The notes beneath the pieces are model-generated. The model was not told the DNA's origin, made no database searches, and was given only the letters and a program-made list of their open reading frames with translations. From assembly GCF_000218625.1 (NCBI RefSeq), contig NC_015672.1:310001-374000 (forward strand): 64,000 nt of DNA, in the 5' to 3' direction. Shown here piece after piece: positions 1-64,000 of this stretch. Positions within the stretch are counted from its first letter, which is position 1. Every line of letters starts with the position of its first letter. Both the position numbers and the translations under genes were made by a program. Origin of the DNA: Flexistipes sinusarabici DSM 4947 (GTDB lineage Bacteria; Chrysiogenota; Deferribacteres; Deferribacterales; Flexistipitaceae).

Positions 1-901
1 TGTCAAGCAGTCTGCTTATTTCTATTTCAATATTATAATAATCGAAAATCGGCATATCGTTTTCATAAAGCTGCAAATCCATTTTTAAATCGGGCAGGTA
101 TTCACGTATAAAGGATTTCATATTCATAAAAGTGGATTTATTGTCAATAATAATGGATTTTACATCATCCGTGGTCATATCCCTTAATATTCTGTAAACA
201 AGATCCAGGTCTTCATATATCAGAGATGGAACTTTTCCCTGTTGTGAATGATTCTGTGTTTTCGACCAGATACGCATAAGATAATCCATATCCTGTCTTA
301 ACTCCTGTTCCTCGGAGCCTTCACTTACTGTTCTTGCAATCAGGCCGATATTATCAGGTTTGATTGAGAGCAGTATATTTTTCAGCCGCTCTCTTTCCTC
401 CTCGCTTTCAATCCTTCTGGATACCCCGATATGGTCGTAAGTGGGCATCAGTACAAGGTATCTTCCCGGTATTGTCAGGTGGGTGGTTATACGGGCACCT
501 TTTTGCCCAATCGGTTCTTTTGCCACCTGAACAACTATTTCCTGTTCTTCCTGGAGAAGCTCTTCTATAGGAACAAAAACTTTTTCCTTTATGCCGCCGT
601 TTTCATCCACATCCACTTCATCATCTATCTCATTGGCAACCCTGTCTTCCATGAGTGAAAAATGATCCATGTCGCTTATATATACATCTGCCACATGCAG
701 AAAAGCCGCTTTATTCAGTCCGATATCCACAAAAGCGGACTGCATACCGGGCAGAACTTTTACAACTTTCCCTCTGTATATGTTGCCTGCAACGCCTTTG
801 TTTTTAGTTCTTTCTATATAGATTTCAGATACGCTGCCGTTATCCAGAACGGCGATGCGTGCCTCGTTTACTGTCGAATTTATTATTATGTCTTTTGCCA
901 A
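1..901 (-). CDS. rng: Ribonuclease G/E family endoribonuclease (3' part outside window)
   Basis: Reading the minus strand from a TTG at 901 gives 300 uninterrupted codons to the window edge. The start reads LAKDIIINSTVNEARIAVLD and continues with NIYRGKVVKVLPGMQSAFVDIG, the typical N-terminal S1-like region of the RNase E/G family. Further on come GARITTHLTIPGRYLVLMPT and SRRIESEEERERLK, also hallmarks of the family, and the RNase H-like part. An acidic insert (EIDDEVDVDENGG) lies inside the S1 region, as is common. The catalytic and zinc-link regions lie outside the window. The TTG is 3 bases after the mglA stop, so the two are cotranscribed. Expected role: processing of rRNA and decay of mRNA in the cytoplasm. 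Confidence 0.9.
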   Translation of the reverse strand, partial: MAKDIIINSTVNEARIAVLDNGSVSEIYIERTKNKGVAGNIYRGKVVKVLPGMQSAFVDIGLNKAAFLHVADVYISDMDHFSLMEDRVANEIDDEVDVDENGGIKEKVFVPIEELLQEEQEIVVQVAKEPIGQKGARITTHLTIPGRYLVLMPTYDHIGVSRRIESEEERERLKNILLSIKPDNIGLIARTVSEGSEEQELRQDMDYLMRIWSKTQNHSQQGKVPSLIYEDLDLVYRILRDMTTDDVKSIIIDNKSTFMNMKSFIREYLPDLKMDLQLYENDMPIFDYYNIEIEISRLLD

Positions 902-904
902 AAT

Positions 905-1486
905 TTACCCCTTAATCTTTTTGATCACATCCTTGGCTATGCCCTTCAATGTGTCAAAAACGCCCTTTCCCTGAATGGCGATAGCTTCATAAGATTTGAT
1001 ATTTCTGTAATTGAGTGCTTTCTCCAGCTCACTTACAGGAACAATATCTGCCAGATCTCTCTTATTATATTGCAGTACCAGCGGCATCTTGTCCAGGTTA
1101 TAGCCGTGCTCCTGGAGGTTATCACGGAGGTTTTCAAAACTGTCCATATTTGCATCCATTCTGTCAACCTGTGAATCTGCCACAAAAACAACACCGTCTG
1201 CACCTTTGAGAATCAGCTTTCTGCTGGCATTGTAAAAAACCTGACCAGGAACGGTGTAAAGATGAAAACGCACTTTAAAACCTTTGATTTCTCCCAGTTT
1301 GAGGGGCATGAAATCAAAAAAGAGTGTCCTCTCTGTTTCGGTGGCAAGAGAAATCATCTTCCCTTTGTTTTTTTCATCCGTTTTATTGTAGATGTATTGT
1401 AAATTTGTGGTTTTGCCGCATAATCCCGGACCGTAATATACGATTTTACAGTTAAGTTCTTTGGTGGAATAGTTTATAAATGACAA
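905..1486 (-). CDS. mglA: MglA, Ras-like GTPase of polarity and motility
   Basis: 193 residues. The P-loop GPGLCGKT is at residues 19-26. The family-specific switch region follows (TERTLFFDFMPL, then YTVPGQVFYN in place of the usual DxxG), and the guanine-specificity motif NKRDL lies near residue 142. Length and motifs match MglA, the small GTPase that marks the leading cell pole in Myxococcus and is widespread in bacteria with polar type IV pili. It follows mglB by 11 bases, the standard arrangement in which MglB is the GTPase-activating partner. An A-rich run with GGGG just upstream of the ATG can act as ribosome binding site. Which motility machine it serves cannot be seen here. Confidence 0.93.
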   Translation of the reverse strand: MSFINYSTKELNCKIVYYGPGLCGKTTNLQYIYNKTDEKNKGKMISLATETERTLFFDFMPLKLGEIKGFKVRFHLYTVPGQVFYNASRKLILKGADGVVFVADSQVDRMDANMDSFENLRDNLQEHGYNLDKMPLVLQYNKRDLADIVPVSELEKALNYRNIKSYEAIAIQGKGVFDTLKGIAKDVIKKIKG

Positions 1487-1497
1487 TGTGCACCCCT

Positions 1498-1992
1498 TTA
1501 TTGCTCAGATTCTTTTGGGTCGAACAGACCTTCTATTTCATCATCGGTTATATCTCCAAAAATATTTTTTGGATGATTGTCAGTATCTTGAAAAGAAGAT
1601 TTCAGAAATTCCTCTATTTTAGTTATAAATTTTTTTACCCGCAGTCTTATAAGGCCCAGTGATGTTGATTCATCGAAGATAACAACAAGAATTATAACAT
1701 TAAAAATCAGGCTTATGTGTACGTGCTCATTTTCACCTTCGTGGAAAAGAAGAGAGAATTCTTTTTCCCCGAGAAGTTTTGCCAGACCATCGGTAGCAGC
1801 TACATTGCCCGCCACCAGGGCTGCAATTGAAGTAGTATCATACTCGGACACCGACGTAGAAGTTGCAACAGGCTGCCCGTTTTTGTCCACAAGGAAGGCG
1901 GCTGTTGCACCTGACTCATTTTTCAGCAGCTCAACTTCTTTTTCCAGTCTTTTTATGATTTTCTCATCATAGATCCATGAACTGTCGCTCAT
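1498..1992 (-). CDS. mglB: MglB, Roadblock/LC7 domain GTPase-activating partner of MglA
   Basis: The ORF can open at 2040, but I place the start at the ATG at 1992 (MSDSSWIYDE) because AAGGA lies about 10 bases upstream; this gives 164 residues. The body is a Roadblock/LC7 fold: a helix, then GATAAFLVDKNGQPVATSTS, a helix with AGNVAATDGLAKLLGEKEF, and a strand with HISLIFNVIILVVIFD. MglB dimers stimulate GTP hydrolysis by MglA. The C-terminal tail of about 30 residues is acidic. The gene lies between recR and mglA, a placement that fits a Deferribacterota-like chromosome, though that is an impression rather than a search result. Confidence 0.88.
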   Translation of the reverse strand: MSDSSWIYDEKIIKRLEKEVELLKNESGATAAFLVDKNGQPVATSTSVSEYDTTSIAALVAGNVAATDGLAKLLGEKEFSLLFHEGENEHVHISLIFNVIILVVIFDESTSLGLIRLRVKKFITKIEEFLKSSFQDTDNHPKNIFGDITDDEIEGLFDPKESEQ

Positions 1993-2112
1993 AATATAAT
2001 CCTTAGTCAATAAATATATACATCCCAGAGACTTGAACAATTGTTTTCATTAACCGGCGGACGGTCAGATGAAAAATGAAAACGTTAAACAAATCCCTTC
2101 CTATTAATATTT

Positions 2113-2712
2113 TTAATACATTTCCCTTCTGTTCTCAATAGCTTTTAATATGGTGATATCATCAGAAAATTCCAGCAATCCGCCGGTGGGGACACCACTG
2201 GCTATCCTTGTCATTTTAACATCGAAGTCTTTTAGCAGTTTATACACATAAGTTGCGGTGGTTTCTCCTTCAATATCAGGGTTTGTGGCAATGATAACTT
2301 CATCAACCTTGTTTTCACAAGCCAAGTCGATAAGTCTCTGAAGATTCAGCTCATCAGGACCTATCCCGTCCAGCGGTGCAATTTTGCCGCCAAGGACATG
2401 ATACACACCTTTATACCTTCCGCTGGATTCGATAATAAATATATCTTTGGGCTCCTCCACAACACAGACTACTCTTTTATCCCTGTATGAGTCTGCGCAG
2501 ATACTGCATAATTCGCCATCGGACAATCCTCCGCACTCTTTGCAGAACTTTATATTCTGCTTCAAATCGACAATACTGTCTGCAAGCTCTTTGACATCCC
2601 TCTCATTCATTTTCATGATATACATGGCAAGTCTCAGTGCTGTTTTTCGTCCGATACCGGGCAGCTTGCCCAATTCGAAAACGCATTTGTCAAAACTCTT
2701 GATTTTTAGCAT
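2113..2712 (-). CDS. recR: Recombination mediator protein RecR
   Basis: 199 residues, the usual length. It shows the N-terminal helix-hairpin-helix (KLPGIGRKTALRLAMYI), a Cys4 zinc finger (CKECGGLSDGELCSIC), a Toprim domain starting VVCVVEEPKD with GVYHVLGG and DGIGPDELN, and the conserved C-terminal TRIASGVPTGGLLEFSD. RecR acts with RecO and RecF to load RecA on gapped DNA. The start is 4 bases after the ybaB stop, in the common order dnaX-ybaB-recR. Confidence 0.97.
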   Translation of the reverse strand: MLKIKSFDKCVFELGKLPGIGRKTALRLAMYIMKMNERDVKELADSIVDLKQNIKFCKECGGLSDGELCSICADSYRDKRVVCVVEEPKDIFIIESSGRYKGVYHVLGGKIAPLDGIGPDELNLQRLIDLACENKVDEVIIATNPDIEGETTATYVYKLLKDFDVKMTRIASGVPTGGLLEFSDDITILKAIENRREMY

Positions 2713-2715
2713 TTT

Positions 2716-3030
2716 TTAAAACATGCCGGGGATATTCATCCCCATTCCTCCGGTTATTTCTGACATTCTCTCCTGTACCATATCATGAGCCTTTTTCATC
2801 CCCTCATTAACAGCGGCAATAATGAGGTCGGAAAGCATGTCCTTATCCTCGGGGTTTATGACGTCATCTTCAATGTTGATTTCCAGGAGCTCCTGTCTGC
2901 CGTTAACCTTTACAGTAACCATGCCGCCGCCTGCTGATGCCTCTACAACTTCCTTGGCAGCCTCTTCCTGGACTTCCTCCATTTTCTTCTGCATTTTTTG
3001 TGCCTGTTTCATCATTTGCTGAATGTTCAT
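2716..3030 (-). CDS. YbaB/EbfC family nucleoid-associated protein
   Basis: 104 residues, normal for the family. It starts MNIQQMMKQAQKMQKKMEEVQEE, the long N-terminal helix of YbaB/EbfC dimers, followed by the conserved core VEASAGGGMVTVKVNGRQELLEI and a C-terminal helix ending in a Met/Gly-rich tail (GGMGMNIPGMF). Family members bind DNA as tweezer-like dimers. It sits between dnaX and recR, the conserved arrangement in most bacteria. A good AGGAGG lies 5 bases upstream of the ATG. Confidence 0.95.
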   Translation of the reverse strand: MNIQQMMKQAQKMQKKMEEVQEEAAKEVVEASAGGGMVTVKVNGRQELLEINIEDDVINPEDKDMLSDLIIAAVNEGMKKAHDMVQERMSEITGGMGMNIPGMF

Positions 3031-3134
3031 TTTATATTCCTCCTGAAATTTTACCTAATATTTGTTCAATTTTATTTTGTCCAATCTCGTCATTAAACGT
3101 AGGTACGGTTTAATTTTAAAATATAAAATTTAAA

Positions 3135-4739
3135 CTATTTGTTAGCTTTGTAAACTTTTATATTCGTTATTTTGCCGTTAAATTCATTTTTAATTTTACT
3201 TATCATCTCATTTTTATTTATTTCTTCTTTGGTTTTTTTCTCGTGATAAGTCTCAAGCTCCTCTTTTTTCTCACTCAGGCCTTTTTTTTTACTGCCGTTT
3301 TCAAGTACGATAGAAAGTTTTCTGTCATCACCGAAAAAATTCCTGACAACGTTTGTTATTATATCCAGATGCTCTTTTTTGTTCACAATGTCGTAATGAA
3401 AACGCTTTGCCTCACTAAAGCCCACTTTAAAGTTATTGCTGTCTGAAGTTATGATATAACCGTGGCTAAGATTTGCCGAAGTTGAAGGATTATATTTGCT
3501 TATTTGATCAAGCAGCTTATCCCACATCTTATCCATGTCGTTTAAACCCATCTTGCTGTCAGTACTTTTACCGTGAGTGTCAGAAGTTTTTGCGGCAGTT
3601 TTGTTTTCCGGTATCGGGGCTGATTTGGAAGCGGCTGCAGAGGCATCTATGACTTTCGATATATTTGCAGCCTTGTACAGACCGAATTCGAAAACATATT
3701 GCTGCATATCATAAAACTTTAAGTCCTGCAGCAGTTTCTGAAAAAGCTGAAACAGGACAAAAGCCCGATTTTCATCAATCTTTTCCATGATTTTTGTAAA
3801 ATATTTGATTTCTTCCGAGGTGAGTTCTTTCTCGGGGAAATATCCCGTGGCTTTGGCAAACATAATATGTTTCAAATATTCTATAATGGTTTTTGTAATA
3901 AAGATGTAGTCCAGTCCTTTCAGGTTAATTTCTTCCGTGTGTTTGACTACAGCTGTAATATCCTCGTTCAGAACCAGTTCAAACAGCCGGTTTATAATAG
4001 TATAATCCGAAAGGCCGAGAAGATAGGAGGTGTCCTGGATGTTAACAGTACCTCCGGAATAGGCGACAATTTGATCCACCAATGAGAGGGCATCCCTCAT
4101 ACAACCTTCTGAATTGCGCATGATAACACTTACAGCGTCCCTATCGTGCTCTATTTCTTCCTTCTGCAGTACTCCGCTGAGGTAGTCATACATGAAGTCC
4201 GCAGGTATTTTCTTGAAATCGTAACGCTGACACCTTGACAGTATTGTTGGCGGGATTCTGTGTGCATCAGTTGTTGCCATTATAAAAATTACATGTTCGG
4301 GGGGCTCTTCCAGTGTTTTCAGAAGTGCGTTGAAGGCCGGCTCAGTGAGCATATGTACTTCGTCGATAATATATATTTTGTAATTACATTTGGCTGGTAT
4401 GAATCGAACGGATTCCCTTAATTGTCTGATTTCATCGATTCCTCTGTTGGATGCTCCGTCGATTTCTATGACGTCCATAGATGAACCGTCTGTTATTTCT
4501 TCACATATTTCACAAGTGTTGCATGGGTTTACACCGTCGGGAGTTTTGCAGTTAACTGCTTTTGCAAAAATACGAGCCGTACTTGTTTTGCCAACACCCC
4601 TCGGACCGGTAAAAAGATATGCGTGCGATATTCTTCCCAGTTCGATTGCATTGCTGAGTGTTTTTATCACAAAGTCCTGTCCGACTATTTCATGAAAATT
4701 CTGTGGTCTGTATTTTCTTGCTAAAGCCAAATACGCCAT
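3135..4739 (-). CDS. dnaX: DNA polymerase III subunit gamma/tau
   Basis: 534 residues. The AAA+ clamp-loader domain starts MAYLALARKYRPQNFHEIVGQ. Walker A is GPRGVGKTS (residues 45-53), a Cys4 zinc module spans CKTPDGVNPCNTCEIC, Walker B is IIDEVHML, and sensor 1 is ATTDAHRIPPTILSRCQRYDF. After about residue 370 comes a Lys/Ser-rich linker and a degenerate C-terminal domain. The product is the motor of the clamp loader that places the beta clamp on primed DNA. Near the 3' end the coding strand has nine consecutive A (3282-3290) in codons for KKK, where slippage would truncate the product (see findings). Preceded by GGAAT as ribosome binding site. Confidence 0.96.
   Translation of the reverse strand: MAYLALARKYRPQNFHEIVGQDFVIKTLSNAIELGRISHAYLFTGPRGVGKTSTARIFAKAVNCKTPDGVNPCNTCEICEEITDGSSMDVIEIDGASNRGIDEIRQLRESVRFIPAKCNYKIYIIDEVHMLTEPAFNALLKTLEEPPEHVIFIMATTDAHRIPPTILSRCQRYDFKKIPADFMYDYLSGVLQKEEIEHDRDAVSVIMRNSEGCMRDALSLVDQIVAYSGGTVNIQDTSYLLGLSDYTIINRLFELVLNEDITAVVKHTEEINLKGLDYIFITKTIIEYLKHIMFAKATGYFPEKELTSEEIKYFTKIMEKIDENRAFVLFQLFQKLLQDLKFYDMQQYVFEFGLYKAANISKVIDASAAASKSAPIPENKTAAKTSDTHGKSTDSKMGLNDMDKMWDKLLDQISKYNPSTSANLSHGYIITSDSNNFKVGFSEAKRFHYDIVNKKEHLDIITNVVRNFFGDDRKLSIVLENGSKKKGLSEKKEELETYHEKKTKEEINKNEMISKIKNEFNGKITNIKVYKANK
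3282..3290 (-). other. A9 homopolymer in dnaX, possible slippage site
   Basis: The coding strand of dnaX reads AGT AAA AAA AAA GGC. A shift into either other frame meets a stop at once: GCC TGA in one frame, AGG CCT GAG TGA in the other. Slippage would therefore yield a protein about 45 residues shorter. A similar A-run in Thermus dnaX is known to give a shorter subunit by transcriptional slippage. Whether it happens here is inference. Confidence 0.35.
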
Positions 4740-4808
4740 CTGATTTATTCCTTTAAATTAGCTGATATGTTTCATTTACGGGCTAATCACCCGGTTTGAT
4801 GCGTTCCA

Positions 4809-4844
4809 CTAGCATCGGTCATTGACCGATAAATTTGTGTCTAC
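4809..4844 (+). repeat. REP-like hairpin repeat, copy a
   Basis: CTAGC followed by a perfect 7-bp stem (ATCGGTC / GACCGAT, loop ATT) and then AAATTTGTG. It belongs to the family of hairpins with constant CTAGC at one foot and AAATATGTG at the other; stem sequence varies between copies but stays paired. It lies in the 240-bp gap upstream of dnaX, which holds no gene. Confidence 0.7.
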
Positions 4845-4956
4845 AATATATTTACCCGCCTTAATCTGGTGTTAGCAGATAAAAAATTACATATTTTGTA
4901 AGATTTATTTATGTAAGTTAATTTAGTTTAACAGAATAATCAATCATATTTTAGCT

Positions 4957-6429
4957 CTAGCGTCACCCCATTTTTCGCAGACTTATGCCACGAGTAAACT
5001 TTTTTTCCTTCTGACAACAGGAATACCATCTATAATTTCTCTTTCCCTATGTTTTTCTAAATAATACGGTATCTTCATATAATACACTATATCTGATTTA
5101 TATTTTTTATCTCTAAATCTAAAAAGCCTCTTATTATAAGACAATAACATATTCCTGATACCGTCTGATATCCTGTAATGCATAAATGTGCACACTGTCC
5201 TATTTTTTGTGTTATATTTCTCACGTCTCGACATTCTCTCAAGTTCCACCGCTAACAATCTGTCTGATTCTATCCGGGATAATAAATTCCAGCAAAAAGA
5301 AGCTATACCAAGCATTGTCTTTATAGAATCAAATTTCCTCACAAGACATCTCTCTATGCCCAACTGCTGCTTCATAAATCTGAAACTCTCTTCTACCTTC
5401 CATCTTTTGAAATAACTCTTCACCCGGAAAAAGGCTTCCTTGCTCTTTCTTATATGACCCTCGCAAAGAAGATAGACATAATTATCCTTTTCTGCCCCCT
5501 TAGCACTTATTACCGTCATAGGACGCCCCTTATAATAACATTTCGCATAACCATAAGAAAAACTATTCTTTTTGTAACGTTTGTTTATGACAGATTTGCA
5601 CAACTTGGAAACCGGTACGTTCTTGCCTCTGTGAGTTACATGACGGTTACCAACGCTTCTTATTATAAAACTCAGACCCTTTTTATAAAGATATTCCAGT
5701 ATAACTCCAGCATCATAGCCCCTGTCCATTACAAAAATACCCTTATCTTTGAATTTTTTCTCTATTGTATCCAATAATTTTATTGTCTCATTGTTGGCAC
5801 TCTTGAAATCAGGGGAAATGCTACTGTGAATATCAAGATAAAGCGGTAACACTCTTTTGCTGGAAAGACTGTAACAAACTGCATGATTCAGAAAATAACC
5901 ATTATTTATCCGTTTCTTTTTGCTGCTGCCGTCACGAACCTTCGATATGAGTTCAAATGACTTGCCATAATCATGAACCAGATCTCCCTCATCCACTGAT
6001 ATTAGTACTCTCTCATCTTTTATCGTTTCTTCATAACTGCTGTGAATATTATATAAATTTGAAATTTTAAGCAGGGACGAATAGTTCTCTGTATTCCTTT
6101 GCAGCCTTTTTAGCGTATGTTTTACTTTGGTCTTTTCACTCAGATAGCCCGATATGGATGTAAGATTTAAGCTGCCTGTTGAAAAACATCCCGGAATCAT
6201 TTCCAGTAAATATTTTTGCTGAGGCTTTGAAATATGTTCGTTGAGATCGTGCACAATTTTTCTAATTTTTCCCTTCACATTTTCCACGGTTTCACTTATC
6301 ATAAAATTCCTCCAGGTCGTTGTATTTGTTGCTTTTTTCTCGAAAATAACTATACACGATCCTGGAGGACTTCTCAACTCTAAATACATGTCATACAATA
6401 TCTTTTATAATAAAATGGGGTGACGCCAG
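4957..6429 (-). mobile_element. IS4-family-like insertion sequence (IS-A), about 1.47 kb
   Basis: Terminal inverted repeats begin CTAGCGTCACCCCATTTT on the left and CTGGCGTCACCCCATTTT on the right (read inward). The 10-bp sequence TATTTTAGCT is present directly outside both ends (4947-4956 and 6430-6439), a clear target duplication. One transposase gene fills the element. Ends, duplication length and transposase all fit the IS4 superfamily. The same target sequence also flanks the small element at 6438-6768. Confidence 0.88.
4983..6302 (-). CDS. IS4-type DDE transposase of IS-A
   Basis: I place the start at the ATG at 6302 (MISETVENVKGKIRKIV) because GGAGG lies 6 bases upstream; the longer reading from 6398 has no such site. 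About 439 residues. Likely catalytic residues are the Asp in SVDEGDLVHDYG, the Asp in VMDRGYDAG, and the Glu in the Y-x-R-W-x-V-E-E signature (YFKRWKVEESFRFMKQQLG), matching the IS4 Y-R-E motif. The reading frame is intact and both ends and target duplications are present, so the element may be active. It is about as similar in layout to the transposase at 12718-13983, which belongs to a sister element. Confidence 0.9.
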   Translation of the reverse strand: MISETVENVKGKIRKIVHDLNEHISKPQQKYLLEMIPGCFSTGSLNLTSISGYLSEKTKVKHTLKRLQRNTENYSSLLKISNLYNIHSSYEETIKDERVLISVDEGDLVHDYGKSFELISKVRDGSSKKKRINNGYFLNHAVCYSLSSKRVLPLYLDIHSSISPDFKSANNETIKLLDTIEKKFKDKGIFVMDRGYDAGVILEYLYKKGLSFIIRSVGNRHVTHRGKNVPVSKLCKSVINKRYKKNSFSYGYAKCYYKGRPMTVISAKGAEKDNYVYLLCEGHIRKSKEAFFRVKSYFKRWKVEESFRFMKQQLGIERCLVRKFDSIKTMLGIASFCWNLLSRIESDRLLAVELERMSRREKYNTKNRTVCTFMHYRISDGIRNMLLSYNKRLFRFRDKKYKSDIVYYMKIPYYLEKHREREIIDGIPVVRRKKSLLVA

Positions 6430-6437
6430 TATTTTAG

Positions 6438-6768
6438 CTGGCATCACCCCAAAAATTATATAAAAATATTGTTTTACATATACTTAGCTAACATGACACT
6501 GATTTCAATGTAATTTGCATAAATGAAGCAGCCGATGTCTGAGAAACGTACTACCGGTTAGCGGTCACACCCTGTGTTGGAAAGTAAAGTGGATAAATAT
6601 TTGCAAATAAAAACAATTATGAGGGGAGGGGGATGTGTTCCACATATTTACCAGCCTTACGGCTGGTGCTAGTAGACGGTTAGCGGCAGTAGTTTCGAGT
6701 TTCGGCTGCGAAATGCGTGCAAATTACATTGAAAAATATTTGCACTGCGAAAAATGGGGTGACTTCAG
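6438..6768. mobile_element. MITE-like non-autonomous element, copy 1 (331 bp)
   Basis: It starts CTGGCATCACCCC and ends GGGGTGACTTCAG, the inverted repeats of IS-A, and has no coding capacity. The first roughly 50 bp resemble the right end of IS-A (ATTATA.AAAA.ATATTG) and the last 20 bp contain CGCAG next to CCCCATTTTT exactly as the left end of IS-A does. Internally it is one long imperfect palindrome. TATTTTAG occurs on both sides. One REP-like hairpin (6635-6672) is inserted in it. Confidence 0.8.
6635..6672 (-). repeat. REP-like hairpin repeat, copy b, inside MITE copy 1
   Basis: Reads GTTCCACATATTT, then the 7-bp stem ACCAGCC / GGCTGGT with loop TTAC, then GCTAG. It occupies the same internal position as copy g in MITE copy 2, while MITE copy 3 is empty at this position. 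Confidence 0.75.
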
Positions 6769-6943
6769 TATTTTAGCATCTTTTGCAATAACGAAACGTT
6801 TTGCAACCTTCCCAAAGTATTGTAATTATGCTATTTACAATACTTTACCTAAGTAGCGGGATTTTCACAAATGAAGATATCCAAATATTAAGCACAGTTG
6901 CATGTTTATTCGTTATGTCGTTTCAGATGGTAGAGATTTCTTC

Positions 6944-7225
6944 CCGAGCATTTAAAGCATTAAGTGCTCGGTCGAAAGAATGCCTGGGGCTAGCACCAGT
7001 CTTTTAGACTGGTAAATATGTGTAACATCCTATTTAGCTATCGCTGATAGACAGTATGCATGTAATTGTCACATCTCGCCCTGTTGAATGCCGAAGGCAA
7101 ATAGCAAAGCTATTATTCAACAGGGCAAGCGAAGCCGAGAGGTCTCTTGTCAAACAGCGTCTGAGATCTCTCCGCTCCACCGAGCACATAAATTCTTATG
7201 TGCTCGGTTCCGGTCGAGACGACAA
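6944..7225. repeat. Intergenic hairpin repeats between the MITE and the ABC operon
   Basis: The 640 bases from 6769 to 7410 hold no credible gene. They contain a CCGAGCA / TGCTCGG hairpin (6944-6971), a REP-like hairpin (6990-7025), a 12-bp inverted repeat GCCCTGTTGAAT / ATTCAACAGGGC (7078-7126), and a perfect 30-bp palindromic block centred on AAATTC (7179-7208, arms ACCGAGCACATAA). The last block and its flanks recur in inverted orientation at 57536-57600. Short ORFs across this region are shadows of repeats. Confidence 0.7.
6990..7025 (+). repeat. REP-like hairpin repeat, copy c
   Basis: CTAGC, perfect stem ACCAGTC / GACTGGT with loop TTTTA, then AAATATGTG. Same family as copies a, b and d-h. 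Confidence 0.72.
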
Positions 7226-7410
7226 AAAGTGGAAACCTGTCATCCACAGCGAAGCCGAGGAATCTCTATCTATATACAGTGGTGCTGATTGAGCGGGAAG
7301 AAAAGTATAAATAAAAAATATCTTTATTTTTATTAAATCAAAAAATGCTTGAAAAACAAGAGATATCCGAGTAAGTTGGGATACATTTATTTATTTAATT
7401 CAGCAGGTGG

Positions 7411-7575
7411 ATGATGAAAAATAAAAAAGATAAAGTGGAAGCCGTTGAAGTCAAGTGTGTTAAGTGCGGCAGGACACAGATTATCTATATCCCCAGAGAA
7501 GATATTCCCAAATGTCCCGAATGCAAAGTAAATATGATAATTAATGAGCTTTTGGACGAAGGTAAGTCCTATTAA
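7411..7575 (+). CDS. Small zinc-ribbon protein
   Basis: A 54-residue ORF, too short for most ORF lists. It starts at tandem ATG codons (7411 and 7414) right behind GCAGGTGG; the second ATG has the better spacing. The protein has two CxxC pairs, CVKC and CPEC, separated by 19 residues (GRTQIIYIPREDIPK between them), a typical single zinc ribbon, within a charged Lys/Glu-rich frame. It ends 21 bases before the start of the binding-protein gene and is probably cotranscribed with it. No specific family recognised; a small regulatory or redox partner is possible. Confidence 0.72.
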   Translation: MMKNKKDKVEAVEVKCVKCGRTQIIYIPREDIPKCPECKVNMIINELLDEGKSY

Positions 7576-7596
7576 TAAAATTTTGTGGAGGATAGC

Positions 7597-8406
7597 ATGA
7601 AAAAAGTAGTACTAAGCATTACTCTGGTTTTTTTGATGGCATTTTCCGTATTTGCCAATGACAACGAGTTGTGGGAGAAATCCACCCTTAATCAGGTTAT
7701 GAAGCGCGGTGTTCTCCGTGTGGGAATGGAAGCGGGTTACATGCCTTTTGAAATCAAGAACAAACAGGGTGAGATAATCGGATTTGATGTTGATATTGCA
7801 AAGCTTATGGCAAAAGAGATGGGTGTAAAACTTGAGCTTGTAAACACAGCATGGGACGGAATTATTCCGGCACTTCTCACCAAAAAATTCGATATCATTA
7901 TGTCTGGTATGACTATTACGCCCCAGAGAAATCTGCAGATCAACTTTGCCGATCCTGTTGTTGTTGTCGGTCAGACTATTCTCATTAGAAAAGAGTTGGC
8001 TGGTGAGGTGGACAGTTACAGAGATCTGAACGATCCCAAATATACAATAGCTACAAAACTCGGTGTTACAGCAGACTTTGCCACAAAAAAGTATATGCCG
8101 AAAGCTAAGCTGAAACTTTTTGAAACAGAGCCTGAAGCTGCAATGGAAGTGATTAACGGTAAAGCCGATGCATTTGTTTACGATCTTCCATATTGCGCAA
8201 TTTTCTATGCTCAGCATAAAAAGCAGCTTGCTTTCCTTGATGAGCCTTTTACTTATGAGCCGCTTGCATGGGCTGTAAGAAAGGGAGATCCGGATTTTAT
8301 TAACTGGCTCAATAACTTCCTTGCCCAGATCAAAGGTGACGGAAGATATGACATGATTTATAAGAAATGGTTTGAAAGCGACGCCTGGTTAGAGCAGGTT
8401 CAGTAG
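7597..8406 (+). CDS. Polar amino-acid ABC transporter, periplasmic binding protein
   Basis: 269 residues from the ATG at 7597, chosen because GTGGAGG lies 6 bases upstream. The first 20 residues form a signal peptide (MKKVVLSITLVFLMAFSVFA with cleavage after VFA). The mature part has the family 3 solute-binding pattern: VLRVGMEAGYMPFE, GFDVDIAKLMAKEMGV, ILAT-like region IIPALLTKKFDIIMSGMTITPQR, and ADAFVYDLPYC. It binds a polar amino acid (glutamine, histidine or arginine type) in the periplasm and delivers it to the permease encoded next. First structural gene of a three-gene transporter operon. Confidence 0.92.
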   Translation: MKKVVLSITLVFLMAFSVFANDNELWEKSTLNQVMKRGVLRVGMEAGYMPFEIKNKQGEIIGFDVDIAKLMAKEMGVKLELVNTAWDGIIPALLTKKFDIIMSGMTITPQRNLQINFADPVVVVGQTILIRKELAGEVDSYRDLNDPKYTIATKLGVTADFATKKYMPKAKLKLFETEPEAAMEVINGKADAFVYDLPYCAIFYAQHKKQLAFLDEPFTYEPLAWAVRKGDPDFINWLNNFLAQIKGDGRYDMIYKKWFESDAWLEQVQ

Positions 8407-8425
8407 ATATAAGGACTTTAAGTAA

Positions 8426-9370
8426 ATGCAGGATAAAAAATACAATCTGTTCTGGAATTTTATTTTTGTACTGATTATCGTTTCCATCTGTTTCGGAGTA
8501 TATTATGCATCCAAAAGGGTGGATTACATCTGGCGTTGGGAACGATTATGGCAGTATTTTGTTTACGAGGATGTCACCAATATAAGAACTCCGGTGGCGG
8601 GTAATGTTGAAATAACTGATAACAAAATAAAAGTAATCCCCATGCAGTCAGGAGAACCGTACATCGTAAAAAAGTTTGAGACGAAGAAGGTTAGTGACGG
8701 TGACCTGGTTTTCGAAGGGGATATATTAGCTTCAAATTCAAGAACAAGGGCCGGTCCGCTGTTGACCGGCCTTTATATGACTATCAAAATTTCCATTGTG
8801 GCGATATTTTTTGCCATAATTATCGGTGTACTTACAGGTATTGCAAGGATATCCAGCAATCCTGCTATTAAAAAGCTGGCAGTCACCTATATTGAACTGA
8901 TAAGGGGTACCCCGCTCCTTGTTCAGATTTTCATTTTTTATTTTTTCATAGGAACGGTGTTGCAGCTAAATCGCTTTACAGCGGGAACGGCAGCACTTGC
9001 TGTTTTTACAGGAGCTTACATTGCTGAGATTGTAAGAGCCGGCATTCAGTCCATACCCAAAGGGCAGATGGAGGCTTCAAGAAGTCTCGGAATGAATTAT
9101 TTCCAGGCAATGAGACACATAATTATGCCGCAGGCGTTAAAAAGAACACTGCCTCCGATGGCGGGACAGTTTATTTCGCTAATAAAGGACTCTTCACTGG
9201 TTTCGGTAATTTCAATAACGGATCTTACCAAATCAGGAAGAGAGATTGTCACATCAACCTTTTCACCTTTTGAGGTATGGTTTAGTGTTGCTCTTTTATA
9301 CCTGGTATTAACGTCATCGCTGTCGTTTTTTGTTCAAATTTTGGAAAGGAGATTATCAGAGAGTGATTGA
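8426..9370 (+). CDS. Polar amino-acid ABC transporter, permease
   Basis: 314 residues. An N-terminal anchor (residues about 10-27) is followed by a roughly 90-residue extracytoplasmic insert, longer than in typical HisM/GlnP proteins. The MetI-like core begins near [20 protein letters not shown]. The EAA loop is recognisable as [29 protein letters not shown], which docks on the ATPase. Its stop overlaps the ATPase start by 8 bases. One permease presumably forms a homodimer. Confidence 0.92.
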
Positions 9371-10106
9371 TAGCAAAAAGATTATTATAGCCAAAGATGT
9401 TGTAAAAACATTTCCCAATGGTGTCAAAGCACTAAAAAAAGTTTCAATGGATGTAAGCTATGGAGAGGTTGTTGTCGTTATCGGCCCCAGCGGCTCAGGT
9501 AAATCAACGCTCCTTCGGACGCTGAATTTTCTGGAGCCTATTAATGAAGGAGAAATTATTATCGACGGTATTTCCCTGACAGATCCGAAAACCAATATCA
9601 ATAAGGTCAGGGAAGAGGTGGGGATGGTTTTCCAGCAGTTTAATCTGTTCCCGCATATGAATGCATTGGAAAATATTACAATAGCTCCCACAACGGTAAG
9701 AAAAGTCTCAAAATCCGAAGCTGAAAAAACAGCAATTCAACTGCTTGAAAAAGTTGGGCTTGCAGACAGGGCAACGAGTTTTCCGTCCCAACTTTCAGGT
9801 GGACAGCAACAGAGGGTGGCCATAGCACGGGCATTGGCAATGAAGCCTAAGATTATGCTTTTTGATGAGCCTACAAGTGCTTTGGATCCTGAAATGATTG
9901 GTGAGGTACTTGAGGTAATGAAAACACTTGCCAAAGAAGGTATGACTATGGTAGTTGTAACTCATGAAATGGGTTTTGCAAGAGAGGTTGCCGACAGAGT
10001 AATTTTTATGGATGAGGGTGAGATAATAGAGACTAATACACCTATAGAACTTTTTAAAAACCCGGATAATGAGCGGCTTCAAAAATTCTTAAGCCAGATA
10101 CTTTGA
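9363..10106 (+). CDS. Polar amino-acid ABC transporter, ATP-binding protein
   Basis: I choose the GTG at 9363 ([20 protein letters not shown]) with AAAGGAG 11 bases upstream; an in-frame ATG at 9330 lies inside the permease gene and gives a non-homologous extension. Walker A is GPSGSGKST, the Q-loop is [16 protein letters not shown], the signature is [16 protein letters not shown], Walker B is [14 protein letters not shown] and the switch His is in [15 protein letters not shown]. These match the GlnQ/HisP/ArtP class. It powers import through the permease encoded upstream. Confidence 0.94.
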
Positions 10107-10107
10107 T

Positions 10108-11760
10108 ATGTTATTCAATAAAAAATATAATGTAACAATAAAAAACAGAAATATTACACTGGAAGCAAAGTCCGGTACCAATCTTTATAAGCTTTTGAAA
10201 GAAAATGACATTCCCATATCTTCCCTTTGTAACGGAAACGGTCAGTGCGGCAAATGCAAGGTGAGAATATCATCTCCGATCGGCGGAGAAATCAATAAAC
10301 CCACCAAAAAGGACCGCCTGATTTTAGCGCTGATGAATCTGGAAAACGGCTACAGACTTGCCTGTGAATATATCATTAAATCGGATATAGTTGTGGACAC
10401 CGAAGAATGGAATATTTCTTCCGGTAAAGATCCGGATATACTTGGAGTAAAAAAGAAAAATAAAGATGGGGCTGAAGAGGAACAAAAACCTGCTGAGAAA
10501 GCCGAAGTGAAAGATGAAGAGCCCGGCCCGGTGGAAGATTTTGAAAGCGTGGAATATTCCGAATCCCCAAGCCAATCTGAGTATAAGGCAGGTTATGAGA
10601 CTGAGGTTAAAGAAGGTGAAGAAGATGGAGTTTCGGTTGAAGAGGATGAAGATCAGGCTTATGGTGTCAGGGATGGGTTGCTGCTTATCCAATATCCCGG
10701 CGGTGTGAAATATTATGTGTATGCAGCAGGGATAAACAATATCGCATCCGAAGGTCTGGTCAAAATCAACGAACCGCTTACAGATATTATTGATAACAAC
10801 GTATTATCTGATTTTATCCACGATAATATAGATATTCCCGATTTGGACAGAGTGATTATAATTCTGGACAAAGAACATTTTAGCGGAGAGATATTTTTTA
10901 AACTTATCAACTATCATTCTTTTGAAATCGGCACACTGAAGTGTGAGGTATTGCAGCCTTACAGCGATCCTAAAAATCTGCTGACATTTTTAAGGCTTCT
11001 TAATTCTGTTAATGGGCAGAATCTTCAGGTTGCGCTGGATAATCTGAGGTTTTCTTATTTTTTGAAAGACGGCATTTTTTACTTTTTAAATTCTGAGTAC
11101 GTTTCCGATACTATAGATATAGACAGACTGCTCACCACAGGCAAAAATCCCATTATTGATATTGCAGACGATTTGACTCATGTGACAATGAAGGACGATT
11201 TAAAAGAACCGGACTCCATCGCTCTGCCCGCATTGCTGAAAACAATCAAAATTCTCATGAGAATAGGTGCAGTCAATAACAATTTTGTTCTAAAAGACAG
11301 GAATGAATTGGTGGATGAGCTAAAGCTGGAGCATTTGGTCAAATTTTCAAAGAGAAATGAAGGTAATATGTTTTATATCTACAGGAAGAAGGATGTTGAA
11401 ATATTTCTGAGTCAGCAGATGCTTGACCAGCTGAGGGAGCTGAAAATTTATCTGATGACACTGACTGATTTTGTTCAAAAAGAACTGGGCAATATCGAAA
11501 ACATAATAATACAGAATCTTACCCACTATGATTATTTGGTGAACAATCTTTTCGATTTATCAATACTGCCCAAATATTATTCAAAGAAGACAAAATTTTA
11601 TTCAGGGGATCCCACTATTCTGGCTTCCAAGTTTTTTACAGAGCAGGATGTTAAAACGTTTATTGAATCAAGAATAAACGATATGAGAGAAATCGAGCTT
11701 TATAAAAATGAAGAGTTTAACAAAAGGTTTGATAAAATAGAGCGCAAGCTTACTTCTTAA
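10108..11760 (+). CDS. 2Fe-2S ferredoxin-domain protein with unknown C-terminal domain
   Basis: 550 residues, starting one base after the transporter ATPase stop. Residues 1-100 form a plant-type ferredoxin domain with cysteines at 41, 47, 50 and 86 (C-x5-C-x2-C-x35-C: SLCNGNGQCGKCKVR, then LACEY). Residues about 115-195 are a strongly acidic low-complexity linker. Residues 195-550 are well folded in appearance with no family I recognise; they include helices near the C-terminus with charged heptads. Similar N-terminal ferredoxin domains occur in the reductive activators of corrinoid proteins, but the ASKHA ATPase domain of those is not visible. The tie to the amino-acid transporter suggests a redox or regulatory role in its use. 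Confidence 0.75.
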   Translation: MLFNKKYNVTIKNRNITLEAKSGTNLYKLLKENDIPISSLCNGNGQCGKCKVRISSPIGGEINKPTKKDRLILALMNLENGYRLACEYIIKSDIVVDTEEWNISSGKDPDILGVKKKNKDGAEEEQKPAEKAEVKDEEPGPVEDFESVEYSESPSQSEYKAGYETEVKEGEEDGVSVEEDEDQAYGVRDGLLLIQYPGGVKYYVYAAGINNIASEGLVKINEPLTDIIDNNVLSDFIHDNIDIPDLDRVIIILDKEHFSGEIFFKLINYHSFEIGTLKCEVLQPYSDPKNLLTFLRLLNSVNGQNLQVALDNLRFSYFLKDGIFYFLNSEYVSDTIDIDRLLTTGKNPIIDIADDLTHVTMKDDLKEPDSIALPALLKTIKILMRIGAVNNNFVLKDRNELVDELKLEHLVKFSKRNEGNMFYIYRKKDVEIFLSQQMLDQLRELKIYLMTLTDFVQKELGNIENIIIQNLTHYDYLVNNLFDLSILPKYYSKKTKFYSGDPTILASKFFTEQDVKTFIESRINDMREIELYKNEEFNKRFDKIERKLTS

Positions 11761-12124
11761 GTATCTCTGCCACGGCTTCCTTCAAATCCCTGGCTCTCAC
11801 TGGTTTGTTAAGAAATGAAACCACGCCCATCTCTTTGGTCTTTTTGTATGTTTTGAATGTTCCGAATGCCGTGATCACAATAACCCTTGCTTCCGGGTCG
11901 AAATTTCTGAGTTTTTCTATAAAAGTCATGCCATCCATTTCAGGCATACGCAGATCTGTGACAATTACGTGGTATTCTTTCCTTTCAGCCTTTTTGAGAC
12001 CTTCAGCGCCGTTTTGGGCAACGTCCACATCGTAGCCGTCAATTCGCAGAACTTCCGCATAACCGAGCCTGGTGTGCTCCTCATCATCTACTACCAAAAC
12101 ACTAAAATCGTTTTTATCGCTCAT
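11750..12124 (-). CDS. Single-domain response regulator (CheY-like receiver)
   Basis: 124 residues, receiver domain only. The acidic pocket is VVDDEEHTR (Asp13, Asp14), the phospho-acceptor is Asp57 in VTDLRMPEMDG, the switch Thr is in VIVITAFGT, and the conserved Lys is in FLNKPV. No output domain, so it acts by protein contact. It ends inside the convergent ferredoxin-domain gene by 11 bases and starts 5 bases after the stop of the tandem-Hfq gene, with which it is cotranscribed. No kinase gene is nearby. Confidence 0.9.
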   Translation of the reverse strand: MSDKNDFSVLVVDDEEHTRLGYAEVLRIDGYDVDVAQNGAEGLKKAERKEYHVIVTDLRMPEMDGMTFIEKLRNFDPEARVIVITAFGTFKTYKKTKEMGVVSFLNKPVRARDLKEAVAEILKK

Positions 12125-12129
12125 CAGGG

Positions 12130-12633
12130 TTACCTCTCACCGTCATATTTTATTATTTCACCGCTTTGATAGAGAGGGTAAATAGTTGAGATAGCGGTCT
12201 TATAAATCAGCTGCTGCCTGTCTTCATAGGTCGTAAGCACTGTATAATCATCAAAGCCCACAAGCAGACCTTTAACCTTTACACCGTTTCTCAGGAAAGC
12301 CGTTATCGGAGACTTGGATTTCCTCACCTCGTTGAGAAAAATATCCTGCATAGGCGGGCGCATGTGTTTAGGGTGCTTGCCCTGGTGCATCTGATAGTAG
12401 ATTTTGCTGATGTATTCTATATCTATAACATTTCTTGCAGCGGCTATTGTAGCCAAATCCTGTTTGTAAATATTTGTTTTGATATCGCAGTCGTCTATAA
12501 TTATATTGTACTGATCAAAACCGACGATTTTGCCTCTGAATCTCTCTTTATTAGATAAAATAAAAAGCAAAGGCACATCACGAGTGCGCGCATTTTGCAA
12601 ATAAACAAACTCAACCTGAGCGTATAAAGACAT
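12130..12633 (-). CDS. Tandem Hfq-like (double Sm domain) RNA-binding protein
   Basis: 167 residues with two Hfq-like domains in a row. The C-terminal one (about 95-157) is clear: MQDIFLNEVRKSKSPITAFLRNGVKVKG is Sm1, and LIYKTAISTIYPL matches the Hfq Sm2 motif YKHAISTV. The N-terminal one (about 12-66) is more diverged: LQNARTRDVPLLFILSNKERFRGKIVGFDQYNIII, then NIYKQDLATIA in the Sm2 place. Hfq is normally about 70-100 residues and forms hexamers; a double-domain chain could form a ring from three chains. The expected job is RNA binding for small-RNA regulation. Promoter at 12657-12685. Confidence 0.82.
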   Translation of the reverse strand: MSLYAQVEFVYLQNARTRDVPLLFILSNKERFRGKIVGFDQYNIIIDDCDIKTNIYKQDLATIAAARNVIDIEYISKIYYQMHQGKHPKHMRPPMQDIFLNEVRKSKSPITAFLRNGVKVKGLLVGFDDYTVLTTYEDRQQLIYKTAISTIYPLYQSGEIIKYDGER

Positions 12634-12656
12634 TTCTCCACCTATTAAATATCTCT

Positions 12657-12685
12657 ATACTATAGACTTTTGTGTTTTTTGTCAA
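12657..12685 (-). promoter_or_regulatory. Sigma-70 type promoter of the tandem-Hfq gene
   Basis: On the minus strand: TTGACA (12680-12685), 17-bp spacer, TAGTAT (12657-12662). The start codon is 24 bases downstream and is preceded by GGTGGAG. The insertion sequence IS-B ends only 12 bp upstream of the -35 box, so the promoter core was spared. Confidence 0.7.
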
Positions 12686-12697
12686 CAAAATATCGTT

Positions 12698-14132
12698 TTG
12701 GCACCCTCCCATTTTTTTCACAGTATCATACCAAGTGAACGTTTATTTAACAATTCATCAATTGTAGGAGCTAAATTAGGCGGCTTGGGTTTTCGAAATC
12801 TAAATATTTCCTTAGCCATAATAAATGCTCTGCTAATACCATCTAAAAGGCTATAATATATAAATTTTGGTCGATCTTTCTTTTTGGATTTCTCCCTCTT
12901 AGAATTTGCAATGACCTGCTCTTTTAATATTTCATCCTCCTGTACCATCAGCAATACGCTCCAGGCTAACATGGATGCTCCAAGCAGTGATTTTATCGCA
13001 TTAAAGTTAGGGGTTAAACTCTTCTCTATTCCAAAGCCCTGCTTCTCAAATCTGTAACATTCTTCCACGCCCCAGCGGTGGTAATATCCTGTCACGCGTC
13101 TCTTAATCTCTCTGGATTTCTTTATGTGACCATTTGTAAGTAAAATATGAGGCTCTTTATTCTCCTCCCCCTTATTAACCATTACAGTCACAGGGTAAAG
13201 CTTACCTTCAAGATTTATATAACACTTCTTATAGCCAAACCTAAAAGATTTCCCAATTTTGTAACGTCTGTTTATTTTCTTCACTAAATCAGGAATACTT
13301 ACCGGTTTACCTCCTAAAACAAGGTGGCGCTTTTTTGTTAATCTGGTTACAAAATCAAGATCCTTGTTTAAAAAATAATTCAGCATAATACCGCCGTCAT
13401 AACCTCGGTCTAATACCCACAAACCTTTGGGTCCAGCTGCTGATACAAAATTCTCTACCGCTTTCATACTTTCCGTGTTCATACTCTTAAAGCTCTGTTC
13501 TTCGCTGCTGTACATATCAAGATACATTGGAAATGTTATTCTCTCAGAAGGATTGTAACAACTTATTTGATTTAGATAATAACCGTTGCCGGTACTGCCT
13601 TTGCTCCCATCTCTTAAACGACAATGATTTTCAAAGTTATTGCCAAAATGATGACAAATGTCTCCCGCATCCAATGCTATTATTGTTTCTTCCCTTACTT
13701 TGTCTTTCCACTTGTTCATATTGTAATAATTCGACAATTCAAGAATCTCTGGGTGATCATGGACATTACGGCGTATCCTTTTTAAAGTGTCTTTTATGGC
13801 TATATCTTCCTTCAGGCTTCTTGCTATTTCTGTTAAGTTGCAGCTCTTTGAGGCTAATACTCCGGTTACTATTTCCAAAATATGTTTATGAAGGGGCTTT
13901 TTTACACTTACATTATCCTCTGAAATTGATGATGCTACACTCACAATTTTTCTCTTCACATTTTTCCTAATTTCACCTATCATAAACTGCCTCCTTTTTC
14001 TTTTTTGTTAGTGCTTTATGGTAAATTCACTATACAGGAAAAAGGAGGCTTATTCAATCACTTATCTTCATCTTTTACCTTTCTTTACAAATACTTATCA
14101 AATATCTTTTTGAGAAAATGGGAGGGTGCCAA
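12698..14132 (-). mobile_element. IS4-family-like insertion sequence (IS-B), about 1.44 kb
   Basis: The terminal inverted repeats are TTGGCACCCTCCCATTTT at both ends. AATATCGTT directly flanks both ends (12689-12697 and 14133-14141), a 9-bp target duplication; the exact edge is ambiguous by one or two A/T bases. One intact transposase gene. The ends are a variant of those of IS-A (GGCxxCCxCCCATTTT pattern), so IS-A and IS-B are sister elements. Confidence 0.88.
12718..13983 (-). CDS. IS4-type DDE transposase of IS-B
   Basis: 421 residues from an ATG with AGGAGG 6 bases upstream. It parallels the transposase of IS-A: IIALDAGDICHHFG carries the first Asp, WVLDRGYDGGIMLNYF the second, and YYHRWGVEECYRFEKQGFGIEKSL the Y-x-R-W-x-V-E-E signature with the Glu. 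The C-terminus (FRKPKPPNLAPTIDELLNKRS) differs from that of IS-A. The frame is intact. Confidence 0.9.
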   Translation of the reverse strand: MIGEIRKNVKRKIVSVASSISEDNVSVKKPLHKHILEIVTGVLASKSCNLTEIARSLKEDIAIKDTLKRIRRNVHDHPEILELSNYYNMNKWKDKVREETIIALDAGDICHHFGNNFENHCRLRDGSKGSTGNGYYLNQISCYNPSERITFPMYLDMYSSEEQSFKSMNTESMKAVENFVSAAGPKGLWVLDRGYDGGIMLNYFLNKDLDFVTRLTKKRHLVLGGKPVSIPDLVKKINRRYKIGKSFRFGYKKCYINLEGKLYPVTVMVNKGEENKEPHILLTNGHIKKSREIKRRVTGYYHRWGVEECYRFEKQGFGIEKSLTPNFNAIKSLLGASMLAWSVLLMVQEDEILKEQVIANSKREKSKKKDRPKFIYYSLLDGISRAFIMAKEIFRFRKPKPPNLAPTIDELLNKRSLGMIL

Positions 14133-14209
14133 AATATCGTTATCAGCCGGATTGCGCCCTGTTGCCAACATTTAGATTGAAAATTCCGTCTGAAAAACTC
14201 TTTTATTTA

Positions 14210-14238
14210 TTGACTTCATTATTATTTATTAGTATAAA
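14210..14238 (+). promoter_or_regulatory. Promoter of tRNA-Leu
   Basis: TTGACT (14210-14215), 17-bp spacer, TATAAA (14233-14238); the mature tRNA starts 22 bases later. Confidence 0.7.
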
Positions 14239-14259
14239 CTTCCTGTAAATTTCTTTCCT

Positions 14260-14344
14260 GCCGAGGTGGCGGAATTGGTAGACGCGCATGATTCAGGTTC
14301 ATGTGGGCTTAACGCCTGTGGGGGTTCGAGTCCCCCCCTCGGCA
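14260..14344 (+). tRNA. tRNA-Leu (anticodon CAG)
   Basis: 85 nt. The acceptor stem is GCCGAGG / CCTCGGC with discriminator A. The D arm has GGCGGAATTGGTAGAC, the anticodon stem is CATGA / TCATG around loop TTCAGGT (anticodon CAG), the long variable arm reads GTGGGCTTAACGCCTGT as expected of class II tRNA-Leu, and the T arm is GGGGGTTCGAGTCCCCC. CCA is not encoded. The gap from 14345 to 14717 has no gene and contains AT-rich CGAATAACCACGAATAAC-type repeats and the leader of the MNT gene. Confidence 0.96.
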
Positions 14345-14632
14345 TTATTATTCTGGATACTCCTTAATATAAATTAATAAAAAAATATTATTGAATTATG
14401 TTTCATTAATAGTGTTATTTCCAATGGTGAAAAACGAAAATTGCGGTTTTGGTTTGTCAACAGACGCTATAAAAAGAAAATGCCAAATATAACAATTAAT
14501 AACAATAAATACACTGCGAATAACCACGAATAACTATGAAATTAAGGAAGCCACAAACATGCTAAACTTCAACAACTCCCTCAACCTGTACCTTTTCCTT
14601 TACCTCTACCTTCTCACGCCTTACGCATCATT

Positions 14633-14840
14633 CATCACGGCCTTTCCCTTTCCCCTTGCAATCCCCTGCCGGTATTACTATAATTATTATTAATCTCAAC
14701 AAGAAAGGAGCTCAGACATGCCCGCTGCAAAAAATGAGCTGACAAAAGAGCAGATTCTTCAATACTTACGTGAGCATAAAAAAGAATTATATGAGAAATA
14801 TGGTGTCCGGAAAATCGGACTTTTCGGCAGCTATGCAAGG
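14633..14840 (+). repeat. Duplicated leader and first 41 codons of MNT antitoxin gene, copy 1
   Basis: From CATCACGGCC through the ribosome binding site AAAGGAG into codon 41 of the MNT gene this is almost identical to 24356-24563; the only sizeable difference is a 10-base stretch just before the ribosome binding site. After the codons for GSYAR the two sequences diverge completely. Confidence 0.88.
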
Positions 14841-15029
14841 AATGAAAACAAAAAAGGCAGTGATATAGACATAGTCGTAGAGTTAGAATGTGACAATAAA
14901 TTCAGAAGTTTTTTTGAGCTAAAATATTATCTGGAAGAATCTTTAGATATGGAAGTAGATTTAGGTATAGAAAGTGCTGTAAAACAGGAAGTGAGAAACC
15001 AGATAAACCGGGATATAATCTATGTATAA
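14718..15029 (+). CDS. MNT-type nucleotidyltransferase antitoxin
   Basis: 103 residues, minimal nucleotidyltransferase. The motif GS-x10-D-x-D is present: Gly37-Ser38, then Asp49 and Asp51 (GLFGSYARNENKKGSDIDIVVE). In HEPN/MNT toxin-antitoxin systems the MNT partner inactivates the HEPN RNase by adenylylating a tyrosine. It overlaps the HEPN gene by 8 bases and has a strong AAAGGAG upstream. Its first 41 codons are shared with the MNT gene at 24442, but the rest is a different subfamily. Confidence 0.9.
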   Translation: MPAAKNELTKEQILQYLREHKKELYEKYGVRKIGLFGSYARNENKKGSDIDIVVELECDNKFRSFFELKYYLEESLDMEVDLGIESAVKQEVRNQINRDIIYV

Positions 15030-15369
15030 TCGCGATATAAATCTTTATATAAATGATATCCTCGATTCTGCAGAAGCTATTAAAGATTTTGTCGATAATA
15101 TGGACTATGAAGATTTTTGCAATGACAGAAAAACTTTCAGTGCTACAATAAGAGAGTATATTGTAATTGGAGAGGCTATATCTTCACTTATGGAGATATT
15201 GGAGAAAAAGTTCCCTGAGTATCCTTGGCGGATGATTAAAGATTTTAGAAATTTTATTGTACATGAGTATTTTGGCATTGATAAAAAAATTGTCTGGGAT
15301 TTAACTTCAAAAGAACTTGATGAACTGATAAAAAACATTCAAATTCTGAAAAAAGATTACGACATTTAA
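15022..15369 (+). CDS. HEPN-domain RNase toxin (partner of MNT)
   Basis: 115 residues, all-helical. The catalytic and modification motif R-x4-H-x-Y is Arg76, His81 and Tyr83 (FRNFIVHEYFG), as in HEPN toxins paired with MNT. Family members cleave RNA (tRNA or mRNA) when not neutralised. The gene overlaps the MNT gene, so translation is coupled. The frame is intact. Confidence 0.9.
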   Translation: MYNRDINLYINDILDSAEAIKDFVDNMDYEDFCNDRKTFSATIREYIVIGEAISSLMEILEKKFPEYPWRMIKDFRNFIVHEYFGIDKKIVWDLTSKELDELIKNIQILKKDYDI

Positions 15370-15379
15370 AAAACAACGA

Positions 15380-15545
15380 GTCATAAAAAACAGCCCCGTC
15401 TCAACTCTCTCAACTACTTCAACTTTATAAACCACATCAACCGTTTCAACTTGGTCAATTTTTTCAACTTGCTTTCCTTCCACTCTCACATCCACATACA
15501 CGTCCACGTTTCACGCTTTACGCATTACTCATCACGGCCTTCTCC
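15380..15545 (-). repeat. Nonamer-periodic repeat block, inverted copy
   Basis: Read on the minus strand it contains successive 9-base units of the form GTTGAnnnn (GTTGATGTG, GTTTATAAA, GTTGAAGTA, GTTGAGAGA) preceded by GCGTAAAGCGTGAAACGTGGACG. The same text stands in plus orientation at 19235-19385. No gene; the ORF seen here is a by-product of the 9-base period. Confidence 0.65.
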
Positions 15546-15563
15546 ACTTAGCACCTTTTCTTC

Positions 15564-15591
15564 TTGACACTCCCTTCTTTTTTGGTAGAAT
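15564..15591 (+). promoter_or_regulatory. Sigma-70 type promoter of the sulfate regulator-transporter operon
   Basis: TTGACA (15564-15569), 16-bp spacer, TAGAAT (15586-15591). It sits 31 to 43 bases before the possible start codons of the AAA+ regulator and faces the sulfur genes. Confidence 0.65.
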
Positions 15592-15621
15592 CAGTTATGT
15601 TTTTGACAAAATCCGTCATAT

Positions 15622-16584
15622 TTGGTGGTTCGTTTGAGCGCTAATGTTAATACTGTAAACAACATTATTGGTGCCAATTTAGGCTTGAAGAGTGTTTTGG
15701 ATAAAATCCATGAATATGCACATCTTGATCAGCCTATTACGCTTCTGGCAGAGAACGGAGCCGGCAAGGAAGCTATAGCAAGGGCTATACATAAGGCTTC
15801 CAAGAGATCCTCAGCAACATTTATCAGGGTAAACTGTGCTTCCGTACCAAAAAGCCTGCAGTGGGAATATCTGTTTGGTGATAAAAATGCTCAAAGCAGA
15901 GAAAACGTGGGCTGGTTCGGTAAAGCACACAGAGGCACTCTTCTCCTTGATGAAGTAGGCTCCCTTTCAAAAGCTTCTCAGTCCAGTCTGCTTGAAGTCA
16001 TATCAAACGGCACTCTTACAAATAAATCAGATAAGCCTGTAAGCATTGACGTGAGGCTTTTGGTTTCAGTCAGCGATAATATTCAGGAAATGATTAGCAA
16101 AGATCTTTTTCTGTCAGAATTATGGGAGCGTTTATCCGTTTTTACCATTGAAATCCCGCCTTTGAGAAAACGTCTGGGCGATATAGCCGATCTGGCTGAT
16201 TATTTTGCAAAAAGGGCAGCAGAGAGACTGGGATTTTATCCGCGCTCTCTTTCAGAATTTGATGTTAAAATTTTAAAATCCTACAGGTGGCCGGGCAATG
16301 TGAGAGAACTTGCTTCGGTGATGGAGCGGGCGGTTATACTTGGCGAAGGGAAAACCCTTAAAATAAAAGAGGCTTTAGGCGGCGGCTTTGAAGATATTTC
16401 TGAGATTAAGCCTTTGGATACAGTTATTAAAAATCATATAGAGAAAGTTCTGCGGCACTGCAAAGGAAAGGTAGAGGGTAGAAATGGAGCCGCTCATCTT
16501 TTACAGATTAATCCCAATACGCTGCGTGGAAAGATGAAAAAGTTGAATATCGATCCCAATGAATTCAGGGAGGAAAATAAATGA
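15622..16584 (+). CDS. AAA+ enhancer-binding-protein-like regulator lacking GAFTGA
   Basis: Up to 320 residues. The start is TTG at 15622 or TTG at 15634; the second has GGTGG 5 bases upstream. The NtrC-type AAA+ domain has Walker A (LLAENGAGKEAIARAIH), Walker B (GTLLLDEVGSLSKASQ), sensor 1 (RLLVSVSDN), an arginine-finger region (LSELWERLSVFTIEIPPLRKR) and sensor 2 (YRWPGNVREL). A helix-turn-helix of the Fis type follows at the C-terminus (NGAAHLLQINPNTLRGKMKKLNI). No N-terminal receiver or sensor domain. Where GAFTGA should stand the chain reads LFGDKNAQSRENVGWFGKA, so contact with sigma-54 is doubtful. It precedes the SLC13 carrier with a 4-base overlap and probably controls sulfate uptake. 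Confidence 0.82.
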   Translation: MVVRLSANVNTVNNIIGANLGLKSVLDKIHEYAHLDQPITLLAENGAGKEAIARAIHKASKRSSATFIRVNCASVPKSLQWEYLFGDKNAQSRENVGWFGKAHRGTLLLDEVGSLSKASQSSLLEVISNGTLTNKSDKPVSIDVRLLVSVSDNIQEMISKDLFLSELWERLSVFTIEIPPLRKRLGDIADLADYFAKRAAERLGFYPRSLSEFDVKILKSYRWPGNVRELASVMERAVILGEGKTLKIKEALGGGFEDISEIKPLDTVIKNHIEKVLRHCKGKVEGRNGAAHLLQINPNTLRGKMKKLNIDPNEFREENK

Positions 16585-18353
16585 CTCCTGAAATTGCCTT
16601 TACGCTGACAATACTGGTTTTGATGATTATGGGAATGGTTTTTGAGTGGTTTGCTCCTGATGTGATAATGTTCAGCGCACTGGGTATTTTTCTTTTAACG
16701 GGGATACTGGATCCTGTTGACGCTCTCAGCGGTTTTTCAAATAAAGGTATGATGACTGTAGCTGTTTTGTTTCCCATAGCCTTTGCCGTACAAAAATCCG
16801 GATTTTTATCTGCAATGGCGGATCGTTTTATAGGTAAAGCCAAAGACGGTCGAAAATCCCTTCTTAAGATTATGCTCCCCGTATTCGGTCTTTCTTCCTT
16901 TTTAAATAATACACCGGTGGTAGCAATGTTTATCCCTACGGTAAGGGACTGGGCGCTTAAAAGCAAAATTTCTCCTTCCAAGTTCCTGATTCCTCTTTCG
17001 TATGCTTCTATTTTCGGTGGTATCTGCACTTTGATAGGCACTTCAACCAATCTTGTTGTAAGCGGGATGCTGTATGATTACAGAAATATTTCGCTGAATA
17101 TCTTTGATATTACACTGATTGGTGTTCCATGCGCCATAGGCGGGTTTGCATTTATGATGTTTATCGGTCACAAACTGTTGCCCAACAACCCCGACCTTCT
17201 TAATTCGTTTGCCAAAGCAGGTATTGAATACCTTTACGAGATGAAAGTAAAAGGAGAAAATCTTGCAGGTAAAACGGTCGAAACTGCAGGATTGAGGAAT
17301 TTGGAGGACATATACCTTGTAACACTTGTAAGAAATGGAAGTCAGATTTCACCGGTAAAACCAACGGAAAAATTATATAAAAATGATATACTTCTTTTCT
17401 CGGGCAAAGCCGACGGTATTAAAAAATTACAGGCTATAGAAGGTCTTGAGCCCATACATGATGACGATTTCTGCAGAGAGTTGCTGGAGAAAGGCAAGGC
17501 AAGATTTACGGAAGTTGTTGTTTCAAATTCATCCCCAATGCTGGATAAGACAATTAAAGAGGGCAACTTCAGGAGCCGTTACGATGCCGCAGTGGTTGCT
17601 GTTCACAGACACGGAGAAAAACTGAACGAAGGTATTGGTAATCTGAAGCTTAAAGCAGGTGATACACTTTTATTGATAACGGGTGATGATTTTATAAATA
17701 TCTGGAGTGGTTCCAGAGATTTTTATCTTATAAGCAAAGGTGATAAGATACCGGTGGTGGATAAGCGCAAATCGTGGATATCACTTATTTCGGTACTTGC
17801 AATGATATTATCTGCTACTTTTGGTATCACAAGTATTTTTACTGCTGCATTTATGGTTCTGGTGATACTTTTACTAACAAAAACGCTTTCTGTATTTGAA
17901 GCGAGAAGGTCACTGGAATTGAACGTTATAATAGTGATTGCAGCAGCCCTCGGAGTAAGCAAAGCACTGGAGCAGACAGGAACTGCAGGTTATCTGGCTT
18001 CTTTTATTGTCAACTCTGTTGGAAGTTTCGGAAATATCGGCTACTTGGCTGCTATATATTTTTCAACGACACTTTTGACTGAAATTATTACCAATAATGC
18101 CGCAGCAGCCCTGGTATTTCCCATCGCCATGTCCCTTTCTGCACAGTTAGGGCTTAGCCCTATGCCATTTGCCATGGCTATAGCCGTTGCAGCATCAGCC
18201 AGCTTTTCCACACCCTTAGGTTATCAGACAAACCTTATGGTTTACGGGCCGGGGGGATACAAGTTCAGTGACTTCTTAAAAATTGGCATTCCTCTGAATT
18301 TAACATACATGATTATTTCAGTAATACTAATACCGTTTATATGGAGCTTTTAA
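16581..18353 (+). CDS. SLC13-family anion/sulfate permease with TrkA-C domains
   Basis: 590 residues. It has about 11-12 membrane segments divided into two halves, with the family motifs NNTPVVAMFIP and GTSTNLVVSGM in the first half and ITNNAAAALVFPIA and TPLGYQTNLMVYGPGGY in the second. Between the halves are two RCK-C/TrkA-C domains (about residues 210-380). This is the layout of bacterial SLC13 sulfate carriers. Its place between a regulator and cysQ, cysD and cysNC strongly suggests sulfate. The start overlaps the regulator stop (ATGA). Confidence 0.9.
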   Translation: MTPEIAFTLTILVLMIMGMVFEWFAPDVIMFSALGIFLLTGILDPVDALSGFSNKGMMTVAVLFPIAFAVQKSGFLSAMADRFIGKAKDGRKSLLKIMLPVFGLSSFLNNTPVVAMFIPTVRDWALKSKISPSKFLIPLSYASIFGGICTLIGTSTNLVVSGMLYDYRNISLNIFDITLIGVPCAIGGFAFMMFIGHKLLPNNPDLLNSFAKAGIEYLYEMKVKGENLAGKTVETAGLRNLEDIYLVTLVRNGSQISPVKPTEKLYKNDILLFSGKADGIKKLQAIEGLEPIHDDDFCRELLEKGKARFTEVVVSNSSPMLDKTIKEGNFRSRYDAAVVAVHRHGEKLNEGIGNLKLKAGDTLLLITGDDFINIWSGSRDFYLISKGDKIPVVDKRKSWISLISVLAMILSATFGITSIFTAAFMVLVILLLTKTLSVFEARRSLELNVIIVIAAALGVSKALEQTGTAGYLASFIVNSVGSFGNIGYLAAIYFSTTLLTEIITNNAAAALVFPIAMSLSAQLGLSPMPFAMAIAVAASASFSTPLGYQTNLMVYGPGGYKFSDFLKIGIPLNLTYMIISVILIPFIWSF

Positions 18354-18355
18354 TG

Positions 18356-18390
18356 TGTCCACATATTTACCAGTCTCCGGCTGGTGCTAT
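18356..18390 (-). repeat. REP-like hairpin repeat, copy d, at the cysQ start
   Basis: CCACATATTT, stem ACCAGTC / GGCTGGT (one G-T pair, loop TCC), then GCTAT. It fills the gap between the SLC13 stop and the cysQ ATG; reading through it from a GTG at 18355 gives a spurious 12-residue extension of CysQ. Confidence 0.72.
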
Positions 18391-19194
18391 ATGACAAATG
18401 ATTTAATGAAAGAAATTATCCGGGTTGCAGTTGAAGCCGGAGAGAGAATTATGAAAATTTATGAAGGTGATATCCGGATTGAGCACAAGGAGGATTCCAG
18501 CCCTCTTACTGAGGCTGACAGGCGCTCTCACGAACATATTGTCTCAGAGCTTAAAAAGATAACACCTGAAATTCCGGTTTTATCTGAGGAATCTGCGGAT
18601 ATCAGCTGGCAAAAGAGAAAAAGCTGGGGTAAATACTGGCTTGTGGATCCTTTGGACGGCACTAAAGAATTTATAAAAAAGAACGGTGAATTTACCGTAA
18701 ATATTGCTTTGATAAAAGAAAACGCCCTCGCTGCGGGCGTTGTGGTCATTCCTGCTCAAAAACTAATCTACCGGGCTGATATAAATAACGGAGCTTTTAG
18801 AAGAAATTATGACGGGGCTGAAACAAAGCTGACGGCTGATAATAATCTAAATACAGATAATCTAAAAATCGTTGGCAGCAGGTCACATCAGAGTGAGCTA
18901 ATGCAGACATTTGTTTCAAATTTTGAAAATTATGAGATTGTAGCAGCAGGGAGCTCTCTGAAATTCTGTCTCTTAGCCGAAGGCAAAGCCGATGTTTACC
19001 CGAGATTCGGTCCCACATCTGAATGGGATACAGCAGCCGGGCAGTGTGTGCTGGAATGTGCCGGCGGAGTTGTACTCGATAATGCTGGCAACAAACTTCA
19101 ATACAATACAAAAGATTCCGTGCTAAATCCTTATTTTATCGGAATGAGAGAATACAATGAAGCTGTTTTAAGCTGGTTTAAGGCGTTAAATTAA
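18391..19194 (+). CDS. cysQ: 3'(2'),5'-bisphosphate nucleotidase CysQ
   Basis: 267 residues from the ATG at 18391 (MTNDLMKEIIRVAVEAGERIM); the upstream GTG reads through a REP-like hairpin and is not homologous. Inositol-monophosphatase fold: metal-binding EESADISW, WLVDPLDGTKEFIKKNGEFTVNIALI (D-P-L-D-G-T motif), and the C-terminal WDTAAGQCVLECAGG. It hydrolyses 3'-phosphoadenosine 5'-phosphate to AMP, removing the by-product of PAPS use and recycling sulfate assimilation intermediates. The neighbours encode sulfate uptake and activation. No clear Shine-Dalgarno apart from the GGCTGGTG donated by the repeat. Confidence 0.92.
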   Translation: MTNDLMKEIIRVAVEAGERIMKIYEGDIRIEHKEDSSPLTEADRRSHEHIVSELKKITPEIPVLSEESADISWQKRKSWGKYWLVDPLDGTKEFIKKNGEFTVNIALIKENALAAGVVVIPAQKLIYRADINNGAFRRNYDGAETKLTADNNLNTDNLKIVGSRSHQSELMQTFVSNFENYEIVAAGSSLKFCLLAEGKADVYPRFGPTSEWDTAAGQCVLECAGGVVLDNAGNKLQYNTKDSVLNPYFIGMREYNEAVLSWFKALN

Positions 19195-19234
19195 AGCACT
19201 TAATGCTTAGTCTTTGAGATATTTAAGGTAATTG

Positions 19235-19460
19235 AAGGGCTAAGGAGCAAGGAGAAAAGCCGTGATGCGTTAAACGTGAGACGTAAGACGTTAAACGTGA
19301 GACGTAAGATGTGGAAGGTGAAACGGTTGATGTGGTTTATAAAGTTGAAGTAGTTGAGATGGTTGTGGAAGTTAAGATAAGAGTACTAAATACTAAGTGT
19401 TAAGATTTAAATAACACCTTATCAACGTTGAACGTTGAACCTTGAACCTTGAACGGAGAA
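19235..19460 (+). repeat. Degenerate tandem repeats between cysQ and cysD
   Basis: No gene lies in 19195-19481. From 19262 there are units of the type TTAAACGTGAGACGTAAGACG, then 9-base units GTTGAnnnn (19325-19380) matching 15380-15545 in the opposite orientation, then GAACGTTGAACCTTGAACC units (19425-19460). Such variable-period repeats recur at 24300-24360, 25215-25260 and 40090-40130. Confidence 0.65.
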
Positions 19461-19481
19461 CGAAAAGAGGAGTAAAATTTT

Positions 19482-20393
19482 ATGATTTCAGATTACAAAC
19501 TGACACATTTAAAAGAACTTGAAGCTGAAAGTATCCACATCATACGGGAAGCGGTGGCTGAGTCAGAAAATCCCGTCATGCTGTATTCAATAGGAAAGGA
19601 TTCATCCGTTATGCTTCATCTTGCCTTAAAGGCTTTTTATCCGGGCAAGCCGCCTTTTCCCCTGATGCATGTCGATACCACATGGAAATTTAAGGATATG
19701 ATAACGTTTCGAGACCGACGGGCTGAAGAGCTTGGGCTGGATTTGATAGTCCATATTAATGAGGAAGGTGTTAAACAGAATATCAACCCTTTCATACATG
19801 GCAGTAAAGTTCACACGGATATTATGAAAACGGAGGCTTTGAAACAAGCTCTGGATAAGTACAGGTTTGATGCCGTTTTCGGCGGCGCCAGGAGGGATGA
19901 GGAAAAATCCAGGGCAAAAGAGCGTGTTTTCTCATTCAGAGATGAGAAGCACAGGTGGGATCCCAAAAATCAGCGCCCCGAACTCTGGAATATTTACAAT
20001 TGTAAAATCAAAAAAGGAGAAAGTATAAGGGTTTTTCCCTTATCCAACTGGACGGAGCTGGATGTATGGCTTTACGTTTATCTGGAAAATATACCTGTTG
20101 TGCCGCTGTATCTTGCCAAAAAACGCCCTGTTGTGGAAAGAGACGGAGTCTGGATTCTCGTGGATGATGACAGAATACCCCTTGGGAAGAATGAAAAGCC
20201 ACAGTACGAAATGGTAAGATTCAGGACACTCGGCTGCTATCCATTAACCGGTGCGGTTAAATCTGAAGCTGCAACGCTTCCTGAAGTTATTCAGGAGATG
20301 CTTTTGACAAAAGTTTCCGAACGCCAGGGCAGAGTGATCGACTTTGATCAGGCAGGCTCTATGGAGAAAAAGAAGATTGAAGGATACTTTTAG
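19482..20393 (+). CDS. cysD: Sulfate adenylyltransferase subunit 2 (CysD)
   Basis: 303 residues. ATP-pyrophosphatase fold with the PP-motif [21 protein letters not shown], plus [29 protein letters not shown] and [22 protein letters not shown], all standard for CysD. With the GTPase CysN it makes adenosine 5'-phosphosulfate from ATP and sulfate. Upstream GAGGAG sits 9 bases before the ATG. Its stop codon is the first three bases of the inverted repeat of an inserted IVP cassette, which separates it from cysNC. Confidence 0.96.
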
Positions 20394-20798
20394 TGTTAAG
20401 TGTTAAGTGCTAAGCGTTAAGTATAAAGGAGAAAAGCGGTGAAGTGGGAAAATCTTGATGTCTGGAAAAGGAGCTGCCGGTTATCAGTCGGCATATATCA
20501 GTTTTTTCAGGAATCAAAGGATTATGGATTTAAAGATCAGATTACCAAAAGCAGTCTGTCTATCGCTTCAAATATTGCCGAAGGAATGGAAAAGGCTTCA
20601 AAAAAAGAAAGTGTAAAATTTTTGAATATTGCAAAGGGATCGTGTGCTGAGCTTATTACGCAGATTTATATAGGTATTGAAATAGGATATATTGAAAAAT
20701 AAACCGGAAATAATTGGGTTAATGAATCAAATGAAATTTTAAAAATGCTAAGCGGATTAATTAACAACTTAACACTTAGCACTTAATGCTTAACACTA
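20391..20798 (+). mobile_element. IVP (four-helix-bundle) cassette with long inverted ends
   Basis: The left end begins TAGTGTTAAG and continues with TTAAGTGCTAAG and GTTAAG; the right end, read inward on the minus strand, has the same three blocks in the same order and spacing, differing at three of about 31 positions. Between them lies one gene of the 23S rRNA intervening-sequence protein family. The unit sits exactly between cysD and the cysNC ribosome binding site. A solo copy of the same end is at 39972-40016. This looks like a small mobile cassette; the means of movement is unknown. Confidence 0.6.
20439..20786 (+). pseudogene. Four-helix-bundle (23S rRNA IVP family) protein with in-frame stop
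   Basis: GTG start with AAAGGAG 7 bases upstream. Codons 1-87 read WENLDVWKRSCRLSVGIYQF, ITKSSLSIASNIAEGMEK and FLNIAKGSCAELITQIYIG, matching the four-helix-bundle IVP family (usual length about 115-125). A TAA at 20700-20702 interrupts it, but the same frame continues with TGNNWVNESNEILKMLSGLINN, the normal last helix, and stops at 20784-20786 inside the right inverted repeat. The TAA is probably a GAA or AAA mutated by one base. Alternatively a protein shortened by one helix is still made. Function of free-standing IVP proteins is unknown. Confidence 0.78.
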
Positions 20799-20815
20799 AC
20801 TTCGGAGGTTTTTTA

Positions 20816-22759
20816 ATGAGTCACCAATCGGATTTGATAGAAAAAGATATCATGGCTTACCTGAAAGAGCATGAAGAGAAAGAGCTTTTAAGATTTATCA
20901 CATGCGGCAGTGTGGATGACGGAAAAAGTACGCTGATCGGAAGGCTGCTGCACGATTCCAAGCTTATTTTTGAGGATCAGCTGGAGTCCATAAAAAAGGA
21001 CAGCAAATATAAAGGCTCTTCGGATGACAATCTGGATTTGGCATTAATTGTGGACGGCTTGCAGGCTGAAAGAGAACAGGGCATTACAATAGATGTTGCC
21101 TACAGGTACTTCTCCACAAAAAAACGGAAATTTATTATAGCCGACACGCCGGGACACGAACAATATACGAGGAATATGGCGACCGGTGCCTCAAATGCCG
21201 AGCTTGCTGTTATCCTTATGGATGCATCCAAAGGGGTTTTGCCCCAGACGAAAAGACACACTTTCATTACCAGACTTCTCGGGATAAAATATCTTCTTGT
21301 AGCTGTGAACAAGATGGATCTTGTGGATTACAGCGAAGATGTTTTTAAGCAAATTCAGAAAGATTATATGGATTTACTTTCACAGATTGAAAGCGGCCAG
21401 GAAAAGCCGGAAGTTGTTTTTGTCCCCATTTCTGCCCTAAAAGGTGACAACGTTGTTAATCTCAGCGATAGGACACCGTGGTATGAGGGTGTCAGTCTAT
21501 TGCACAATCTTGAGAATATAAAAGTTGACGCTAATATAAATTTGAAGGATTTCAGATTTCCCGTTCAGTATGTTAACAGACCGCATTCTTCTTTCCGTGG
21601 TTATTCTGGTATGGTGGCATCAGGAACAATAAAAGCGTGCGAAAGGGTTACAGTTCTGCCTTCAAGGAAAGAATCTGTTGTAAAAGAAGTGGTCCCTGCC
21701 TATCACTCGGAAAGCGAAAAAAATGATTCACTGCAAACTATGGAAGTAGCCTGGCCGCCGATGTCTATTACACTTACTTTGGAAGACGAGCTGGATATCA
21801 GCAGGGGTGATATGATAGTCAAATCCGAAAATATCCCTGATGTCAGTGATTCCTTCTATGCAATGGTCATATGGATGAATGAAAACCCTTTGGTGAAAAA
21901 CAGGCAGTACGACATTAAAAGAGCTTCCACTTATACAAGCGGTTATGTTGAGGAAATATTGTACAAGGTCGATGTCAATACACTGCAAAAAAAGGATGCA
22001 GACTCACTAAAGCTTAATGAAATCGGATACTGTAAAATCAACCTCACTTCCCAGATTGCTTATGACAAATATGTGGACCATAAACAGACGGGAAGTTTTA
22101 TCTTCATAGACAGACTTACCAATGTAACCTCCGGCGCAGGTCTTATTAAAGATAAAGCGGAAAGCAGGAATGTCGTATGGCATGAAACCAATGTGAGCAA
22201 AGAGGAGCGCATTGCTATAAAGGGGCATAGTCCCTGCGTATTGTGGTTTACCGGCTTAAGCGGTGCAGGCAAGTCTACAATTGCAGGAGCGGTGGAATCT
22301 TATCTAAACCAAAACGGCGTACATACCTATCTTCTGGATGGTGATAATGTCAGGCATGGATTGAATAAGGATCTGGGATTTTCAGAAGCCGACCGTGAGG
22401 AAAATATCAGGAGAATAGGCGAAGTTGCGAAACTCTTTTTGGATGCGGGCGTCATTGTACTCACATCATTTATTTCCCCTTTCAGAAGAGACAGGGATAA
22501 TGTGCGGAATATTGTAAACGATGATGAATTTGTGGAAGTTTTTGTGGATACGCCGCTGGACGTTTGTGAGAAAAGGGATCCCAAAGGGCTTTACAAAAGA
22601 GCCAGAGCAGGTGAAATAAAAGAATTTACGGGTGTTGACTCTCCGTATGAAGAGCCGCTTGCTCCGGAAATTCATCTGGAAACAAAAGATCTCAGCGTAG
22701 ACAAAGCCGTGGAAAAAGTTATCGTGTATCTAAAAAACGCCGGAATAATAAATCTTTAA
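20816..22759 (+). CDS. cysNC: Bifunctional sulfate adenylyltransferase subunit 1 / adenylylsulfate kinase (CysNC)
   Basis: 647 residues from the ATG at 20816 (CGGAGG 7 bases upstream); an in-frame ATG at 20786 lies in the cassette repeat and is rejected. Residues 1-440 are CysN: G1 [10 protein letters not shown]3 [13 protein letters not shown]4 NKMDLVDY. Residues about 470-645 are APS kinase: Walker [26 protein letters not shown] and [14 protein letters not shown]-like helix, [22 protein letters not shown]. With CysD it makes APS and then PAPS. Together with SLC13 and CysQ this is a full uptake and activation pathway. No APS or PAPS reductase is in the window. Confidence 0.96.
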
Positions 22760-22767
22760 GGGGGAAT

Positions 22768-22793
22768 AGCTGGCGTTAATGTTAGAGCCAGCT
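22768..22793 (+). terminator. Hairpin after cysNC
   Basis: AGCTGGC / GCCAGCT, 7-bp perfect stem with a 12-base loop, 9 bases after the cysNC stop. No U-tract follows, so termination would need Rho or this is an RNA-stabilising hairpin. Confidence 0.4.
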
Positions 22794-22890
22794 CCAGTTG
22801 CCTTACTTGTTGGTATAGACACTAAATTTTACAGGGCGGGCCTTTTTGTATAGCTTCATGATAGTGGGAATTTTTCCTTATTTTTCTAAG

Positions 22891-23844
22891 TTAGCAAACT
22901 CCCGCAAATTCTCTGCGCTTTTCTTTGTTAACAGCTATTCTTTTTTCCCTTGCCTTTTTTAACTTAGCCTTTCTCTCGGCTATAACTTCTTCACCAATGC
23001 CCATAAATACATCCACAGGCTTCAAATAACCAATTGCCGCATGATACCTACGATTGTTATATTCTTCAACAAATTTATCAATTACACGCTGGGCTTCTGA
23101 ATAATACTGGGGGCTATTTACTCTTAAAGACTCATCACGCATAGTCCTGACAAACCGCTCTGCTTTGCCATTTGTCTCTGGATGCCTCACTTTCGTCGGT
23201 ATATCTATGCAATCGTTCTCATAAAGTATTTCTTTAAAATCACGGCTTATAAACTGCACTCCATTATCATGAATTATCATAGGACTGGCTTCAGGATATT
23301 TATCTATCGTTTCCTGAGTAAATAACTCCACTGACTGTTTTGTCATATCCGTCAATAGCTTATAATTCAACAAATACCTCGAATAGCCGTCTAGCATAAA
23401 TACTATATAATAATGGCTTCCGCACAATCTCAAATACATCAGATCCGTATGCCAGTGGTGGTGAACGTATTGCGGTTTCTTGTTATATTCAGTATCCGAA
23501 TCTAAACTCTCTTTAAAAACTCTCCCAAGAAGCTTATGGCGCTTGAGTATTCTGTATACACTGCTCTCAGACAAATAAACCAAATTTTCATCCACAAGCT
23601 TCCATGTAAATTTACGATAACCCATCATTCTATTGTGTTCGTTTAATTTCCTGTAATATAAAACCGAATCCACCTCTTCGGGCAATAACTGGGTATAAGG
23701 TTTAAGCAATTTGTCTGACGGTAGATATCTTTCTCTCTGCCATCTGTGATACTGACTACTGCTTATTTCAAATAGACCAAGTATCTTATTGAGGCTCCAG
23801 CCTGTGCGTCTTCTTACCAATTCTACTTCTCCCAATAATTGCAT
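22891..23844 (-). CDS. IS3-family transposase OrfB (rve integrase core)
   Basis: 317 residues. HTH_21-type region (RMMGYRKFTWKLVDE-like), then the DDE core: HTDLMYLRL (D1), IIHDNGVQFIS (D2) and HPETNGKAERFVRTMRDE (E, with the conserved K/R). The C-terminal NNRRYHAAIGYLKPVD is standard. The frame is open upstream through the A8 run at about 23890, so the active product is most likely an OrfAB fusion made by a -1 frameshift. Confidence 0.93.
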   Translation of the reverse strand: MQLLGEVELVRRRTGWSLNKILGLFEISSSQYHRWQRERYLPSDKLLKPYTQLLPEEVDSVLYYRKLNEHNRMMGYRKFTWKLVDENLVYLSESSVYRILKRHKLLGRVFKESLDSDTEYNKKPQYVHHHWHTDLMYLRLCGSHYYIVFMLDGYSRYLLNYKLLTDMTKQSVELFTQETIDKYPEASPMIIHDNGVQFISRDFKEILYENDCIDIPTKVRHPETNGKAERFVRTMRDESLRVNSPQYYSEAQRVIDKFVEEYNNRRYHAAIGYLKPVDVFMGIGEEVIAERKAKLKKAREKRIAVNKEKRREFAGVC

Positions 23845-23876
23845 CTTTGTTTCTATTGAATAGTGGCGACCCTTTT

Positions 23877-24185
23877 TTAATCGGAATACTTTTTTTTAAG
23901 GACTATATTTTCTTTTACCACCTCTGCAACTACTCCGTTTAAACGGTTTAATTCTGCTTCTTTATTCGCTTTTTCAGCTTCCAGTCTCTTTAACTTCTTG
24001 CTTTCCGTTCTGCCCCTAAAGCCTTCTAAGGCCCCTTCAAGAAAATTACGCTGCCATCTGTAATACTGGTTAGGGTGAATATTATGTTCCCGGCAAATCT
24101 CTGAAACACTCTTGGCTTTTGATAAAACTTCTTTCACCATTTCATACTTTTCTTCCGCTGTAAATTGTCGCCTGCTTGAAGACAT
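23877..24185 (-). CDS. IS3-family transposase OrfA (HTH)
   Basis: 102 residues. It starts MSSSRRQFTAEEKYEMVKEV and continues with SVSEICREHNIHPNQYYRWQR, the helix-turn-helix of OrfA, then a leucine-zipper-like helix. The end reads CTT AAA AAA AAG TAT TCC GAT TAA; slipping back one base on A AAA AAG leads into GTA TTC CGA and on into OrfB, the classic IS3 signal. Good AGGAGG upstream of the ATG. Confidence 0.92.
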   Translation of the reverse strand: MSSSRRQFTAEEKYEMVKEVLSKAKSVSEICREHNIHPNQYYRWQRNFLEGALEGFRGRTESKKLKRLEAEKANKEAELNRLNGVVAEVVKENIVLKKKYSD

Positions 24186-24355
24186 AACATAAACCTCCTT
24201 AATTTTTATTTTAAGGAGTATTTACTAACTTAGCAATTTTAGATTTTTATCCCATTTTCATTGAAGCGATACACAACCTTCTTAACCTATACCTTTACCT
24301 CTACCTTCTCACTCCTCACGTCTAACGTCTTACGTCTCACGTCTCACGTTTAACG

Positions 24356-24563
24356 CATCACGGCCTTTCCCTTTCCCCTTGCAATCCCCTGCCGGTATTA
24401 CTATAATTATTATTGTATCGCTTCAAGAAAGGAGCTCAGACATGCCCGCTGCAAAAAATGAGCTGACAAAAGAGCAGATTCTTCAATACTTACGTGAGCA
24501 TAAAAAAGAATTATATGAGAAATATGGTGTCCGGAAAATCGGACTTTTCGGCAGCTATGCAAG
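24356..24563 (+). repeat. Duplicated leader and first 41 codons of MNT antitoxin gene, copy 2
   Basis: Near-identical to 14633-14840. The divergence point in both copies is directly after the codons of the nucleotide-binding GSYAR motif. Upstream, 24300-24355 carries TCTAACGTCTTACGTCTCACG-type repeats. Confidence 0.88.
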
Positions 24564-24756
24564 AGGAAATAAATCAGAAAATAGTGATATAGATTTGTTG
24601 TTAGAGTTGGAAAAGCCATTAGGATTTGCTTTCGTCGATTTGTGTGACTATTTGGAAAAAATCCTTAATCATAATGTGGATGTTTTAACTCCACCAATGC
24701 TTCAGCATAATCCTGAGTTGTGGGAAGATGTCCAAGAGGATATAGTTAATGTCTAA
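24442..24756 (+). CDS. MNT-type nucleotidyltransferase antitoxin, second copy
   Basis: 104 residues from the ATG at 24442 with AAAGGAG upstream; the longer frame from 24379 is leader sequence. GS-x10-D-x-D is intact (Ser38, Asp49, Asp51: RGNKSENSDIDLLLELE). After residue 41 it differs from the first MNT (FVDLCDYLEKILNHNVDVLTP), typical of a second MNT subfamily with its own HEPN partner. It overlaps the following HEPN gene by 8 bases. Its toxin is interrupted, so it may be an orphan antitoxin. Confidence 0.9.
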   Translation: MPAAKNELTKEQILQYLREHKKELYEKYGVRKIGLFGSYARGNKSENSDIDLLLELEKPLGFAFVDLCDYLEKILNHNVDVLTPPMLQHNPELWEDVQEDIVNV

Positions 24757-25099
24757 GAGAAATACTAAGGTTTTATTAAATGATATTATATTTTCAATAG
24801 AAAATATTTTTTCCTATACTAAAAACTACGATTTTCTGGCTTTCAAAAATGACAGGAAAACAGTGGACGCGGTTATCCGCAATTTGGAAATTATTGGAGA
24901 AGCTTCTAATAAAATCTCTGCAGATATAAAAAATGATTCTGAGCATATCCCATGGAAACAGACTGTATGATTTAGAAATAAGGTAACACACGAATATTTC
25001 GGCGTTGACGAATCTATAGTTTGGACTGTTGTCTGTGAAGATTTGCCGGAATTGTATGAAAAGCTTCAGAAACTAAGTAAAAAATTAAATAAGGAATAA
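24749..25099 (+). pseudogene. HEPN-domain toxin with in-frame TGA
   Basis: The first 73 codons (to PWKQTV) match a HEPN toxin of the same type as 15022-15369. A TGA at 24968-24970 follows, and the same frame then continues FRNKVTHEYFGVDESIVW to a TAA at 25097-25099. The R-x4-H-x-Y active motif lies after the stop, so the truncated product has no RNase centre. One base change explains it. No SECIS-like hairpin follows, and the family has no cysteine here. Confidence 0.85.
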
Positions 25100-25103
25100 A
25101 AAG

Positions 25104-25260
25104 AAAACTCTAAATACACTACGAATAACCACAAATATACAACGAATAACCACGAATAACAAAGAATTACAACGAATATACCACAAATAACTAAATACAC
25201 AGGAGTCAAATGATCCACTCACTCTCACGTTTTACGTCTAACGTCTTACGTCTCACTCCG
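25104..25260. repeat. AT-rich intergenic repeat tract
   Basis: Units such as CGAATAACCACGAATAAC and CACAAATAACTAAATACAC are repeated imperfectly to about 25201, followed by CACTCTCACGTTTTACGTC-type units. The first kind also occurs at 14508-14540. There is no gene from 25100 to 25410. Confidence 0.6.
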
Positions 25261-25410
25261 GCTTTAAAAAATATTTTTTCAACACCGGCTGGCTGATGCT
25301 GGATAAGGCTTGCTTTGGAAGTTTAAAAATTCCTGGCAAATAGCTATTAAAATAAAGCATTGACTTTTCACCACACTATATTTAATTTAAAGGCAAAAGT
25401 TGGGTGAAAA

Positions 25411-25749
25411 ATGGCTGTAGTAGATGAATCGGTATTGAGCATATTGGAAGATGAACTTGAAAGAAACAATATCATTGTTAATGATCTTGAAAAGAGAATA
25501 AAAAAATATCCGAAAGGCTCATTAATTTGTAAAAAACGATCAATAGGAGGGAAGGTTTATATATCATATTATTTGGTTTGGAAAGAAAACAATAAAAACA
25601 AATATAAGTATGTTAAAAAAAACTCAGTTAAAGATATTGATAAAAAAATAAAAGAAAGAAAGGCTCTTGAAAGAGAGCTGAAACTATACAAAAACCGGAT
25701 TAGTTATATAAATAAATTTTTAACCCAACTTTGCCAAAAAAATGCATAA
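25411..25749 (+). CDS. Small basic coiled-coil protein of unknown function
   Basis: 112 residues. Helices with heptad character at residues 8-33 and 70-108 flank a beta-rich centre (GSLICKKRSIGGKVYISYYLVW, then NKYKYVKKNSVKDI). The middle pattern GSL-x2-K-x5-GG-x-YYLV resembles small DUF proteins often seen near mobile genes, but I cannot name the family. About 17 percent lysine. The ribosome binding site is weak (GGGTG 6 bases upstream). Flanked by repeats and an IS1634 transposase, it belongs to an accessory region. Confidence 0.6.
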   Translation: MAVVDESVLSILEDELERNNIIVNDLEKRIKKYPKGSLICKKRSIGGKVYISYYLVWKENNKNKYKYVKKNSVKDIDKKIKERKALERELKLYKNRISYINKFLTQLCQKNA

Positions 25750-25780
25750 AGTGCTGGTGTGTAAAGAAGCGGATTTAAAA

Positions 25781-27616
25781 TTATTCATTACAGACTTTTT
25801 TATTTCGTAAAATTTTGCTTGAATACCCCAAGGCCTTATAAATTGACTTTTGGTGTTCTTCAGTCTTAGAAGTCACCCTCTGCATTATCCTTGCATTTTC
25901 CTCCGTATTCATCGAAACCGTCATCCGCATATGATTAGAAAGTTTTTTACGAACTGTACGCCAACTGTAATGTATACCCTCTGATTTCAACTTCCTCCTA
26001 AGATTATGAACCAAATGATACGCCAAAACACTTATAAAAAGATGACCCTCCACAGCTGATTCCTTGCTGTGATATACAGGCCTTAAACCCAATTCACTCT
26101 TCAATGTCCTGAATGTGGATTCCACATCATTAAGCATTACATATATATCCCATATCTCCTGCTCACTTAAGTCAGTGAAATTTGTCCGGATTACATAGTG
26201 GCCGTCAAGTGTACCGGAAAGTTTCTCCTCATCAACTCTCCAGCGTATATCTGCTGCATTGCCAGAATCTTCTTTTTTCACAACGTCTATATCATAATAT
26301 CCCGATACCTTGCTGCATTTACTCTTAAGTCTGCCAATACGCTCAAGAACCTTCTCATAACGCTTAACACCATTCTTCTTGAATAATGAAGACCGTATAT
26401 TCTCAAGACCTTCTTCAAATCTCTGCCTAAACCTGTCTTTAATACCACCCTCTTTAATCTCCCGCATCTCACTGCTTACACATAAAAAACTCTCACCATC
26501 TACAATATTCAATTTGCCTTTCACACTATAAGAATCATTCTTTATCCTGATATCCTCTCCGTCTGAATAATCAAGGGCTGTATCCTTCTTCCTGGAGACT
26601 GCAATATAATTATACCCGGAATCCTTTATATACCCTAAATTCTCCTCCGAAGCTATTCCGGCATCTATTACTACTGTAGGCTTTACCTGTAAATTAACCT
26701 GTGATGATAAATCCGTTACTATATCAATTAACGTCTTCGTTTCTGATTGATTGCCCTCATATATCTTGCTGCATATCGGAAAACCTTCCTCATTCAACAC
26801 TACTCCCAGTGTCACAAGGGGGCAATCTGAACGCTTCTGCTTTGATTTACCACGCTTAGCCTTTTTGTTATTTTTCTGGATACCTTCAAAATGTGTGTTC
26901 GTAAGATCATAAAGCAAAATCTTATTTTCAAAGTTAAACAACTGCTGTTCATACTCAAAAAGTTTTTTCTCTATCTCTTCTGAATACTTAAAAAGCTTTT
27001 CCGATACACGGTAAAACTGCCTCAGCGATTTCCTGTGATAATTTATTCCAAGTAATTCAAATAAACCCGACTTCTCCTTTAACCATTCATACGTATTAAG
27101 TTCACTGCCCGGATTAAGCATCCGACCTATTATTAAAGCCCTGGATATATCTATCTCGGATTCCGTGAAACCAAGAGATTTCAGCATATCTCCTATACCA
27201 AGCTCTTTAAATGATTCATTGCATATATACTCTCCGCCTATGCTCCGGGGCTCTGATACTTCTATACTGGATACATCCACTTGCTCGTATTCCGGCTCAT
27301 AAGAATTCTCCTTTGATTCAGGTTGCTTTGAAGACGCTGTGATCATATTCAATTTTGCTTTCTTTGCATAAGTATGGGCAAGCTCTTCCGTCTCCTCATC
27401 AGGCTTGAATACAGGTTCCTCATAACCGTCAAGCAATTGCTCTATACGGTTTGCAAGTTCTTTTAACTGCATGGGAGGAATATGAGACAGATCTCCCATG
27501 TCCATAATAATACGTTGTCTGGGACCCTTGGGAGTACGGTATGATTCCACCAGCTTATAGGCAGTATACTTTTTTCCGGTCTTTTTATTATTGGTTATGT
27601 ATGATCTTATAAACAT
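25781..27616 (-). CDS. IS1634-family transposase
   Basis: 611 residues. It opens MFIRSYITNNKKTGKKYTAY and KLVESYRTPKGPRQRIIMDMG, the N-terminus of the IS1634 branch of IS4-like transposases. The DDE residues are likely in LLYDLTNTHFEG, VVIDAGIASEEN and DVESTFRTLKSELGLRPVYH. The frame is intact. The ATG stands 6 bases after a perfect -10 box and has no Shine-Dalgarno, so the mRNA is predicted to be leaderless. I could not define the inverted repeats. Confidence 0.9.
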   Translation of the reverse strand: MFIRSYITNNKKTGKKYTAYKLVESYRTPKGPRQRIIMDMGDLSHIPPMQLKELANRIEQLLDGYEEPVFKPDEETEELAHTYAKKAKLNMITASSKQPESKENSYEPEYEQVDVSSIEVSEPRSIGGEYICNESFKELGIGDMLKSLGFTESEIDISRALIIGRMLNPGSELNTYEWLKEKSGLFELLGINYHRKSLRQFYRVSEKLFKYSEEIEKKLFEYEQQLFNFENKILLYDLTNTHFEGIQKNNKKAKRGKSKQKRSDCPLVTLGVVLNEEGFPICSKIYEGNQSETKTLIDIVTDLSSQVNLQVKPTVVIDAGIASEENLGYIKDSGYNYIAVSRKKDTALDYSDGEDIRIKNDSYSVKGKLNIVDGESFLCVSSEMREIKEGGIKDRFRQRFEEGLENIRSSLFKKNGVKRYEKVLERIGRLKSKCSKVSGYYDIDVVKKEDSGNAADIRWRVDEEKLSGTLDGHYVIRTNFTDLSEQEIWDIYVMLNDVESTFRTLKSELGLRPVYHSKESAVEGHLFISVLAYHLVHNLRRKLKSEGIHYSWRTVRKKLSNHMRMTVSMNTEENARIMQRVTSKTEEHQKSIYKALGYSSKILRNKKVCNE

Positions 27617-27622
27617 GGACGC

Positions 27623-27650
27623 ATTATAGCAGAAGTAGAGGCGGTGTCAA
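27623..27650 (-). promoter_or_regulatory. Promoter of IS1634 transposase, adjacent to its start codon
   Basis: Minus strand: TTGACA (27645-27650), 16-bp spacer, TATAAT (27623-27628), then 6 bases to the ATG. A normal transcription start would fall on or next to the A of ATG. Confidence 0.72.
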
Positions 27651-27816
27651 TACTAAATATTATCTTAGGTCACTACAATCGTATAGCTAGCCTCTTCCTT
27701 ACATATTTACTTAACCCGTGAACGAACTATCAGTATTTTACGGAGGTTGTGTTTAATAATGATTAACCAAAATCAATAAAATAATTATTTTAGAACATCG
27801 TGTTGGCAAATTTGGG

Positions 27817-28905
27817 TTAAAGTATATTACTCAATCCGGCCAGTTTATATGCGAAATCAACTGCAATGGGACTGAAAAACTGACCCAGGAATATAGAGGG
27901 GGTAATAAATCCCATAGCTGCAACGCCGTAGCCGTCCGGAACACTGTTTACGGCTTCTGTGAAAATATTGGGAACAGTCCAGCCGAGCCCTAATCCCACC
28001 ACAAACAGACTTGTCAGTAATACGAATGTGTTTGGGGAGTAGATTATTAATAGAAATCCTGCGCTAATCATAAAATAACAGAAGGAAAGGAAAAAACGGC
28101 TGAAAAACTTCGCTGCTTTAGAAAAAGAAAGTCCGGCGACAAAACCTGCGCCTGTCAGAAGAGATACAGCTACACCGGATAGTGATGATTCGCCGAAATT
28201 CATTTGTTCTATATAAATGGCAATATTAACAGGTACGGTATAAAAGATTATCATCGTGAGAAAAGCCATAAACATCCAACTTACCAGCAACGGCCGTTTC
28301 AAAAGTGAAAGTGGTGTGGTGTTGACCGACTTCGGTACCTCGGGGTCTTTTAAAAAAAAGAGAGCCATTATGAATACAGGAACTGCTAGCAGGTAAACTG
28401 TAAAACTCGCCTGCCAGGTTATTTCAGCGAGAAAACCTGAAATTAAGGTACCTATAATTCCACCGAGATTTGAGGTCGCTGTGGATTTGCCCATCAAATT
28501 GGCCCGGGTTTCCCCTGAATAAAAATCTGCTATCAGGCCTGTTGCAAGGGGCATTAATAGTCCAACTGAAATTCCCAGCAAGGCTCTGAAAACAAGGAGC
28601 ATCTCCAGATTGGTTGACAATCCGCCGCCTGCTCCTCCCAAAATATATAAAATAAGAGCAACGAGGGTGACTTTCTTTTTGCTGAAAAGTAAAGCTATTT
28701 TGCCGTTAAGCAGTGCGAAAACAATTATAAAAAGTGCTGGCATTGTGAGCACAAGCTTGATTTTCCAGTAAGGCTCTTCACTGAAAGCATGAGCAATATT
28801 GGCAAGCACCGGTGAAACCACAGCTCCCGCCATTATGGTAAGCAGGGAAAGGGACAGTATTGTGGCTTTAAACAGTCTGGAGTTTATTGAAATATCTGTA
28901 AGCAT
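27817..28905 (-). CDS. MFS transporter (DHA1-like)
   Basis: 362 residues with about 11-12 membrane segments. MFS motif A is reduced (LNGKIALLFSKKKV between TM2 and TM3), and motif C-like GISVGLLMPLATGLIADFYSGETRANLMG follows; the second half repeats the pattern. It is about 30 residues shorter than most family members. Substrate unknown; DHA1 carriers export drugs or metabolites. It stands alone, convergent with the IS1634 gene. The gap 27617-27816 otherwise shows nothing. Confidence 0.82.
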   Translation of the reverse strand: MLTDISINSRLFKATILSLSLLTIMAGAVVSPVLANIAHAFSEEPYWKIKLVLTMPALFIIVFALLNGKIALLFSKKKVTLVALILYILGGAGGGLSTNLEMLLVFRALLGISVGLLMPLATGLIADFYSGETRANLMGKSTATSNLGGIIGTLISGFLAEITWQASFTVYLLAVPVFIMALFFLKDPEVPKSVNTTPLSLLKRPLLVSWMFMAFLTMIIFYTVPVNIAIYIEQMNFGESSLSGVAVSLLTGAGFVAGLSFSKAAKFFSRFFLSFCYFMISAGFLLIIYSPNTFVLLTSLFVVGLGLGWTVPNIFTEAVNSVPDGYGVAAMGFITPSIFLGQFFSPIAVDFAYKLAGLSNIL

Positions 28906-29021
28906 TGGTTAAACATAATAAATTTTTGGCATAAAATAAACAGAAAGTATAGCAAATCTCCAAGATTTTAGTATTTATATAATTTTGCAACATTTTTGAA
29001 CAATGGTGTGATTTTCACTCA

Positions 29022-29195
29022 TATACGAGATCGGAACTCGTAACTACTGCCAGTAACTCCATATACCCTCTTCTCATAATTTTACTTATTAGCAAATATT
29101 TACCCTGTTAAAAGGTCTATTCACAGGGTATGATCGGTAACTGGCAGTATGTTTCTCAGACATCGATCTCTCCATTTGTGAAAATCCCACTATCG
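29022..29195. repeat. Degenerate relative of the MITE core
   Basis: The segment from AACTCGTAACTACTGCC through CTCTTCTCATAATTTTAC and AGCAAATATTTACC to GGCAGTATGTTTCTCAG matches the middle of the MITE copies at 42397-42687 at most positions, but the terminal GGGGTGAC ends are lost. It lies in the 410-bp gene-free gap upstream of the membrane ferritin gene. A shorter remnant is at about 6855-6890. Confidence 0.65.
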
Positions 29196-29237
29196 CCTGA
29201 GCTTTTAAGAATGGGAGAGAGCTAAACAAGAAGTTTG

Positions 29238-29270
29238 TTGACTAAAGTATTCCATTATAGAATAATATTC
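29238..29270 (+). promoter_or_regulatory. Promoter with overlapping palindrome upstream of mbfA-like gene
   Basis: TTGACT (29238-29243), 17-bp spacer, AATAAT (29261-29266). The perfect 11-bp palindrome GAATAATATTC (29260-29270) covers the -10 box and could be an operator. An iron-responsive repressor is plausible from the gene product but not shown. Confidence 0.5.
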
Positions 29271-29315
29271 TGAGGTATCTGTAACATATTTTAAACTCAA
29301 AGTTGGAGGAAGTTT

Positions 29316-30197
29316 TTGGAAAAAATAAAGCTGGATCAGGAAACAAAAAATTCATTGATAAATGCTCAAAAAAATGAAATCTCCGAGTATTTTTTGTATC
29401 ATAAAATTGCTGATGGATTGAAAGATGAGCAAAATAAACGGCTATTAAAAGATATTGCTGAAGATGAACTGAGGCACTACAAATTTTTGAAATCTGTTAC
29501 CGGCAAAAATGTAAAACCGGACAGGTTTAAGATTTTTTTATATTTCTGGATTACTAAAATTTTTGGACTGACATTCGGGATTAAATTGTTGGAAAGAGGG
29601 GAGGAAGCAGCTGTAAAAGCTTATGAAAAACTCGGTGAAATCCTTCCTGAAGCCGTTGATATTAAACAGGAAGAGGACGAGCATGAGCATACGCTCCTTA
29701 ATATGATAAAAGAGGAAAGACTGGAATATGTAGGCTCCATTGTGCTGGGGCTGAATGATGCTCTGGTTGAGCTGACCGGAGCACTTGCAGGGCTTACGTT
29801 TGCGTTACAAAATGCCAATCTTATAGCACTTACCGGTCTTATTACAGGCATTGCGGCATCATTTTCCATGGCAGCTTCGGAATATCTTTCAACAGCTGCT
29901 GAAAACAGCAAAAAATACGCTGTAAAATCTGCTATTTATACAGGTACAGCTTATATTTTAACAGTTTTTTTGCTGATTTTGCCATATCTGCTGATGCACA
30001 ATCCCTTTTTGTCTCTGGTTACTACGCTTGTCATAGCCATTCTGATAATAGCGTTTTTTAACTTTTACGTTTCAGTTGCCAAAGATTTTAATTTTATCAA
30101 ACGTTTTACTGAAATGAGCGCTATAAGCCTCGGAGTTGCATTGCTGACTTTTATAATAAGCTTCGGCATAAGAAGCTTCTGGGGAATAGAAATATAA
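29316..30197 (+). CDS. MbfA-like membrane-bound ferritin (rubrerythrin domain plus VIT1/CCC1 domain)
   Basis: 293 residues from a TTG with GGAGGA 7 bases upstream. Residues 1-140 are a ferritin-like four-helix domain with di-iron ligands: EISEYFLYHKIADG, EDELRHYKFL, ERGEEAAVKAYEK and EDEHEHTLLNM. Residues 140-293 form a VIT1-type membrane domain with GLNDALVELTGALAGLTFAL and FSMAASEYLSTAAE. This fusion matches MbfA, an iron and manganese exporter in alpha-proteobacteria that protects from iron and peroxide. It stands alone behind its own promoter. Confidence 0.88.
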   Translation: MEKIKLDQETKNSLINAQKNEISEYFLYHKIADGLKDEQNKRLLKDIAEDELRHYKFLKSVTGKNVKPDRFKIFLYFWITKIFGLTFGIKLLERGEEAAVKAYEKLGEILPEAVDIKQEEDEHEHTLLNMIKEERLEYVGSIVLGLNDALVELTGALAGLTFALQNANLIALTGLITGIAASFSMAASEYLSTAAENSKKYAVKSAIYTGTAYILTVFLLILPYLLMHNPFLSLVTTLVIAILIIAFFNFYVSVAKDFNFIKRFTEMSAISLGVALLTFIISFGIRSFWGIEI

Positions 30198-30214
30198 GAA
30201 GCAGGACTTAGCTA

Positions 30215-30655
30215 TTATCCCGCAATATCACCGGAGATGTATTTTTCCAGTTCTTTTATGGTAAATTTGTGATCGGAAATGACCTGCTTGACAATATCTC
30301 CTATGGATACAAGTCCTGTTAGTTTTTTATTTTCCAGAACCGGCAGGTGTCTGATACGTTTTTCTGTCATTAATGCCATACATTCTTCAACAGTGTTTTT
30401 GGGCGTTACAAATAATACGTCTGTAGTCATGATATCGGAAACTTTAAGGTCTTTGGATGATTTACCTTTGAGAATAACTTTTCTTGCATAATCCCTTTCG
30501 GAAAAAATTCCTTTAACGTTGTCTCCTTCCGTAACTATCAGCGCACCGATGTCTTCATCACTCATAATTTTCAGTGCTTCAAATACAGTTTTCTCAGGAG
30601 AAACGGTATAAACCTGGCTCTCTTTTTTGGACAAAATATCTTTTACAGTACTCAT
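30215..30655 (-). CDS. CBS-domain protein
   Basis: 146 residues, two CBS motifs and nothing else. CBS1: VYTVSPEKTVFEALKIMSDEDIGALIV then GIFSERDYARKVI. CBS2: VLFVTPKNTVEECMALMTEKRIRHLPVL then GLVSIGDIVKQVI. Such stand-alone pairs bind adenine nucleotides and regulate partner enzymes or carriers. Its start overlaps the stop of the cupin gene by 4 bases, and it faces the MbfA-like gene from the opposite strand. Confidence 0.92.
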   Translation of the reverse strand: MSTVKDILSKKESQVYTVSPEKTVFEALKIMSDEDIGALIVTEGDNVKGIFSERDYARKVILKGKSSKDLKVSDIMTTDVLFVTPKNTVEECMALMTEKRIRHLPVLENKKLTGLVSIGDIVKQVISDHKFTIKELEKYISGDIAG

Positions 30656-31017
30656 AAGTTACCTCCTTTTTTATTTTTAAGCCAAAAATCGAATGATCTG
30701 CCCGGAACAAATATGTCAAGTCCTGACGATATTTCATCCAGTTCATTTGTAACGATATGGGATTCCTCACCGGGGATATATATACAGTCTCCCTCCTCCA
30801 CATATTCGGTATTGTTGTTTGAGTCAACTACGGACAGTTTTCCATGAAGCACATACAAAACCTGTGCATTTGGGTGTTTGTGCCTGGGCGATGAATGTTT
30901 GGGCGGCTTTATGAAGTGCTCAATTGATATATCTTCTTGATTGCAAAGGCTTGCTCTTTTCCAGTCTTTTTCGGGCTCATAGTTTTCAGCCTGGGAATAC
31001 TTTATTAATTTCAACAT
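30652..31017 (-). CDS. Cupin-domain protein
   Basis: 121 residues from the ATG at 31017 (MLKLIKYSQAENYEPEKDWK), chosen for AGGAGG 7 bases upstream; the longer frame from 31068 is not supported. Cupin motif 1 is PRHKHPNAQVLYVLHGKLSV and motif 2 is PGEESHIVTNELDEISSGLDI. The metal ligands His and Glu/Gln are partly kept (H-x-H... ). Small cupins of this kind often act as sensors or isomerases. Translationally coupled to the CBS gene. Confidence 0.88.
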   Translation of the reverse strand: MLKLIKYSQAENYEPEKDWKRASLCNQEDISIEHFIKPPKHSSPRHKHPNAQVLYVLHGKLSVVDSNNNTEYVEEGDCIYIPGEESHIVTNELDEISSGLDIFVPGRSFDFWLKNKKGGNL

Positions 31018-31118
31018 ATAGATCCTCCTGTAATAATAATATTTTAACATAATATTCAGTAAAAACAAATAAAATAACGAAGTTATAAAATTATAAAACT
31101 TGCCTGTGAGGGGGTATT

Positions 31119-32318
31119 TTGATACTAAATAATATGACTGATTATTTTAAAGAGAATGTGACTGCTACTCTGGGCGGTATGGCAAGCTTAATAGTATTTA
31201 TGGGTTTGGGAAGATTCGCTTATACTTCTATTATTCCATATATGCAGGCAGGAGCCGGTATGAGCGATACGCTGGCCGGTGCGATAGCATCCAGTAATTA
31301 TTTGGGATATCTTCTGGGGACACTTGTTTTTATTTTTTTTAATAAAATGCGTTATATTTTATTTGTAATGTCTCTTGCCGCTATAGCTGTATCTTCTGCT
31401 GCTATGGGTTTTACTTCGTCTCCTTTGTTGTGGCATTTGCTTAGATTTATTGCCGGTTTTGCCTGTGCCTCAGGTTTTATTTTATCCACAGCTATGTTGT
31501 TTGACTATCTGGCTGGGAGAAATGCCGCTCGTTACATGGGATGGCACTACAGCGGTGTCGGGGCCGGGATTGCCGTCAGCGGTGTTATAGATCCTGTTTT
31601 CGGAATGTTAGGCGGATGGGAGGGAGCATGGATTATGACAGGCATTACCGCAGGTATTATCAGCATTGGTGCAGTCTTCTGGATAAAATCTTCCCCTGAA
31701 TATATAAGTAAAAAAAACGATGTTGTCACTGATTCGGCTAAGTTTAAAAGAAAGAAAGAGTTCTGGCTGTTAAGTATTGCTTATTTTATGGAGGGTTTTG
31801 GCTATGTTATAATAGGGACTTTTATGGTTGCGGCTACGCAAAATTATCTTGGTGAATCCGGGGTCTCTTATATAGGCTGGATAGTGGTTGGGGTTTTTGC
31901 TGCTCCTTCAACTATATTCTGGTTTTATGTTTCCGGGAAAACTGGTTTTCCAGTTGCTTTGATTTATGCGTTTACAGTACAGCTGGGCGGTCTGATTTTG
32001 TTTGTAAGTCTTCAGAATACAATTGCTGTATTTGTTGCTGCGATAACCTTTGGCGGGACATTTATGGGCATTGTTTCAATGAGTGTAACATTTGGTAAAG
32101 AGTTATGGGTTGAAAGATCCACACAAGCGGTGGCTATACTTACCACTTTCTTCAGTGTGGGCCAAATTGCCGGTCCTTTTGTTGCAGGATTTCTCTCGGA
32201 TGTATATAGCAGCTACACATATCCATTATTATTGTCATGCGGGGCTTTGCTGACCGGATTGATATTTCTTTTATATCTTAAAAAAGCAGGAGGTCGTTAT
32301 GCCGTTTGTAAACATTAA
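31119..32318 (+). CDS. MFS transporter of the YbfB/YjiJ type
   Basis: 399 residues, 12 predicted membrane segments. It starts at TTG (GAGGGGG 5 bases upstream) or the ATG at 31134. N-terminal GLGRFAYTSIIPYMQAGAGMSDTLAG and ASSNYLGYLLG match the YbfB/YjiJ family, as does MGWHYSGVGAGIAVSGVI in TM5. Substrate unknown. Its 3' end overlaps the tautomerase gene by 20 bases, so the two act together, perhaps in handling an aromatic or unsaturated acid. Confidence 0.85.
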   Translation: MILNNMTDYFKENVTATLGGMASLIVFMGLGRFAYTSIIPYMQAGAGMSDTLAGAIASSNYLGYLLGTLVFIFFNKMRYILFVMSLAAIAVSSAAMGFTSSPLLWHLLRFIAGFACASGFILSTAMLFDYLAGRNAARYMGWHYSGVGAGIAVSGVIDPVFGMLGGWEGAWIMTGITAGIISIGAVFWIKSSPEYISKKNDVVTDSAKFKRKKEFWLLSIAYFMEGFGYVIIGTFMVAATQNYLGESGVSYIGWIVVGVFAAPSTIFWFYVSGKTGFPVALIYAFTVQLGGLILFVSLQNTIAVFVAAITFGGTFMGIVSMSVTFGKELWVERSTQAVAILTTFFSVGQIAGPFVAGFLSDVYSSYTYPLLLSCGALLTGLIFLLYLKKAGGRYAVCKH

Positions 32319-32499
32319 AATCACAAAAGACGGGGCAACAGCGAATCAGAAAAAAGAGTTGATTAAAGGAGCAACGCAGCTGCTTGTTGATGTTCTCGGG
32401 AAGAATCCTGCCACCACTGTGGTAGTAATCGATGAAGTGGAGACCGACAACTGGGGAATAGGCGGCGAAACCGTTACGGATCGCAGGAGTAAAAACTAA
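32299..32499 (+). CDS. 4-oxalocrotonate tautomerase family protein
   Basis: 66 residues, normal for the small-subunit 4-OT family. The catalytic Pro follows the initiator Met (MPFVNIKITKDG). AGGAGG lies 5 bases upstream. The family converts enols to alpha,beta-unsaturated ketones; the true substrate cannot be told. Cotranscribed with the MFS gene. Confidence 0.9.
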   Translation: MPFVNIKITKDGATANQKKELIKGATQLLVDVLGKNPATTVVVIDEVETDNWGIGGETVTDRRSKN

Positions 32500-32504
32500 A
32501 ATTT

Positions 32505-32903
32505 CTATTTGCTGTCGGGGATAAAAGGCTTGATATCTAAAATCGGGGTCTCATTCAGCATATCTATGTTTTTTACATAGATTATATTGTTTTCAACTTT
32601 TGTAATTTTAAGGACAGAGATTCCCAGCGGGTTTGGCCTTACCGGTGAACAGATACTGAATACACCTTTTTCTTCATTTTTGTGGGGAGGCTTTGTCCTG
32701 AGGTTCCGGGCAGAAAATTCCGGGCTTTTGTGGAAAACGAAAATTGCCATGATTTTATCCCCGGGGGAATAATCTGTAATCCCCTCTTTATATTTTTCCT
32801 CAAGTACTATTCTGCCCTTTTCTTCTGATACGCTCCAATGCCGGGGGATCTCAGCCGTATCGGTGTAAAAAAATCCTATAGGTTCAAACGTATATTTTTT
32901 CAT
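32505..32903 (-). CDS. trmO: tRNA (N6-threonylcarbamoyladenosine37-N6)-methyltransferase TrmO
   Basis: 132 residues of the TsaA/TrmO beta-barrel family: start YTFEPIGFFYTD, then SPGDKIMAIFVFHKS, the signature FSICSPVRPNPLGISVLKI and a C-terminal DMLNETPILDIKPFIPD. Family enzymes use S-adenosylmethionine to methylate t6A37 in tRNA-Thr. It lacks the C-terminal extension found in the E. coli enzyme, as do many homologues. Convergent with the tautomerase gene; 5 bases between stops. Confidence 0.9.
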   Translation of the reverse strand: MKKYTFEPIGFFYTDTAEIPRHWSVSEEKGRIVLEEKYKEGITDYSPGDKIMAIFVFHKSPEFSARNLRTKPPHKNEEKGVFSICSPVRPNPLGISVLKITKVENNIIYVKNIDMLNETPILDIKPFIPDSK

Positions 32904-33020
32904 AATTCTATCCTTCGTTCAAATTTTATATTCTTTCAATGTAGCATTTTAGGTAGTCAAGGTCAAAATTTTCTGACGTCACCCCATTTTTTATTGTGTA
33001 CACAAATTGATTGACTTCGT

Positions 33021-33113
33021 CTAGCACCAAGCTTTTAGACTGGTATATATGTTGTTAAACATTCAATTTAGCTATTTACATAGCTGCCAATCGGTTTTCG
33101 ACCGATGCTAGTA
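33021..33113. repeat. Pair of REP-like hairpins in inverted orientation, copies e and f
   Basis: Copy e reads CTAGC, a worn stem ACCAAGC / GACTGGT, then ATATATGTTG. Copy f reads ATCGGT / ACCGAT then GCTAG, the opposite orientation. Together they make up most of a roughly 130-bp insertion in MITE copy 2 that the other two copies lack, resembling a REP doublet. Confidence 0.65.
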
Positions 33114-33186
33114 GTGCAAATATTTTTCAATGTAATTTGCACGCATTTCGCAGCCGAAACTCGAAACTACTGCCGCTAACCGTCTA

Positions 33187-33232
33187 CTAGCACCAGCCGT
33201 AAGGCTGGTAAATATGTGGAACACATCCCCCT
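33187..33232 (+). repeat. REP-like hairpin repeat, copy g
   Basis: CTAGC, stem ACCAGCC / GGCTGGT, AAATATGTGGAACACAT. Same site as copy b in MITE copy 1; empty in MITE copy 3. Confidence 0.78.
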
Positions 33233-33317
33233 CCTCTCATAATTGTTTTTATTTGCAAATATTTATTCACTTTACCTTCCAACACAGGGTGTGACCGCTA
33301 ACCGGCAGTACGTTTCT

Positions 33318-33362
33318 CTAGCACCAGCCTTCCAGGCTGGTAAATATGTGGAACACATTCGA
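33318..33362 (+). repeat. REP-like hairpin repeat, copy h
   Basis: CTAGC, stem ACCAGCCT / AGGCTGGT, AAATATGTGGAACACATTC. The same site is empty in MITE copies 1 and 3, where ACGTTTCTC runs directly into (A)ACATCGGCTGC-type sequence. Confidence 0.78.
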
Positions 33363-33650
33363 CATCGGCTGCTTCATTTGTGCAAATTACATTGAAATCA
33401 GTATCATGTTAGCTAAGTATATGTAAAACAATACTTTTATATGATTTTTGGGGTGATGCCAGCAAAATTTTTACTAAATTGCTGCCCAACTATTTTTTAA
33501 AAGAGATATATCAACAGCAGGATATTATTGGTGAAATAGTAAAGTGGTGAGATAGTGAGATTAAAAGTCCAAACTCCAAATATAAAGATAAGCTCCGGGA
33601 TAAAACTCAACTACCTCTAACTGAGACAGTTTTATTAAAAAAAATACTAA

Positions 33651-33685
33651 TTGACAAATATGCGAATATATGTATATTTGTATAT
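33651..33685 (+). promoter_or_regulatory. Promoter and ArsR-type operator of the efflux operon
   Basis: TTGACA (33651-33656), 16-bp spacer, TATATT (33673-33678). A 12-4-12 inverted repeat covers spacer and -10: ATATGCGAATAT (33658-33669) and ATATTTGTATAT (33674-33685), 10 of 12 positions matching. Such imperfect AT-rich repeats are the usual ArsR/SmtB binding sites, which points to autoregulation by the gene just downstream. Confidence 0.7.
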
Positions 33686-33703
33686 GTATTGACGGAGGTT
33701 GAT

Positions 33704-33967
33704 ATGTTGGATAAATATGCAAATAAATTTAAAGCAATCGGACATCCCGTCCGCCTCAGAATTGTTATGGGACTGGCACAAAAGGAGTGTAATGTAACAA
33801 AAATCTGCGAAGGTTTGGAGCTGCCACAGGCAACAATAAGCAGGCATCTGGCTCTTCTCAGGAATCTCGGTATTGTTGAAGGGGTGCGGGACGGACACGA
33901 AATATGTTATAGTTTAGTAGATGATAAAATAGCAAAAATTGTTGATTTGCTTATGGAGGAAGAATGA
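33704..33967 (+). CDS. ArsR-family transcriptional repressor
   Basis: 87 residues from the ATG at 33704 with GGAGG 5 bases upstream. Winged-helix fold: KFKAIGHPVRLRIVMGLAQ, recognition helix LPQATISRHLALLRNLGIV, wing EGVRDGHEICYSLVDD. Two cysteines in ECNVTKICEGL sit near the classic ELCVCDL metal site but with different spacing, so a metal or thiol signal is possible. The stop overlaps the start of the outer-membrane protein gene (ATGATG). Likely represses this operon through the operator at 33658-33685. Confidence 0.9.
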   Translation: MLDKYANKFKAIGHPVRLRIVMGLAQKECNVTKICEGLELPQATISRHLALLRNLGIVEGVRDGHEICYSLVDDKIAKIVDLLMEEE

Positions 33968-35271
33968 TGCGGATATTTCTGGCTGTTTGTATGGTTATAT
34001 TTGCGACGACATCGTTTGCACTTCAGCTTAACTATCAAAAAGGAAAAGAAATTGTTCTGAAAAACAATAACCTGATTCAGGCCTATCAGGAAAAAGTTAA
34101 ATCTTCCAACTACAGATATTATCAGGCTAAAGGCGGGTATCTGCCTGATATCAATATTTCGGAAACCTACACAAATACTGATGAGCCTGCAACAGCTGCT
34201 TTTTCAACAATGTCTCAGGGTGAATTTGATATGAATTATTTTAGTAATGAACTGGCTGACCCTGACAGCGTGGAAAATTATGAGACAAAAGTGGAAGTTC
34301 TTCAACCGGTATTCATGAAAGGGAAAATATATTTCGGGATAAAACAGGCATCAGGAATGAATGATATTGCAGAGCTGACTTCTGAGAGAATACAGCAAAA
34401 GGTTATCTATAATTATACCAAAGCTTTTTTCGGCATGTCTTTGGCAGAAAAAGCATTGGAAGTTGCAAAAAAATCATATGAAAGAACAAAAAGATATTAC
34501 CTTATGACAAAGAATTTTTATGAAAACGGAATGGTTGTAAAAAGTGATTTGATGGTTGCAAAAACTCATCTGCTTAAAAACGAGAGTGCAATAAGTGAAG
34601 CACGGAAACAGGTGGAGGTCGCACAAAGTAGACTACAGCAGGTGCTTGGGATTGATGAAAAAGTTGATATTGTTTGGGAAACTCCCTCTTTCAAAACGGA
34701 CAAATCACTGAATAAATATCTGCAAACCGCTCTCAGCAGCAGGGAAGATCTGCTTGCTCTGGATGAGCGGCTTAACATAGCTGAACTTGAAACCAAAAAA
34801 TCGAAATTTAATTTTCTTCCTGAGGTGTCACTTTTTGCCAATTATAAATGGAATGAAAGTGACTTTATGAACGGGGGAGCTGAAGGAGCAACGTTCGGGG
34901 CAAAAGTTTCATTCAATCTATTTAACGGTTTTGCCGATTACAACAAGGTCAGGGAAAACAAAAGTGATTATCTGTATATGCTTAATATGAAACAGGATAA
35001 AAAACGTAAAATAAAATCGCAGGTCAAAAATGCATACTACAGCATAAAAGCCGCCCGAAAAAAACTTCAGGCTGCTGAAAAGCAGGTTGAAGCAGCTTAT
35101 GAAGCTTTATCCATAACTCAAAACAGATTTAGGGAAGGTTTGGTTAAAATTACCGAACTGCTTGACAGGGAAGTTGACGTCAGGCAGGCGGAACTTAATA
35201 TGTATATGGCGGAGTATGAGCTTATAACGGGCAGAGCCAGATTACTGCTAAATTCAGGTATATTGAAATAA
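33964..35271 (+). CDS. TolC-family outer membrane efflux protein
   Basis: 435 residues with a signal peptide (MMRIFLAVCMVIFATTSFA). Two OEP repeats are visible, each with a long helix rich in Ala, Glu and Lys: AEKALEVAKKSYERTKRYYLMTKNFYENGMVVKSDLMVAKTHL and the C-terminal AAEKQVEAAYEALSITQNRFREGLVKITELLDREVDVRQAELN. It forms the outer-membrane channel of the tripartite pump with the next two genes. Confidence 0.92.
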   Translation: MMRIFLAVCMVIFATTSFALQLNYQKGKEIVLKNNNLIQAYQEKVKSSNYRYYQAKGGYLPDINISETYTNTDEPATAAFSTMSQGEFDMNYFSNELADPDSVENYETKVEVLQPVFMKGKIYFGIKQASGMNDIAELTSERIQQKVIYNYTKAFFGMSLAEKALEVAKKSYERTKRYYLMTKNFYENGMVVKSDLMVAKTHLLKNESAISEARKQVEVAQSRLQQVLGIDEKVDIVWETPSFKTDKSLNKYLQTALSSREDLLALDERLNIAELETKKSKFNFLPEVSLFANYKWNESDFMNGGAEGATFGAKVSFNLFNGFADYNKVRENKSDYLYMLNMKQDKKRKIKSQVKNAYYSIKAARKKLQAAEKQVEAAYEALSITQNRFREGLVKITELLDREVDVRQAELNMYMAEYELITGRARLLLNSGILK

Positions 35272-35290
35272 TAATTCAGGGGGAAGATAA

Positions 35291-36478
35291 ATGAAAAGCT
35301 GGAAGGGTATTTTTTTAATGTTTTTGGCTGTTGCAGTCGTATCCTGTTCAAATGCCAAAACTGAAAAAGAAGCGTCATCATATGATAAACCGGATAAGTT
35401 TACAGTTAGCACAATGGTGGTACATAAAGAGGTTAGAGAGGCAAAAATCACTTTTTCGGGAACTGTTACCAGTGACAAGACGGTGATGCTGATGCCCAAA
35501 ATTATGGGGTATATCCGTAGCATAAATGTTGATATAGGAGATTCTTTTAGTAAAGATGATGTGCTTGTCAATATCAGCAGTGACGAACTGGACGCCAGGG
35601 TGAAACGGGCTGAAAGTGCGGTAAAAGAGGCACTTATAGGTTTGAAACAGGCTGAGTCTGGATTGAGAATGGCGAAGATGAACAAAAGAAAAGCAGAAGC
35701 TCAGTTCAATCTGGCTGAAAAGACATATGAACGTTATAAAAGACTAATCAAAAGCGAAAGTGTCAGCCAACAGGAGTATGATCAGGTGGAGGCTGAATAC
35801 TTATCCGCCAGGGAATCCTATGATATAGCTGTTGAAAATGTAAATCTGGCCGAAAGGAAACTGAAACAAGCCGGAGCAAAGCTTGAACAATCCAGGGCTG
35901 CGCTTTCAGAAGCCCGGTCTTATACTGATTACAAAAAGATAAAAGCACCTTTTGACGGAATAGTGCTCCAGAAACTTTCTGAAGAAGGCAACCTTGCTTC
36001 TCCCGGAAGTGCTGTACTGAAAATCGGCACCAATGATAAAATCGTTGAAGCGGAAATCGGGGAGCGTCTGTTTAATAATGTTTTTACAGGTGATAATGTT
36101 ACGATAAACTACCCGTCCGGCAATATATCTTTCACTGCAAAAATTAAAAATAAATCCCGTCAGATTTTACCTGGTTCCAGGAAATTTATTATTGAAACCA
36201 CTGCCGATGATAAACTGCCTGCCGGTGCATATGTGAAGATAATACTAAGCAAAGGACAAAATGAAGGCATCTTTATACCAAAGTCTGCAGTGAAGCAGGT
36301 GGGGCAGCTGAGCGCTGCTATTGTAAAGGAAGGTGCCAGGGCAAAGATGCGCATTCTGAAACTTGGCAGGGAAACCGGCGATAATGTTGAAGTATTAAGC
36401 GGACTGAATGGGGGAGAAAAATTGGTTCTTACAGATGTGGAATTAATCGAATCCGGAGATAAGCTGGAGGAGAAATAG
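35291..36478 (+). CDS. RND efflux periplasmic adaptor (HlyD/MFP) lipoprotein
   Basis: 395 residues. The N-terminus is a lipoprotein signal with lipobox VVSC (Cys near residue 19). Then a barrel-sandwich start (VMLMPKIMGYIRSINVDIGDSF), a long alpha-hairpin (about residues 95-215, Ala/Lys/Glu-rich), the second lipoyl half (YKKIKAPFDGIVLQKLSEEGNLASPGSAVLKIG) and a beta-barrel. It links the inner-membrane pump and the TolC-like channel. GGGGGAAG upstream as ribosome binding site; ends 1 base before the RND gene. Confidence 0.93.
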   Translation: MKSWKGIFLMFLAVAVVSCSNAKTEKEASSYDKPDKFTVSTMVVHKEVREAKITFSGTVTSDKTVMLMPKIMGYIRSINVDIGDSFSKDDVLVNISSDELDARVKRAESAVKEALIGLKQAESGLRMAKMNKRKAEAQFNLAEKTYERYKRLIKSESVSQQEYDQVEAEYLSARESYDIAVENVNLAERKLKQAGAKLEQSRAALSEARSYTDYKKIKAPFDGIVLQKLSEEGNLASPGSAVLKIGTNDKIVEAEIGERLFNNVFTGDNVTINYPSGNISFTAKIKNKSRQILPGSRKFIIETTADDKLPAGAYVKIILSKGQNEGIFIPKSAVKQVGQLSAAIVKEGARAKMRILKLGRETGDNVEVLSGLNGGEKLVLTDVELIESGDKLEEK

Positions 36479-39400
36479 ATGGCTGAAAACAACGATAAAC
36501 AAAAACAGACTAAAAATACCGAACCAGGCTGTGATTATTCCGATAACCTTGAAGCTCTGGAGATGGGATTAGCTGAAAGGGTTTCAAAATTATTTCTAAA
36601 ATCCAAAATCACCCCGCTGCTTGTCATTGCCTCGCTTTTTATAGGTATTGTTTCTGTAATATACACTCCCAAAGAGGAAGAGCCTCAAATTGTTGTGCCT
36701 ATGGTTGATATCTTTGTCCCTTATCCCGGGGCTGATGTGGACAGTGTTGAAAAACATGTAACGGAACCGTTGTCTCAGATAATGTGGGAGATACCGGGAG
36801 TGAAGTACGTTTATTCGACGGCAATGGATGATATGGGGATGGTAACAGTTCGCTTTGAAGTTGGAGAAGACGAGCAAAAGAGTATAACAAAACTTAAAAC
36901 GAAGATTGATTACAATATGGACCGAATGCCTTATGGTGTAAAAAGTCCGATAATAAAAAAACGCTCCATTAACGATGTCCCCCAGGTGACGCTTACCTTG
37001 TGGTCAAAAGAGATGGGTGGATATTCTCTGAGGCAGATAGCCGGTGAGGTGGAACACAGATTAAAAAGTGTTGAGGATGTTTCTATTACCGATATCAAAG
37101 GAGGATACGAAAAAGTTGTTCGTATTGAACCGGATACGGATAAACTGGATGCTTATAATGTGGATTTTTTCAAGATAATCCGTTCCCTGAAAATGTCCAA
37201 TGATTCACTGAATACCGGTAATATTACCAGAAACAATGAGGTTATTTATATGTCAGCCGGAAGCTTTTTCCAGTCGGCTGAGGAAATACGAAATATTGTT
37301 GTGGGTGTTCATAAAGGTTCTCCTGTTTATCTCCGGGATGTGGCTGATATAGAATACGGAGCTGAAATACCTGACAACTATCACTTTATGGGTTTCAATG
37401 AAGATAAAACTGAAAAAGTCTATTCAGCAGCGACAATCACACTTGCCAAAAGAAAGGGCAGTGACTCGGTTGTGGTCTCTGAACATATACTGAGCAAACT
37501 TAAAGAGCTTAAGAAAACGGTAATTCCTGATAATGTTCACGTAAATGTTACACGTAATTACGGAGAAACTGCCTATGAAAAAGTGAAAACGTTGATTGAG
37601 CACCTGCTTGGAGCTATCGTTGCAGTGATTCTTGTAATGACTCTGACAATGGGCTGGAGAGCCGGTCTTGTTGTTTTTGTAGCCTTACCCGTTACTTTTG
37701 CCCTGACGTTTTTCGTATATTATATGTTTGACTATACACTAAATCGTGTAACATTGTTTGCCCTGATTTTTGTCACCGGTCTTGTGGTGGACGATGCCAT
37801 TATTGTTGTGGAAAATATCGAGCGACATTTCAGGATGGGGAGTAAAAATCTGTTTGAAAAAGCCGTGAAGGCTGTGGGAGAAGTAGGAAATCCGACTATA
37901 CTTGCTACAATTGCTGTAATCGTTGCTATTTATCCGATGGCTTTTGTGGGCGGCTTGATGGGGCCTTACATGAAGCCCATGCCTATAGGGGCATCACTTG
38001 CCATGATTTTTTCACTTCTCGTGGCGCTGATTATTACACCCTGGCTTGCTTTGAAGCTTCTCTCAGGCAAAGCCGGTAAAGGCAAAAATGCGGAAGTAGA
38101 TGAAGATGAGTGGGTAAGAAGCACGAAGCTTTATAAATTTTATAGATTTATCCTCGGTCCTCTTATGAAAAAATGGTATTATAAGCTGATACTTACCTTC
38201 GTCATGATAGGGCTTTTTATTGCAGCTTTTCTTATGGTGCCGGCCAAAATGGTAGTTATGAAGATGCTCCCCTTTGATAATAAAAATGAGCTGCAGGTTA
38301 TTATAGATATGCCTGAAGGTACGCCGCTTGAAAGGACTAATACTGTGGCAATGGAGATCGGCGATTATTTGTCGGGTGTGGAACAGGTTGAAAATTATCA
38401 AACTTATTCTGGTATAGCTGCTCCTATTAATTTTAACGGTCTTGTCAGGCAGTACTATTTGAGAAAGGGGGAGAATGTTGCTGACATACAGGTAAATTTT
38501 GTGTCAAAGAATAAAAGGGATTTGAAAAGCCACGCTCTGGCAAAAGTTATCAGAGGACCGATACAGAAAATCGGTGATAAGTACGATGCTAATATTAAGA
38601 TAGCCGAAGTTCCGCCGGGACCGCCTGTTATGTCCACTCTGGTTGCAGAGGTTTACGGACCTGATAAAAAGAGCAGGCGCGCAGTTGCGGCGGAAATTAA
38701 AGAGGTTTTTAGATCCACCAAAGGGGTGGTGGATGTGGACTGGTATGTTGAAGATGATATGAAAGAACTCCATCTGAAAGTGGATAAAGAGAAGGCTGCT
38801 TTAACGGGTATCTCAACGGAGATGATAACCCGTACTGCTTACACGGCGCTTAAAGGTAATAAAATAGGTATACTGCATACGGGAAAAGACCGTGAAGAAG
38901 TGGATATTGTTATAAAACTGCCTGAATCTGAAAAATCTTACCAGAATGTTTTAAGTAATATTATGCTGACATCCATAAACAACAAACAGGTGCCCCTGAG
39001 TGAACTTGTTGAATTCGAATACAAAACAAAAGAAAAACCTGCTTATCAGAAAAATCTGAAACCGGTAACTTATGTGACGGGGGACGTGGCAGGTGTTGAG
39101 GAAAGTCCTGTATATGCAATACTTGATATGAAAGATGACATTTCTAAAATCTCATATAACGGTTATAAAATAGAGCAATTCTGGATTAATCAGCCTGAAA
39201 ACATTAATAAAGTTGCAATGAAATGGGATGGAGAGTGGCAGATTACATATGAAGTTTTCAGAGACTTAGGGCTGGCATTTGCAACCGTTCTGGTGATTAT
39301 GTATTTTCTTTTGGTTTCATGGTTTCGCTCTTTTGCAACACCAATAATTATGATGATGCCTATACCGTTAAGCTTATTGGGAATAATCCCGGGACACTAC

Positions 39401-39754
39401 CTCTTTGGCGAGTTTTTCACCGCTACCAGTATGATAGGTTTTATTGCTCTGGCGGGAATAATGGTCAGAAATGCAATACTGTTAATCGATTTTATAGAAA
39501 ACGGCCTTAAAAAAGGTAAGTCAATTGAGGATTCTGTTATAGAATCCGGCGCTATACGGACGAGACCCGTGTTTTTGACGGCGGTTACTGTTGTTGTGGG
39601 GGCTATGTTTATGCTTCCCGACCCCATATTTGCAGGCCTTGGTGTTTCTCTTATAATGGGGGCTCTTGTATCGACAATATTGACCCTTGTGCTTATACCA
39701 ATGGCTTATTACGTATTTTATAAATTTATATCGAAATTTGGCTGGATAAAATGA
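36479..39754 (+). CDS. RND efflux transporter permease
   Basis: 1091 residues with 12 membrane segments. TM1 is TPLLVIASLFIGIVSVIYTP; the porter domain begins EEEPQIVVPMVDIFVPYPGA; TM4 holds the proton-relay pair in TGLVVDDAIIVVENIERH (Asp-Asp). A second periplasmic loop and TM7-12 follow, with GIMVRNAILLIDFIENG as the mirror of TM4. It has a longer N-terminal cytoplasmic segment (about 40 residues) than AcrB. It is a proton-driven exporter; control by an ArsR protein suggests a toxic-ion or thiol-reactive substrate, but CusA-type metal-binding methionines are not evident. Confidence 0.93.
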   Translation: MAENNDKQKQTKNTEPGCDYSDNLEALEMGLAERVSKLFLKSKITPLLVIASLFIGIVSVIYTPKEEEPQIVVPMVDIFVPYPGADVDSVEKHVTEPLSQIMWEIPGVKYVYSTAMDDMGMVTVRFEVGEDEQKSITKLKTKIDYNMDRMPYGVKSPIIKKRSINDVPQVTLTLWSKEMGGYSLRQIAGEVEHRLKSVEDVSITDIKGGYEKVVRIEPDTDKLDAYNVDFFKIIRSLKMSNDSLNTGNITRNNEVIYMSAGSFFQSAEEIRNIVVGVHKGSPVYLRDVADIEYGAEIPDNYHFMGFNEDKTEKVYSAATITLAKRKGSDSVVVSEHILSKLKELKKTVIPDNVHVNVTRNYGETAYEKVKTLIEHLLGAIVAVILVMTLTMGWRAGLVVFVALPVTFALTFFVYYMFDYTLNRVTLFALIFVTGLVVDDAIIVVENIERHFRMGSKNLFEKAVKAVGEVGNPTILATIAVIVAIYPMAFVGGLMGPYMKPMPIGASLAMIFSLLVALIITPWLALKLLSGKAGKGKNAEVDEDEWVRSTKLYKFYRFILGPLMKKWYYKLILTFVMIGLFIAAFLMVPAKMVVMKMLPFDNKNELQVIIDMPEGTPLERTNTVAMEIGDYLSGVEQVENYQTYSGIAAPINFNGLVRQYYLRKGENVADIQVNFVSKNKRDLKSHALAKVIRGPIQKIGDKYDANIKIAEVPPGPPVMSTLVAEVYGPDKKSRRAVAAEIKEVFRSTKGVVDVDWYVEDDMKELHLKVDKEKAALTGISTEMITRTAYTALKGNKIGILHTGKDREEVDIVIKLPESEKSYQNVLSNIMLTSINNKQVPLSELVEFEYKTKEKPAYQKNLKPVTYVTGDVAGVEESPVYAILDMKDDISKISYNGYKIEQFWINQPENINKVAMKWDGEWQITYEVFRDLGLAFATVLVIMYFLLVSWFRSFATPIIMMMPIPLSLLGIIPGHYLFGEFFTATSMIGFIALAGIMVRNAILLIDFIENGLKKGKSIEDSVIESGAIRTRPVFLTAVTVVVGAMFMLPDPIFAGLGVSLIMGALVSTILTLVLIPMAYYVFYKFISKFGWIK

Positions 39755-39770
39755 CATACAGGAGGAAGAT

Positions 39771-39962
39771 ATGACAGTTAAAAAAATGATGAGAATTATA
39801 CCGGGGCTTATGGTTACAATAAGTGCTATATTGGGGCTTATTCACAGTCCCTGGTGGTTTGCTTTGACACTTTTTGTGGGCATTAATCTCACACAGTCCG
39901 GCTTTACGGACTTCTGTCCATTGGAAAAGATACTTAGAAAACTGGGTTTTCCTGAACAGTAA
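39771..39962 (+). CDS. DUF2892 (YgaP-type) small membrane protein
   Basis: 63 residues with two transmembrane segments (IIPGLMVTISAILGLIHS and WWFALTLFVGINLTQSGF) and the family ending GFTDFCPLEKILRKLG. In other bacteria this domain occurs alone or fused to rhodanese. It follows the RND gene by 16 bases with AGGAGG upstream, so it is the last gene of the ArsR-controlled operon. The Cys in DFCPLEK is the conserved one. Confidence 0.9.
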   Translation: MTVKKMMRIIPGLMVTISAILGLIHSPWWFALTLFVGINLTQSGFTDFCPLEKILRKLGFPEQ

Positions 39963-39971
39963 CACATGATA

Positions 39972-40016
39972 TAGTGTTAAGCGTTAAGTGCTAAGTGCTA
40001 AGTGCTAAGTGCTAAG
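39972..40016 (+). repeat. Solo copy of the IVP-cassette end repeat
   Basis: Begins TAGTGTTAAG, then CGTTAAGTGC and four further TAAGTGC units. It is the same sequence as the inverted ends of the cassette at 20391-20798, but with no IVP gene and no partner end nearby. The remainder to 40266 shows no gene; it carries short TCACATTCACACTCACG-type repeats. Confidence 0.7.
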
Positions 40017-40266
40017 ATAAGTCGAAGGTAAAGGTGGGGAAGTAGTGAAGTAAAGATAGAGATTATTTTAGTTGTAGATCTGATAGTTTTGCTTTCACAT
40101 TCACACTCACGTTCACTAATCTTGAACGTTTTTAAAGTCGTGCTTTAGTTTTTGTACAAAGCTTTAAAATTTTATTTTCCCCTTTACAGTATGGGATTAT
40201 TGAACAATTATAGTTTTTGCTTACCCTTATTTATTCCGTAATTATCAGTTGAACAAGGACGGTTTC

Positions 40267-41421
40267 TTGAATACGGACAAAACGGGAGTTCAGGCTCTAT
40301 TTTTTTCACTTTTTTATTTTCTGAACTTTGCTTCTCTGGGCGTTTTCCTGCCTTACCTGGCACTGTTTTTTAAAGAGAACGGCTTCAGCGGTCTTCAGAT
40401 TGGGATAGTTCTGGCACTCGTCCCTTTGTGCAAATTTGTATTTACGTCAAAATGGACGAAGCTTTTTGGTGCATCCCCAATGCCTCATTTGTTTGCAGCT
40501 TTAAGTGTGCTTTTGGCTAATATTTCTCTGTATTTTCTTGTACTTTTTCCGGCCTTCATTACGGCGGCAGTTATTGTATTTGTCTTTTCTATCCTGAGAG
40601 TAGGTTTGCTGCCTGCTGTAGACCATTGTAGTATGGAGTTTTTCAAAAAAAGCGGAATCGAATATGGAAAAATGCGGATGTTCGGGTCTATCGGTTTTAT
40701 CGCATCCACAGTTATTATGGGTAAAATTGTCGATATTTGGGGTGTGAACTCTATTGTCTTTGCTGCTTCGGTACTTGGTTGTATTTCTGCAGTTCCTTTA
40801 GTTTTTCTTCAGCTTAGTGACGGTTTTGGCAAAGGAAATCGGCAAAAAGGTTCAGAAACTTTTCCGGTTTTCTTTTATTTTATACTTGTTGCCGTAATAT
40901 TTTATTTTGCATCGTTTAAGTTTTTCGGTAGTTTTTTTAATATTAAAATAAATGAAGCTGGCTATTCACAGTTCCATGCCGGCGCAATATGGGGGTTTGG
41001 AATATTATGTGAAGTGTTTGTGATGTACTATGCCGGCAGTATTTTCAAAAAATATAAAGCTGTAAATGTTCTGATTTTTTCAATGTTTCTTGGAGCACTC
41101 AGGCTTTTTGTAATTGCATTTAGTACAAATCTTCTGATTCTTTATACTATAAACCTATTTCACGGCTTTGCTTTCGGTGCTTATCATCTTTCTGTACTGA
41201 GACTTATTCAACAAAAGCTTCCTGAGAAAATACGACTGAAAGCACAAAGTAGATACTCTGAAATGAGTTTCGGACTCGGAGCTATAATCGGCTCTGTGTT
41301 GAGCGGCGTCATATATGATTTGGCCGGGGTTAACGCTATCTTTGCAATTGGTGGTCTGCTGGCAGTTTTTTCGTCGATTATTGTTTTTATCGGCGGGAAA
41401 AAACTTGAAACGAGTAACTAA
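40267..41421 (+). CDS. MFS transporter (MFS_1-like, nucleoside/HcaT type)
   Basis: 384 residues from the TTG at 40267 (AAGGACGG 5 bases upstream); a TTG at 40249 would add 6 residues. It has 12 membrane segments; the opening ALFFSLFYFLNFASLGVFLPYLALFFKENGFSGLQIGIVLAL is typical of the NupG/HcaT-like branch, and MRMFGSIGFIASTVIMGKIVDIWG marks TM5. Substrate unknown. A single gene, convergent with the patatin gene. Confidence 0.85.
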   Translation: MNTDKTGVQALFFSLFYFLNFASLGVFLPYLALFFKENGFSGLQIGIVLALVPLCKFVFTSKWTKLFGASPMPHLFAALSVLLANISLYFLVLFPAFITAAVIVFVFSILRVGLLPAVDHCSMEFFKKSGIEYGKMRMFGSIGFIASTVIMGKIVDIWGVNSIVFAASVLGCISAVPLVFLQLSDGFGKGNRQKGSETFPVFFYFILVAVIFYFASFKFFGSFFNIKINEAGYSQFHAGAIWGFGILCEVFVMYYAGSIFKKYKAVNVLIFSMFLGALRLFVIAFSTNLLILYTINLFHGFAFGAYHLSVLRLIQQKLPEKIRLKAQSRYSEMSFGLGAIIGSVLSGVIYDLAGVNAIFAIGGLLAVFSSIIVFIGGKKLETSN

Positions 41422-41505
41422 TACTGATTTTGTGAAACTCTGTTCATTTGGAGGTTATGATAAGTTTCATTCAAAAGGATAATGACCATGAATTTTAATT
41501 ATTTT

Positions 41506-42282
41506 TTAAGATAAACATTTCATAGTGTATTTGTATCCTGCCTCAATAAGTTCTTTACCTTTGTAAAACTCGAAAAGACCGAATTCCCTGAGATCTGGTT
41601 TCAGTATTTTCCACGCATCAGAATTTTTCATCTGATATGATGTCAGATGATGTGACATTATGGTAATTGACCTGTTAATTGTACTCATAACATTGGGGGA
41701 TTCTTCAAAGTAAGGTACGTGAAGCGGTGAGTTCAAATCCACTGCCATAATTTTTCTGTGCCCTTTATGAGAAAGAATACCCACGGGAACGGGGTTTGTT
41801 ATTCCTCCGTCAACAAAATACATACCTTTGATTTCTGCAGGAGTGAACAGTCCCGGTATGGATATGGAAGCCCTTACTCCTTCTATTACAGAACCTTTTT
41901 CGAATGTTACGCATTTGCCGCTTTCCAGACTTGATGCGCAAATGTATAGGGGAATTGCTGCGTCTTCAATTTTTTTGTTTTTTAAATTTTCAGCAAAAAG
42001 TTCCAGAAGCCTGTTCCCGCTGATGAGCCCCTTTACGGGCAGAAGGTTTACATCGTAATATCTGAGTACACGGCGTTTATCGAGATTTAAAACAAAATCT
42101 TCAAATTCATTTAAAATACCGAAAGCTTCATAAGCTGCTATTATAGCACCCGCACTTGTTCCTGAAACAGCTTCAATTTTATAACCCAGCTCTTTGAGTG
42201 CTTTTATTATGCCTATGTGAGCCCATCCTTTTGCCGAACCGCTGCCCAGTGCAAGGGATATTTTTTTAACCAATTTTGCCAC
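41506..42282 (-). CDS. Patatin-like phospholipase (RssA type)
   Basis: 258 residues. The oxyanion loop is LALGSGSAKGWAHIGII, the nucleophile serine sits in VSGTSAGAIIAAY (G-x-S-x-G), and the catalytic aspartate in YFVDGGITNPVP (D-G-G). No signal peptide, so cytoplasmic. Closest in style to RssA/YchK proteins; likely a lysophospholipase or thioesterase with unknown natural substrate. Stands alone between an MFS gene and a MITE. Confidence 0.9.
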   Translation of the reverse strand: MAKLVKKISLALGSGSAKGWAHIGIIKALKELGYKIEAVSGTSAGAIIAAYEAFGILNEFEDFVLNLDKRRVLRYYDVNLLPVKGLISGNRLLELFAENLKNKKIEDAAIPLYICASSLESGKCVTFEKGSVIEGVRASISIPGLFTPAEIKGMYFVDGGITNPVPVGILSHKGHRKIMAVDLNSPLHVPYFEESPNVMSTINRSITIMSHHLTSYQMKNSDAWKILKPDLREFGLFEFYKGKELIEAGYKYTMKCLS

Positions 42283-42396
42283 CTTATCTATTTGATTTTG
42301 AATAATTCCAGCTTCTCTTATACTTATAGCAAATAAAATTATCTTTTGTAAACCAATCTGAATGACCTGTCACAATTTTGTATGCTGTTATATTTT

Positions 42397-42687
42397 TTGG
42401 CATCACCCCAAAAATTATATAAAAGTTTTGTTTTACATATACTTAGCTAACATGACACTGATTTCAATGTAATTTGCACGCATTTCGCAGCCGAAACTCG
42501 AAACTACTGCCGCTAACCGTCTACACCCTCCTCTCATAATTATTTTTATTTGCAAATATTTATCCATTTTACATTCCAACACAGGGTGTGACCGCTAACC
42601 GGCAGTACGTTTCTCAAACATCGGCTGCTTCATTTGTGCAAATTACATTGAAAAATATTTTCACTGCGAAAAATGGGGTGACGCTAG
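42397..42687. mobile_element. MITE-like non-autonomous element, copy 3 (291 bp), no hairpin insertions
   Basis: Ends TTGGCATCACCCC and GGGGTGACGCTAG, as in IS-A and the other MITE copies. The right 24 bases equal the left end of IS-A (CTAGCGTCACCCC, ATTTTTCGCAG). Internally the arms TTTCAATGTAATTTGCAC and its complement, and CTAACCG with CGGTTAGC, build one long hairpin. It lacks the REP-like hairpins of copies 1 and 2 and so serves as the empty-site reference. Target duplication unclear. Confidence 0.8.
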
Positions 42688-42700
42688 AGTTTATTTTTAT

Positions 42701-42745
42701 TTGACTGTCAGAAATTTGTTGTGTATAATTGAATACTGTATACAG
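42701..42745 (+). promoter_or_regulatory. Promoter and GntR/FCD-type operator of the tandem gntR genes
   Basis: TTGACT (42701-42706), 17-bp spacer, TATAAT (42724-42729). The perfect palindrome CTGTATACAG (42736-42745) lies over the expected transcription start. TGTATACA palindromes are typical of FCD-type GntR regulators, so autoregulation by one or both downstream genes is likely. A related TACAATATACAG follows. Confidence 0.65.
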
Positions 42746-42774
42746 AATACATACAATATACAGATATTTTATTG

Positions 42775-42814
42775 TTTTCCGAATGGTTTGCTGTATAGCT
42801 TCTATTTCGGAAAA
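42775..42814 (+). promoter_or_regulatory. Leader hairpin of the gntR mRNA
   Basis: TTTTCCGAA / TTCGGAAAA, a perfect 9-bp stem with a 22-base loop in the roughly 110-base 5' leader. Role unknown; no U-tract after it. Confidence 0.4.
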
Positions 42815-42849
42815 AGGAAAGAAAGGGTCTTCGTAAGGCAGGTGCGGTA

Positions 42850-43521
42850 TTGGATGATACAAATATACTGGAGAGTAAGCCCCTCCGTGAAAGAATTGCG
42901 GACAGGTTGAGATCTGATATTATAAAAGGTACATATAAAGACGGTGAGCGTCTCGTTGAGCCGAAGCTGGCTGAAATGCTCGGTATCAGCAGAACCCCTA
43001 TACGTGAAGCTTTGCGTCAGCTTGAAAATGAAGGATTTGTGGAAATAGTACCCAGAAAGGGAGCGGTAGTAAAGGAACTCACTCTTAAAGATATCGATGA
43101 TTTGTACGCAATTAAGGCTAATCTTGAGGGGCTTGCAGCTAAACAGGCTACAGAAAATATTTCTGAAAAAGATATAGAAAAGCTTAAGAGCATTAATGAA
43201 AAATTTTTTAAGATTTCATCCGGCAAAAAAAATATCATTGAAGAATATCTGAAATATAATTTAGATTTTCATAATATGTTTATTGTGTTATCAAGGAACC
43301 ATAAACTCATAGAAATTTTAAAAGGGCTTGATAAAAACTTTCAGCGTTTGAAATCAATACTTGTTTCCAAGTCTGACAGGGCGGAAGAGGCCAGAAAAGA
43401 ACATGAAGAAATTATTAAGGCTTTTGCCACCAAAGATCCTGATTTGGCGGAAAAAACGGTAAGATGGCATATAGAGAACGGCTGGGAGTATCTCAGAACA
43501 AAACTTAAAAAGAGGTATTAA
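42850..43521 (+). CDS. GntR-family transcriptional regulator (FCD domain), first of a tandem pair
   Basis: 223 residues, TTG start with weak ribosome binding site. Winged helix: LRERIADRLRSDIIKGTYKDGERLVEPKLAEMLGISRTPIREALRQLENEGFVEIVPRKGAVV. The FCD ligand domain follows, with LDFHNMFIVLSRN and RKEHEEIIKAFATKDPDLAEKTVRWHIENG, carrying the Asp and two His that bind metal in this class. The next gene is a paralogue of the same length. Target genes unknown; purine genes lie downstream. Confidence 0.9.
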   Translation: MDDTNILESKPLRERIADRLRSDIIKGTYKDGERLVEPKLAEMLGISRTPIREALRQLENEGFVEIVPRKGAVVKELTLKDIDDLYAIKANLEGLAAKQATENISEKDIEKLKSINEKFFKISSGKKNIIEEYLKYNLDFHNMFIVLSRNHKLIEILKGLDKNFQRLKSILVSKSDRAEEARKEHEEIIKAFATKDPDLAEKTVRWHIENGWEYLRTKLKKRY

Positions 43522-43523
43522 CA

Positions 43524-44189
43524 TTGAAAGAGCTTAATATCGACAGTACTCCGTTAAGTGAGCGCATAGCAGGGACTATAAGGGATTATATCCTTAAAGG
43601 AAGGATTAAACAGGGTGAGCGTTTGACAGAGCCCAGACTTTCCAAACTGCTTGGCATAAGCAGAACGCCAATAAGGGAAGCTTTGCGTATTCTCGAAATG
43701 GAAGGGTTTATTGAGATTTTCCCCAGACGCGGTGCGGTTGTTACAGATGTTACAGACAAAGATGTTGATGAGATATTTATTCTAAAGGTAAAGCTGGAGT
43801 CCTTGGCTGCCAAGCTTGCCGCTGAGCACCTTAGTGACGAAGATATTGCGGAACTTGAGGAGTTGAACGAAAGAATGGAAAAGTTTGCTGATGCAAAAAA
43901 TGTATCCATTCTCATAAAATTGAATTCAGAATTTCATAACCTTATCATTTCCAAATGCGAAAATACACGTCTTGCTAAATTTCTCGAAGCCCTGCTGAGA
44001 CAGTTTAAGAGGGCGACAGCCTATTCTTTTACCGAAGCCGGCAGAATTCAGCGGGTGATTGAAGAGCATAAAGAGATTATTGAATCTTTTAAAAAGCGTG
44101 ATTCCGAGATGGCTGAAGAGCTTATGGCAAAGCATATTCAGAATGGATGGCAGTTTATCAAATCCAGAGTAAGCGGCGAAGTTATTTAA
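43524..44189 (+). CDS. GntR-family transcriptional regulator (FCD domain), second of a tandem pair
   Basis: 221 residues, TTG start 2 bases after the previous stop, GAGG 9 bases upstream. The helix-turn-helix LLGISRTPIREALRILEMEGFIEIFPRRGAVV is nearly the same as in its neighbour; the FCD domain (NSEFHNLIISKCENTR, EEHKEIIESFKKRDSEMAEELMAKHIQNG) is more diverged. A local duplication followed by change of the ligand domain fits. The pair may form heterodimers or bind the same operator with different signals. Confidence 0.9.
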   Translation: MKELNIDSTPLSERIAGTIRDYILKGRIKQGERLTEPRLSKLLGISRTPIREALRILEMEGFIEIFPRRGAVVTDVTDKDVDEIFILKVKLESLAAKLAAEHLSDEDIAELEELNERMEKFADAKNVSILIKLNSEFHNLIISKCENTRLAKFLEALLRQFKRATAYSFTEAGRIQRVIEEHKEIIESFKKRDSEMAEELMAKHIQNGWQFIKSRVSGEVI

Positions 44190-44255
44190 TCTTGTTTTTT
44201 CTATAATTCGTTGTATCTTATCAGTTTTCCAGTTGTTTACATCCTTAAAAAAGTG

Positions 44256-44284
44256 GTGACTGTGCACTTTTATTGTGTTATATA
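44256..44284 (+). promoter_or_regulatory. Possible promoter of purSQLF
   Basis: GTGACT (44256-44261), 17-bp spacer, TATATA (44279-44284), 23 bases before the purS ATG. The -35 match is weak. TATAAT at 44200 in a TTGTTT context upstream is a second candidate. Confidence 0.35.
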
Positions 44285-44307
44285 CCCAAAAAATGTTGGA
44301 GTGAAAA

Positions 44308-44541
44308 ATGAAAGTCAAGGTTGAAGTGAGATTTAAAGAGGGAGTTCTTGACCCGGAAGGTCAGACTATTCTGAATACTTTGAACAGAAAGGGTTATGAT
44401 TTTGTCAGCGATGTCAGGGTTGGCAAAGTTATCGAGCTGGAAGTCGAAGACGGTATTGAAAGGTATGAGCAAAAAATAGAAGAAATCTGTCATTCCATTC
44501 TGGCCAATCCGATAATAGAAGACTACAGAATAATTTATTAA
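44308..44541 (+). CDS. purS: Phosphoribosylformylglycinamidine synthase subunit PurS
   Basis: 77 residues, normal for PurS: VKVEVRFKEGVLDPEGQTILNTLNRKGYDFVSDVRVGKVIELEVE. It is the small structural subunit that joins PurQ and PurL in the FGAM synthetase complex (fourth step of purine synthesis). First gene of purSQLF; GGAGTG upstream. Confidence 0.95.
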   Translation: MKVKVEVRFKEGVLDPEGQTILNTLNRKGYDFVSDVRVGKVIELEVEDGIERYEQKIEEICHSILANPIIEDYRIIY

Positions 44542-44560
44542 AATAGTAAAAGGTGAAGAT

Positions 44561-45256
44561 ATGAAAGCAGGGGTTGTTGTCTTTCCCGGTTCCAATTGTG
44601 ACCATGACTGTTATTATGCCCTAAACAGCATACTCGGGATTAATACTGAATATATATGGCATAAAGAAGGCAGTGTAAAAGGCTTTGATCTTCTCGTATT
44701 ACCCGGCGGATTTTCGTATGGTGACTATCTTAGATGCGGAGCTATAGCAAAGCATTCTCCTGTAGTGGATGCAGTGGTTGATTTTGCAGAGAAAGGCGGC
44801 CATGTTCTGGGGATATGCAATGGTTTTCAGGTTCTTACAGAATCGGGACTGTTGCCGGGAGCTTTGATCAGAAATAAAAATCTTAAATTTATCTGTGAAT
44901 ATGTCAGCGTGATTGTGGAAAATGCGAAAACGGGGTTTACATCCTACTATAATGACGGAGAAATACTGAATATCCCCATTGCTCATATGGACGGCAATTA
45001 TTACATTGATGAAAAGGGGCTGAATGACCTGCTGGAAAATGAGCAGGTGGTTTTCAGGTACTGCGATGCAGACGGGGGGATCAGTGAAGAGGATAATCCT
45101 AACGGCTCCGTTTATAATATTGCCGGTGTAATAAATAAAAAAGGCAATATAATGGGGATGATGCCGCATCCGGAAAGATGCTGTGAGCCTTTGTTGGGGG
45201 GCAATCACGGCTATTATCTGTTTGAATCGATAAAAAATTTTCTTAAAGGTGCATAA
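44561..45256 (+). CDS. purQ: Phosphoribosylformylglycinamidine synthase glutaminase subunit PurQ
   Basis: 231 residues, class I glutamine amidotransferase: FPGSNCDHDCYYAL at the start, LPGGFSYGDYLRCGAIA, the nucleophile Cys in VLGICNGFQVLTESGLLPGAL, and the His-Glu of MMPHPERCCEP. It supplies ammonia to PurL. The purL ATG follows the stop directly. Confidence 0.96.
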   Translation: MKAGVVVFPGSNCDHDCYYALNSILGINTEYIWHKEGSVKGFDLLVLPGGFSYGDYLRCGAIAKHSPVVDAVVDFAEKGGHVLGICNGFQVLTESGLLPGALIRNKNLKFICEYVSVIVENAKTGFTSYYNDGEILNIPIAHMDGNYYIDEKGLNDLLENEQVVFRYCDADGGISEEDNPNGSVYNIAGVINKKGNIMGMMPHPERCCEPLLGGNHGYYLFESIKNFLKGA

Positions 45257-47488
45257 ATGGGAGTCTACGAAAAATTTAAATATCCCGGCGTTAATCTGAA
45301 AGTTGCCATGGAAATGGGACTTAAAGAGGATGAGTATAAAAATGCCTGTGATATATTGGGTCGTGAACCGAATTATATAGAGCTGGGTGTTATTACTGCT
45401 ATGTGGAGTGAGCACTGCAGTTACAAAAGCAGCAAAAAACATCTGAAAAAATTTCCAACAGAAGCTGAGTGGGTTGTTCAGGGTCCCGGTGAAAATGCCG
45501 GTATTATTGAAGTTGACGGTGATATTTGTGCCTGTTTTAAAGTGGAAAGTCACAACCATCCTTCCTACATAGAGCCATACCAGGGTGCAGCTACCGGAGT
45601 GGGAGGAATACTACGGGATGTCTTTACAATGGGTGCAAGGCCGGTGTGCGCAATGAATTCACTGAGATTCGGCCCTTTGAATAATGACGAGAGTGTACAT
45701 TTGTTGGAAGGTGTAGTTTCAGGGATAGCCGGATATGGCAACTGTTTTGGCGTTCCGACTGTCGGCGGTGAAATATACTTTCATGAAACTTATCAAAAAA
45801 ATCCCCTTGTCAACGCTTTTGCCTTGGGGCTTGTGGATAGAGATAAAATTTTCTATGCAAAGGCAGAAGGTAAGGGTAATCCCATTATATATGTCGGGGC
45901 AAAAACAGGTAAAGACGGTATTCATGGAGCCACCATGGCGAGTGAGGAATTCAGCGAGGAGAGTGAATCGAAAAGGCCTAATGTGCAAATTGGCGACCCT
46001 TTCAAGGAAAAACTTCTTCTGGAGGCCTGTCTGGAACTTATGCAGACAGATTATATAGTGGGGATTCAGGATATGGGAGCGGCAGGTCTGAGCAGTTCCT
46101 CTTTTGAGATGGCTTCCAAATCGGATACAGGTGTTGAACTGGACCTTGAAAAAGTTCCTGTGAGAGAAACAGGCATGACACCCTATGAAATAATGCTGTC
46201 AGAATCTCAGGAGAGAATGCTGCTGATTGCTAAGAAAGGTTATGAAAGTAAAGTCAAAGAAATTTTCGACAAATGGGATTTGGATGCCGAGGTTATAGGC
46301 AAGGTAACAGATGACGGTTTCGTCCGATTGAACTGGAACGGCGAGGAAGTGGCAAATCTGCCGGCTAAATCTTTGGCGGATGATGCTCCTGTTTATGATA
46401 GAAAATATGCCGAGCCTGAAAATCAGAGTCAAATAAAGAATTTTGATTTGAGTTCGGTCGATGATCCGGGAGGCTACCCTGCAATTCTGGCCAGAATGCT
46501 GTCTAATCCCAATATTGCATCAAAAAAATGGGTTTACAGACAGTATGATCATATGGTTCAGACAAATACGGTTTTTTTGCCCGGTTCAGATTCAGCACTG
46601 TTGAGAGTAAAGGGGAGCAATAAGGGGATAGCAGTTTCTTCTGACTGTAACGGAAGATACTGTTTTGTGGATCCTTATGAGGGGGGGAAAGCTGCCGTAC
46701 TAGAAAGTGCACTTAATGTAGCGGTATCCGGAGCCCGGCCGAAAGCAGTCAGTGATTGTCTGAATTTCGGCAATCCTGAAAAAGAAGGGGTAATGTGGCA
46801 GTTTGTAAGATCAACGGATGGCATGAGCGAAGCCTGCAAAATACTGAATACACCGGTGGTAAGCGGAAATGTTAGTTTCTATAATGAAACGGAATCAAAA
46901 GCAATTTTACCCACCCCTACAGTTGTGATGGTTGGGGTTTTGGACGATATAAATAAAAGAATCCCATCTTTTTTCAATAAAAGAGGCAGTAATATTATTG
47001 TTGCAGGGAATTTTAACCCTAAGATAGATGCAAGTGAATACCTGTATAAGATTCATAACAAACTTGAGGGAAGTGTAGGTGAAGTTGATCTAAAGCTTGG
47101 TTTGAGATTAATTGATTTTTTAGCAGAAGCAGCAGAAAAGGGTCTTATTTTATCAGCACACGATGTTTCTGATGGCGGCTTGTGTGTTTGTCTGGCTGAA
47201 ATGTGTTTTCACAAAGGGATCGGTGCCAGTATAGATATTAGCAGAGACATACGCACAGATGAGTTGCTGTTTGGGGAAAGTATGCCTTTGGTTTTACTGG
47301 AAGTGGACGATTTGCATTTAAAAGGGGTTGAAAATTTACTCGAAAATAATAATATTCTTTTCGAAAAACTCGGTAAGACAAACGGTGATTTGCTTACAAT
47401 CCGTCATAACGGTCATCTCGTGATCGATGAGAAAGTTGAAGCTGCAGCAGAGGTTTATAATGAGTCTCTCGGAGAATTAATGCAATGA
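45257..47488 (+). CDS. purL: Phosphoribosylformylglycinamidine synthase subunit PurL
   Basis: 743 residues, small-type PurL. Key segments: [72 protein letters not shown], and [21 protein letters not shown]. It converts FGAR, ATP and ammonia to FGAM. The 3' end overlaps purF by 4 bases (ATGA). The ribosome binding site lies in the end of purQ. Confidence 0.97.
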
Positions 47489-48876
47489 TATTTGATAAGT
47501 TTAAAGAGGAATGTGGAGTTGCCGGTGTATACGGTGACAGCGAAGCGGCTAATCTTGTATATCTGTGCCTCTATGCTTTGCAGCACAGAGGGCAGGAAGG
47601 CGCTGGTATTGCTTCCTCTGACGGTGAAAAGATAAACTATGAAAGAGGGCAGGGACTTGTTGCCGATATCTTTTCCGAGGAAAGACTGAGCAAGCTCAAA
47701 GGTGATATGGCTGTTGGACACAATAGATATTCCACGGCCGGAGAAAACCATATAAAAAATACTCAGCCCATTGTTGCTGATATAAGCAAAGGTTCCATCG
47801 CCCTTTCACATAACGGGAATATAGTTAATGCCGATGAGATAAAGCACGAACTTGTGCAAAACGGAGCAATATTTACTTCCACATCCGATAGTGAAATTAT
47901 CATCCATCTTTTGGCAAAAAGTAAAAAGGATAATCTGATAGACGCTATCATTTCCTCTTTGCTAAAACTGAAAGGAGCTTATTCTTTATTGCTTATGACA
48001 AAGGGGACGATGATAGGTGTCCGGGACCCGTTCGGTTTTCGTCCGCTTATTTTGGGAAAAATAAGGACAGGTCACGTTCTGGTCAGTGAAACGTGTGCAC
48101 TGGATTTGATTGAAGCTGAGTTCATAAGGGAAATTGAACCCGGTGAGATGGTGATTATCAATGATGAGGGCATCCGAAGTATTTATCCATTTGAAAAAGA
48201 GAAACCAAAACCCTGTATATTTGAACATATATATTTTGCCAGACCGGATTCTTTTTTATTCGGTACAGATGTTTATTCAGTCAGAAAAAGAATGGGCCAG
48301 AAACTTGCCGAGGAAGCGCCGGTGGATGCCGATGTGGTGATGCCCGTTCCTGACTCAGGGGTTGTTGCAACCCTTGGATATTCTGAAGCCAGCGGAATAC
48401 CTTATGAGCATGGGCTTATCAGAAACCACTATGTCGGCAGAACATTTATAGAGCCTGCCCAGTCCATCAGGCATTTTGGAGTAAAAATCAAACTCAATGC
48501 CGTTAAATCCATAATAAAGGGAAAAAGAGTGATTGTCGTGGATGATTCCATTGTAAGAGGAACCACCAGCAGAAAGATTGTGAAAATGCTAAGGGAAGCG
48601 GGAGCATTAGAGGTGCATTTCAGAATCAGTTCGCCGCCGACAAGATTCCCCTGTTTTTACGGAATTGATACTCCCACCCGAAAGGAACTGATTGCTTCAA
48701 CACACACTGTGGAGGAAATAAGAAAATATATTACAGCTGATTCCCTTGCATACCTGAGCAGGGAAGGGATGTTTGAATGCTCAAGAAACGGCGATTTCTG
48801 TGATGCATGTTTCAGCGGCGATTATCCGACAATATATAAATTTGGTGATGACAGTAACCCAAGAGATGAGGTGTAA
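47485..48876 (+). CDS. purF: Amidophosphoribosyltransferase PurF
   Basis: 463 residues. After a 9-residue propeptide the nucleophile is Cys10 ([11 protein letters not shown]). The Ntn glutaminase domain includes [20 protein letters not shown] and [11 protein letters not shown]. The PRPP-binding loop is [18 protein letters not shown]. Cysteines in FPCFYGID and [17 protein letters not shown] fit the 4Fe-4S cluster of Bacillus-type PurF. It makes phosphoribosylamine, the first step of purine synthesis. The selenoprotein candidate starts 2 bases after its stop. Confidence 0.97.
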
Positions 48877-48878
48877 GA

Positions 48879-49220
48879 ATGGATAAACCGGAAATCAGGA
48901 TTTTTGGCTCAAGTTCCGATTTTGAGTCCGGCTGAAGCCCTTCATATTTTCCCGCAGGCTGCGGGAAGAGCGAAGATCCTTACTTTGAATTTTATGTTGC
49001 TCTGGATGCTTATTTGACCAAGAACGACTGCAGGGATTATGATATAAAATATATTGATATTTCCACACCGGAAGTTTTGGATTATCTGGAGGATGTTAAC
49101 AATATAGTAGAGGGCAGGCTGCCCCTGCCTTATGTTTCTCTGGACGGCAGGCCGTTTTGCTGGGGTATTGAAGATGCCGGTAAAGCATACGAAAAACTGA
49201 AAGAAAAGATATGTCCTTAA
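48879..49220 (+). CDS. Predicted selenoprotein with thioredoxin-like fold (in-frame UGA at codon 19)
   Basis: An ATG 2 bases after purF, with GAGGTG 6 bases upstream, opens a frame of 113 codons that is uninterrupted except for TGA at 48933-48935. Reading it as selenocysteine gives MDKPEIRIFGSSSDFESG-U-SPSYFPAGCGK and on to EKLKEKICP. The start (IRIFG strand, then a redox-active turn) and DYDIKYIDISTPEVLDYLEDV, LPLPYVSLDGRPF resemble YuzD-like thioredoxin-fold proteins; there Cys replaces U. A second Cys lies 9 residues after U. A SECIS-like hairpin follows the UGA. Coding pattern and homology-like features continue on both sides of the UGA. The alternative is a single nonsense mutation. Confidence 0.68.
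48947..48969 (+). promoter_or_regulatory. Candidate bacterial SECIS element
   Basis: Perfect 8-bp stem TTCCCGCA (48949-48956) / TGCGGGAA (48960-48967), loop GGC; a T-G and a T-A pair extend it by two. The loop starts 22 nt after the UGA, within the 16-37 nt range known for bacterial SECIS, and the loop has G at its first two positions, as the SelB-binding consensus asks. Confidence 0.65.
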
Positions 49221-49234
49221 GTTTTAACTATTTA

Positions 49235-49297
49235 AGAGCTTTGAATAATTGAGGAAGTGTGGTCTAAGACTGAGAAAAGCACATTATTCAAGGCTCT
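49235..49297 (+). other. Long imperfect inverted repeat after the selenoprotein gene
   Basis: AGAGCTTTGAATAAT (49235-49249) and ATTATTCAAGGCTCT (49283-49297), 15 paired positions with one G-U, loop 33 nt, no U-tract. It lies in the 244-bp gap before the trmR-like gene. Half of it (AAGAGCTTTGAATAA) recurs at 57275. Confidence 0.5.
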
Positions 49298-49464
49298 CTA
49301 TCAAGCACTTTTTCTCTTTTTAACTTGAATTGTAATGTTTTTAAAAAAAATCAATGTTTGTTTAATGTATATTTTTTTGAAGATAAATAGAATTTTGGAA
49401 TTAGTTGAAAGATAGTCGCAAAAATGCTATTTTCAGAGTATAAAATTTTATTCAGGACAGTTAA

Positions 49465-50083
49465 ATGCAGAGCGAATTGATGTATCCTTTTCTTGAAAAT
49501 TTTCTAAACTCATATGAATCGATAGATATCGAGAAAATATACTCTTATTCCCTAAATAATAAAATACCGGCTGTCGATAAGAGTGTGGGAGAGGTTTTAC
49601 GTTTTCTGGTTCAGCTTAAGAATCCGGAAAATATTCTGGAGCTTGGATGCGGAGCCGGAGTGGCTACCAAATACCTGCTGTTTAGTGACAAAATAAAGCT
49701 TACCGCAGTTGACTACAATGCCGACAGGCTGGGAAAGGCAAAGGAGCATTTCAGCCCTTCGGATAATGTGGAGTTTGTTTTTGATAAGGCTGAAAATTTT
49801 CTTAACAAAACTGAAGATTATTACGATTTTGTTTTTGTTGATACAATAAAAAGGGAGTATCCAGGCATCTGGCATATGATCCGTAGAAAACTGAAAAACA
49901 ACGCTTTGGTGATCTTTGATGATATATTGCTTTATGGATACACACTTTTTGAAGATGCTGAAATCCCCGGCAGATATATCCAGTCAGTAAAGGAATTGAG
50001 AAATTTTATAAATGAGATTAAGTGCAGGTATCCATCAAATTCTTCTGTTATTCCAATCGGAAACGGTTTATTATTGATAAATC

Positions 50084-50097
<14 letters not shown>
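49465..50097 (+). CDS. O-methyltransferase, TrmR-like (tRNA 5-hydroxyuridine methyltransferase)
   Basis: 210 residues, class I methyltransferase of the O-methyltransferase 3 family. SAM-binding motif NILELGCGAGVATKYLL, acidic loop LTAVDYNADRLGKAKEHF, and metal-site-like YDFVFVDTIKREYPGI and VIFDDILLYG. In Bacillus, trmR lies beside the U32 peptidase-like genes that hydroxylate U34 of tRNA; here the same neighbour overlaps by 14 bases. So methylation of 5-hydroxyuridine to 5-methoxyuridine in tRNA is the most likely job. Confidence 0.75.
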
Positions 50098-53261
<3,164 letters not shown>

Positions 53262-53262
<1 letters not shown>

Positions 53263-54074
53263 TGGCTGAAAAAACAGTGTATATATTATCAGATGGAACC
53301 GGTCAAAGTGCCATAAATATTGTAAAAGCGTGCCTGATTCAGTTTGAGGATCCGGAGATTAAGCTTTCGGTGTATTCAAAGGTTGATAATGAGGACAAGA
53401 TTGTGAATATTCTGGAAAAAGCTGGACGCAACAGGGCCTTTGTGGCTTTTACCATTGCCAAGAAATCGTTGAGAAGGCTGGTTCACGAGGTATGCCATAA
53501 AAGAGAAATAATTCACCATGATATTTTGGGGCCACCGGTGGAAAAACTGAGTGCTTTTTTGGACAGTGAACCGATTGAAAATCCCAATCTGCTGAGAAAG
53601 GTGGACAGTAAATATTTTAAACGTATAGAGGCCATAGAGTTTTCAATCAATCATGATGACGGCAAAAATCTTAAAAATCTTGAAGAAGCGGATATAATAA
53701 TTTTAGGTCTTTCAAGGACATCAAAGACGCCGACTTCATTTTTTCTTGCTCAGCAGGGTTACAAGGTTGTGAATATACCAGTTATCCCTGAAGTGGGGAT
53801 TCCGGAAGAAGTGTATAAGGCTGATCAGAATAAAATAGTCTGTCTCATGATGGAGCCTGATATACTGCAGAAAATTCGTATAGAGCGTTTGAAACATTAC
53901 AGAACTATGAGCAAATATACAAATATTAACAATATCCTTGAAGAAGTGGAGTTTATGTATGCATTGAAAGATAAGCACAGAGAATGGCATATAGTTGATA
54001 CGACAAATAAGTCTGTAGAAGAGACGGCAAGGGAAGTACTGATGAAAATTTACGGCAGAGAAATACAGCTGTGA
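53262..54074 (+). CDS. Pyruvate, phosphate dikinase / PEP synthase regulatory protein
   Basis: 270 residues of the DUF299 family. It starts VYILSDGTGQSAINIVKA, the P-loop is ILGLSRTSKTPTSFFLAQQGYKVVNIP, and EVEFMYALKDKHREWHIVDTTNKSVEETAREVL closes the chain. These proteins are both ADP-dependent kinase and phosphorylase acting on a Thr of PPDK or PEP synthase, so they switch the pyruvate to PEP step. Last gene of the trmR-trhP-ligA unit; an IS1380 gene follows. Confidence 0.93.
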
Positions 54075-54195
54075 CTTGTTTTTTGCGGCTGAATTCTTTA
54101 CTTTAAGATTGCATTAGGAGTTGCAAGCCACCTTTAAGATGTTGTAGATTAAGGTTTTAAGAAAACAAAAACCACAACCAAAAAGGTGACTTACA

Positions 54196-55515
54196 ATGAG
54201 CAAACTAAACTACAAATTAGAAAGAAGCAATGATAAAATTACCCCATTTGGTGGAATATCTTTGTTAATCCCACTGTTAGATAAGATGGGCATCCGAGAT
54301 TTCCTTGATAAAGAACTTGATCATCCAGGCTCTAACAGAGGCAAACCGCCATCTTCTAAAATAATTCCTGTTATTCTATCGATGATATGCGGTGGCAGGA
54401 GTTTCAGTGATATCGACAAACTTTCTTTTGATAAGGTTTTAAGCTATATCAGCGGTATTGAAGATATCCCGGATAGTTCCAGCATCAGTAGGTATTTTTC
54501 AAAAACAGAAAGCATGTTGGATGAAGTAGCAGTTAATAAAACAATCAGCAAACTGGGCAGTCTCAACTATAAAATAGTGAAAGATGCTTTAAAAAGAGAA
54601 AATTTATTTTCAGTTACTCTGGATCAGGACGCCACTTATGCAAAGGTGTATAAAAGGGATGCCAAGTATTGTTATAAGAAATTTAAAGCATACAGTTCTA
54701 TGACGTGTTTTATAGGAGAGAGCGGTTATTGTATAGACGAGGAATTTCGGGAAGGCAATGTAAGTGCCCAGGTTGGCATACTTGAACAGCTTCAGAGAGT
54801 CCATAAATATCTTGAATCTTGTGGTATAGAAGTATCCAATGTTCGTAATGATTCTGCCGGTTACCAATCTAAAGTATTGAATTACTGTTTTGATAACGAT
54901 TTAACGTTTTTTATAGGAGGTGACCTTGATAGTTCAGTTCGTAAAGGAATAAATCATATACCATCTGATTCATGGAAAAGATATAGAAATAGGTATGGAG
55001 ATGAAAGCGATAATGAGGAAATAGCAGAGTTTATTCACTGTATGGAAAACACTAAGGAGAGTTTCCGTATAATAGTTGTTCGTAAGAAAATTGAGTCAGA
55101 CAACCCCACAGTTCCGGAGCTTCTTGGTGATAAATATGAATATCGTGTTATTGCAACTAATTCAAAACTGGATGCAGAAAAGGTGGTACATTTTTATAAT
55201 TTGCGCGGTGTTTGTGAATACAATATAAAAGAAGCAAAGTATGGTTTTAATTTAAAAAGCTTTCCTTCGGGTAATCTTGCGGGTAACGGCTTATGGTTTA
55301 AGACAGGAGTACTGGCATATAATCTGATTATGTACCTCAAACGAATCATAATGGGAGGTGTCTATAAAAATAAAGAGATGGGTAGTATACGTTATCAGGT
55401 CATATCTATAGCGGGGAAACTTGTGTCCCACGGCGGTAATAAACTGAAGTTGTGCTGCAGTGTGGATATGTTCAAAAAAATGGAACAGTGGAGGACAGAA
55501 TGTTTAACGTTGTGA
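54196..55515 (+). CDS. IS1380-family transposase
   Basis: 439 residues, intact. N-terminal GGISLLIPLLDKMGIRDFLDK and the conserved GGRSFSDIDKLSFDKVLSYISGIEDIPDSSSISRYF are hallmarks of IS1380. Acidic candidates lie in VTLDQDATYAKVYKRD, NVRNDSAGYQSKVL and VCEYNIKEAKYGFNLKSFPSG (Glu). The ribosome binding site is AAGGTGA. I see AAAAAGGTGAC before and its near complement GTGACCTTTTTT after the gene, but could not fix the element ends or a target duplication. Confidence 0.92.
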   Translation: MSKLNYKLERSNDKITPFGGISLLIPLLDKMGIRDFLDKELDHPGSNRGKPPSSKIIPVILSMICGGRSFSDIDKLSFDKVLSYISGIEDIPDSSSISRYFSKTESMLDEVAVNKTISKLGSLNYKIVKDALKRENLFSVTLDQDATYAKVYKRDAKYCYKKFKAYSSMTCFIGESGYCIDEEFREGNVSAQVGILEQLQRVHKYLESCGIEVSNVRNDSAGYQSKVLNYCFDNDLTFFIGGDLDSSVRKGINHIPSDSWKRYRNRYGDESDNEEIAEFIHCMENTKESFRIIVVRKKIESDNPTVPELLGDKYEYRVIATNSKLDAEKVVHFYNLRGVCEYNIKEAKYGFNLKSFPSGNLAGNGLWFKTGVLAYNLIMYLKRIIMGGVYKNKEMGSIRYQVISIAGKLVSHGGNKLKLCCSVDMFKKMEQWRTECLTL

Positions 55516-55732
55516 CCTTTTTTCTTTACTTATGTTAACTTTGTGGACAATTCAGGCAATAGGCAGTATTGCTGTGTCTAAAAACGGTGTAAATGGAGAA
55601 AATTTATGCTTTAGTAAAGTATGAATGAAGTAATATTTGGAAAATCTTTTCTTGTATTTTAAAAACAACAGGAAAAATATCAAAATCGGAGTTTGTTATT
55701 TTCTAATGCAAAATTAAAGATACCAAATTTTG

Positions 55733-55761
55733 TTGACAGGGTGTAAATCCTGTGTTAAAGA
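55733..55761 (+). promoter_or_regulatory. Promoter of the porin gene
   Basis: TTGACA (55733-55738), 17-bp spacer, TAAAGA (55756-55761). Transcription from about 55768 would give a leader of roughly 180 nt. The rest of the 430-bp gene-free gap 55516-55732 is AT-rich and shows nothing else. Confidence 0.65.
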
Positions 55762-55767
55762 TTATTA

Positions 55768-55946
55768 GTATGCAAGATATTCAATAATTTGAAAAGGTGG
55801 TGATGCTGAGGAACAAGTTGAGTTGGCATTTTATTTAACAGAGCACCAGAACCATTCAAATCGTACTATTTGAAGTAAGTAATTAAAAAAGGTAGTAAAT
55901 CCCGACGGGGATTAAAATTAAGAAAAAACCTACAGGAGGAAGTATT
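55768..55946 (+). promoter_or_regulatory. Long 5' leader of the porin mRNA
   Basis: About 180 nt between the predicted start of transcription and the ATG. It includes AATCCC / GGGATT with loop GACG (55898-55913) and ends in ACAGGAGGAAG, a strong ribosome binding site. Long leaders of porin genes are common targets of Hfq and small RNAs; that is inference. Confidence 0.45.
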
Positions 55947-57164
55947 ATGAAGAAAGTATTAATTGCATTAGTTGTACTGCTATTTGCAGCGTCTGTTTAT
56001 GCAGACAGCAGACTTGACCTTAGCGGTCAGATGAGAGTAAGAGGTAAGACCTTTGAGAACTTTTCGGATTTTGATGATAGCAATAGTTCTGATGAGCAAA
56101 GCTATTTTGACCAGAGATTCAGAATTGGTGGCAAGATTAATGTTGCTGAGGGTATCAGTGCAAATTTCAGATTAGATTTTATGGAAGAAACATGGGGTGA
56201 GTACGACACTCACAGTGATCCAGATGTTATAGACCAGGACAGAGGATACCTTGAAATCGATAAAGATATGTTTATGCTTAGAGCCGGTCGCCAATATTTT
56301 GGTCTTGGTAACTCAATAGCTGTTGATACAAATGGAAATGGATTTCTGCTTAAGCTCAAAACACCTCTTGAAGTAACTGCATTATATCAGAAAGCATCTG
56401 AAGGTGGTGCTAAGTCAGATGAATCTAGTCTTCTAACAGAAGACCAAACAGTATATGGCTTAAACCTAGGATATAGCGCGGAAATGGTAAATGGTAACGT
56501 GTTCTATACAACTGCGATATCAGGAGACAACGCTGATACTCCTAAGGGTGCTGATAAAAGTGTAATCGGCCTGCAGGCTGACGGCAAAGCCGGAATGGTA
56601 GCTTTTAATGCTGAATATAACTATTTTACTGGCTCTGACGATAATTCAAGTATAGACTTCGTAGGAAGTCAGCTCTATCTAGATGGTAGCGCTAATGTAG
56701 GTATGGCTAAAGTTGGTGCTGAACTTTTCTATGCTGCTGGTACAGATGCAAACGATGAAGAGCAAATCACGTATATAAATAACTGGGATTCTTTTACTCC
56801 AGTTGGTGGTTTTGCTGACAGTGATATAGTTGATGTAGCTCTTCCTGGAAATAATTCTGTATTTGAGCTTGCTTCCAATTCAGGTTCTATAGGTATAGCT
56901 CCTTATGTTTCAGTAAGTCCTATGGAAAAATTAAGCTTGGCAGCAAATGTTGGTTATTTTGAACCTCAGGAAGACAGTGTTACAGATCTTAATTCTTTAA
57001 CTGTAGCTACTTTAACTGCTAACTACAAACTTTATGACAATACCGGACTTAAAGTTCAGTATGGCTATGCATCTCCTGATGCTGATACAAGCGGTAGTGT
57101 AGGTGATTATCCTACTGATGACGCTGCTCAGGGATTCTATGGTAAGCTTTACGTAAACTTCTAA
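55947..57164 (+). CDS. Outer-membrane beta-barrel porin
   Basis: 405 residues. Signal peptide MKKVLIALVVLLFAASVYA, cleavage before DSRLDLSG. The mature chain has alternating amphipathic strands with aromatic ends (LDLSGQMRVRGKTF, FDQRFRIGGKINVAEG, ISANFRLDFMEET, YLEIDKDMFMLRAGRQYFG) and ends in GFYGKLYVNF, with the C-terminal Phe that the barrel-assembly machine needs. Acidic loops are long. Likely a general or selective diffusion channel; strong promoter, ribosome binding site and terminator suggest high expression. Confidence 0.88.
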   Translation: MKKVLIALVVLLFAASVYADSRLDLSGQMRVRGKTFENFSDFDDSNSSDEQSYFDQRFRIGGKINVAEGISANFRLDFMEETWGEYDTHSDPDVIDQDRGYLEIDKDMFMLRAGRQYFGLGNSIAVDTNGNGFLLKLKTPLEVTALYQKASEGGAKSDESSLLTEDQTVYGLNLGYSAEMVNGNVFYTTAISGDNADTPKGADKSVIGLQADGKAGMVAFNAEYNYFTGSDDNSSIDFVGSQLYLDGSANVGMAKVGAELFYAAGTDANDEEQITYINNWDSFTPVGGFADSDIVDVALPGNNSVFELASNSGSIGIAPYVSVSPMEKLSLAANVGYFEPQEDSVTDLNSLTVATLTANYKLYDNTGLKVQYGYASPDADTSGSVGDYPTDDAAQGFYGKLYVNF

Positions 57165-57194
57165 GCACAGCTTAGATAACTGAAATAATAAAAA

Positions 57195-57219
57195 GTCGGG
57201 CAAATGCCCGGCTTTTTTT
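57195..57219 (+). terminator. Rho-independent terminator of the porin gene
   Basis: GTCGGGC AAAT GCCCGGC followed by seven T; 30 bases after the stop codon. Confidence 0.93.
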
Positions 57220-57274
57220 GTGTCATTCTTTAATATTTTTAGAAAGGTTAAAAAATAATTTGAATAAATTTCTC

Positions 57275-57660
57275 AAGAGCTTTGAATAAAGTGTTTTATT
57301 TTTTGGAAGCGCCGCCCGTAAAAAACCTTTGTTTCCAAAACAAGAGTCGCATATTGCAGGGCTAAAGCCCTGCTTCCTAATTATTTTAAAGTCTCAATCT
57401 TATTTGATATTGAGACCCCTTGAGTCTGCACGGGGGCATAATTTTGTTGTCTCGAGCGAAACGGAGTGAAGTCGAGCGATTTATAATGTTATTTGGCAGT
57501 GAGACCTCTCCGCTTCGGTCGAGGTGACAGGAAACTGTCTTTTCGACCGGAACCGAGCACATAAATTCTTATGTGCTCGGTGGAGTGGAGAAATCTCCGC
57601 TGTTATTTGAGTTAGAGATTACCACGTCGCCTACGGCTCCTCCTAATGACTTCCAAAAAA
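57275..57660. repeat. Intergenic hairpin repeats after the porin
   Basis: No gene in 57220-57700. Contains GCAGGGCTAAAGCCCTGC (57354-57371), GTCTCAAT / ATTGAGAC (about 57390-57416), and the ACCGAGCACATAA palindrome (57552-57581) with flanks GGAGTGGAG and TTCGACCGGA. This last block is an inverted copy of 7165-7222. Confidence 0.65.
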
Positions 57661-57719
57661 CGTCATCGTATATTAAGAAAGTAGGAAAAATTGTTTAACA
57701 GGCTATTAAAAAGTTGTAT

Positions 57720-57890
57720 AAGGTTCCAGAGCACTGAAGGTGATAAAGGACATGATTGTCATTGGTTCAACGAAACCGTTCGCAATGTTGTCCCCACCTT
57801 CAGCTTTCCGAAACCTGAACGGAACATTAGGCATAAAGCCTGCATGTGTTACGATGATAGCGTATAGGAAAGCAAAGCTCAAGTAAAAAA
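57720..57890 (+). ncRNA. Candidate bridge RNA region upstream of IS110 transposase
   Basis: The non-coding end just before the transposase folds into a long stem-loop: CTGAAGGTG (57734-57742) pairs with CACCTTCAG (57795-57803); inside, GGACA pairs with TGTCC and ATTG with CAAT around an inner GGTT / AACC loop. IS110-subgroup elements are known to encode a bridge RNA in this upstream end, with internal loops that base-pair with target and donor DNA. Loop assignment was not possible. Confidence 0.45.
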
Positions 57891-57905
57891 ATGAGGAGCT
57901 TTACG

Positions 57906-58679
57906 ATGAAGAGCTATGAAAAAGTAGTGGGAATTGATGTATCCAAGGAAACGTTGTCAATCAGCTTATATGACGGTAAGAGCCATACCGGTTATGAGAC
58001 AAGAAACACGGTAAAATCATTTTTTAATGATTTTGTTAAGAAGGAGAAGGGAATAGATTTTTCCAAAGTTCTTTTTATGCTGGAAAATACGGGAGTATAC
58101 CATTTAAGGTTAGCAACCCATTTGAGCAAGGAATGTGGTTATATTGTAAGTGTAGCGAATCCTCTTGTAATAAAGAGGTACTCACAGATGAATTTAAAAC
58201 GTGCAAAGACAGACAAGGCCGATGCCCGTTTGATAGCGGAGTATGGTTATATTAACGGAGATGATTGGCTATTTTCTCCCCGGGATATAGACTATTATAA
58301 GATAGATATGAAACTTAAAGCGGTGGAAGATTTTCATAAGCAGATAAATATGTTGAGTAACCAGATTGAAGCGATTGAATATTTACCTTTCAAAGACAAT
58401 AGCACACTAAATGCTTATAAAAAACTTATAGAGAATTTTAAGAAAGAGATAAAAAAGATAGAAAAAGAATTAGACATATTGCTGCGGGAGAAGTATGTCG
58501 AAGAGTATAAATTGCTTTCGAGTATTCCTGGAGTTGGGTTAAAGCTGACAGGAGTGATTTTGGGCAAATTAAACGGTTTTGCAAATTTTGATAGAGGTAA
58601 GGATGTAACGAGTTTTGTGGGTATATGTCCCAGTATTTACCAGTCAGGGACATCGGTCAATGGCAGAGGTAAAACTTGA
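57906..58679 (+). pseudogene. IS110-family transposase, 3' truncated
   Basis: Start at the ATG at 57906 (GAGGAG 7 bases upstream). The DEDD RuvC-like domain is present: VVGIDVSKETLSISLYDG, MLENTGVYHLRLATHL and KTDKADARLIAEYG. The Transposase_20 part begins LLSSIPGVGLKLTGVILGKL and reaches VNGRGKT, then stops at 58679. About 70-90 C-terminal residues with the catalytic Ser are missing. The break is at the edge of the IS1634-type element on the opposite strand, which probably inserted here or removed the rest. Confidence 0.85.
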
Positions 58680-58750
58680 CTTTATCAGCAGTGATATAAA
58701 AAGATACCGCATATAAGCATTTTAGCTTAACTTGCTTAAAAAATTATTTA

Positions 58751-60426
58751 CTACAAATGTCCCAATTTAGGTTTTGGACACCCCACAGCTCTGAATAATT
58801 TTTCCTGCTGCTTACTAATCTCATTAATAGCATGACCATAAATACCAGACTTTGTCCTGTAATCTATAACTTTAATTTTTCGCATTTCATACAAGCACTT
58901 CTCCCAACTCATATCAATCCCGGAATCTTTTAGCCTCTTCTCTATTACACTCGTTGCTACCATACCTATGAAACAAAGAAATACATGCGCCCTAATGCGC
59001 CTTTCTGTCCAATGATACATAGGACGGATATCAAATGAATGCTTTAACTCACGAAAACCATGCTCCACTTTCCATAATGTCTTATAACCTGACACAAGCT
59101 CTTCTTTGTTCCACTCCCAGGATAAGTTGGACTTTATTAAGAACCAGCCAAAACCGGCTTGAACTGAAGACAGAACCGAATCCTTGGATTTAGAAATAAC
59201 AACGTCACCCTGGATAGACAAATCAAACCACTTAACCATACCGTGTGATTTTAGCCAGGATTTAAGTTGACTATACTTATCTGCTGAATCTATATCCTTA
59301 ACATTTATCTCCGAAAGCTTTTCTTCATAATCAGCAAGCTTTACCTTGAATTTTTCAGCATTCAAGCGATACGTCTCAGGATTAAAACTGCAAACATAAC
59401 GTAAATTGCAAAGTCTTTTAATACCGTCAACTTCATATTTATACGGTACAACTTTTTCATATGTAAAACCGCTCTCTTTGTCCTCCTGCTCAGTATTAGC
59501 TTCTGATAATATCTCTCTGGACATCTTCTTAGTCTTGGATTCTCCAACTATAAATGAATGATCACCGGATAGTAAATAATCTATATTCTTGTCACTTGTC
59601 ATCCCCTTGTCCGTTACTATCGAAACTTCACGAAAGTCTCCAAATCTATCCTTTATATCTTTTACCACTTCCTGCAAGGTACTCACATCTGCTGTGTTGC
59701 CCGGGAACACATAATGAGCTATCGGAATACCTTCCTCTGTCATTACTACACCTATAGTCACCTGTACCCTGTCTGAACGGTTGTCCCTTGAATAACCATA
59801 ACAACGTATATCTGAATCACTTAAATTGTTCGTCTCAAAATAACTCGAAGTCATGTCATAAAAACACATGCGCAGGCTTAAATCAAAAATACTCAGCACG
59901 CTCTCTGCAAGACGATCTTCAAGACGTTTCTTATGCTTTATTAAAAAATCCATCGATCTTAATAGGTTATTATAGTTGATTCCGCTTGATTTTAATTCCG
60001 GCAAATATACTAACTCAAGCCAGCTTAATAACTTTAGTTTACTCGAAGGGTCATTAATTCTATTTGAGATCAATGCGTTAATATGGCCTACCAGATCAAA
60101 CTCTATACGGGTTTCACTCTCCTTAATCTTTTCTATTTCCTGGAAAAACTTTAGCTCCTTTAATATACGGAATATAGTAAACAAATCTCCAAAGTTTTTA
60201 GCTGAACCAAATTTTCCAAATGATCAAGAAATACCTCGCCCTTCATCTTCAATACACTGTCTACAAGCTTGTCAGCATCAGCCTGAAGAAATTTATCCAA
60301 TGGACCGAAATGATAAAGAATTCTTGTTCTGCTCTTACCCTCTTCATTTCTGTATGATTCCACCAGCTGCACGGTTGTATGCGTATACCCTGATTTTCTT
60401 TTGGACTCTACTTTTCTCAAAAACAT
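58751..60426 (-). pseudogene. IS1634-family transposase with a one-base frameshift
   Basis: The N-terminal part (60426 down to about 60216) reads MFLRKVESKRKSGYTHTTVQLVESYRNEEGKSRTRILYHFGP. Near 60212-60215 the coding strand has GGAAAATTTGG; with five A in place of four the frame would run on as LEKFGSAKNFGDLFTIFRILKE into the 477-residue ORF ending at 58751. That part has LRMCFYDMTSSYFETNNLSD, VSIVTDKGMTSDKN and LWKVEHGFRELKHSFDIRPMYHW, the DDE segments. So one A was lost. Related in type to 25781-27616 but of a different subgroup (about 540 residues). Confidence 0.85.
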
Positions 60427-60431
60427 ACTTA

Positions 60432-60460
60432 TGTATAAACCACAATAACATATATGTCAA
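60432..60460 (-). promoter_or_regulatory. Promoter of the second IS1634 transposase, adjacent to its start codon
   Basis: Minus strand: TTGACA (60455-60460), 17-bp spacer, TATACA (60432-60437), then 5 bases to the ATG. Same leaderless layout as at 27616. Confidence 0.65.
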
Positions 60461-60674
60461 CAATAAATGCATATATACACGTACTACAAATCAGCCCGCA
60501 TGGAAAAAATTAAATCCCGATTTGACGCCATTCTTCAAAAAACTAAGTCAGTTTAGGACTACATTTTTGATTATAACTGATAAACTCCTGTTTAATATTC
60601 TGTCCTTTTCAGAAAATGCATAGTTTACCTGTTTAAATGTATAAGAATACATGTAACAACAGCACTGGAAATAC

Positions 60675-60754
60675 AAAGCCCTCCGTGGTACCGAGTAATT
60701 AAACTATAAAGTCGAGATATACTCGGCAATAATTACACCCACCAGGAGGGCTTT
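60675..60754 (+). promoter_or_regulatory. Inverted repeat sequestering the ribosome binding site of IS110 gene
   Basis: AAAGCCCTCC (60675-60684) pairs perfectly with GGAGGGCTTT (60745-60754), which is the Shine-Dalgarno directly before the ATG. Between them CCGAGTA / TACTCGG forms a second stem. RNA that enters from outside would hide the ribosome binding site; RNA started inside would not. The rest of 60461-60674 shows no gene. Confidence 0.55.
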
Positions 60755-61788
60755 ATGAACAACTTGCATTATGTTGGACTCGATGTCCACAAAAAAATGA
60801 TCACATTTTGCAACAAATTAGCAGACGGCAAAATTATTCAGCAGGGGACAGTTTCAACCAGAAAATCCGACCTGGCCAACTGGGTTAAAACGCTTCCAGA
60901 ACCCTCTGTGCTTGCTATGGAGGCCACTATGTTTACCGGCTGGATTTTTGATTTCTTGTCCCCTTTTGTGCAGGACATCAAAGTTGGACACCCGGAGATG
61001 CTGAAAGCTATCGTGGCAGGAAAAAAGAAAAATGATCAGCTGGATGCTGAAAAAATTTCTGATCTGCTCAGATGCAACCTTTTTCCCGAGTATTATATGG
61101 CACCCAAGGATATCAGGGAACTCAGGAGAGTTCTGCGTTACAGAAATCTGGTCGTTCGTCAGGCAATAAAGATGAAAAAAAAATATCCGGATTGCTTATG
61201 GAGGTCGGCGAACAATACGACAAAAAACGCTTGCACGGGAAAAAATATTTTAATGAACTTATCGACAGCCTGCAGGATGTACCGCAATCCGTGATAGATC
61301 TTTTGGAGCTTAGCAAATCGAATTTGGAGATGTTCAAGGCCACGCAGAAAAAACTTCTAAACGCCCTACGGAATAACCCCCTGCTACAAAAACGGGTGGA
61401 GCTGCTCACGACAATCCCTGGTATAGGGGAAGTTACAGCGCTGACCTGGATATTGGAAACAGGCGAACCGCATAGGTTTCCGAAAATTGCAAAGGCCGTC
61501 AGCTATTGCGGGTTATGCAGCGCTCAAAAGGAATCCGCGGGCAAAAACCATCGGGGCCCAATTTCCAAAAAACGCAACAAGCATTTACAGCACGTACTTA
61601 TAGAAGCCGCAAAAATTGCTCATATTTGGAATGAACAACTCGCTGCGGTGCAGGCAAAGGAATTGGCTAATGGAGCGCATAAAAATACGGCAACCCTTGC
61701 TGTGGCCAGAAAGCTGGTGGCCTACATGCTGGCTGTAGAAAAGAAGGGCCAGGCATTTGAGTACCGAAATACAAAAAAAGCTGCATAG
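60755..61788 (+). pseudogene. IS110-family transposase with frameshift in an A9 run
   Basis: ATG with AGGAGGG 4 bases upstream. The first part has the DEDD motifs: HYVGLDVHKKMITFC, VLAMEATMFTGWIFDFL and KKNDQLDAEKISDLLR. At 61175-61183 the run ATG A9 TATCC breaks the frame; one more A, or a -1 slip, gives KMKKKISGLLMEVG and continues in the second ORF with LTTIPGIGEVTALTWILETGEPHRF and SYCGLCSAQKESAGKNHRGPISKKRNKHLQHVLIEAA, the Transposase_20 domain with its conserved Ser. The full product would be about 345 residues, a normal length. Decay or slippage cannot be told apart here. Confidence 0.85.
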
Positions 61789-61820
61789 ATAAAATTCAAA
61801 AATTTTTAATTGCCGATATT

Positions 61821-61899
61821 CTTGCCGGTCCTCGCAATTAGGGGACTGTGCGAGCGGAACACCGCGATGCACCAATAGATCTGTTTCGAGGCCGGCAAG
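61821..61899 (+). ncRNA. Candidate structured RNA downstream of IS110 transposase
   Basis: CTTGCCGG-t-CCTC pairs with GAGGCCGGCAAG (12 pairs, one bulge) around an alternative inner stem CTCGC / GCGAG. In IS1111-type IS110 elements the bridge RNA is encoded downstream of the transposase. The rest of 61900-62203 has no gene but another hairpin (GAGGTGGAAGGGAAACCTC). Whether these belong to the element is inference. Confidence 0.35.
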
Positions 61900-62203
61900 T
61901 TTACCCAAACTTAATCTTCTGCAATGACCCTTGCAAAGGAAGCAGCGTAAAGCTCAAGTCTTCCGGTCGGATGCAGCAAATGGATGTCTGGTCATAAATT
62001 TGTTTATTGACCATTGGAATGGATCAAAAAAGTCGGCAAATTCAATGAGATCGGACCACAAGGACAAAGATTTCCGAGGTGGAAGGGAAACCTCCGCTTT
62101 CCCTCTTGACATTCTTATCATGGATGTCCCCTTTAGTTATAAGAATACTTTTTTCCGGTGCCGAATCTAATTTTCCTCACACTTACGAAGTGTGAGGGGG
62201 AAG

Positions 62204-62929
62204 CTATTTGAAAAAGAATTTATACTTAAAAACATCAAATAGAAATATCGGAGTTGAAACGAAAACTCTTTTCCAAAGTTTTTTTGGATTACTAAAAAAT
62301 CTATGAAGCCATTCCAATCCCAGTTTTTGCATCCATTTCGGAGCCCTTTTTGCTGTGTTTGCATAAAAGTCGAACACAGCACCAATTGAAGCAATAACAT
62401 TTGCATCCAATAAATCCTGATTTTGATAAGTCCATTTTTCCTGTTTAGGGGCAGTCATACCTACAAACAAAACATCAGGTTGAAAGTTATTAACAGCTTC
62501 TATCATCTTTTTGTTTTCTACTTTAGTAAACTCCTTTTTATATGGTGGAGAATAAACTTCTATATTTATGTTTGGATGTTCACTATTCATACGCTCTTTA
62601 ATTTTATTTAAAGTTGATTGTGATGACCCTAGATAAAAAACTTTACCTCCTGTTTTACCAAGCTTGTTTAAAAGAAATTCATGTAAATCAGCACCGGTAA
62701 TTCTCTGAATTCTTTCCTTTTTAATAACTTTAGCAGCCCAAACAATTCCTATACCATCTGGAATCAAAACATCCGAATTTGCTAAGGCTTTCCTAAACAA
62801 AGAGTCAGTTTTAGCAACACAATAACTATGAGGGTTAATAGTATTTACTATTTGATTATTCTTATTAAATCCCAAAACGCCAATTGAAGTATCAATATCA
62901 AAGCCCATTAAACTTAGTTTAGTATTCAT
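62204..62929 (-). CDS. WecG/TagA/CpsF-family glycosyltransferase
   Basis: 241 residues, GT26 family. The pattern is complete: NPHSYCVAKTDSLFRKALANSDVLIPDGIGIVWAAKV, RITGADLHEFLLNKL, VFYLGSSQSTLNKIKERM and DVLFVGMTAPKQEKWTYQNQDLLDANVIASIGAVFDFYANTAKRAPKWMQKLGLEWLHRFFSNPKKLWKR. It adds N-acetylmannosaminuronate or a similar sugar to a lipid-linked carrier for surface polysaccharide. Downstream on the same strand lies a CCTCACACTT / AAGTGTGAGG hairpin (62173-62195). Confidence 0.93.
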   Translation of the reverse strand: MNTKLSLMGFDIDTSIGVLGFNKNNQIVNTINPHSYCVAKTDSLFRKALANSDVLIPDGIGIVWAAKVIKKERIQRITGADLHEFLLNKLGKTGGKVFYLGSSQSTLNKIKERMNSEHPNINIEVYSPPYKKEFTKVENKKMIEAVNNFQPDVLFVGMTAPKQEKWTYQNQDLLDANVIASIGAVFDFYANTAKRAPKWMQKLGLEWLHRFFSNPKKLWKRVFVSTPIFLFDVFKYKFFFK

Positions 62930-62955
62930 AAAATAATACCCTGAAAATTAACTTT

Positions 62956-63837
62956 TTATTTTCCCCATTTTTCTTTTATATTATGCTCTAAGCCTGAATA
63001 GAAGTGTTGAAAATAATTTGATATTATAATTTCATCCAAAAGCTCGCTATCAATTCTAAATTTCTCTTTTGCTTCACTATAAGAATCAGCATAATATTTC
63101 TTTTCTGCTAAATTACTTTTTTCTAAATTCACATTTTGACGTATATTTAAAAACTCTTTTATGGCTTGAGGGAAAACCTCGTCCATTGTTTCCATCTTCA
63201 ACAATAGAAGGCTGAATCGCTCTTTATTAAAGATATCAAACCCATTATCATCGTCAAATTTCTTTTCAAAAACATCAAAACCAAAATTCTTTTTTAACTC
63301 AACATCAAACCAACTCTCTAAGTTTTTAGTAATATTTTTTTGAAAAATCTCATGTAAAAGATTTATTGTTTTATTCATATCTATTTTTAAATCAGAATAC
63401 TCTATCGAATTTTTAAAACGATCAGTGTTTTGGAAAAAAGAGGAGATTTCTCTTGAAACAGGTTCACGAATAACTGTAATAAGGTAAATATCACCTTTAT
63501 ACTTGTCCAGCTTTTTCCTGAGCAAGCTTGAGATTATCAAATGTAAAGGTACAGACTTGCGATCCGAATTTAAATGTTCCTGCCAAGAATTTTCTATCCC
63601 TTCTTCAGACAAATTGTGTATATGAAAAACGGGGTTATTTATAGTGTTTTTTAATGTAAAATAAATACTAGAAGAACCTACTTTTCCAGGAGTAAGAATA
63701 ATAATAGGCGGTTTGTTAAAACTTAAAAAACTAAACTTTATTTTATAAATTAAAAACACTAAAGATCTAAAGTAACGAGCTAAAAACCTTCGAAAATATA
63801 CTTTATATTTATCAGCATTATTTTTAAAATTTTTCAC
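62956..63837 (-). CDS. Sulfotransferase-like (NKWYS-type) polysaccharide biosynthesis protein
   Basis: 293 residues. PIIILTPGKVGSSSIYFTLK resembles the 5'-phosphosulfate loop of sulfotransferases, and DIYLITVIREPVSREISSFFQN the 3'-phosphate-binding motif. The layout fits the family called putative capsular polysaccharide synthesis protein. If it uses PAPS, the cysNC operon of this window would supply it. It lies between a GT26 and a GT4-type gene, in a surface polysaccharide cluster. Very low GC, lower than the rest of the window. Confidence 0.68.
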   Translation of the reverse strand: MKNFKNNADKYKVYFRRFLARYFRSLVFLIYKIKFSFLSFNKPPIIILTPGKVGSSSIYFTLKNTINNPVFHIHNLSEEGIENSWQEHLNSDRKSVPLHLIISSLLRKKLDKYKGDIYLITVIREPVSREISSFFQNTDRFKNSIEYSDLKIDMNKTINLLHEIFQKNITKNLESWFDVELKKNFGFDVFEKKFDDDNGFDIFNKERFSLLLLKMETMDEVFPQAIKEFLNIRQNVNLEKSNLAEKKYYADSYSEAKEKFRIDSELLDEIIISNYFQHFYSGLEHNIKEKWGK

Positions 63838-63852
63838 TATCCTTTCCCCTTT

Positions 63853-64000
63853 TTATTTTTTAATTGATATCTCTAGTATATTTGAGATTTGTTTTTCAAA
63901 TTTGTTTAAAGTAAACTGCTCCAAATACTTTTGTCTTCCAGTTTCTCCCATTTTTTTGCGCATTTCCGGATTTTTTATTAGAAACTCCAGCTTATCTGCA
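63853..64000 (-). CDS. Glycosyltransferase (GT4/GT1-type), C-terminal 48 residues
   Basis: The minus strand from the window edge reads ADKLEFLIKNPEMRKKMGE, TGRQKYLEQFTLNKFEKQIS and NILEISIKK, then TAA at 63853-63855. The segment LIKNPEMRKKMGETGRQKYLEQFT is the usual last helix of GT4-type glycosyltransferases. The gene starts outside the window. It ends 15 bases before the sulfotransferase-like ATG. Confidence 0.8.
   Translation of the reverse strand, partial: ADKLEFLIKNPEMRKKMGETGRQKYLEQFTLNKFEKQISNILEISIKK

Follow-up and report, generated by a model that had tools for sequence, protein, structure and literature searches.

Filled and empty sites of a 38-42-nt double-hairpin unit in Flexistipes sinusarabici and its congeners

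The window analysed here is a stretch of 64,000 nucleotides of Flexistipes sinusarabici (G000:C1:310001-374000; the G000 genome is complete, 2,526,590 bp) and holds three copies of a MITE together with ten whole or interrupted copies of a short double-hairpin unit. MITE copy 3 (42399-42684, ends approximate) contains no unit and serves as the empty reference. Copy 1 (6440-6764, ends approximate) carries a single unit on the minus strand (6632-6671) in site 1, and its site 2 is empty. Copy 2 (32977-33460, ends approximate) has received five insertions, counting nested ones: a 40-nt unit in the same site 1 (33188-33227, plus strand; CTAC|A), a 41-nt unit in site 2 (33319-33359, plus strand; TCTC|A), and three units lying one inside the other. 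This distribution over the three copies agrees with an earlier sequence-only reading of the window. The nested group, which that reading had described as an inverted pair at 33021-33113, does consist of inverted units but has three levels, a plus-strand unit within a minus-strand unit within another minus-strand unit. The outermost is a TAGCATCGGTC-type unit near the MITE end (32993-33110, minus strand), with uninterrupted relatives in L181 and L195. It encloses a second unit, TGGCAGCTATG...GACGAAGTCAATC (33009-33089, minus strand; uninterrupted at L096:1361 and L204:688), which is itself interrupted by a third of 42 nt (33022-33063, plus strand).

The remaining units of the window lie outside the MITE copies. 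A 38-nt unit (4810-4847, plus strand) sits in hairpin 2 of an older host unit (4798-4874, minus strand), another is found within a different repeat (6991-7029, plus strand; AATGCCTGGGGC|), and a further 38-nt unit (18352-18389, minus strand) occupies a locus that is also filled in the congener G001. The window also contains a 147-bp duplication of 98% identity (14693-14839 and 24417-24563), which spans the beginning of a 103-aa and a 125-aa nucleotidyltransferase-like gene; these share their 5' part and diverge at their ends. Degenerate short tandem words, ACGTCTAACGTCTTACGTCTCACG, occur as inverted copies 5 kb apart (19249-19365 and 24310-24374), and similar words flank one unit in G001 (L211).

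Nearly all whole copies are 38-42 nt long and follow the order 5'-TAGC, hairpin 1 (6-7 bp), AAAT, hairpin 2 (4-5 bp) and a final T or C. Hairpin 1 reads ACCAGCC-loop-GGCTGGT and hairpin 2 ATGTG-gaa-CACAT, both with variants, and the 3' end reads CAT(T/C). The sequence-only reading had recognised at least eight hairpins of 35-45 bp with constant feet. The repetition stands, with ten units in the window, but each unit comprises two hairpins rather than one and the feet have to be redrawn: the initial C of CTAGC as a rule belongs to the target and lies outside the unit, and the AAATATGTG "foot" combines the constant AAAT with the 5' arm of hairpin 2. The tetranucleotide feet vary least within the unit (TAGCA in 69 and AAAT in 81 of 88 distinct copies), and the stems differ widely between copies (e.g., TAGCAGCAACAAAGTTGCTAAATTTGCCGTAGGCAAC).

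Both hairpins covary. Among 18 diverse copies 97.2% of the cells are paired, a level reached by none of 500 shuffles, and double changes occur in 7 of the 12 pairs. The larger set of 88 distinct copies, in which 131 double-change cells stand against 37.7 in shuffles, gives 96.5% pairing; the covariance model had fitted this alignment to the structure. Mismatches within the helices are similarly rare for G.T (16) and A.C (20) among 1030 cells and therefore give no hint of RNA selection on one strand. DNA folding recovers the two-hairpin fold in each of six units, with z-scores of the single-strand fold from -2.4 to -5.4. The unit lacks terminal inverted repeats and target duplication, the hallmarks of a MITE; the host MITE and the double-hairpin unit are separate elements.

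A genome-wide pattern search, which the sequence-only reading had proposed, returns 39 matches against 3 with a reversed-pattern control. A covariance model (E<=0.001, best 150 candidates per genome) finds 84 copies in G000 and 103 and 28 in the congeners G001, the genome with most units (99% complete), and G002, an 88%-complete draft; under the same limit of 150 candidates, a further 36 genomes from the order yield no copy. An exact 20-mer searched in 84,980 species genomes matches twice outside the genus. One match is a Deferribacteraceae draft (UBA1873), whose sequence equals that of G002 at the compared locus, and the other is dismissed as chance, its DNA having no hairpin 1. Searches for the exact unit pattern in viral contigs and for the MITE copy 2 region in plasmids and phages gave no match. 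Among the genomes searched, the unit is restricted to the genus.

Evidence of movement comes from sites found both filled and empty. Of 16 MITE copies compared, 12 lack a unit at site 1 (CGTCTAC|ACCCT) and 4 have one; at site 2 (TTTCTC|A(A/G)ACATC) a unit is missing from 15 and present in a single copy, and more filled copies exist elsewhere. The empty copies bear no deletion scar. An orthologous pair from two genomes adds to this, in which the 38-nt unit at 4810-4847 is missing base for base from G001 and the empty junction there is intact (TTCCAC|ATATTTACC). The alignment extends over 4,954 bp at 96.3% identity, its two flanks measuring about 4.8 kb and 110 bp, and by this comparison the unit is a recent, clean insertion, younger than the split of the two related genomes. 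The pair of units at G000 637371-637454 is also missing in G001, but the flanks are altered there and the case is not counted as proof. No orthologue was found for the unit site at G001 C12:10842, the single locus searched in this way.

Units also occur outside any MITE, in other repeats, in istB, in a transposase-like gene and in a riboswitch. The sequence GGAAGTGGG|ACTTTAGTCCC is found both with and without a 39-nt unit; GTGGG|ACTTTAG is a clean site, free of target duplication. Removal of a 39-nt unit from the istB gene of an IS21 element restores the reading frame and VHHSHLLVFQGESWRV, improves the IstB_IS21 match from 173 to 194 bits and lengthens it from 219 to 235 of 238 domain positions. 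Five identical IS21 copies each carry the unit in istB (G000 29637, 762679, 880991, 1823021 and 2030411; L017), which truncates the end of the gene in all five, so that the IS seems to have multiplied after the insertion. A transposase-like reading frame of G001, IS110-like as judged by eye (a 60-aa piece without Pfam match), holds a 39-nt unit in frame. A 38-nt unit lies between CTGTCTGCCTG and AAGTCAGGCAGACAG of a cobalamin riboswitch in two genomes (L155:4489-4776, minus strand; L189); it falls in a variable stem, in a region that the Rfam model treats as an insertion, and the riboswitch still scores far above the Rfam threshold. Finally, older units are repeatedly hit in hairpin 2 by younger ones, which enter at an identical point and inverted (CCAC|ATATTTACC).

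The locus L155 of G000 shows two further features. One is a unit that provides the stop and the last codons of an anaerobic ribonucleotide reductase-like gene, at whose 3' end it lies (L155:2169-2206, G000 818168). The other is a MITE-like insertion (L155:1995-2155), some 150 nt long and with CAAGTTTCGCACTT ends, which is missing from the G001 orthologue.

The intact states, whether reading frames, palindromes or host hairpins, are the empty ones, and insertion is thus the derived state. That the units merely hitch-hike on the MITE is rejected, since they also lie in other DNA, in istB, in the transposase-like gene and in the riboswitch. The clean insertion points claimed by the sequence-only reading are borne out by the scarless MITE sites and by the G000/G001 pair. 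These, with the insertions outside MITEs, also uphold its proposal that the hairpins are mobile in their own right, and there is very little doubt that the units move.

The insertion-point consensus that the same reading had called for can be written as 5'-Y-N-N-(C/G)|A-3' from 31 separate sites, which were picked by hand and some of whose flanks are themselves repeats. Position -4 is C in 21 of the 31 (P 4.7e-9, assuming independence) and T in 8, making a pyrimidine in 29; position -1 is C in 16, and position +1 is A or C throughout. With nested and derived sites removed, C still occupies -4 in 15 of 24 (P 3.7e-6). Where the empty state is known, the +1 base is A in 11 cases and G in 1, and in six insertion events the target A has become C, a change of one base at the junction. 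T stands at -4 in both units that have a TAA foot (P 0.06; n=2), too small a sample to build on. A foot-target pairing rule of the IS608 kind, as read here, would predict TANG; this is not observed at the sites, and the rule is rejected for the unit.

The genes that might act on such a unit are few. Searches with Pfam Y1_Tnp detect three RAYT-like Y1 (HUH) genes in G000 and at least four in G001, and give no match in G002 (28 units; 88%-complete draft). All three G000 genes score 63-68 bits with the NCBIfam model REP_Tyr_transpos (NF047646), for which the cut-off is 80. The best of them (G000 2,043,375; L014:2520-3400, ~2,043,020-2,043,900) is flanked in both G000 and G001 by a hairpin of its own, CACACTTCGTAAGTGTG, whose family is present 11 times in G000, with one copy in the window at 62178-62194, and 15 and 8 times in the two congeners. 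This REP family is separate from the TAGC units. No unit was found beside the Y1 genes examined, the best covariance-model hit having an E-value of 0.06 and lying far from the genes. The sequence-only reading had suggested a TnpA-REP or IS200/IS605-like enzyme elsewhere in the genome. Three RAYT-like genes are indeed present and the layout of the unit fits HUH recognition, but a RAYT or IS200/IS605 gene flanked by the same hairpin, for which it proposed to look, was not found. The other two RAYT-like genes encode about 294 aa (L015:2128-3009 and L016:2695-3603) and have three relatives in G001; the one in L016 lies between GGGGACAGGTAAA and TTTACCTGTCCCC, which are separated by about 1.4 kb and may mark the two ends of a separate Y1 element. 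The three genomes gave no match to TnpB, nor to an IS91-type Y2 transposase in a search run without positive control.

In IS200/IS605 elements each end is a hairpin of 20-25 nt whose foot has a guide tetranucleotide on its 5' side, and a tetranucleotide target adjoins the left end (PMC6006769). Cleavage at CT and CA is described for one TnpA-REP (PMC8266576), and fused IS605 ends without target duplication are known as some PATEs (PMC3119063). By analogy, the TAGC and AAAT feet look like putative guide tetranucleotides. The two foot-and-hairpin modules, the constrained tetranucleotide on the left and the lack of target duplication favour single-strand HUH activity in trans. The unit is a non-autonomous mobile element of 38-42 nt, resembling two IS200/IS605-type ends fused with nothing between them. 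It enters 3' of a loose tetranucleotide Y-N-N-C/G and ahead of an A, without target duplication, and hairpins of other units are frequent places of insertion. A Y1 HUH transposase, either a RAYT-like enzyme of the genome or one since lost, would cut and join the folded unit.

Mobilisation of the units in trans by a Y1 HUH transposase that works on single-stranded DNA is a proposal whose chances appear evenly balanced. The presence of three HUH genes in G000 speaks for it. Against it stand the absence of flanking units at the Y1 genes, the association of the best RAYT with another REP family and the lack of a Y1_Tnp match in the incomplete G002 draft, which nonetheless has 28 units. The 5' target is degenerate, with only -4 and -1 constrained, unlike the fixed target tetranucleotide of IS elements; a simple IS200/IS605 insertion would not predict the A to C change; and the strand bias that lagging-strand insertion would produce amounts to only 12 of 17 in a hand count (P 0.07). 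More tentatively, the unit may be a DNA transposon cut down to its left-end and right-end hairpins with their guide tetranucleotides. At about 40 nt it would rank with the smallest known elements of mobile DNA, and it would use an unlinked HUH enzyme and a relaxed target and prefer the right-end hairpin of its own kind.

It is highly improbable that the empty sites are deletions of hairpins originally present, even though the junction of some filled copies shows a one-base difference, C for A. More than 10 MITE copies have an identical, intact empty site, and the istB frame, the GGGACTTTAGTCCC palindrome and hairpin 2 of the host are whole only without the unit; the many identical intact empty copies likewise lead to rejection of a deletion in MITE copy 3. 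Copying without any dedicated enzyme, by template switching during replication and recombination between hairpins, would suit the hairpin-rich places in which units lie and the recombination observed among units, for example in MITE copies (52357, 1490041) that have lost the segment separating two of them. However, the ends are exact and repeatable, the target preference at -4 is specific, and insertions are clean in unrelated DNA and coding frames, all of which make this origin decidedly unlikely.

Units might also spread by way of RNA, with reverse transcription of a copy and its joining into DNA, a route that has reportedly been proposed for the cyanobacterial SDR elements. The lack of target duplication, the conserved fold and the reverse transcriptase genes found once each in G000 and G002 would be in keeping with this route, and similar elements elsewhere have been explained so (PMC2800124). 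However, RVT_1 has no match in G001, the 99%-complete genome richest in units, G.T is no commoner than A.C in the helices, and random joining of cDNA would not constrain the base at -4; the RNA route is accordingly rather unlikely. The exact junctions, the specific target position and the lack of a linked known enzyme could instead point to a recombinase that is neither a HUH enzyme nor a reverse transcriptase, with the enigmatic small mobile repeats of Haloquadratum as a parallel. This, too, is improbable, as no candidate gene is linked to the units and two hairpins with 5' feet suit HUH enzymes better than most recombinases.

The spread of REP-like and other tiny repeats has long been obscure because filled and empty sites are seldom caught together. 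Exact junctions by the dozen are available in this genus, along with a target consensus, at least one recent insertion and few candidate HUH enzymes, which makes the mechanism of very small mobile elements directly testable. A term check of the genome paper of Flexistipes sinusarabici finds mention of transposases and showed no such repeat (PMC3236037). Very small mobile repeats are already known, namely PATEs, small mobile repeats, REPs/REPINs, SDRs and double-hairpin elements. New here are the sequence family, the two-foot layout within 40 nt, the target consensus and the orthologous pair of filled and empty sites.

The units resemble REPs and their RAYT/TnpA-REP partners (REPtrons, REPINs) in having a hairpin with a constant 5' tetranucleotide foot, in their high copy number within a genus and in the presence of RAYT-like genes in the genome. 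By contrast, the foot is TAGC or AAAT instead of GTAG or GTGG, each unit has two different tandem hairpins instead of one REP or an inverted REP pair, and the unit is absent beside the RAYT, which has its own CACACTTCGTAAGTGTG hairpin. The cyanobacterial SDR elements of Elhai et al. 2008 are said to be 21-27 nt long, with compensatory stem changes and precise insertion points, to lie in minitransposons and to be nested in their own kind, much as the very small units here are. They differ in length (38-42 nt here), sequence, hosts and target. SDR elements are also described in papers citing that work (PMC4390886, PMC3116915).

The double-hairpin elements of Allomyces mitochondria also have two hairpins per unit, are thought to be mobile, cause no target duplication and are tolerated in genes, and an RNA-using mechanism was suggested for them (Paquin et al. 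2000, via PMC2800124). They belong to fungal mitochondrial DNA and are not known to share sequence with the units here. The PATEs of Haloquadratum walsbyi, which are IS605-related, likewise lack terminal inverted repeats, have near-terminal palindromes, make no target duplication and are too short for a gene, and their palindromes are targeted by other small elements (PMC3119063). The features that mark PATEs as derived from IS200/IS605, exact junctions and a covarying hairpin with a 5' tetranucleotide foot near each end, are present here as well. Unlike PATEs, the whole unit measures only 38-42 nt and occurs in another phylum, and no parent IS605 or TnpA with the unit's ends was found (no TnpB in three genomes; Y1 loci free of units). 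Nevertheless, of the systems described so far, the fused-end PATEs of Haloquadratum come closest to the unit (PMC3119063).

Follow-up and report, generated by a model that had tools for sequence, protein, structure and literature searches.

Bacterial selenoproteins are overlooked when UGA is taken as a stop codon and no known family matches. According to the published bSECIS model, the hairpin associated with a recoded UGA is found 16-37 nt from that codon, with an apical loop of 3-9 nt, G in the first two loop places, a stem of 4-16 bp and a minimum free energy (MFE) of <= -7.5 kcal/mol (PMC13188914). For most selenoprotein families, cysteine forms are widespread (PMC1794560). The closest described protein family for the locus considered here is DUF1462, which has earlier been placed in the thioredoxin-like clan (PMC3091736).

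Comparative sequence analysis of a locus in Flexistipes sinusarabici DSM 4947 suggests that positions 48879-49220 are a genuine selenoprotein gene whose UGA codon is read as selenocysteine (Sec), a reading to which we assign a probability of roughly 0.95. Within the window, i.e. the whole stretch of 64,000 nt that was analysed, the relevant features are as follows.

45257-47488, plus strand: purL, overlapping purF by ATGA and ending in TGA.
47485-48876 (stop codon 48874-48876), plus strand: purF, the upstream neighbour (TIGR01134, 557 bits).
48868-48873, plus strand: GAGGTG, resembling a Shine-Dalgarno sequence, in the 3′ end of purF, 5 bases upstream of the ATG.
48879-49220, plus strand: putative selenoprotein gene, 113 codons plus a TAA stop (49218-49220).
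48933-48935, plus strand: UGA codon 19, almost certainly read as Sec; TGA is kept in the orthologues and in a diverged paralogue.
48940-48975, plus strand: bacterial SECIS hairpin, within the limits of the bSECIS model (PMC13188914).
48940-48943 and 48972-48975, plus strand: lower stem of the hairpin, 4 bp.
48947-48956 and 48960-48969, plus strand: upper stem of the hairpin, 10 bp according to RNA folding.
48957-48959, plus strand: apical loop GGC, 21 nt after the UGA.
48960-48962, plus strand: Cys28 codon, probable resolving thiol (Sec-x8-Cys), conserved in all orthologues.
49128-49130, plus strand: Pro84 codon (LPLP-YV), a proline invariant in 20 of 20 sequences and probably the cis-Pro of the thioredoxin fold.

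The frame is opened by the ATG at 48879 and specifies the product MDKPEIRIFGSSSDFESGU(Sec19)SPSYFPAGC(Cys28)G...LPLPYVSLDG...CWG..., in which no signal sequence is visible by eye. A sequence-only reading of the same DNA had described a single 113-codon frame broken only by the TGA at 48933-48935, a good ribosome binding site 2 bases after purF and a Sec-x8-Cys arrangement. Direct inspection bore out all of this: the TGA is the only in-frame interruption, the ATG lies 2 bases past the purF stop with GAGGTG upstream, and Sec19 and Cys28 are spaced as described. A purine-rich, Shine-Dalgarno-like sequence also precedes the start of most orthologues, and the gene is apparently co-transcribed with purF. 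Just 3′ of it, at 49235-49297 of the window, lies an inverted repeat (AGAGCTTTGAATAAT/ATTATTCAAGGCTCT; 15 nt, 93%) which has no Rfam match and is perhaps a terminator or attenuator.

The same reading had noted a perfect 8-bp stem with a GGC loop starting 14 nt past the TGA, and this stem (TTCCCGCA-GGC-TGCGGGAA) is indeed present. Folding extends it to 10 bp (UUUUCCCGCA-GGC-UGCGGGAAGA), and together with the lower stem the hairpin reaches -18.5 kcal/mol (z = -3.05), a value equalled by one of 200 shuffles. With its 3-nt GGC loop, 10 bp, 21-nt spacing and -14.1 to -18.5 kcal/mol, the hairpin satisfies the bSECIS model; it matches no Rfam model. How often such a picture arises by chance was gauged across the window, requiring a loop of 3-9 nt with G in the first two places, a spacing of 16-37 nt and <= -7.5 kcal/mol. 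Under these constraints, 57 of 2479 TGA triplets (~2.3%) carry a passing hairpin, falling to 0.4% at <= -13 kcal/mol, and 46 of 2481 TGA codons are followed by at least 94 open codons. Given these rates, the single-sequence picture is only moderately unlikely by chance, and it is the comparative data that are decisive.

A search of 100 related genomes yielded 20 full-length loci in 19 genomes, with an order common to all; the family spans seven genera, and the relatives include Calditerrivibrio, Seleniivibrio and Denitrovibrio. Querying the genome collection with the single protein returned no match, whereas an alignment query recovered the relatives. Once the loci were oriented, each of the 20 contained exactly one TGA, always at the same codon and in the shared context F-V-S-G-U-x-P-S-Y-F-P-x-G-C-G. 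The aligned site is thus Sec in 20 of 20 members, and tryptophan occurs at this column in none (0/20). The question raised by the sequence-only reading, namely which residue homologues hold at position 19, is hence answered by a UGA codon, with the starts lying upstream of it. TGA is kept in 19 of 19 sequences, although the adjoining serine and glycine codons vary, taking up to four forms. No TAA, TAG, TGC or TGT was found at codon 19 among the aligned orthologues, contrary to what is expected of a mere stop, which tolerates TAA or TAG, or of a cysteine site. Selection at the protein level acts on both sides of the TGA: pN/pS, taken over 13 representative sequences, amounts to 0.23 in the 14 codons preceding it, 0.34 in the next twelve codons and 0.38 in the remainder, with synonymous sites around the TGA being near saturation (pS 0.53-0.78).

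The hairpin is conserved along with the codon. Every locus has a 3-nt loop starting with G at a distance of exactly 21 nt downstream of the UGA; three copies that are close relatives also contain this stem-loop, although another hairpin scored better there in the scan. In the hairpin alignment 93% of cells pair, eight cells are changed on both sides, and the covariation score exceeds those of 500 out of 500 shuffles and of all slid controls. The coupling is most easily seen between codons +7 and +9, where GCA (Ala) always occurs with the cysteine codon TGC and ACA (Thr) always with TGT, so that a G-C or A-U pair is kept. The third base of codon +7 is A in 19 of 19 sequences, and glycine +10 is encoded by GGG in 18 of 19. 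Where UCA (Ser) occupies +7, one mismatch is left in the stem, and the upper stem of these Ser copies is weak. Weak upper stems (-4.9 to -6.9 kcal/mol) are seen at six loci in which U is mismatched with U or C, and at another locus (L019) a Pro-to-His change breaks two pairs, leaving -3.6 kcal/mol. Overall, the upper-stem energy misses the -7.5 kcal/mol threshold at seven of the 20 loci tested.

One genome (G024) additionally encodes a diverged paralogue (L022, 1441-1794, minus strand; G024:C2:132646-132975) that is 23% identical to the window protein and retains both SGU and the UGA. Its hairpin is wholly different, with the GC-rich stem CGCCCCC-GUG-GGGGGUG, and the loop again lies 21 nt after the UGA. 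Cys28 is missing from this paralogue, its only absence in the family, so that Sec is conserved more strictly than the second active residue. The paralogue is not located near purF, and its neighbours include genes that are moeA-like by eye.

The host genome (2,526,590 bp) encodes the machinery for Sec insertion: selA (477 bits), selB directly after it, and a tRNA-Sec with anticodon UCA (TCA in DNA), i.e. selC. A further component is itself interrupted by a TGA:

G000:C1:2185607-2186524: selD (L039), AGUAAK, carrying a single TGA in frame, at the canonical Sec site.

This TGA is followed by a hairpin with a GGA loop, 17 nt after the UGA. All four sel genes, whose absence the sequence-only reading had named as grounds for abandoning its proposal, are therefore present. 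None of the formate dehydrogenase alpha-like genes of the genome (L103-L110) contains an in-frame TGA, so that formate dehydrogenase, ordinarily the chief user of Sec, does not occur among these matches in a Sec form and offers no apparent explanation for the Sec system here.

Across 51 Deferribacterota genomes, the gene was found in 19; selA accompanies it in 19 of 19, as against two of the 32 genomes without the gene (Fisher p = 4e-12, ignoring shared ancestry). The two genomes with selA and no gene are G002 and G005. As purF was not found in the former either (88% complete), the region is probably missing from that assembly, while G005 holds both selA and purF and is a real exception, the only clear one. 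Inspection of the purF locus in nine genomes without selA revealed neither a related gene after purF nor a Cys form, and none was found behind purF in G005. Searches that would miss very distant forms detected no Cys form in 385 relatives or among the close matches in a collection of 84,980 species, and two extra, partly overlapping samples (397 and 386 genomes) contained neither a Cys form nor a relative outside the phylum. No relative was found in viral contigs, plasmids or phages. Two weak matches in other phyla (E about 0.008-0.0095, over 31-41 residues) were judged to be due to chance. Where selA is gone, the gene thus seems to have been lost and not converted to a Cys form.

The sequence-only reading had also guessed at a relation to YuzD, and profile comparisons lend support to this. 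Pfam DUF1462 (PF07315, the YuzD family) is matched by 16 of the 20 members (best E 1.3e-5), with the gathering cut-off of 25 bits being passed by the G021 protein alone and the window protein itself giving no match. The family profile finds 1XG8 (Staphylococcus aureus SA0798) at E = 0.001, and hhalign aligns 72 columns (1.5e-5). Single-sequence searches of Pfam, NCBIfam and the PDB with the window protein gave no usable match, and for the family NCBIfam offered nothing better than E = 0.13. In the predicted structure, mean pLDDT is 79, with residues 15-30, the active-site loop, below 50; the top solved match of this model in Foldseek is again 1XG8 (E = 6e-4), at a TM-score of only 0.51. Profiles and model together point to the protein being a remote relative of DUF1462/YuzD with a thioredoxin fold.

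Ribosomes would reach the UGA at codon 19, where SelB carrying Sec-tRNA-Sec would bind the hairpin with its GG(C/U) loop 21 nt downstream, leading to insertion of Sec. Judging from fold and residues, the product is probably a thiol/selenol oxidoreductase, with Sec19 as the likely attacking residue towards a disulfide, selenylsulfide or peroxide substrate and Cys28 as the one resolving the intermediate.

The gene comes immediately after purF, within the pur cluster, at each of the 20 orthologous loci, and the genes further downstream differ between genera. In a second genome of the genus Flexistipes (G001; L091), for example, two extra minus-strand genes (509 and 298 aa) sit between the selenoprotein gene and a methyltransferase-like gene, about 540-2950 bases after the TGA. 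PurF contains four cysteines, C244, C390, C439 and C442, that fit the [4Fe-4S] ligand set of the type represented by Bacillus subtilis PurF. The constant position behind purF and these four potential cluster ligands could be taken to mean that the Sec protein works specifically with PurF or with its Fe-S cluster, serving repair, protection or redox switching, which would refine the selenoprotein reading and not replace it. We regard this refinement as doubtful: a similar PurF is also retained where the gene is lacking, the G024 paralogue resides away from purF, and the operon position may only reflect expression. The synteny weakly suggests a link to purine synthesis, e.g. in keeping the Fe-S enzyme PurF working. 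Similarly tentative is the broader notion of a Sec-only, phylum-restricted and selenium-demanding family, fixed behind purF and equipped with a new Sec-x8-Cys loop, that links purine synthesis or the PurF iron-sulfur cluster to cellular redox or selenium status.

Less probable still is that the protein handles selenium itself, in selenide or selenium oxyanion metabolism or in delivery to SelD, rather than thiols. Such a role would explain both the loss together with selA and the lack of Cys forms, and the strict tie to selA (19/19) speaks for it. However, any selenoprotein gene is expected to accompany selA, G005 keeps selA without the gene, and in the window genome the gene does not adjoin selA, selB or selD.

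We consider it very improbable that the locus comprises two genes and no Sec, i.e. an 18-residue leader ending at the UGA and a separate protein with a later start such as the TTG at 49014. This is what gene callers would give, since 68 aa are open from that TTG, and in other relatives an open frame of ~97 aa follows the TGA. Yet the supposed leader includes 14 codons of a conserved beta-strand and motif under constraint (pN/pS 0.23), the frame is continuous across the TGA in 20 of 20 loci without the stop ever being TAA or TAG, the TTG start would remove Cys28 and the first helix, and the gene disappears together with selA. Decoding of the UGA as another amino acid, be it tryptophan by near-cognate suppression, a kind of read-through known in bacteria, or through a code change, can practically be dismissed, as purL ends in UGA (which is hence an ordinary stop in the same operon), tryptophan is absent from this column in 20 sequences, and a dedicated tRNA-Sec, SelB and a conserved SECIS hairpin are present.

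Returning to the selenoprotein reading, the inventory of prokaryotic selenoproteins from May 2026, which covers 119 families, has no DUF1462 entry (PMC13188914 Table 1), none of the NCBIfam selenoprotein models matches the family, and the main texts of the deep-Sep and ISME 2016 studies do not mention Deferribacter-type organisms. The family is therefore new to the inventory and to NCBIfam and has been missed by gene catalogues. It brings selenium near DUF1462, for which the literature examined reports no selenium use, and a Sec-only family that is lost rather than converted when selA is gone provides a good case for what selenium does beyond sulfur.

Among known selenoproteins, SelD of the same genome likewise combines an in-frame UGA with a downstream hairpin whose 3-nt loop starts with GG, but the two proteins are unrelated and the spacing from UGA to loop is 17 nt in SelD, not 21 nt. 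UXX-star, HUIPC, Sec.1/Sec.2 and other thioredoxin- or glutaredoxin-like selenoproteins are also small thioredoxin-fold proteins with an active-site Sec (PMC13188914), although their listed motifs are UxxC, CxxU, UxxT and the like (PMC13188914 Table 1), as compared to SGUxPS(x5)C here. With DUF1462/YuzD (PF07315; 1XG8; SCOP c.47.1.17) the family shares the proline before the third strand, Pro84 aligning with the Pro of LFYPLI in SA0798. The active sites differ: SA0798 carries CASC, a CxxC site, and lacks the insertion, whereas the new family has SGU (VSGU) and GCG without any CxxC, Sec following the first strand and a loop lengthened by about ten residues ahead of the first helix, with Cys28 at its end. 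Counted from the first strand, Sec19 would correspond to the second cysteine of CASC; if the count runs backwards from the helix, the position of that cysteine would instead lie close to Cys28.
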